Origin: an uncultured Caryophanales bacterium
GTDB taxonomy: Bacteria > Bacillota_I > Bacilli_A > RFN20 > CAG-826
NCBI GenBank assembly: GCA_937873795.1
Contig: CALMWE010000227.1
Span: forward strand, 1 to 32,507
Length of the DNA: 32,507 nucleotides
Direction: 5' to 3'
Shown here: piece by piece, positions 1-32,507 of the stretch
Position numbering within the stretch: the stretch's first letter is position 1
Layout of the letters: every line of letters starts with the position of its first letter
Made by a program: the position numbers and the translations under genes
The notes under the pieces: generated by a model
Seen by the model: the letters and a program-made list of their open reading frames with translations, nothing else
Told to the model about the DNA's origin: nothing
Databases searched by the model: none

Positions 1-2
1 TC

Positions 3-128
3 CTGCTTTTCATCGATATTATCTTGATGGGGCTTGTGGTTTTCGATGTCTTGAGGTTGCTTGGCGTTATGGGCTCATCCTCAAGTTCAAGTTCCGAATC
101 GCTCCTCGCTATCGCACATTGGTTCTAA
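3..128 (+). CDS. C-terminal fragment of an upstream hydrophobic protein with a Ser-rich stretch (partial, 5' truncated)
   Basis: Frame 3 reads LLFIDIILMGLVVFDVLRLLGVMGSSSSSSSESLLAIAHWF* and is followed at once by a terminator hairpin; too short for a family call. Confidence 0.45.
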   Translation: MLFIDIILMGLVVFDVLRLLGVMGSSSSSSSESLLAIAHWF

Positions 129-132
129 AAAG

Positions 133-165
133 AAAGAGTCCGGTTTCCCGGGCTCTTTTATTTTT
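133..165. terminator. Bidirectional rho-independent terminator between convergent genes
   Basis: AAAGAGTCCGG-TTTC-CCGGGCTCTTT, 11 bp with one G-T wobble, followed by TATTTTT. Confidence 0.8.
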
Positions 166-811
166 CATTTCGTTTGAAGTCGCTTCCTGGAACGACTTTT
201 TCGAGATTCTTCTGGAAGACAGCTTTACTCATCGTCCATAACCGGAAGGTCCTGGCACAATAGGCTTGGATGCTGACTAAGAACCAAACCGCACCGACGG
301 AGAATAGCGGGGCAAATACATAACTTGGCCAAGCTTCCCATTCAAAATGTGGGGTATTTAAGACGGGTGGCCAACCGCTGGGAAGATTTAATCCAAAGAA
401 GAGGGCATGCGGCTGATTGGGCCAATCGAAGATAAAGAATAAAGTGGTAATGCCTTTGCTTTGGTAATCCAGTAGGAAGCTGAGATCGTAGTTTTCAATC
501 CAACTGAGATATATGACCATGAACGTGATGGAAACAAACAGCAATAAGAAGGGGATACGCACATGTTTGAAAAGCAAACGGTTGTTTTTCTTAATCGCGA
601 TTTTTCTGAAGTATCGAGGCGTATCGACGACACCGGTGGAGACCAAATCATGCATCGCGGTATCCAAATCTTTGGCTTGGAATTTCATTATTTTGCGAAT
701 CAAGGAACCGATGTAACTGATAATGACGAAAACCAGCAAGACGATAATAAAAATCGCAATTAGGACACGGGTGTCCTCTTCCGTTAATTTAATCAACCAA
801 TTCAGGTTCAT
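158..811 (-). CDS. Hypothetical membrane protein (217 aa)
   Basis: Intact ORF with several hydrophobic segments; 4-nt overlap with the upstream minus-strand ORF. Confidence 0.75.
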   Translation of the reverse strand: MNLNWLIKLTEEDTRVLIAIFIIVLLVFVIISYIGSLIRKIMKFQAKDLDTAMHDLVSTGVVDTPRYFRKIAIKKNNRLLFKHVRIPFLLLFVSITFMVIYLSWIENYDLSFLLDYQSKGITTLFFIFDWPNQPHALFFGLNLPSGWPPVLNTPHFEWEAWPSYVFAPLFSVGAVWFLVSIQAYCARTFRLWTMSKAVFQKNLEKVVPGSDFKRNEK

Positions 812-1200
812 TTAGCTTCACCCCCTGAATCGGCCGAACTTCCGTCGCCGGAATCGGCATCATCGGAATCATCTTCCGGAACTTCTTGAGGTGCGGCGCG
901 TTCGATTTCGTGCGTTTCTTCATGGGTTTCATCAGAAACCGTTTTATCGACGGTTTCAGTTTTCTTCGCGCGGGTGTCAACGAGCGTTCCCAGACGACGT
1001 TTGGCTTCGATATCTTCGGGCAGGTCATCAAAGACGCTGCGGCCGCTGAAGAACAAAATCAACGATTTGAAGAGCATGAAGATGAAGACAATGAGTCCGA
1101 CGACGGCAAAAAGGGCCAATAAAACCACGGCAAACGGAGCCGCGATAAGATAAAGGACACCTAATCCACATCGTTTCAGAAACTCAAGCATGCTGTTCAC
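808..1200 (-). CDS. Hypothetical membrane-anchored protein with acidic low-complexity C-terminus (130 aa)
   Basis: Hydrophobic N-terminal half, D/E/S-rich tail (EDDSDDADSGDGSSADSGG); overlaps the next gene by 4 nt. Confidence 0.7.
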   Translation of the reverse strand: MNSMLEFLKRCGLGVLYLIAAPFAVVLLALFAVVGLIVFIFMLFKSLILFFSGRSVFDDLPEDIEAKRRLGTLVDTRAKKTETVDKTVSDETHEETHEIERAAPQEVPEDDSDDADSGDGSSADSGGEAK

Positions 1201-1209
1201 CTCGTGCTT

Positions 1210-2106
1210 TTATTTTATCGTCTTGGTGTTGGTTTTGAAATAAAAACTTAATAGGCAAAGGACATCAGAGGGCAAAAAGAAAAGGCCGATAAACAGTAAA
1301 CTTAGGGGAGCTTGCACCCAATCAAAAACCGCTGCAAACAAAAATAGGGTCAAAAACTCGGAAATTGACCAGATAATGTTTAATTTTTGGGTTCTCTTTG
1401 GCCAAACTAAAATGAAGGAAAGAATGGAAAAGAAAATAAAACACGGAAGCATTAAATAGGATAACCACGGAGCGACGAACGCGCCGAGGACCATCAAGGG
1501 CAAAGTGGCAAATGCTGACCAAGGCAATAACTTCGGATTGGAGACCTCGGTTTTGACTTGGAAACCGAACTTTTTGGTTTCGGATTGAATGACGATGAAA
1601 CAAAAAGCGCTTTGAGCTAAAGCAAGGACAAAGAAAAACGTAGGCATGATGACACCGATATAGGGGCTTTGATCCATGACAAACATACGGGCAAAAAAGG
1701 CGACCATATCGGTTTCATAAATAACGTTGATCAAAAGCATCGTCATATAAGACATGGCGAGTTCCAAAGCGGAAACCGCTAAAATTATCCATCCGGAGTA
1801 AATCCGACGTTTAATCAAAAAGCCGAATAAAAATCCGGACAGCAGCGATGGGAGGAGATAAAAAAGGGTTGTTTCAGGACCATTGAAGGTTGCAAGAAAA
1901 CTGAGGCACAAAGTCGCAAGGGCATAGATGGGGTAGTATTTCTCTTTGCACACCAAGACGACCATCACGCTGGCCATCGGGAGCGCAATCATCAAAAACA
2001 AGGATGCCAGAGGGATGAACAAGGCAACCAAAGAAAAAACCATGTTGATGGCCGCCATCAATGCCATGAACGCCAGGTTTTGGATCAACGTTTGTTTTTC
2101 TTTCAT
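1210..2106 (-). CDS. Polytopic membrane protein, possibly DUF2232 / ECF S-component-like (298 aa)
   Basis: Multiple transmembrane segments; the N-terminal pattern (LAFMALMAAINMVFSLVALFIPLASLFLMIALPMASVMVVLVCKEKYYPIYAL) resembles transporter S-component-like proteins. Confidence 0.7.
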   Translation of the reverse strand: MKEKQTLIQNLAFMALMAAINMVFSLVALFIPLASLFLMIALPMASVMVVLVCKEKYYPIYALATLCLSFLATFNGPETTLFYLLPSLLSGFLFGFLIKRRIYSGWIILAVSALELAMSYMTMLLINVIYETDMVAFFARMFVMDQSPYIGVIMPTFFFVLALAQSAFCFIVIQSETKKFGFQVKTEVSNPKLLPWSAFATLPLMVLGAFVAPWLSYLMLPCFIFFSILSFILVWPKRTQKLNIIWSISEFLTLFLFAAVFDWVQAPLSLLFIGLFFLPSDVLCLLSFYFKTNTKTIK

Positions 2107-2194
2107 AAGGTCTCTTTTTTATGTTAGCACACCCCACTCAAAGAATGAGGACAAAAAAAGGGGCGCGATGGCTATCTTTTCCTGAGGGCACCTC

Positions 2195-2617
2195 ATGAGA
2201 AAAGGCTTCGTTTTTCTTTGTGCGACGCTGCTGCTATCTTGCCAAACCCAAGAAATCAGCATCCCTTCGATGAAATACACCTACGACGCCATAGATTCCT
2301 TACTGATTTCGTGGAAAGGCCTTTTTGATGTCAAAGACGCTCATTATTACGCCCTTATCTTTTCAAAAAGTTGCCATCACTGCTTGGCCATCGAAGAAGC
2401 GGTGGTCCGCTACGCGCTTTCGGAAAGCGTTCCCGAAATGTATTTCATCCAAGCAACGCCGTATATTCCAAAAGGAAAAGACATCTCTTCGACTCTTGGT
2501 GCGACTACGGTTGACGAAATTTTCATCCTTGGATGGCCCACGTTGCTCGAGATTGAAGAAGACACGCTCATCGGCCATCTTGCGGGCGAAAAAGCCATCC
2601 TTAAGAAACTCACTTGA
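2195..2617 (+). CDS. Thioredoxin-fold-like lipoprotein (140 aa)
   Basis: Lipobox signal MRKGFVFLCATLLLSC; CxxC motif in FSKSCHHCLAIEEA; downstream GWPTLLEIEEDTLIGHLAG resembles the thioredoxin cis-Pro region. Confidence 0.7.
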   Translation: MRKGFVFLCATLLLSCQTQEISIPSMKYTYDAIDSLLISWKGLFDVKDAHYYALIFSKSCHHCLAIEEAVVRYALSESVPEMYFIQATPYIPKGKDISSTLGATTVDEIFILGWPTLLEIEEDTLIGHLAGEKAILKKLT

Positions 2618-2645
2618 AAAACTTTTCTCAATTTGCCTCTTCGGA

Positions 2646-2674
2646 TTGTCCTTAGCCTTCTTTTTTGGTAAAAT
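2646..2674 (+). promoter_or_regulatory. Candidate sigma-70-type promoter for pcrA-ligA
   Basis: TTGTCC (2646-2651), 17-nt spacer, TAAAAT (2669-2674). Confidence 0.55.
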
Positions 2675-2708
2675 TAATATGCTATTAGCATGAAAAGAAG
2701 GTCGAGTT

Positions 2709-6889
<4,181 letters not shown>

Positions 6890-6927
6890 TGCTATGATTT
6901 TGAAGAATCTTTGAGAGAGGTAGTCGC

Positions 6928-7224
6928 ATGAAAGAAATTAACAAAAATGTCTTGAAAGACGCCGCCCATCGGTTGCTGTTCGATATGACCGAAGAACAAT
7001 ACGACGTCTTGGAAAAAGAATTCACAGTTTTAGTCAAACAAATGGACCTCATCGGGACCATCGAAGGCATCGATGATTATCAACCGATGACGTTCCCATT
7101 TGAGGTTTCGACCTCGTATATGCGTGACGATATTCCGGATACTCCGCTTCCCCGCGAAGTCGCTTTGGCCAACGCCAAAGACGTGGTGGACGGACAAATC
7201 AAATTGCCAAAGGTGGTGGGCTAA
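6928..7224 (+). CDS. gatC: Asp-tRNA(Asn)/Glu-tRNA(Gln) amidotransferase subunit GatC
   Basis: Size, gene order before gatA, and a GatC-like C-terminus (RDDIPDTPLPREVALANAKDVVDGQIKLPKVVG). Confidence 0.93.
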   Translation: MKEINKNVLKDAAHRLLFDMTEEQYDVLEKEFTVLVKQMDLIGTIEGIDDYQPMTFPFEVSTSYMRDDIPDTPLPREVALANAKDVVDGQIKLPKVVG

Positions 7225-8684
7225 TGTCTTACTTAGATTTAACCATCACCGATATGCACGAAGCCCTCGTGGCCAAAAAAGTCACCCCCTTGGAGTTAGC
7301 CAAGGAAGCTTTGGAACGTGCCAAAGCCAATAACGACAATGCCTTCGAAGGCTACATGGATGAGCAAGCCTTATCCATCGCCGCCTCCTTAAAAGAACCC
7401 GAAGTCAACAATCCTTTCTGGGGCATTCCGTTTGTCATCAAAGATAACTTTGCCACGCGCAATTTCCCGACCACCGGAAGTAGCAATATCCTGAAAGACT
7501 ATGTTCCCTGTTTTGACGCCACCGCGGTCGCCAAACTCTTACAAGCCCACGCAGTCCCGATTGCCAAATCCACCTTGGATGAATTGGCCATGGGCGGCTC
7601 GGGTATTACCGGTCACAAAGGACCGACATTCAATCCTTATGATTCTAAACACGAACGTATGATTGGCGGATCCAGCTGTGGTTCTGCGGTCAGCGTTGCC
7701 GCCAGCATTGTTCCCTTTGCCTTAGGCTCTGATACCGGTGACTCGGTGCGGAAACCCGCCGGTTATGCCGGCCTTGTCGGAATGAAACCGACTTGGGGAC
7801 GCATTTCCCGTTATGGCTTATTCCCCTTTGCGCCGTCGCTCGACCACGTTGGTTATTTTACCCGCAGCGTCGAAGACGCCGCTTTATCTTTAGCCGTCAT
7901 TGCCGGAAGAGACTTGGAAGATTCGACCTCTTCCACGCGTCCGGTCGAGGATTATACCCGCCTTTTGAAAACGGATCTCAAGGGCATTCGCGTCGCCGTG
8001 ATCAAAGAAATCATGGATACCATTACCAATCCGACCATACTCAAAGCATTCGATCAATCGATCGTTGCTTTACGTGAAGCTGGCGCCGTGGTGGACAATG
8101 TCCATTTCGACAAACGCTTGCTCGGCACGATTTATCCTACCTATATCACCATCAGCTGCTCCGAAGTGACCAGCAACAACGCCAATCTCGATGGCATCAA
8201 ATTCGGTCCTCGGTTTGAGGGCAATACCTACCAAGAAGTCATGTTCAATGCCCGAACCGCCGGATTTAGCGAATTGATTAAGCGTCGTTTCGTAATCGGC
8301 TCGTTCGCCTTGATGAGAGAAAACCAAGACGTGCTCTTCTTAAGGGCACAAAAATGCCGCCGCAAGATTGTCGATACTCTTAACGATATTTTGAAAACCT
8401 ACGATGCGGTTTACTTACCGTCCGCACCGACGATTGCCCCGAAATTCAAAGATTCCCACGATCAACTCTCCGATGAATACCTCATCGCCGATAACCATTT
8501 GGCATTTGGCAACTTTGCCGGATTACCGTCCTTGACGCTCCCCATCGGTTTTGAAAAAGGCATGCCTTTAGGCGCCAACGTCATGGGCCGCGCATTTGAA
8601 GAAGCCAAAGTGTTCCAAATCGCCCAAGCCATCGAAAACAAAACGGGATACCGTAATCTTTCGGCTAAGGAGGTCCGGGTATGA
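7224..8684 (+). CDS. gatA: Asp-tRNA(Asn)/Glu-tRNA(Gln) amidotransferase subunit GatA
   Basis: Amidase signature: catalytic Lys in VIKDNFATRN, GGSSCGSAVSVAA, GSDTGDSVRKPAGYAGLVGMKPTWGRISRYGLFPFAPSLDHVG. Confidence 0.97.
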   Translation: MSYLDLTITDMHEALVAKKVTPLELAKEALERAKANNDNAFEGYMDEQALSIAASLKEPEVNNPFWGIPFVIKDNFATRNFPTTGSSNILKDYVPCFDATAVAKLLQAHAVPIAKSTLDELAMGGSGITGHKGPTFNPYDSKHERMIGGSSCGSAVSVAASIVPFALGSDTGDSVRKPAGYAGLVGMKPTWGRISRYGLFPFAPSLDHVGYFTRSVEDAALSLAVIAGRDLEDSTSSTRPVEDYTRLLKTDLKGIRVAVIKEIMDTITNPTILKAFDQSIVALREAGAVVDNVHFDKRLLGTIYPTYITISCSEVTSNNANLDGIKFGPRFEGNTYQEVMFNARTAGFSELIKRRFVIGSFALMRENQDVLFLRAQKCRRKIVDTLNDILKTYDAVYLPSAPTIAPKFKDSHDQLSDEYLIADNHLAFGNFAGLPSLTLPIGFEKGMPLGANVMGRAFEEAKVFQIAQAIENKTGYRNLSAKEVRV

Positions 8685-10108
8685 ACTTCGAACCTGTCAT
8701 CGGCCTTGAAATCCACGTCGAAATGAAGACCAAAAGCAAGATGTTCAGCCGCGCCCCAGTCACGTTCGGCGCAGCTCCGAACACCTCTGTTTTACCGTTA
8801 GATATGGCGTTCCCGGGCACCATGCCTGTGGTCAATAAACAAGCCGTCATCAACGCCATCCGTGTCTGCGATGCACTCCATATGAGCATCGACCGCGAAT
8901 TATGGTTTGACCGTAAGAATTACTTCTACAGCGACTTACCCAAGGGATATCAGATTACTCAAGCCAAACGTCCGATTGGATCGGATGGCTATTTGGATAT
9001 CGAAGTCGACGGCCGCACCAAGCGCATTGAAATCGAACGTCTTCACATGGAAGAAGATACCTGTATGCAGCACCACCTGAGCGATGGCACCCTTTTGGAT
9101 TACAACCGCGCCGGGATTCCGCTCATCGAAATCGTCTCCCGCCCGAACATTTCCAGCGGTACCGAAGCGATGAAATACGTTGAAAAAATCCGTTCCATCG
9201 TTCAATACAGCGATGTCAGCGATGGCAAGATGGAAGAAGGCTCGCTCCGTTGCGACGTCAACATTTCGCTTCGGCCCTATGGTGTCAGCAAACTCGGCAC
9301 CAAATGCGAAATCAAAAACTTGAACTCCATCGCCAACGTTGAAAAAGCGATTGAATTCGAAATCGCCCGCCAAGAAAAACTCTTGCTCTCGGGCATTCCC
9401 GTCGAACAAGAAACACGCCGCTATGACGAAATGCACAAAGAAACCGTGTTGATGCGTAAAAAGACGGATGCGGTGGACTACAAATACTTCACCGAACCCA
9501 ACATCACACCGATTGTTCTTTCGGAAGATTTCATCCAGCACGCCTTAGAGACCTGTCCCGAATTGGCCGACTCCAAAAAAGCCCGTTACATGCAAACGTA
9601 CGGACTCAGCGATTACGATGCCAATACGCTTTTATTGGACAAAGATGTTTCTGCTTACTTCGATGAAGCGATGAAACACAGTCCGTTAGCCAAGCTCTTG
9701 GCCAACTGGATTTCCGTGGATATCGCCGGTTACCTCAACAAAGAAAACAAAACCATAGTTGATTTCCCGATTGAGCCCAAACGTCTTGCCGAACTCATCA
9801 CCATGATTGATAAAGGCGATATTTCCAATAAACAAGCGCGCAGTGTCTTCGAAGCGATGTTAACGTCCAAAGACGCTCCTCGCGTGCTCGCGGAAAAACT
9901 GGGCATGACCCAAATCAGCGATACCTCGGCGATTCTGAAAGTCATTCACGAAGTGGTGGATGCCAATCCGCAATCGGTTGTCGATTTCAAAGCCGGTAAA
10001 GACCGGGCCGTCGGTTTCTTGATCGGACAGATCATGAAAAAAACCGGTGGCAAGGTCAACCCCGGATTAACCTCCAAATTGTTGATTGAAGAATTGAACA
10101 AACGGTAA
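8681..10108 (+). CDS. gatB: Asp-tRNA(Asn)/Glu-tRNA(Gln) amidotransferase subunit GatB
   Basis: MNFEPVIGLEIHVEMKTKSKMFSRAPV..., DYNRAGIPLIEIVSRPNISS; ATGA overlap with gatA. Confidence 0.98.
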   Translation: MNFEPVIGLEIHVEMKTKSKMFSRAPVTFGAAPNTSVLPLDMAFPGTMPVVNKQAVINAIRVCDALHMSIDRELWFDRKNYFYSDLPKGYQITQAKRPIGSDGYLDIEVDGRTKRIEIERLHMEEDTCMQHHLSDGTLLDYNRAGIPLIEIVSRPNISSGTEAMKYVEKIRSIVQYSDVSDGKMEEGSLRCDVNISLRPYGVSKLGTKCEIKNLNSIANVEKAIEFEIARQEKLLLSGIPVEQETRRYDEMHKETVLMRKKTDAVDYKYFTEPNITPIVLSEDFIQHALETCPELADSKKARYMQTYGLSDYDANTLLLDKDVSAYFDEAMKHSPLAKLLANWISVDIAGYLNKENKTIVDFPIEPKRLAELITMIDKGDISNKQARSVFEAMLTSKDAPRVLAEKLGMTQISDTSAILKVIHEVVDANPQSVVDFKAGKDRAVGFLIGQIMKKTGGKVNPGLTSKLLIEELNKR

Positions 10109-10111
10109 ACG

Positions 10112-10136
10112 AAAAGCGCCATCAAGGCGCTTTTTT
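10112..10136. terminator. Bidirectional rho-independent terminator (gatB / degV convergent)
   Basis: AAAAGCGCC-ATCAA-GGCGCTTTTTT. Confidence 0.85.
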
Positions 10137-10137
10137 C

Positions 10138-11007
10138 TTAGCGTTCTTTTCCAAAGAAGAATAAGGCAATCGTTCCCGGACCGGAGTGAGCTCCGATCAC
10201 CGGACCGACATGGTTGATGAGGAATACTTTGGTGTTGGGATGTAGGGCAACAATGGTGTCTTTCAGTTGCTCGGCTTCCGCTAAACAATCACCATGGCTG
10301 ATAAAAATCAAACGGTCTTCCATGATGGTTTCTTCCATGCGGTCGATCAATGCGCGTAAAGCAACTTTACGGCCGTGTTTTTTGCCCCACGGAACCAAAC
10401 GTCCGTCATTATCCATGCGCATCACCGGTTTGAGGTTTAAAATCGTCCCGATGAAAGCGAGCGAAGCGGTGAGACGTCCGCCCCGTTTGAGCGTTCCTAA
10501 ATCATCGACGGTGAAGAGATGGTTCAACCGTAATTTGTTATCTTCAATATATTGGGCGACGGTATCCAACGATTTGCCTTCTTGTTTCAGTTCATTGGCG
10601 CGGTACACCAACATGCCTTGGCCTAACGAAGCGGACAAGGTATCGATGACCACGATTTTACGAGCGGGGTAGCGTTCGCGTAACTCTTCCGCGCCTAAAC
10701 GCATCGAGTTATAGGTTCCCGAAAGGGCACTGCTGAAACCGAGGGCTAAAACGTCGTTGCCCGCTTTGAGCAAGGGTTCGACCGTTTGAACAAAGGCATC
10801 GGGTGACAGTTGAGCTGTCTTTCCTACTTTTTTGGCGCGCAGAAGCTCGTAGAAGTCGTGAAATGTGATGTCACGTTCATCCGGATAGTTTCGATAGGTT
10901 TTTCCATCGATATCGACGGTGAGGGGAATCACTTCGACACGGTTGGCCGCAATCCAATCGGCCGGTAAGTCACAACTGGAATCGCTGACGATGACGTAAT
11001 TTGACAT
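10138..11007 (-). CDS. DegV family fatty-acid-binding protein
   Basis: IVSDSSCDLP N-terminus, SSALSGTYNS motif, GTLKRGGRLT, ISHGDCLAEAE. Confidence 0.95.
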   Translation of the reverse strand: MSNYVIVSDSSCDLPADWIAANRVEVIPLTVDIDGKTYRNYPDERDITFHDFYELLRAKKVGKTAQLSPDAFVQTVEPLLKAGNDVLALGFSSALSGTYNSMRLGAEELRERYPARKIVVIDTLSASLGQGMLVYRANELKQEGKSLDTVAQYIEDNKLRLNHLFTVDDLGTLKRGGRLTASLAFIGTILNLKPVMRMDNDGRLVPWGKKHGRKVALRALIDRMEETIMEDRLIFISHGDCLAEAEQLKDTIVALHPNTKVFLINHVGPVIGAHSGPGTIALFFFGKER

Positions 11008-11019
11008 AATCTTTCTCCT

Positions 11020-11706
11020 TTATTTGAACGAATATTGTCGTGCAATGATCAAGTCGGATAAGCGGCGGTGGCCTTGAGCGTTGAGGTGAATCCCATCGCT
11101 GCAGAGGCAGTCGTTATAATCGCGTTCGCGAAGCAGTTCGGTACGAACGTTAATCAAGGGAACGTTCAATTCGCGGGCGAGGTCGTTGAGTTCGAGGCTA
11201 TACATTTCTTGCGTGCGGTAGATGTTGTTGACATCTTGCAGCCACACCAGGATTTGGTCGGGATTGAGGTTTGCGGATAGAAACTTGAAATAACGTTCGG
11301 CGTTGATTGGAGGCAAATTGGTGATGACCGGGACGATTCCGTATGAACGGATTTCGTTGACCATTTCGGTCAGGTTCCGACGGAACTCCGATAAAGGGAT
11401 TTTCGGAGCGTGGTCCACCTTGGGGTTTTCCGCGATTTGTTTCCAGTCAAAGTCGCAGTCGTTGCCACCGAGTTCGATGATGGCGATATCGAAGTCATGA
11501 TCTTCCCGCAGTTTCTCTTTCATTTTGGTTAAGGCGCGGTCGCTGGTTTGGCCAAATTGGGAGAGATTAGTAAAGGACCATTCTTTTTGTGATTGCCCGA
11601 GAATTTCAAGGCACGAATGATCTAAAAAACGATAACGTCGGGAGGGCTCGTCGTAGATGACCCCTTTAAGCAGGGAATCTCCCCAGACAACGATTTTTCT
11701 TTTCAT
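11020..11706 (-). CDS. SGNH/GDSL-family hydrolase
   Basis: Block I WGDSLLKG, block III ELGGNDCDF, block V DGIHLNAQGH. Confidence 0.93.
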   Translation of the reverse strand: MKRKIVVWGDSLLKGVIYDEPSRRYRFLDHSCLEILGQSQKEWSFTNLSQFGQTSDRALTKMKEKLREDHDFDIAIIELGGNDCDFDWKQIAENPKVDHAPKIPLSEFRRNLTEMVNEIRSYGIVPVITNLPPINAERYFKFLSANLNPDQILVWLQDVNNIYRTQEMYSLELNDLARELNVPLINVRTELLRERDYNDCLCSDGIHLNAQGHRRLSDLIIARQYSFK

Positions 11707-11730
11707 GGTGGACCTCCTTCAAAAATATTC

Positions 11731-11751
11731 ATCTAGTAAGCGAAACTAGAT
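11731..11751. promoter_or_regulatory. Perfect inverted repeat, candidate operator
   Basis: ATCTAGT-AAGCGAA-ACTAGAT (7-7-7) overlapping the minus-strand -10 box. Confidence 0.5.
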
Positions 11752-11776
11752 TACATCGTAAAAAATAACTTGTCAA
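11748..11776 (-). promoter_or_regulatory. Promoter for the SGNH hydrolase (possibly with degV)
   Basis: Minus strand: TTGACA (11776-11771), 17-nt spacer, TAATCT (11753-11748). Confidence 0.7.
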
Positions 11777-11796
11777 TGGTTTTGCCACACGAAATG

Positions 11797-11825
11797 TTGA
11801 TAAAAATGAAGCCAAATGCTAGTAT
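11797..11825 (+). promoter_or_regulatory. Promoter for the DUF1836 gene (possibly with queT)
   Basis: TTGATA (11797-11802), 17-nt spacer, TAGTAT (11820-11825) preceded by TGC. Confidence 0.65.
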
Positions 11826-11849
11826 TACAAGGAAAAGAGGGGAAAATCG

Positions 11850-12509
11850 ATGGACAAACACGCAGAAGATTTAGGCCAATGGCTCCGTTCATTAAAAGAT
11901 TTTAACCTCCCCGAATATCAACAATTACCCGAAATTGACCTCTATATGGATCAAGTTCTTTCCTATATGGACAAACGTTTGGCACCCCTGGTTTCGACTC
12001 CCGGAGAACCCGCGATTACCTCCTTCATGGTGAATAACTATGTGAAGGCAAACTTGATTAATCCCCCAACCCTAAAAAAATACTCCCGCGTGCAAATCGG
12101 TTATCTGATTGCCGTCAGCAGCGTGAAACAAATCCTTTCGATGAGCGACATCAAGTTGCTCTTTGACATGGATAATCTTGTCAGTCCGGAAAAGGATAAG
12201 CTTTACAGTTTCTTCCGCGACGTTCATGATGAGATTCTTCACGATGTTGAAAAACAAGTGAACGCCAAATACGACATCATCATGCGCCGCTATAAAGAAG
12301 ACCTCGAAAAAGGCAACCCGCAAGCGGTTGAAATCTTGAGAGCAAATCTCAGTTATGTCGCATTCAAAATGTCCATTGAGGCGGAGATTAACAAGGTTAT
12401 TGCCGATCGCATCATTTTTGAAGTCGGAGAAAGTCTCAAAGAAGAAAAAGCGGAAGCGGCTCGATTGAGCGCGCTGGCCGAAACCCAAAAAGGGAAAAAG
12501 AAAAAATAA
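11850..12509 (+). CDS. DUF1836 domain-containing protein, putative MerR/HTH-like regulator
   Basis: N-terminal region SFMVNNYVKANLINPPTLKKYSRVQIGYLIAVSSVKQILSMSDIKLLF fits the DUF1836 pattern as I recall it. Confidence 0.75.
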   Translation: MDKHAEDLGQWLRSLKDFNLPEYQQLPEIDLYMDQVLSYMDKRLAPLVSTPGEPAITSFMVNNYVKANLINPPTLKKYSRVQIGYLIAVSSVKQILSMSDIKLLFDMDNLVSPEKDKLYSFFRDVHDEILHDVEKQVNAKYDIIMRRYKEDLEKGNPQAVEILRANLSYVAFKMSIEAEINKVIADRIIFEVGESLKEEKAEAARLSALAETQKGKKKK

Positions 12510-12516
12510 ACGACGA

Positions 12517-12564
12517 GAAGATGTTCCCTTGCCCAACCATCTTCGAAAACAACAAAACAAGGAG
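12517..12564 (+). promoter_or_regulatory. preQ1-I riboswitch (H-type pseudoknot, translational)
   Basis: P1 GAAGATG (12517-12523) / CATCTTC (12538-12544); loop ends AAC before P1'; A-rich tail GAAAACAACAAAA; P2 CCTTG (12527-12531) pairs with CAAGG (12558-12562), overlapping the queT SD AAGGAG. Confidence 0.88.
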
Positions 12565-12571
12565 ATTCCCC

Positions 12572-13063
12572 ATGAAAACGATGACTTTAAGGACCATTAC
12601 CGATAACGCCCTTGTGGCGGCAACCTATGTGGTCCTGACACTGTTAACTGCTAGCTTCGCCTATCTTGGCATCCAATTCCGGATTGCCGAGATACTCATT
12701 TTACTTTGCTTTTTCCGCAAAGATTTTATCTATGGATTATGCTTGGGAACATTAGTTGCCAACGCCTTAGGACCTTTAGGGTTTTATGACGTTCTTTTTG
12801 GAACTTTGGCAACGTTTCTCAGTGCGTTTTTGATCTCAAGAATGAAGAATCTAATCTTAGCCAGTTTATTCCCCGTGATCATCAACGGCTTGGTCGTTGG
12901 GGCTGAACTCTATTTTCTGCTCGGAGTTCCGTTTTGGATGAATGCCGGGCTTGTGGCGGTGGGTGAATTTGCCGTCGTCAGCCTCGTCGGCGTGGCCTTA
13001 TTTTCGCTGCTCAGAAGAAACCGTAAATTCCTCGAAGCCATCCGTGCGGAACAAAATTTCTAA
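12572..13063 (+). CDS. queT: QueT-family queuosine precursor transporter (ECF S-component)
   Basis: QFRIAEILILLCFF...YGLCLGTLVANALGPLGFYDVLFGTLATFLSAF is the QueT signature; start set at ATG 12572 after AAGGAG rather than the tracked 12521. Confidence 0.9.
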   Translation: MKTMTLRTITDNALVAATYVVLTLLTASFAYLGIQFRIAEILILLCFFRKDFIYGLCLGTLVANALGPLGFYDVLFGTLATFLSAFLISRMKNLILASLFPVIINGLVVGAELYFLLGVPFWMNAGLVAVGEFAVVSLVGVALFSLLRRNRKFLEAIRAEQNF

Positions 13064-13076
13064 GATATTCATCTTA

Positions 13077-13085
13077 TGCTATAAT
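13077..13085 (+). promoter_or_regulatory. Candidate extended -10 promoter element for tgt
   Basis: TGCTATAAT; no convincing -35. Confidence 0.4.
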
Positions 13086-13099
13086 GACAACTACATTGA

Positions 13100-14232
<1,133 letters not shown>

Positions 14233-14233
<1 letters not shown>

Positions 14234-15264
14234 TGGATATTAACTTATTTGATTTTGATTTACCTGAAAAACTCATTGCCCAAACCCCGGAAAAGGTCCG
14301 CGACCATTCTCGGCTTTTGGTCGTGAATAAAGCGACACAGACCACCGAAGATAAACATTTTTACGATATCTTGGATTATCTTGTTCCAGGGGATGTTTTG
14401 GTCCGTAACGACACCAAAGTCATTCCGGCACGCCTTTTAGGCGTGAAAGAAGATACACACGCTCATGTCGAAGTGCTCCTTTTACGGCAACTTCACGGCG
14501 ATGTTTGGGAGTGCCTCGTGGGCAACGCCAAAACCGTCAAACCCGGCGTTCGCGTTGATTTCGGTGAAGGCAAATTGATTGCCGAATGCATCGAAGTTTT
14601 CGATGAAGGCATCCGCCACATGAAGATGATTTACGAAGGTATTTTCCTCGAAGTGTTGGAAACCCTCGGCAAAATTCCCTTGCCTCCGTATATCAAGACC
14701 CAAGTCAGTGACAATTCCCGTTACCAAACGGTGTACGCCAAAGTCGAAGGCAGTGCTGCCGCCCCGACCGCAGGCTTCCATTTTACGCCCGAGCTTTTTG
14801 AAAAAATCAAAGCCAAAGGTGTGACGGTAGTGGACGTTACTTTACACATCGGTTTGGGTACGTTCCGACCGGTCAAAGTCACCGATACCACTCAGCATCA
14901 TATGCATAGTGAATTCTATATTGTCTCGCAACAAACCGCGGACATTTTAAACCTCGCCAAAAAAGAAGGTCGCCGCATTATTTCGGTGGGCACGACCTCG
15001 ACCAGAACCCTTGAAGCGGTGTATCAAAAATACGGCCAATTCAAAGCCTGCAGCGGGGATACCGATATCTTTATTTCTCCGGGCTACAAATTTTTAGCGA
15101 TCGATGCCTTGATCACCAATTTCCATTTGCCGAAATCCACGTTATTGATGTTAGTCAGCGCCTTTGCCGGCCGCGAATTCATGTTACGGGTTTATCAAGA
15201 AGCCGTATCCAAACAATACCGCTTTTTCAGCTTTGGGGATGCGATGTTCATCTATGGCAAATAA
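14233..15264 (+). CDS. queA: S-adenosylmethionine:tRNA ribosyltransferase-isomerase
   Basis: [64 protein letters not shown]. Confidence 0.98.
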
Positions 15265-15916
15265 AATCAATTATTACGAACAATCTCTGAAAGAATTTGA
15301 AAGTTTGGGCAACCAACGCCCCAAGATTTTGGTTCATGCCTGCTGTGGACCTTGTGCGACGTTTCCGTTGATCTTTTTATCGCAACATTTTGAGGTCACG
15401 ATTCTTTTCAATAACTCCAATATCTATCCTAAAGCCGAACACGACCGCCGTTACGAAGAACTGCTCCGCTTGGTCAAAGAACTCAACGGAGAAGAACATC
15501 TTGATATTCATGTTCTGGCTAAGCCTTACGATAACGAAACCTACAACCAAGATTTGGAACCTTTCGCCGATGAACCCGAAGGCCTACATCGGTGTCGAAT
15601 CTGTTATGCTAAAAGAATGAACGAAGCCTACCAGTTCGCGTCCGAGAATGGCTTTCCGTGGTTTACCACGGTGATGACCATCAGCCGTCAAAAAGACTCG
15701 CAAATCCTCAATCAAATCGGTGCGGCTTTGCAACACCGTTATCCCAACACCCGTTACTTCTTCAGCGATTTCAAAAAAAATAAAGGCATCGACATTGCCC
15801 GCGAGATGCGTCTGGAACACCATTTGTATCAACAGCTTTATTGCGGTTGCAAATACACCTACGCCAAAGGCGAAGAGAAAAAACGCGCTTTGGAGAAAGA
15901 TGACTATGAGGGATAA
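15254..15916 (+). CDS. queH: Epoxyqueuosine reductase QueH (DUF208)
   Basis: [59 protein letters not shown]; start at ATG 15254 ([10 protein letters not shown]), overlapping queA by 11 nt. Confidence 0.93.
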
Positions 15917-15919
15917 ACT

Positions 15920-17314
15920 ATGAAAAAAACATTTTCCATCCTATTCCTTTTGTTGGTCGTCAGTGTCACCAGCGGTTGTCAACCGAAAGTCGCCCCATCC
16001 AACAGCGAAGTCACCGGTGAAAACCTGCTTCCTCGTCCTACGGACGTCGTCCATAATTTGCAGGAACTCTGCGACTTTGTCGACTATGGGGTTTTCAACC
16101 GCTTGGACTACGTCACGGTGACGCTCCAAGACTATGAAATCGAAGACCTCGAAACCGAACTTGCCAAAGTGTATTGGACCGCTCAACTCGTGGATATCAA
16201 TCCCGTCATCAGCGGCGAACTTTACGATGATCAATTAACCATCAATATCGTTTATCGCGCCAAACGGACTTTAATTTCCGCCAGTGATCATGACGCGTAT
16301 GTCCACGGACACGATGTAGCGTTTGTTCCTTATATTCCCCTACGCGACGAAACGTTTACCGACTTTGCCTACAAGGACTATGAAGTGGCAGTGGCGCTTT
16401 CGACGTCCGATCAACTTTGGTATTGCCTGGACCAAGGATATCGTCCGCTTCCTGAGCCGGGTTCCATAGCCGAAACGTATTTGGCACAAGCCGAAGACAT
16501 TCTTCGCGATATCGTCGATGATTCGATGAGCGATGAAGGCAAAGTCCGTGCCATTTACGACTGGATGTCCGCAAATATGACCTACGATTTTGACGCCGCC
16601 ACGCTCTCCACCAGCGATGAATTGGCCGCAATGTATGATGCCTATTATCTCGAAGGCGTCATGGATAATTACCGGGGTGTCTGCGATGCCTTTGCAAAGC
16701 TGTTTACGCTCTTGGTCAATATGGAAGGCATTCCTTGCAAACGCGTGCTCGGTCCGTCCTTAGCAGAATACAATTCTCCCATCATGGGCTCTGTCGGCCA
16801 TGCTTGGAATTTGGTTCAAATCGGAAGCACGTGGTATACCATCGATCCGACCGGTGCCAACGCGATTTTTTCCAGTCACGGCTTTGGCATTGCCAGCCAT
16901 TTTTACTACCTGACTTCCGAACAAAAGCACCTTGATAATTACGCGGGTGGCTACAAACGTTACGGCTATCCCGATATTAACCCAATCCAAGAATATAACT
17001 ACTACGGAAATACGCATTATGACCCCGCCCGGAATCCCACGAGCGCCAACGATTTAGTCATGTTCAACCTCGCCGAACTGACGGATTATCTCACCTATGC
17101 GCGGACGCTTCCGGATGAAGGGGATTATCATTACCTTAGCGCCGAAGTCAAACTCGGTTTCAGCCCCGGCTATGAGATCGATGACGAAATCGAAACGGCC
17201 ATCACCAACAGCGGTTGGGCTTCCACCTGGGAAGGTATCTACCGCTATTACGAAGATACAAACCGTTTGATCATGATTCTCCGGTGCAACGTCGAATTGC
17301 ATCAACAAGCTTAA
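15920..17314 (+). CDS. Transglutaminase-like lipoprotein
   Basis: Lipobox LLLVVSVTSGC; Cys in YRGVCDAFAKLFTLLVNMEGIPCKRV, His in GHAWNLVQIGSTWYTIDPT, Asp in TIDPTGAN. Confidence 0.88.
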   Translation: MKKTFSILFLLLVVSVTSGCQPKVAPSNSEVTGENLLPRPTDVVHNLQELCDFVDYGVFNRLDYVTVTLQDYEIEDLETELAKVYWTAQLVDINPVISGELYDDQLTINIVYRAKRTLISASDHDAYVHGHDVAFVPYIPLRDETFTDFAYKDYEVAVALSTSDQLWYCLDQGYRPLPEPGSIAETYLAQAEDILRDIVDDSMSDEGKVRAIYDWMSANMTYDFDAATLSTSDELAAMYDAYYLEGVMDNYRGVCDAFAKLFTLLVNMEGIPCKRVLGPSLAEYNSPIMGSVGHAWNLVQIGSTWYTIDPTGANAIFSSHGFGIASHFYYLTSEQKHLDNYAGGYKRYGYPDINPIQEYNYYGNTHYDPARNPTSANDLVMFNLAELTDYLTYARTLPDEGDYHYLSAEVKLGFSPGYEIDDEIETAITNSGWASTWEGIYRYYEDTNRLIMILRCNVELHQQA

Positions 17315-17315
17315 T

Positions 17316-17346
17316 AAAAGAGGTGCCCAAAAGGCATCTTTTTTTC
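17316..17346 (+). terminator. Rho-independent terminator after the transglutaminase lipoprotein
   Basis: AAAGAGGTGCC-CAAAA-GGCATCTTTTTTT with a G-T wobble. Confidence 0.7.
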
Positions 17347-17510
17347 ATTTTTTCAGACCTGTTTTCTCGGTTTTCCACGGTTTTTCGCTTTTTTCCGGTC
17401 TCCATTTTGAATCCAAAAACGCCGATCCGTTTTTGACCCCTTTTTGCCCTCGTTCGAGTGGTGCATTTACTAATATATATAATAAATCGTCTTTTTTAGG
17501 CTAATTTTCC

Positions 17511-17540
17511 TTGACGGGACAAGTGCCTTGGGGGTATTAT
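17511..17540 (+). promoter_or_regulatory. Promoter of the S10-spc-alpha cluster
   Basis: TTGACG (17511-17516), 18-nt spacer, TATTAT (17535-17540); A/T-rich upstream tract (TTTACTAATATATATAATAAAT). Confidence 0.7.
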
Positions 17541-17543
17541 TCT

Positions 17544-17674
17544 AATGCTGACGACCGGCATTGAAGTGCGAGGTTGCCGATACACCCACAGGCGTTGTCA
17601 TGAAGGGATATCGGGGAATTCGCTCGGAGCCGAGAACGTCACAAGCCTGATAAAAATCATAGGAGGAAAAATTC
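17544..17674 (+). promoter_or_regulatory. Structured 5' leader of rpsJ, candidate S10-operon ribosomal-protein leader
   Basis: Pairings: AATGCTG/CGGCATT (17544-17562), CAGGC.TTGT/ACAAGCCTG (17589-17598/17641-17649), CTCG-GAGC-CGAG (17623-17634); motif GTGCGAGGTTGCCGATACACCC. Confidence 0.5.
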
Positions 17675-17986
17675 ATGGCTAAGACCAAAAAGATCCGGGT
17701 TCGCTTACAAGCTTACGACCACAAGATTCTTGACTTAAGCGTCGAGAAGATCGTCGAAGCGGCGAAAAAGACGGGCGCCACCATCGTTGGCCCCATTCCG
17801 CTACCCACGGAAAAGCAAGTCTACACGATCCTGAGAGCAGTCCACAAATACAAGGATGCTCGCGAACAATTCGAAATCAGGACCCACAAACGATTAATCG
17901 ATATTTGCAATCCCACCAAGGAAACAGTCGACATCTTACGTCGCCTTGATCTCCCCAGCGGCGTCGATATCGACATCAAACTGTAG
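17675..17986 (+). CDS. rpsJ: 30S ribosomal protein S10
   Basis: [29 protein letters not shown]..., GPIPLPTEK. Confidence 0.99.
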
Positions 17987-17997
17987 GAGGCAAGACA

Positions 17998-18687
17998 ATG
18001 AAATCCATATTCGGACGTAAAATGGGCATGACTCAAGTGTTCGGAACCGATGGCACCTGCTATCCGGTCACCGTCGTTGAAGTCCTCCCGAACGTCGTCA
18101 CACAAGTGAAGACGGTTGAAAAAGATGGTTACGAAGCCGTCCAAATCGGTTACGAAGAAAAGAAAGCCAACCGCGCCATCAAAGCGGAAAAAGGCATCTT
18201 TGAAAAAGCCAAGACCACCCCGAAGTACGAATTAGCCGAACTCAAGGGTGACGAAATGAAGAAATACGCCGTCGGCGATCTCATCACCGTCGACTTATTC
18301 CAAGTCGGAGACATGATCGATGTCACCGGCACCACCAAAGGTAAAGGTTATAGCGGCCCGATCAAACGTTGGCACTATAAGATTGGACCTAAGGCTCACG
18401 GTTCGGGCTATCACCGGCAAATCGGTTCGTTGGCTACCAACGGACGTACGAACAACCGCGTTCACCCGGGCAAGAAGATGGCCGGTCACCACGGCAATTA
18501 CCAACGCACGATCCTTAACCTCATCGTCGTCGGAGTTGATAAAGAGAAGAACGCCATGCTTGTCAAAGGCGCCATTCCTGGACCGACCAAGTCACTCGTG
18601 ACCATTCGTTCCGCAATCAAAGTCCAACACGGACAACCGCAAAAGATTAAACCGCTCGTCAATTACGCTGCGGCGCAATCGAAGTAG
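17998..18687 (+). CDS. rplC: 50S ribosomal protein L3
   Basis: IFGRKMGMTQVF, GHHGNYQRTILNLIVV. Confidence 0.99.
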   Translation: MKSIFGRKMGMTQVFGTDGTCYPVTVVEVLPNVVTQVKTVEKDGYEAVQIGYEEKKANRAIKAEKGIFEKAKTTPKYELAELKGDEMKKYAVGDLITVDLFQVGDMIDVTGTTKGKGYSGPIKRWHYKIGPKAHGSGYHRQIGSLATNGRTNNRVHPGKKMAGHHGNYQRTILNLIVVGVDKEKNAMLVKGAIPGPTKSLVTIRSAIKVQHGQPQKIKPLVNYAAAQSK

Positions 18688-18699
18688 GAGGAACCTTCA

Positions 18700-19347
18700 A
18701 TGGCAGAAGAAAAAATCAAGACCGTTAGCGTCAACGTTGTGAACCAACTTGGCGAAAAGATCTCGACCACGAGACTTCACGGTGAAGTATTCAACATCGA
18801 ACCGAACCAACAAGTGATGTTCGATGCCGTCCAAGTTTACCAAGCCAACTGCCGTCAAGCGACGGCGAAGACCAAAAAGAGAGACGAAGTTTCCGGCGGT
18901 GGCAAAAAGCCGTGGAGACAAAAAGGTACCGGGCGTGCCCGTGCCGGCTCGACCCGCTCCCCGTTATGGGTTGGCGGTGGTAAGGTCTTCGGTCCGACTG
19001 GAGTTCAAAACTTCAAGCTCGACCAAAACAAAGAAGCACATCGCCTTGCCCTTCGTAGCGCGCTTTCGCAAAAAGCCGCTGCCAAGCAAATCATCGTGCT
19101 CGACAAACTCGAAGTCAAAGAACCCAAAACCAAAGATGTCGTGGCGGTCTTAAAAGCCATCGGCGTCAGCGGCAAAACGTTGCTTGTCGTCAAGGATGCT
19201 TCCGAAGCGTTAGAGGCCAGTGCCCGCAACGTCGAAAAGCTCACGCTTGTCGCCGAGGACAATGTCAGCGTCTACGACCTGCTCAACCATGAGACCGTCG
19301 TGTTCACCAAAGACGCCGTTAAGAAGATTGAGGAGGCCCTCGAATAA
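18700..19347 (+). CDS. rplD: 50S ribosomal protein L4
   Basis: EVSGGGKKPWRQKGTGRARAGSTRSPLWVGGGKVFGP. Confidence 0.99.
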   Translation: MAEEKIKTVSVNVVNQLGEKISTTRLHGEVFNIEPNQQVMFDAVQVYQANCRQATAKTKKRDEVSGGGKKPWRQKGTGRARAGSTRSPLWVGGGKVFGPTGVQNFKLDQNKEAHRLALRSALSQKAAAKQIIVLDKLEVKEPKTKDVVAVLKAIGVSGKTLLVVKDASEALEASARNVEKLTLVAEDNVSVYDLLNHETVVFTKDAVKKIEEALE

Positions 19348-19769
19348 TGGCTACTGAAAAGAAAGTCGTTGCCAAGGAAGAAAAAGCCGTCGCCCCCAAA
19401 GCGAAGAAGGCCACTGCTCCCAAGGCTAAGAAAGCCGCTGTCAAAGAAGCCCCGAAAGCTGAAAAAGCCAAGAAGGGCAACATCCGTTATTTTGATTCCA
19501 TCATCCGTCCGATCATCACCGAAAAGACGATGGCGCTCATCCAAGAGCAAAATAAAGTCACCGTCGAAGTTGCCGAGACCTGCGACCGCGATGCCGTCAA
19601 GCTCGCGTTCGAATCCGTCTTCGGTGTCAAGGTCGCTCACGTCAATATCATTAACGTGCGTGCCAAAGACACTCGCCGTGGTGGCCGTTATCAAGGAAAA
19701 GTCCCTGGCTTCAAGAAAGCTATCGTGACGCTGGCGGAAGGCCAAGCCCTTGATTTATTCAAGGAATAA
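19347..19769 (+). CDS. rplW: 50S ribosomal protein L23 with A/K-rich N-terminal extension
   Basis: L23 core IIRPIITEKTMALIQEQNKVTVEVAETCDRDAVKLAFESVFGVKVAHVNIINV, after about 50 residues of low complexity. Confidence 0.97.
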   Translation: MATEKKVVAKEEKAVAPKAKKATAPKAKKAAVKEAPKAEKAKKGNIRYFDSIIRPIITEKTMALIQEQNKVTVEVAETCDRDAVKLAFESVFGVKVAHVNIINVRAKDTRRGGRYQGKVPGFKKAIVTLAEGQALDLFKE

Positions 19770-19802
19770 GCGAAAAGCTTATCCATTATAGGAGAACAAA
19801 AC

Positions 19803-20636
19803 ATGTCAATCAGAAGTTATAAACCGACGACTCCAAGCCGTCGCAATATGACCAACTCGACGTTTGAAGAAATCACCACGAGCACTCCTGAAAAAAGTTT
19901 GTTGGTCAGCCTGTCCAAATCCGGCGGCCGCAACAACCAAGGCGTGATCACCACCCGTCATATCGGTGGCGGACACAAACGTAAGTATCGGGTCATCGAT
20001 TTTAAGAGAAACAAGGATGGCATCGTCGGAACGATCGCCACGCTTGAATACGATCCCTGCCGCAACGCGTTCATCAGCTTAGTCAACTACGCCGATGGCG
20101 AAAAGCGCTACATCCTCGCTCCGAAAGATTTGAAAGTCGGTTCGAAGATTGTCTCCGGCGAAACCGTGGATATCCTCACCGGCAACGCCATGATCCTCAA
20201 CAACATTCCTGAAGGTACCTTGATTCACAACATCGAACTCACTCCGGGCAAAGGCGGTCAACTCTGCCGTGCTGCTGGCGCGAGCGCGCAAGTGCTTGGT
20301 AAAGAAGGAAAGTATGTCATCGTCCGCTTGATGAGCGGTGAAGTCCGTAAGATCCTCGGCACCTGCCGTGCGACCATCGGTATCGTCGGTAACGAAGAAT
20401 TCAACCTCATCAACCTCGGCAAAGCCGGTAAGAACCGTTGGTACGGCAAACGTCCGACCGTTCGTGGATCGGCCATGAACCCGAACGATCACCCGCACGG
20501 TGGTGGTGAAGGTAAGGCCCCGGTCGGCCGCGATGCTCCTCGGACTCCCTGGGGCAAACGCGCTCTCGGTGTTAAGACTCGTTCACGTAAGAAAGCCTCA
20601 GGCGCTCTCATCATGAGACGGCGCAATGGCAAATAG
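19803..20636 (+). CDS. rplB: 50S ribosomal protein L2
   Basis: [66 protein letters not shown]. Confidence 0.99.
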
Positions 20637-20656
20637 GCTAAGGAGGGCATGAAACA

Positions 20657-20965
20657 ATGGCTCGTAGTTTAAAAAAGGGACCGTTCTGCGACGAACACTT
20701 GATGAAAAAAGTGGAAAAGCTGAACAAAGCCCACAAGAAAGAAATCATCAAGACGTGGTCACGTCGATCCACGATCTTCCCATCATTTGTCGAACATACC
20801 TTCGCTGTCTATAACGGACGCGAACACATCACCGTCTATGTCACCGAAGACATGGTCGGCCACAAGCTCGGCGAATTCTCCCCGACCCGCAAGTACACCG
20901 GACACACCGGTCACACGGCCGAGGACAAGGCAGCCACCGCGGAATCCGCGTCGGCCAGTAAATAA
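20657..20965 (+). CDS. rpsS: 30S ribosomal protein S19
   Basis: [54 protein letters not shown]. Confidence 0.99.
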
Positions 20966-20978
20966 GGAGTAACGGAAC

Positions 20979-21320
20979 ATGAAAGCAACGCAAGCTGTCG
21001 CCATCGCCCGTTCGATCCGCATTACCCCGCGCAAAGTCCGCTTGGTCATTGACCTCGTTCGCGGTAAAGACGTCAAGGTTGCCTTAGGCATCCTCGCCAA
21101 CGTCAATCGTGCGGCCTCGCCGGTCGTCATCAAACTCATTAAGAGTGCCGCGGCCAACGCCATCAACAACCACGAGATGGAAGAAGCCAAATTATACGTC
21201 GCCGAGATTTACGCCTGTGACGCCACCCGCATGAAACGTTTCCTGCCGCGCGCCAAAGGCTCTGCCTCGGGTTTGATTAAAAGAGCCTCGCACATCACGT
21301 GCGTGGTGAAAGAAAGATAA
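20979..21320 (+). CDS. rplV: 50S ribosomal protein L22
   Basis: ARSIRITPRKVRLVIDLVRGK, FLPRAKGSASGLIKRASHITCVV. Confidence 0.99.
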   Translation: MKATQAVAIARSIRITPRKVRLVIDLVRGKDVKVALGILANVNRAASPVVIKLIKSAAANAINNHEMEEAKLYVAEIYACDATRMKRFLPRAKGSASGLIKRASHITCVVKER

Positions 21321-21335
21321 GGAGGAAGCACAATT

Positions 21336-22025
21336 ATGGGTCATAAAGTTAATCCCGTGGGTTTCCGGATCGGCATCAATCGCGACTGGAACTCCAGATG
21401 GTACGCTAACAATCAAGAATACGCTTCTTTCTTACAAGAAGACCTCAAAATCCGTAAGTTCCTCAATGAAGCCCTCAAGGCTGCCTTGCTCTCGCACATT
21501 GAAATCGAACGGATCAAGACCGATAAAGGCCACGCCGTCACCATCCTCGTGTTCGTCGCCCGTCCGGGTGTCGTCATCGGACAAGACGGAGCCAACATCG
21601 AAAAGATCAAAAAGTCCTTGGCCAAAATCGTCAAGTCCGGGACCCTTCGCATCGACGTCGTCGAAGTGAAGAACCCGGATCTCGATGCGGTGCTTGTCGC
21701 TCAATCGATTGCTACGCAACTCGAAGAACGCGCCTCGTTCCGTACCGCGCAAAAGAAAGCGATCCAACGCGTTCGTAAAGCCGGCGCCAAAGGCTGCCGT
21801 ACGCTCGTCTCCGGCCGTTTAGCCGGTGCTGATATCGCCCGTAAGGAAGGCTATAAGGATGGAATCATTCCTCTTCATACCCTTCGTTCCGACATCGATT
21901 TCGGTTTGGCCGAAGCCCACACGACCTATGGTCGTTTAGGTGTCAAGGTCTGGATTTGCCGCGGTGAAATCCTGCCGGCGCGCAAAGTCGTCGCGTCCGC
22001 TCCAGTCGAGAATAAAGGAGAGTAG
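21336..22025 (+). CDS. rpsC: 30S ribosomal protein S3
   Basis: [26 protein letters not shown] domain [17 protein letters not shown]. Confidence 0.99.
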
Positions 22026-22030
22026 TCGCC

Positions 22031-22450
22031 ATGTTACAACCAAAGAGAGTCAAATATCGTCGTCCTCACGGCATTAAATATGAGGGATTGTCCAAAGCCG
22101 GTACCGAAGTCAGCTTCGGCGAATATGGTCTTCAAGCCATTTCCGGTAACTGGATTACCAGCCGTCAAATCGAAGCGGCCCGTATTGTCTTGGCGCGTTA
22201 CACCAAACGTTCCGGACAAATCTGGACCCGCATTTATCCGCATTTAGCGAAAACCAAGAAACCCGCCGAAGTCCGGATGGGTTCCGGTAAAGGAAATCCG
22301 GAATCTTGGGTGGCCGTCGTCAAGACCGGCCGGGTGATGTTCGAAATCGGAGGCGTGCCTGAAGCCGATGCCAGAGAGGCATTACGCTTAGCAGCCTACA
22401 AACTTCCGATCAAATCGCGCGTCATCGCCAAGGAAGGAAAAGGTGAATAA
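22031..22450 (+). CDS. rplP: 50S ribosomal protein L16
   Basis: [44 protein letters not shown]. Confidence 0.99.
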
Positions 22451-22452
22451 CT

Positions 22453-22653
22453 ATGAAGTTAAGCGAAATCCGTGAAATGAACCTCACGCAACTCAACGAA
22501 AAAGTTTACGCCTTGAAAGAAGAACTCTTCAACCTTCGTCGTAAACAAGCCGTCGGCCAACTCGAAAAAGGCAAAGAAATCACGAGCATCCGCAAGGATA
22601 TCGCGCGCATCTACACCGTCATTCGCGAACGCGAACTCGGTGTGAGCAAATAG
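22453..22653 (+). CDS. rpmC: 50S ribosomal protein L29
   Basis: Size, position, [32 protein letters not shown]. Confidence 0.98.
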
Positions 22654-22667
22654 GGAGGATTAAAACC

Positions 22668-22952
22668 ATGGAAGAAAGAAACAACCGCCACATCTTTACG
22701 GGCGTCGTCGTCTCGGACAAGATGGCCAAAACCATCATCGTTTTAGTCGAAACCCACAAGAAACACACCAAATACGAAAAACGCGTTAAATACGGCAAGA
22801 AATACGTTGCCCACGATGAACTCGGAGTCGCCCACATGGGTGATACCGTCGAAATCATGGAAACCCGTCCGCTCAGCGCCACCAAACGGTATCGCTTAGT
22901 GAACGTCGTCAAGAAAGCCGTCTCTAGCGTCGAGCTTAAGGAGGGCGAATAA
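22668..22952 (+). CDS. rpsQ: 30S ribosomal protein S17
   Basis: [53 protein letters not shown]. Confidence 0.99.
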
Positions 22953-22954
22953 TC

Positions 22955-23329
22955 ATGGTTCAAAACGAAACCAACCTGGTCGTCGCTGACAACTCCGGCG
23001 CCCGGTTCGTCCGCATCTTCCGTCTTTACGGCGGCAGCACGCGCAAAGTTTCCTCCGTCGGCGACATCGTCTTATGCGCCGTCAAGGATGCCATCCCGAA
23101 TGGCAAAGTCAAGAAGGGCGAAGTCGTCAAAGGCGTCATCGTCCGTACCAAAAAAGCAATTCACCGCGCCGATGGTTCAACCGTCGCGTTCGATGATAAT
23201 GCCATCGTCTTATTAAACGAAGATGGCACCCCGCGCGGAACCCGCGTCTTCGGACCGGTGGCCCGCGAACTCCGTGAAAAGGGCGAAGGATTCATGAAAA
23301 TCGTCTCGCTCGCCACGGAAGTCCTGTAG
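22955..23329 (+). CDS. rplN: 50S ribosomal protein L14
   Basis: [35 protein letters not shown]. Confidence 0.99.
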
Positions 23330-23340
23330 GAGGTTACCCC

Positions 23341-23664
23341 ATGAAACTCAAAAAAGGCGATAAGGTCATTATCATCGCCGGCAACGACAAGGGCAAAACC
23401 GGAACCGTTCAAAAGGTTCACGCTGATGTCAACAAAGTCGTCGTCGAAGGCGTTAACGTCCGCAAGAAACACAAAAAGCCGACCCAAAAGAATCCCGATG
23501 GCGCGATCTTAGATATCTACGCCCCGATCGATGCTTCCAACGTCGCGCTCATTGATCCGAAAACCAAAAAGGCCACTCGTGCCAAAATCGAGTTCGTTAC
23601 GGGAAAAGACAAAAAGGTCACCAAAGTCCGTGTCACCCGCGACGGAAAAAGCAAGTTAGACTAG
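23341..23664 (+). CDS. rplX: 50S ribosomal protein L24
   Basis: [55 protein letters not shown]. Confidence 0.99.
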
Positions 23665-23675
23665 GAGGTCGCATC

Positions 23676-24338
23676 ATGGCAGAAGAAATCAAGAAATCCG
23701 CCGCTGAAAAGCCGGCGAAGCAAGAAGCGGCCCCGAAAGCCAAAGCCGAGAAACCGGCCAAGGTCGAAAAAGCCGAAGCGGTGAAAGAACCCAAAGCTCC
23801 GAACCGCTTAAAAGTCCGTTACAACGCAGAAATCGTCCCCGCCCTCATGGCGAAGTTCAAATACACTTCGATCATGGAAGTTCCGGGACTTGAGAAAATC
23901 GTCCTCAACGTCGGCGTCGGCGATGCCACGACCAACAGCAAGCTTCTTGATGACTCGGTTCGCGAACTCGGTGAAATCACCGGTCAAAAACCCATCATCA
24001 CGAAAGCCAAGAAATCCGTCGCGAGCTTCAAACTTCGCGAAGGCCAAGCGATTGGTTGCAAAGTCACCTTACGCGGCGTCCGGATGTACGAATTCCTCGA
24101 TAAGTTGATTAGTATCGCGCTCCCGCGCGTTCGCGACTTCCGCGGTATTTCCAAGAACTCCTTCGATGGCCACGGCAATTACACCTTGGGCATCAAAGAA
24201 CAATTGATCTTCCCGGAAATCAACTTCGACAAAGTCAATAAGATCAGAGGTATGGACATCGTCATCGTCACCACGGCGAAAAACGATGAAGAAGCCTTCG
24301 CGCTGTTAAGCGCCATCGGCTTGCCCTTCCATAAATAA
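23676..24338 (+). CDS. rplE: 50S ribosomal protein L5 with A/K/E/P-rich N-terminal extension
   Basis: L5 core [42 protein letters not shown] begins about residue 42. Confidence 0.98.
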
Positions 24339-24352
24339 AGGAGACCGAAACC

Positions 24353-24538
24353 ATGGCGAAAACATCACTCAAGGTCCGCTGCGCGCGGCCCAAGAAGTAC
24401 AAAGTCCAAGAATACACCCGCTGCGAACGCTGCGGTCGTCCTCACTCGGTCTATCAAAAATTCCATTTGTGCCGTATCTGCTTACGCGAACTCGCTTACA
24501 AAGGCGAAATCCCGGGCATGAAAAAGGCCAGCTGGTAA
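24353..24538 (+). CDS. rpsN: 30S ribosomal protein S14, zinc-binding (type Z)
   Basis: 61 aa, [38 protein letters not shown]. Confidence 0.99.
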
Positions 24539-24554
24539 GGAGGTAAAGAAACAT

Positions 24555-24947
24555 ATGGTTATGACAGATCCCATCGCCGATATGCTCACGCGTATCCGCA
24601 ACGCTAACTTGCTTCGTAACGAAACCGTCTCGATGCCTTCCTCGACCTTAAAAGTCCGGATCGCCGAGATTCTCAAAGAAGAAGGCTTCATCGTTGATTA
24701 CAAGGTCAGCGGCGAAGTGAAGAAAGAACTCACCATCACGCTGAAATACGCTGAAGGCACCCGTGTCATCAGCGGTTTGAAGAAAATCAGCAAACCCGGT
24801 TTGCGCGTTCACGCCCAAGCCGACAATTTACCCAGAGTCTTAAAAGGACTGGGAATTGCAATCATTTCCACATCCAAGGGAGTTATGAGCGATACGAAAG
24901 CCCGCGCTTTAGGCGTTGGCGGCGAAGTCATCGCTTATATCTGGTAG
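24555..24947 (+). CDS. rpsH: 30S ribosomal protein S8
   Basis: [59 protein letters not shown]. Confidence 0.99.
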
Positions 24948-24956
24948 GAGGTTACC

Positions 24957-25499
24957 ATGTCACGTATCGGTAATAAAGTCATCCCCGTTCCCGCGGGCGT
25001 CACCATCACTCAAAAAGATGGCATCGTCACGGTGAAGGGTCCCAAAGGCTCCTTAGACGTCGCACTTGAAAGCGGCTGCACCATTGAACTCAGTGAAGGC
25101 CACGTTCACGTCAAACGTCCGAATGACGACCAACAAACCCGCGAAAATCATGGCACCGTCCGTGCCTTGATCCATAACGCCATCGTCGGCGTGACCGTCG
25201 GATTCAAGAAACAACTTGAAATCGTCGGTATCGGTTTCAAAGGTCAACTTCAAGGCCAAAACCTGTTACTCAACATCGGTTACAGCCATGATGTCGTGAT
25301 CGTCCCTGATAAGGGCGCCAAGATTATCGTCGTCGACCCGACCAACATCACGGTCGAAGGCGCTGATCGTCAAGCCGTCGGTCAAACCGCTGCTCGCATT
25401 CGTGCCTGCCGCGAACCGGAACCTTATCAAGGCAAAGGTATTAAATACAAAGGCGAGCATATCATCCGCAAGGAAGGTAAGCGCGCTGGTAAGAAATAA
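24957..25499 (+). CDS. rplF: 50S ribosomal protein L6
   Basis: MSRIGNKVIPVPAGVTI, REPEPYQGKGIKYKGEHIIRKEGKRAGKK. Confidence 0.99.
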   Translation: MSRIGNKVIPVPAGVTITQKDGIVTVKGPKGSLDVALESGCTIELSEGHVHVKRPNDDQQTRENHGTVRALIHNAIVGVTVGFKKQLEIVGIGFKGQLQGQNLLLNIGYSHDVVIVPDKGAKIIVVDPTNITVEGADRQAVGQTAARIRACREPEPYQGKGIKYKGEHIIRKEGKRAGKK

Positions 25500-25521
25500 A
25501 GCGTAGGAAAGGAGAAACATC

Positions 25522-25878
25522 ATGATCAATAAAGAAAGCCGTAACGTCGTCCGTCAACGCCGTCACGTTCGTATCCGGGCCAAGATTTCCGGCACTGCCG
25601 ATTGCCCGCGCTTAAGTGTCTACCGTTCCAACGCTAACATTTCCGCCCAACTCATCGACGATGAGAAAGGCGTTACCTTGGTCGCCAGCAGCTCCGTCGC
25701 CCTCAAGTTAGCTAAAGGTGGAAACATCGAAGCTTCCGTCAAAGTGGGCACCGACATCGCTGAAAAAGCGCTTGCCGCCGGCATCAAGAAAGTCGTCTTT
25801 GACCGTAGTGGTTATCTCTACCACGGCCGTATCGAAGCGTTAGCCAACGCCGCGCGTAAAGCCGGCTTGGTCTTCTAG
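25522..25878 (+). CDS. rplR: 50S ribosomal protein L18
   Basis: [61 protein letters not shown]. Confidence 0.99.
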
Positions 25879-25889
25879 GAGGACACCCC

Positions 25890-26510
25890 ATGGCAGAAGA
25901 AAAAGTAATCACTGCTCCGGCCGCTACCGAAGCAAAACCTCAAGCGGCTCGTCCGCAATCCGGTGCTCGTCCGGCATTTGGCGCTCGCCCTCAAGGTGAC
26001 CGTCGTCCTTCCGGCGATCGTCCCCGCGGTCCGCGTCGCGAACGCGAAGTCAAAGAATATGAAGAACGCGTGGTTTCCATCAACCGCGTCAGCAAAACCG
26101 TCAAAGGCGGACGTCACCTGCGCTTCGCCGCAGTCGTCGTCATCGGTGACGGCAAGGGCCAATATGGTTTCGGAACCGGCAAAGCCGGCGAAGTCCCCGA
26201 TGCCATCAAGAAAGCTCTTGAAAACGCCAAAAAGAAACTTTACAAGATTTCGCTCGCTAAGGGCGACACCATCTCGCATGAGATCATTGGTCAATTCGGA
26301 GCTTGCAGCGTTTTCCTTAAACCCGCTCCCGAAGGTACCGGAATTATTGCCGGTGGACCTGTTCGCGCCATCCTTGAATTGGCCGGCGTGAAAAACGTTT
26401 ACTCCAAAGTCTATGGCAGCCGCGCCCCGATCAACATCATCCGGGCGACCAATAACGGCGTTGCCAACCTCAAGACCTACGCGCAAGTGAAGGCTCTTCG
26501 TGGTAAATAA
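25890..26510 (+). CDS. rpsE: 30S ribosomal protein S5 with R/P/A-rich N-terminal extension
   Basis: S5 core [51 protein letters not shown] begins about residue 58. Confidence 0.99.
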
Positions 26511-26553
26511 AAACGACTCAAACATCAAAAATCTCAACTAGGGAGGTGCAACT

Positions 26554-26994
26554 ATGAATTTACATCAACTTCAACATACCGAAGGCGCGCGCACGAACGG
26601 TTTCCGTAAGGGCCGTGGCGTGGGTTCGGGCAATGGCAAGACGGCCGGTAAAGGCCACAAAGGTCAAAACGCCCGCAGCGGTGGACATGTTCGTTTAGGC
26701 TTCGAAGGTGGGCAAAACCCCTACTTCCGCCGGCTTCCGAAAAGAGGCTTCAAGAACGGCTCGCATGTCGAATTTGCCGTCGTGAATGTCGAATCGTTAA
26801 ACTGTTTCGATGCTGAAACGGTTGTCACCCCGACGTTATTAGTGGAATCCAAACTCGTCCGTAAGGAATTTGACGGAATCAAGATCCTGGGCAGCGGTCA
26901 ATTGACCAAAAAGCTCACGGTCCAAGCCCACAAGTTCTCCAAAGCCGCGGAAGAAGCCATTAAGAATGCCGGCGGCGCTATCGAGGTACTCTAA
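26554..26994 (+). CDS. rplO: 50S ribosomal protein L15
   Basis: [49 protein letters not shown]. Confidence 0.99.
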
Positions 26995-28343
26995 TGAAAA
27001 AATTCGTGAGCATTTTCAAAAACAAGGAAGTTGTTAATCGAATTTTCTTCACGATCATGATTCTGTTCATCTTCCGTATCGGTGCGGCGATTACCGTTCC
27101 GAACGTGACGGTTCAGAATTTCAATTTCAGCGACAACAATGCCTTCGGCCTGATGAACTTATTGGGCGGTGGCGCATTACAAAGCTTCTCCGTGTTCGCC
27201 CTCGGCGTGAGCCCCTACATCACCGCGAGCATCATCGTCCAACTCTTATCGATGGACGTGCTCCCGGCCTTGACCGAACTCTCCGAACAAGGCGACTACG
27301 GCCGTAAAAAAAGCGAAATGGCGACCCGTTACTTGACCCTCCTTCTGGGTGCGGTCCAAGCCTATGGCGTTGTCAAAACGATGGAAAACTCTTCCTACAT
27401 TACCTTAGCCGATTCGAGTTTCTGGACCTATGCCTACATCGTCACCATCCTCATGGCTGGTTCGATGCTCGTCATGTGGCTCGGTGACCAAATCACGGTC
27501 AAAGGTCTTGGAAACGGCGTTTCCGTCATCATCTTCGCCGGCATCGTCCGGAGCTTGCCGATTCAAATCGGCACCGCGTATACCCAATGGTTGTCCGAAA
27601 AGCTCGGCCAAGGGGCGGCGCAAGTGCTTAAAGGTTCGCTCCAATTCGGTATTTATCTCTTGTCTTTCGTGCTGATCGTGGCGTTCGTCACGTTCGTCGA
27701 GAAAAGCAAGCGCAAAATCCCGGTTCAACACGCCGGAAAGAGCGGCAGTGGCCAAAAATACAGCCAAGCGAGTTTCTTGCCCATCAAGATCAACTCCGCC
27801 GGCGTTATCCCGGTCATCTTCGCCAGTTCCATCATGATGGCTCCGAGCGTCATCGCCTCCTTCATCAGCGGCGCGGACACGACGGCCGAATGGTTGGACA
27901 TCTTCTCTTCAAGCGACACGGTCACCATGCCTTGGTTCAACAACCAAACGTGGGAAATGCCGTGGGGCTTACTCATTTACTTAGTCTTGACGGTCCTCTT
28001 CACGTTCTTCTACGCCAACTTGCAGATCAATCCGACCAAGCTGGCTGAAAACTTCCAAAAGAACGGTTCGTATATTCCGGGCATCCGTCCGGGTAACGAA
28101 ACCGAACGTTATGTGAAGAAGGTCCTCAATCGCGTGACTGCTATCGGTGCGACGGCGTTGGCCTTTATTGCGGCCCTCCCGATCGTGCTCGTCCTCTTAA
28201 AGATCGTTCCGGATTCATCCTTGGCTTTAGGCGGTACCGGCTTGATCATCGTCGTTGGCGTGTGCTTGGAAATCAACTCGCAAATCGATGGGTTGTTGGC
28301 CGGCAAGAGCTTCGACGAAGTAACCCAATCGAGGGGTGATTAA
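26994..28343 (+). CDS. secY: Preprotein translocase subunit SecY
   Basis: FALGVSPYITASIIVQLLSMDVLPAL, YANLQINPTKLAENFQKNGSYIPGIRPG. Confidence 0.99.
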   Translation: MKKFVSIFKNKEVVNRIFFTIMILFIFRIGAAITVPNVTVQNFNFSDNNAFGLMNLLGGGALQSFSVFALGVSPYITASIIVQLLSMDVLPALTELSEQGDYGRKKSEMATRYLTLLLGAVQAYGVVKTMENSSYITLADSSFWTYAYIVTILMAGSMLVMWLGDQITVKGLGNGVSVIIFAGIVRSLPIQIGTAYTQWLSEKLGQGAAQVLKGSLQFGIYLLSFVLIVAFVTFVEKSKRKIPVQHAGKSGSGQKYSQASFLPIKINSAGVIPVIFASSIMMAPSVIASFISGADTTAEWLDIFSSSDTVTMPWFNNQTWEMPWGLLIYLVLTVLFTFFYANLQINPTKLAENFQKNGSYIPGIRPGNETERYVKKVLNRVTAIGATALAFIAALPIVLVLLKIVPDSSLALGGTGLIIVVGVCLEINSQIDGLLAGKSFDEVTQSRGD

Positions 28344-28345
28344 CG

Positions 28346-29005
28346 ATGTTAAACATCATCCTCATGGGACCTCCGGGCGCCGGCAAAGGCACCCAAGCCA
28401 AGAAAATCATCGCCAAGTATAACATTCCCCATATTTCCACCGGGGATATGTTCCGCGAAGCGATCAAGGAAGGCACCGAGCTTGGAAAAGCCGCGGCCAC
28501 CTTCATCAACGCCGGGCACTTAGTGCCTGACGACGTCACCATCGGACTCGTCAAAGAACGTTTGGCGAAACCCGATTGCGCTCAAGGTTACTTACTCGAC
28601 GGTTTCCCGCGGACCATTCCGCAAGCGGAAGCCCTTGAGGTGTTAACAAAACAAATCGCTCGTCCGGTCGGCATCGTTATCAACTTCGAATGCGATCGCC
28701 CCGAACTGATCCGGCGCATCAGCGGCCGACGCGTTTGCGTCTCCTGCGGAGCTCCCTACCACGTCGACACCATGAGATCCAAAGTCGAAGGTGTCTGCGA
28801 CTTATGCGGTGGGAAACTCATTCAACGCAAAGACGACAACGTCGAATCCCTGATCGTGCGTTTGGACCATTACGAACACCAAACCAAACCGCTCCTCGCG
28901 TTCTACGAGAAGAGTGGCTTGCTGGTTAACGTCAATGGTTTAACCGGATATGACAAGCTCTTTGACGAAATCACAGTGCTCCTCGACGAGGTTGCACGCC
29001 GATGA
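28346..29005 (+). CDS. adk: Adenylate kinase (zinc-LID type)
   Basis: ILMGPPGAGKGTQAKKI, HISTGDMFREAI, DGFPRTIPQAEAL; LID with CVSCGAPYH...CDLCGG. Confidence 0.99.
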   Translation: MLNIILMGPPGAGKGTQAKKIIAKYNIPHISTGDMFREAIKEGTELGKAAATFINAGHLVPDDVTIGLVKERLAKPDCAQGYLLDGFPRTIPQAEALEVLTKQIARPVGIVINFECDRPELIRRISGRRVCVSCGAPYHVDTMRSKVEGVCDLCGGKLIQRKDDNVESLIVRLDHYEHQTKPLLAFYEKSGLLVNVNGLTGYDKLFDEITVLLDEVARR

Positions 29006-29754
29006 TTATCGTCAAATCACCGCGCGAAATCGCCTTGATGAGAGAAGCAGGCCACATAGTGGCCTCGGTATTCGAAGCCCTGCGCCCGATGTGCGTTCCC
29101 GGTGTCACCACCAAAGAACTCGACACGAAGGCAGAAGAAGTCATTCGCTCCATGGGAGCCACCCCGTCCTTTAAAGGCTACGGCGGGTTCCCTGGAAGCG
29201 TGTGCATTTCGGTCAACGATACCCTCATCCACGGCATTCCGGGCAAATATGTCCTAAAGTCTGGAGACATCGTCTCGCTCGACGTCGGTGCCAATTATAA
29301 AGGCTACCACGGCGATGCCTGCCGCACGTATCCGGTCGGACTCATCAGCCCGCAAGCGGAAGCTCTGGTCCGCGTCACCGAGGAAAGTTTCTGGGAAGCG
29401 ATGAAAATCATCCGTCCCGGGGTGAACCTCAGCGATATCGGCCACACCATCCAAAGTTATTGCGAAGCGCATGGTTACTCCTTGCCGCGCGATTACACCG
29501 GTCATGGTGTCGGAGCCCAACTCCATGAAGATCCGCCCATTCCCAACTACGGTGCGCCCGGCCATGGACCGCTGCTTAAAGCGGGGATGTGTCTGGCCAT
29601 CGAACCGATGGTCAACCAAGGTCGTCGCGATACGCGCGTCCTAAGTGACGGTTGGACCGTGAAAACGGCCGACGGGAAATTATCCGCCCACTATGAGAAC
29701 ACCATTGTGGTGACGGAAACAGGCTATGAAGTCCTGACCCAACTGAAGGAGTGA
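29002..29754 (+). CDS. map: Methionine aminopeptidase, type I
   Basis: [57 protein letters not shown]. Confidence 0.99.
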
Positions 29755-29758
29755 TTGC

Positions 29759-29977
29759 ATGTCAAAAGAAGACGTCATCGAAGTAGAGGCAGTCGTCGTA
29801 GAAACGTTACCGAACGCCATGTTCAACGTGAAACTACAAAACGGCGTCGTAATTCTGGCCCACGTTTCTGGTAAAATTCGTATGCACTACATCCGCATTT
29901 TACCCGGTGATAGAGTTACGGTAGAAATCTCGCCTTATGATTTAACACGGGGCCGCATTACATTTAGATACAAATAG
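29759..29977 (+). CDS. infA: Translation initiation factor IF-1
   Basis: 72 aa, [22 protein letters not shown]...[38 protein letters not shown]. Confidence 0.99.
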
Positions 29978-29994
29978 TATCAGGAGGAAATTTT

Positions 29995-30108
29995 ATGAAA
30001 GTAAGACCCTCAGTCAAACCCATTTGCCCGAAGTGCAAAGTGATTAAACGCCACGGGACCGTCATGGTCATCTGCGAAAATCCGAAGCACAAGCAAAGAC
30101 AAGGTTAA
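29995..30108 (+). CDS. rpmJ: 50S ribosomal protein L36 (zinc-ribbon form), absent from the ORF track
   Basis: Hand translation [45 protein letters not shown] upstream; CxxC...C...H zinc ligands. Confidence 0.97.
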
Positions 30109-30127
30109 TTAGGAGGAAACACCAGTT

Positions 30128-30505
30128 ATGGCACGTATCGTTGGAGTCGACATCCCAAATGAAAAACGCGTCGTTATCGCCCTTACCTACATTTTCGGTA
30201 TCGGAGACAGCACCGCGAAGAAACTCTGCGCCGCCGCTTCTGTCAGTGAAGACATTCGGGTGAAAAATTTGTCCGAAGATCAATTGACCGCGCTCCGCGC
30301 TCAAGTCGCTAAGCTTAAAGTCGAAGGCGATCTTCGCCGCGAAGTCGCTTTAAATATCAAACGTTTACAAGAAATCGGCTGCTACCGCGGCCTTCGTCAC
30401 CGGAAAGGTTTGCCCGTTCGCGGACAACGTACCCGGACCAATGCTCGGACTCGCAAGGGACCGCGTAAGACGATTGCCAACAAAAAGCAAGCCGTCCAAG
30501 GTTAA
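30128..30505 (+). CDS. rpsM: 30S ribosomal protein S13
   Basis: [58 protein letters not shown]. Confidence 0.99.
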
Positions 30506-30522
30506 GCTAGGAGGATAACAGT

Positions 30523-30957
30523 ATGGCACAAACCAATAATCCAGCTACCGCGACCACATCCTCGGGGGCCAAGAAGCCCACGACGACCCGCAAGAAGAAA
30601 ATCAAACGGGCTTATACCAAAGGTATCGCCCACATCCATTCCACCTTCAATAACACCATCGTGACCATTACCGACGAAGCCGGCAATGCCATTGCGTGGA
30701 GCAGCGCCGGAGCGCTCGGTTACAAAGGCGCGAAGAAAGCGACTCCGTTTGCCGCTCAATCCGCCGCTGAAGCCGCTGCCAAAAGCGCCATCGATCAAGG
30801 CATTAAGACCGTTGACGTAAACGTCAAAGGACCTGGCCCTGGCCGCGAATCCGCGGTTCGTAGCCTGCAAGCTGCCGGATTGACCATTGTCACCATCACG
30901 GATACGACGCCCATCCCGCATAACGGATGCCGTCCGCCCAAGAGACCGCGTGGTTAA
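30523..30957 (+). CDS. rpsK: 30S ribosomal protein S11
   Basis: [65 protein letters not shown]. Confidence 0.99.
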
Positions 30958-30975
30958 TGAAGGAGGAAACACAGC

Positions 30976-31944
30976 ATGTCAAAAATCGCTAATCCTTTCG
31001 AGAAGCCCGAATTCAAAGTCGCCGTTTACGACGACAAAGAAAACTATGGCAAGTTCGTTATTGAACCCTTGGAGAGAGGCTTCGGCTTAACTCTGGGTAA
31101 CGCCATCCGCCGTGTTTTACTGAGCTCCCTCCCGGGTGCTTCGGTGTTCGCTGTGGAAATCGACGGCGCGCGTCATGAATTCTCCGCCCTTGACGGGGTT
31201 CAAGAAGACGTCACCACGATTATTCTCAATCTCAAGGATTTGGTCCTGAAAATCAGCGATGTCGAAACCGGAGCCAAACGCATCGAAGTCGATGTCGAAG
31301 GCCCCAAGACCGTGACTGCCGGCGATCTCCAACTTCCCGGAGGCGTCAGCGTCGTCAATCCAACGCTCGTATTAGCCAATGTCGCCGCCGGCGGCCATCT
31401 TAAGATGGTTATGCACGCCCGCAACGGCCGTGGTTATGTCACCAGTGAAGGCAACAAAGCCGATCGTTACCATATGAACATCGGTACCATCGCCACCGAC
31501 AGCAATTACTCGCCGGTGACCAAGGTCAGCTACGTCGTCGATCCGACCCGCGTCGGCCACGATTCGCGGTATGACCGTTTGACTCTCGAAGTTTGGACCA
31601 ATGGTTCGATGAAACCCCAAGATGCCGTCGGCCTCAGCGCCAAAATCTTGATGGCTCACTTTGAAGAATTCACCAAACTCAGCGATCTCACCAAGGACAT
31701 CAATGTCATTCAAGAGGTCGTCCAACAAGAAACCAACAAATACGAAGACATGACGATCGAAGAACTCGATCTCTCAGTCCGTTCGTACAACTGCTTAAAG
31801 AGAGCAGGCATCGCCACCGTCATGGAACTCACCCAAAAAACGGAAGAGGAAATGATGAAGGTGCGCAATCTCGGCAAGAAATCGCTCAAAGAAGTTAAAG
31901 AAAAACTCAATGCGATCGGTCTTGGCTTCCGGGATTTCGAGTAG
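30976..31944 (+). CDS. rpoA: DNA-directed RNA polymerase subunit alpha
   Basis: FVIEPLERGFGLTLGNAIRRVLLSSLPGASV; C-terminal domain LDLSVRSYNCLKRAGIATVMELTQKTEEEMMKVRNLGKKSLKEVKEKL. Confidence 0.99.
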   Translation: MSKIANPFEKPEFKVAVYDDKENYGKFVIEPLERGFGLTLGNAIRRVLLSSLPGASVFAVEIDGARHEFSALDGVQEDVTTIILNLKDLVLKISDVETGAKRIEVDVEGPKTVTAGDLQLPGGVSVVNPTLVLANVAAGGHLKMVMHARNGRGYVTSEGNKADRYHMNIGTIATDSNYSPVTKVSYVVDPTRVGHDSRYDRLTLEVWTNGSMKPQDAVGLSAKILMAHFEEFTKLSDLTKDINVIQEVVQQETNKYEDMTIEELDLSVRSYNCLKRAGIATVMELTQKTEEEMMKVRNLGKKSLKEVKEKLNAIGLGFRDFE

Positions 31945-31953
31945 GAGGAACTC

Positions 31954-32358
31954 ATGGCTACACAAGGACGCAATAACGTACACGGCAAAGCCGGCGTACG
32001 GTTTAAATCCCCATACACGACTTCCAAACGGAAGTCCGAACTTCGCAATCTCGTCACTGAACTCATCGTCGGTGGTCGCGTCAGCGTGACCAGCGGCATG
32101 GCTCAAGACCTCACGTCTTTAGCCGAACGTTTGGTTACGTACGCCAAAAAAGGTGACTTGCATCATCGTCGGCTGGCCGCCGCGGTCGTCCGTCCCATCG
32201 TCATTGACGAGAAGACCGGCAAGACCCCGCTGGACAAACTCTTCGATGAAATCGGCCCCAGCTACAAAGAACGTCAAGGTGGCTACACCCGCACGCTCAA
32301 ATTGGGCAACCGTCAAGGCGACGACGCTCCTGTCGTCATCGTCGAATTCGTCAAGTAA
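31954..32358 (+). CDS. rplQ: 50S ribosomal protein L17
   Basis: GVRFKSPYTTSKRKSELRNLVTELI, GGYTRTLKLGNRQGDDAPVVIVEFV. Confidence 0.98.
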   Translation: MATQGRNNVHGKAGVRFKSPYTTSKRKSELRNLVTELIVGGRVSVTSGMAQDLTSLAERLVTYAKKGDLHHRRLAAAVVRPIVIDEKTGKTPLDKLFDEIGPSYKERQGGYTRTLKLGNRQGDDAPVVIVEFVK

Positions 32359-32367
32359 TACCTTAAG

Positions 32368-32396
32368 AAGGACCGGCCAATGTCGGTCCTTTTTTC
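32368..32396 (+). terminator. Rho-independent terminator at the end of the alpha operon
   Basis: AAGGACCG-GCCAATGT-CGGTCCTTTTTTT. Confidence 0.9.
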
Positions 32397-32429
32397 ATGC
32401 TCGATATGTCCTTTTTTTGTCGGCTTCGC

Positions 32430-32435
32430 TATAAT
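32430..32435 (+). promoter_or_regulatory. Candidate -10 box for the gene beginning at 32461
   Basis: TATAAT, followed by SD AGGGAGG; -35 is weak. Confidence 0.45.
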
Positions 32436-32460
32436 ATAAAAGTCAGGGAGGAAACTCTGC

Positions 32461-32507
32461 GTGGAATACATTAACGGGCTCGATCGTTTGAGCAAAGGCT
32501 GGAAGAT
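32461..32507 (+). CDS. 5' end of an unidentified protein (GTG start, 3' truncated)
   Basis: GTG after GGAGG: (M)EYINGLDRLSKGWK...; too short for a family call. Confidence 0.5.
   Translation, partial: MEYINGLDRLSKGWK

Follow-up and report, generated by a model that had tools for sequence, protein, structure and literature searches.

The window, by which we mean the whole 32,507-nucleotide stretch of DNA that was analysed, carries on its forward strand a DUF1836 gene (11850..12509; Pfam E = 2.8e-26), followed by queT (12572..13063), which encodes the substrate-binding component of an ECF transporter (PF06177), and then by tgt (13109..14233), queA (14233..15264) and queH (15254..15916), the last encoding epoxyqueuosine reductase; tgt, queA and queH were assigned with Pfam. 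A first-pass annotation had named queT as the gene under control of a preQ1 riboswitch, and Pfam QueT recognizes its product at E = 2e-38. Tgt puts preQ1 into tRNA. In the window genome, which is 93% complete, searches for QueF and QueD found neither, and QueC was represented only by a 37-position partial match inside a longer frame; imported preQ1 is therefore the expected substrate. This fits an organism that takes up preQ1 from outside and relies on Tgt, QueA and QueH for the remaining steps to queuosine. A TATAAT box at 13080-13085, between queT and tgt, suggests that tgt–queA–queH may have a promoter of their own.

The DUF1836 gene lies upstream of queT and is probably co-transcribed with it; a promoter-like site is present ahead of it, at 11797-11825. 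Its stop codon (12507-12509) is separated from the element described below by 7 nt, not by the 8 nt given in the first-pass annotation. A terminator-like site was looked for at the DUF1836–queT junction and none was found. In another locus of the same genus (L099), the DUF1836 gene before the switch looks frameshifted, either by assembly error or by decay.

Anatomy of the element upstream of queT

Directly upstream of queT is a 48-base element in which, on direct reading of the window sequence, all of the bases cited earlier are present. The hairpin P1, formed by GAAGATG (12517..12523, where covariation in relatives supports it) and CATCTTC (12538..12544), was verified base by base over 12517-12544, as was its loop ending in AAC. 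The inner 5 bp of P1 (AGATG) are the part kept as a stem in relatives, and the top pair is G-C, the counterpart of Tte G5-C16. The 14 nt loop, TTCCCTTGCCCAAC (12524-12537), reads TTC-CCTTG-CCCAA-C. It starts with L1, UUC (12524..12526), of which U12524 is the counterpart of the U that follows P1 in Tte and Bsu; on explicit parsing of relatives, UU follows P1 in every member of the group with a CAAGG P2 strand. The next five bases, CCTTG (12527..12531), are the 5' strand of P2 and an anti-Shine–Dalgarno sequence, assigned by direct reading and by the parsing of relatives, with G12531 corresponding to Tte G11. They are followed by L2, CCCAA (12532..12536), and by the C directly before the 3' strand of P1 (P1'). 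This base, C12537, is kept in relatives and, by the rule of PMC11625349, we read it as the counterpart of the ligand-pairing cytosine, that is, of the 'AC' found in types II and III.

Beyond P1 the A-rich crossover L3, GAAAACAACAAAA (12545..12557), whose final 7 bases match Tte L3, leads into CAAGG (12558..12562), the 3' strand of P2 (P2'), for which relatives show compensatory changes. P2 thus comprises five Watson–Crick pairs and covers the AAGG of the queT Shine–Dalgarno sequence, AAGGAG (12559..12564), which is separated from the ATG at 12572 by the 7 nt spacer ATTCCCC; here too the earlier description proved correct. The likeness of the tail to the Tte aptamer, which had been proposed earlier, turned out to be an identity, since the 12-base tail AACAAAACAAGG is the same as that printed for Tte in PMC10639078.

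The P1 hairpin has a folding z-score of -2.8. A 76-nt stretch folded alone gave a z-score of -0.15, which is not significant; this is expected because the element is a pseudoknot, and nested folding is blind to P2. An ATG at 12521, within P1, is followed by no stop before queT (12521-12571) and would add 17 residues to QueT. We rejected it as an alternative start, as it is in frame here and out of frame in the same-genus locus L007.

Covariation and homologues

QueT homologues are present in 76 of 114 related genomes, and many of them are preceded by this layout with a P1 that differs. Because L1 varies in length, a MAFFT alignment of all forms displaced P1 by one or two columns, and covariation was therefore counted on a register-consistent subset and by explicit parsing. 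In the register-consistent alignment (14 sequences), 22 P1 cells are changed on both sides, as compared with an average of 7.7 in shuffles; the covariation score was reached by none of 500 shuffles, and sliding the P1 register reduced the paired share from 93% to 27-62%. Among the 58 elements parsed explicitly, P1 occurs as 20 different stems; 96 of their 100 cells are paired, against a shuffle maximum of 83. In the same 58 elements, seven sequences have C-G in place of a U-A pair of P2 (CCC(A)UG/CAGGG), one has G-C (UCUGG/CCAGG) and two have a U-U mismatch; these counts are descriptive. P1 covaries strongly and P2 shows two kinds of compensatory change, though covariation in P2 rests on few events because P2 is almost invariant within the CAAGG group. 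The top pair of P1 is G-C in all 58 parsed elements, L3 is A-rich, and an A precedes P2' in 56. AC precedes P1' in 58 of 58, partly by construction since the parsing patterns, drawn up once the elements had been looked over, required it; the covariance model matches show AC too.

In two sister forms P2 is enlarged by a single base, at a position common to both: CCU(C)UG/CAAGG (L119-L142) and CCC(A)UG/CAGGG (L045, L055, L057, L059, L062, L063 and L065). A fixed-rule motif scan missed such bulged-P2 forms.

Searched at E up to 0.05 with a model whose only structure is P1 (R1), 77 of the 224 genomes of the family gave matches. Among the 65 matches of at least 27.2 bits, 55 lie before QueT, nine before Vut_1 (PF02592) and one at a contig edge, four of the nine Vut_1 neighbours having been tested in Pfam and five judged by sequence. 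The 11 weaker matches (<27.2 bits) precede neither QueT nor Vut_1. Two of three Vut_1 proteins score with TIGR00697, the NCBIfam model for queuosine-precursor transporters, below its cut-off, and the third gave no match. About half of the QueT genes of the family are without an R1 match, and the switch is therefore not universal there. In a sample of 392 Bacillota genomes the element was found in 36, with 18 matches outside the family; 17 of these 18 were assessed, and 14 precede QueT, two Vut_1 and one a radical SAM gene followed by queT. The gene that follows the switch in locus L175 encodes a radical SAM protein of weak RaSEA similarity, possibly a queuine-salvage enzyme, and overlaps queT.

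A second model (R2), built without the genus of the window, recovered the element in the window with 34.0 bits (E = 2.3e-7). On the whole genome it was the sole significant match (E = 1.1e-5; next best 0.16). Strong RF00522 elements were not recognized by R2, so that the two forms are separate in sequence. On these comparisons we regard homology as decisive that the element exceeds chance.

QPTR (PF02592) and QueT/QrtT are the sole characterized families of queuosine-precursor transporters (PMC11130926), and that a single RNA form precedes two unrelated proteins doing the same job is strong evidence for its ligand. An alternative is that the hairpin at the DUF1836–queT junction has no ligand and reflects translational coupling or chance. 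The gap of just 7 nt, the in-frame ATG at 12521, which could serve reinitiation, and the weak single-sequence folding score would be in keeping with such a hairpin. We nevertheless consider it extremely improbable, given conservation of the element across the class before both transporter families, its occurrence immediately behind promoters, where the transcript contains no gene ahead of it, the invariant loop bases and the loss of the ATG 12521 frame in L007. A preQ1-I-type switch, as first proposed, is thus supported by the comparative evidence, namely covariation and homologues before queuosine-precursor transporters, and preQ1 would be what it binds.

The switch-bearing Vut_1 transporter genes (L098, L103-L106, L109-L111 and L114) are always followed by a short-chain dehydrogenase gene. 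Its product ends in MTGEDxLIDNGExxKSNFxW; in L110 and L114 it is cut off by the end of the locus.

The blind spot of RF00522

The match to Rfam RF00522 that the first-pass annotation had anticipated did not materialize. With its gathering cut-off (39 bits) RF00522 returned nothing for the window element; relaxing the search to E up to 10 gave a best match of 11.6 bits, in which the wrong bases were aligned as the loop. The models of the preQ1-II and preQ1-III classes (RF01054 and RF02680) gave no match to the element at E up to 10. RF00522 likewise gave no match, at E up to 10, to the crystallized type III element of E. coli yhhQ (L155:4170-4212); Rfam 15 is without coverage of type III. In the sample of 392 Bacillota genomes RF00522 passes its cut-off in 14, and it does so at none of the 36 places where the homologues lie, three of which show below the cut-off. 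The only structure in RF00522 is P1, with loop and tail driven by sequence, and an altered P2 would lose most of the score. Because the validated E. coli type III element and all 36 homologues are missed as well, the negative result is uninformative and does not refute the assignment; after calibration on E. coli yhhQ and the 392-genome sample we dropped RF00522 as arbiter. Under standard annotation, many small-genome Bacillota living on scavenged preQ1 would appear unregulated.

Type I-like (UC) preQ1-I elements, for example GACAGTTCGAAACCATCCTGTC, precede queT in another family of the same order (L067, L070, L074-L077 and L079). Four of these (L067, L076, L077 and L079) were scored with RF00522 and fell short of its cut-off, at only 20-27 bits.

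Proposed control of queT and comparison with known preQ1-I riboswitches

With a probability of about 0.9, we read the element as a preQ1 riboswitch of the class I type, falling under type II by the AC rule, that would repress translation of queT when preQ1 is abundant. This reading builds on the anatomy of the element, its conservation, the covariation of P1 and P2, the association with queuosine-precursor transporters and the pathway encoded downstream. We envisage that preQ1, when plentiful, inserts itself between P1 and P2, where it pairs with C12537 and stabilizes an H-type pseudoknot. The 5-bp P2 (CCUUG/CAAGG) would then bury four of the six Shine–Dalgarno bases and keep queT translation from being initiated. 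At low preQ1, P2 would open, allowing queT to be translated and preQ1 to be imported for use by Tgt, QueA and QueH.

The ligand is presumably preQ1. The same aptamer fold could in principle bind preQ0, queuine or another 7-deazaguanine importable by QueT-family proteins, as the substrate differs between QueT/QrtT and QPTR proteins (PMC11130926) and the L175 homologue precedes the RaSEA-like radical SAM gene and queT, the former of which could act in queuine salvage. We think this very unlikely, since Tgt, QueA and QueH are encoded in the window genome, which is without QueF, QueD or a radical SAM homologue of the L175 type, a gene set for which the usable import would be preQ1, and since the comparable pocket positions match those of Tte and Bsu.

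Control is similarly inferred to be translational. Bsu, likewise of type II, controls termination (PMC11625349), and an action of the window element on transcription or mRNA stability, rather than by ribosome blocking, has to be weighed. We judge it very unlikely, because P2' is the Shine–Dalgarno sequence itself, 7 nt from the ATG, because a search for a terminator-like site between the aptamer (P1) and the queT start codon found none, and because the overlap with the Shine–Dalgarno sequence is kept in relatives. There the element has one of two settings. It opens the mRNA, with a TATAAT-like box a few bases ahead of it, or it lies 0-10 nt beyond the stop codon of a preceding PRPP-synthetase-like gene (prs), gatB or DUF1836. 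The switch and queT directly follow the PRPP-synthetase-like gene in several genera (L085, L087, L093-L097 and L101), and gatB in L100 and L113. With the 7-nt gap, the lack of terminator-like sites and the intra-operon position in relatives, translational control within a longer mRNA is the best reading, and the DUF1836–queT co-transcript suggested at first remains plausible. Repression by preQ1 would then likely fall on the translation of queT alone within this transcript. In Listeria, translational repression by preQ1 has been demonstrated for a queT switch of type I (PMC12519234).

The element shares with class I its short P1 hairpin, a P2 formed by loop and 3' tail in an H-type pseudoknot, the C before P1' and the association with genes for queuosine synthesis or salvage. 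AC before P1' denotes type II or III and UC type I (PMC11625349), and the window element has AC. Type I is excluded on this ground; its members (Can, Listeria queT) also control translation of queT, but have UC and bind two ligands. With type II (Tte and Bsu) the element has in common the H-type pseudoknot, the G-C top of P1, the U after P1 and AC before P1', and with Tte also the G-C ceiling pair (Tte G11-C30), the A before P2', the A-rich L3 and the identical tail; queT has been reported as a target of type II. It differs from Tte, in which two of four P2 steps are canonical and two Shine–Dalgarno bases are buried, in having five consecutive Watson–Crick P2 pairs that cover four such bases, a longer L3 and a P1 of 7 bp.

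The type III element of E. coli yhhQ, known from a crystal structure and binding with a KD of 58 nM (PMC10622847), resembles ours in UU after P1, AC before P1', a pyrimidine-rich loop, Watson–Crick occlusion of AAGG and a long variable linker, and some homologues of the window element precede QPTR (YhhQ-family) genes, which places a preQ1-I switch before such transporters in Bacillota. We rejected type III, however, as L2 is 5 nt (CCCAA) rather than 3 and the loop 14 nt as against 9 in E. coli (PMC10622847). P2 moreover has the type II G-C pair at its end, and reports of type III come almost exclusively from Pseudomonadota, whereas the window form occurs in Bacillota, mainly before queT. Although the RF00522 score of the window element lies far below the cut-off, the loop layout of that element, UUC + 5 + 5 + C, recurs in a strong RF00522 match with AC (L177), where the loop ends in AAAC.

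The assignment to preQ1-I, type II by the published rule, is well supported by these sequence features, as is its place as an unlisted variant within an established riboswitch class; we call the form variant because type II AC and pocket features and a 5-base L2 are combined with a Shine–Dalgarno cover and UU that are type III-like. Whether it amounts to a separate, uncatalogued subtype in several families of one Bacillota class, with a type II pocket, a fully Watson–Crick P2 burying the Shine–Dalgarno sequence and control of both QueT and QPTR, is a more tentative matter, to which we would give somewhat less than even odds, its novelty being judged from the published type rules; the published type II consensus is an alignment of 521 sequences. 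In mixing features that separate types II and III, the pocket and the depth to which the Shine–Dalgarno sequence is buried, the form offers a natural test of their independence.
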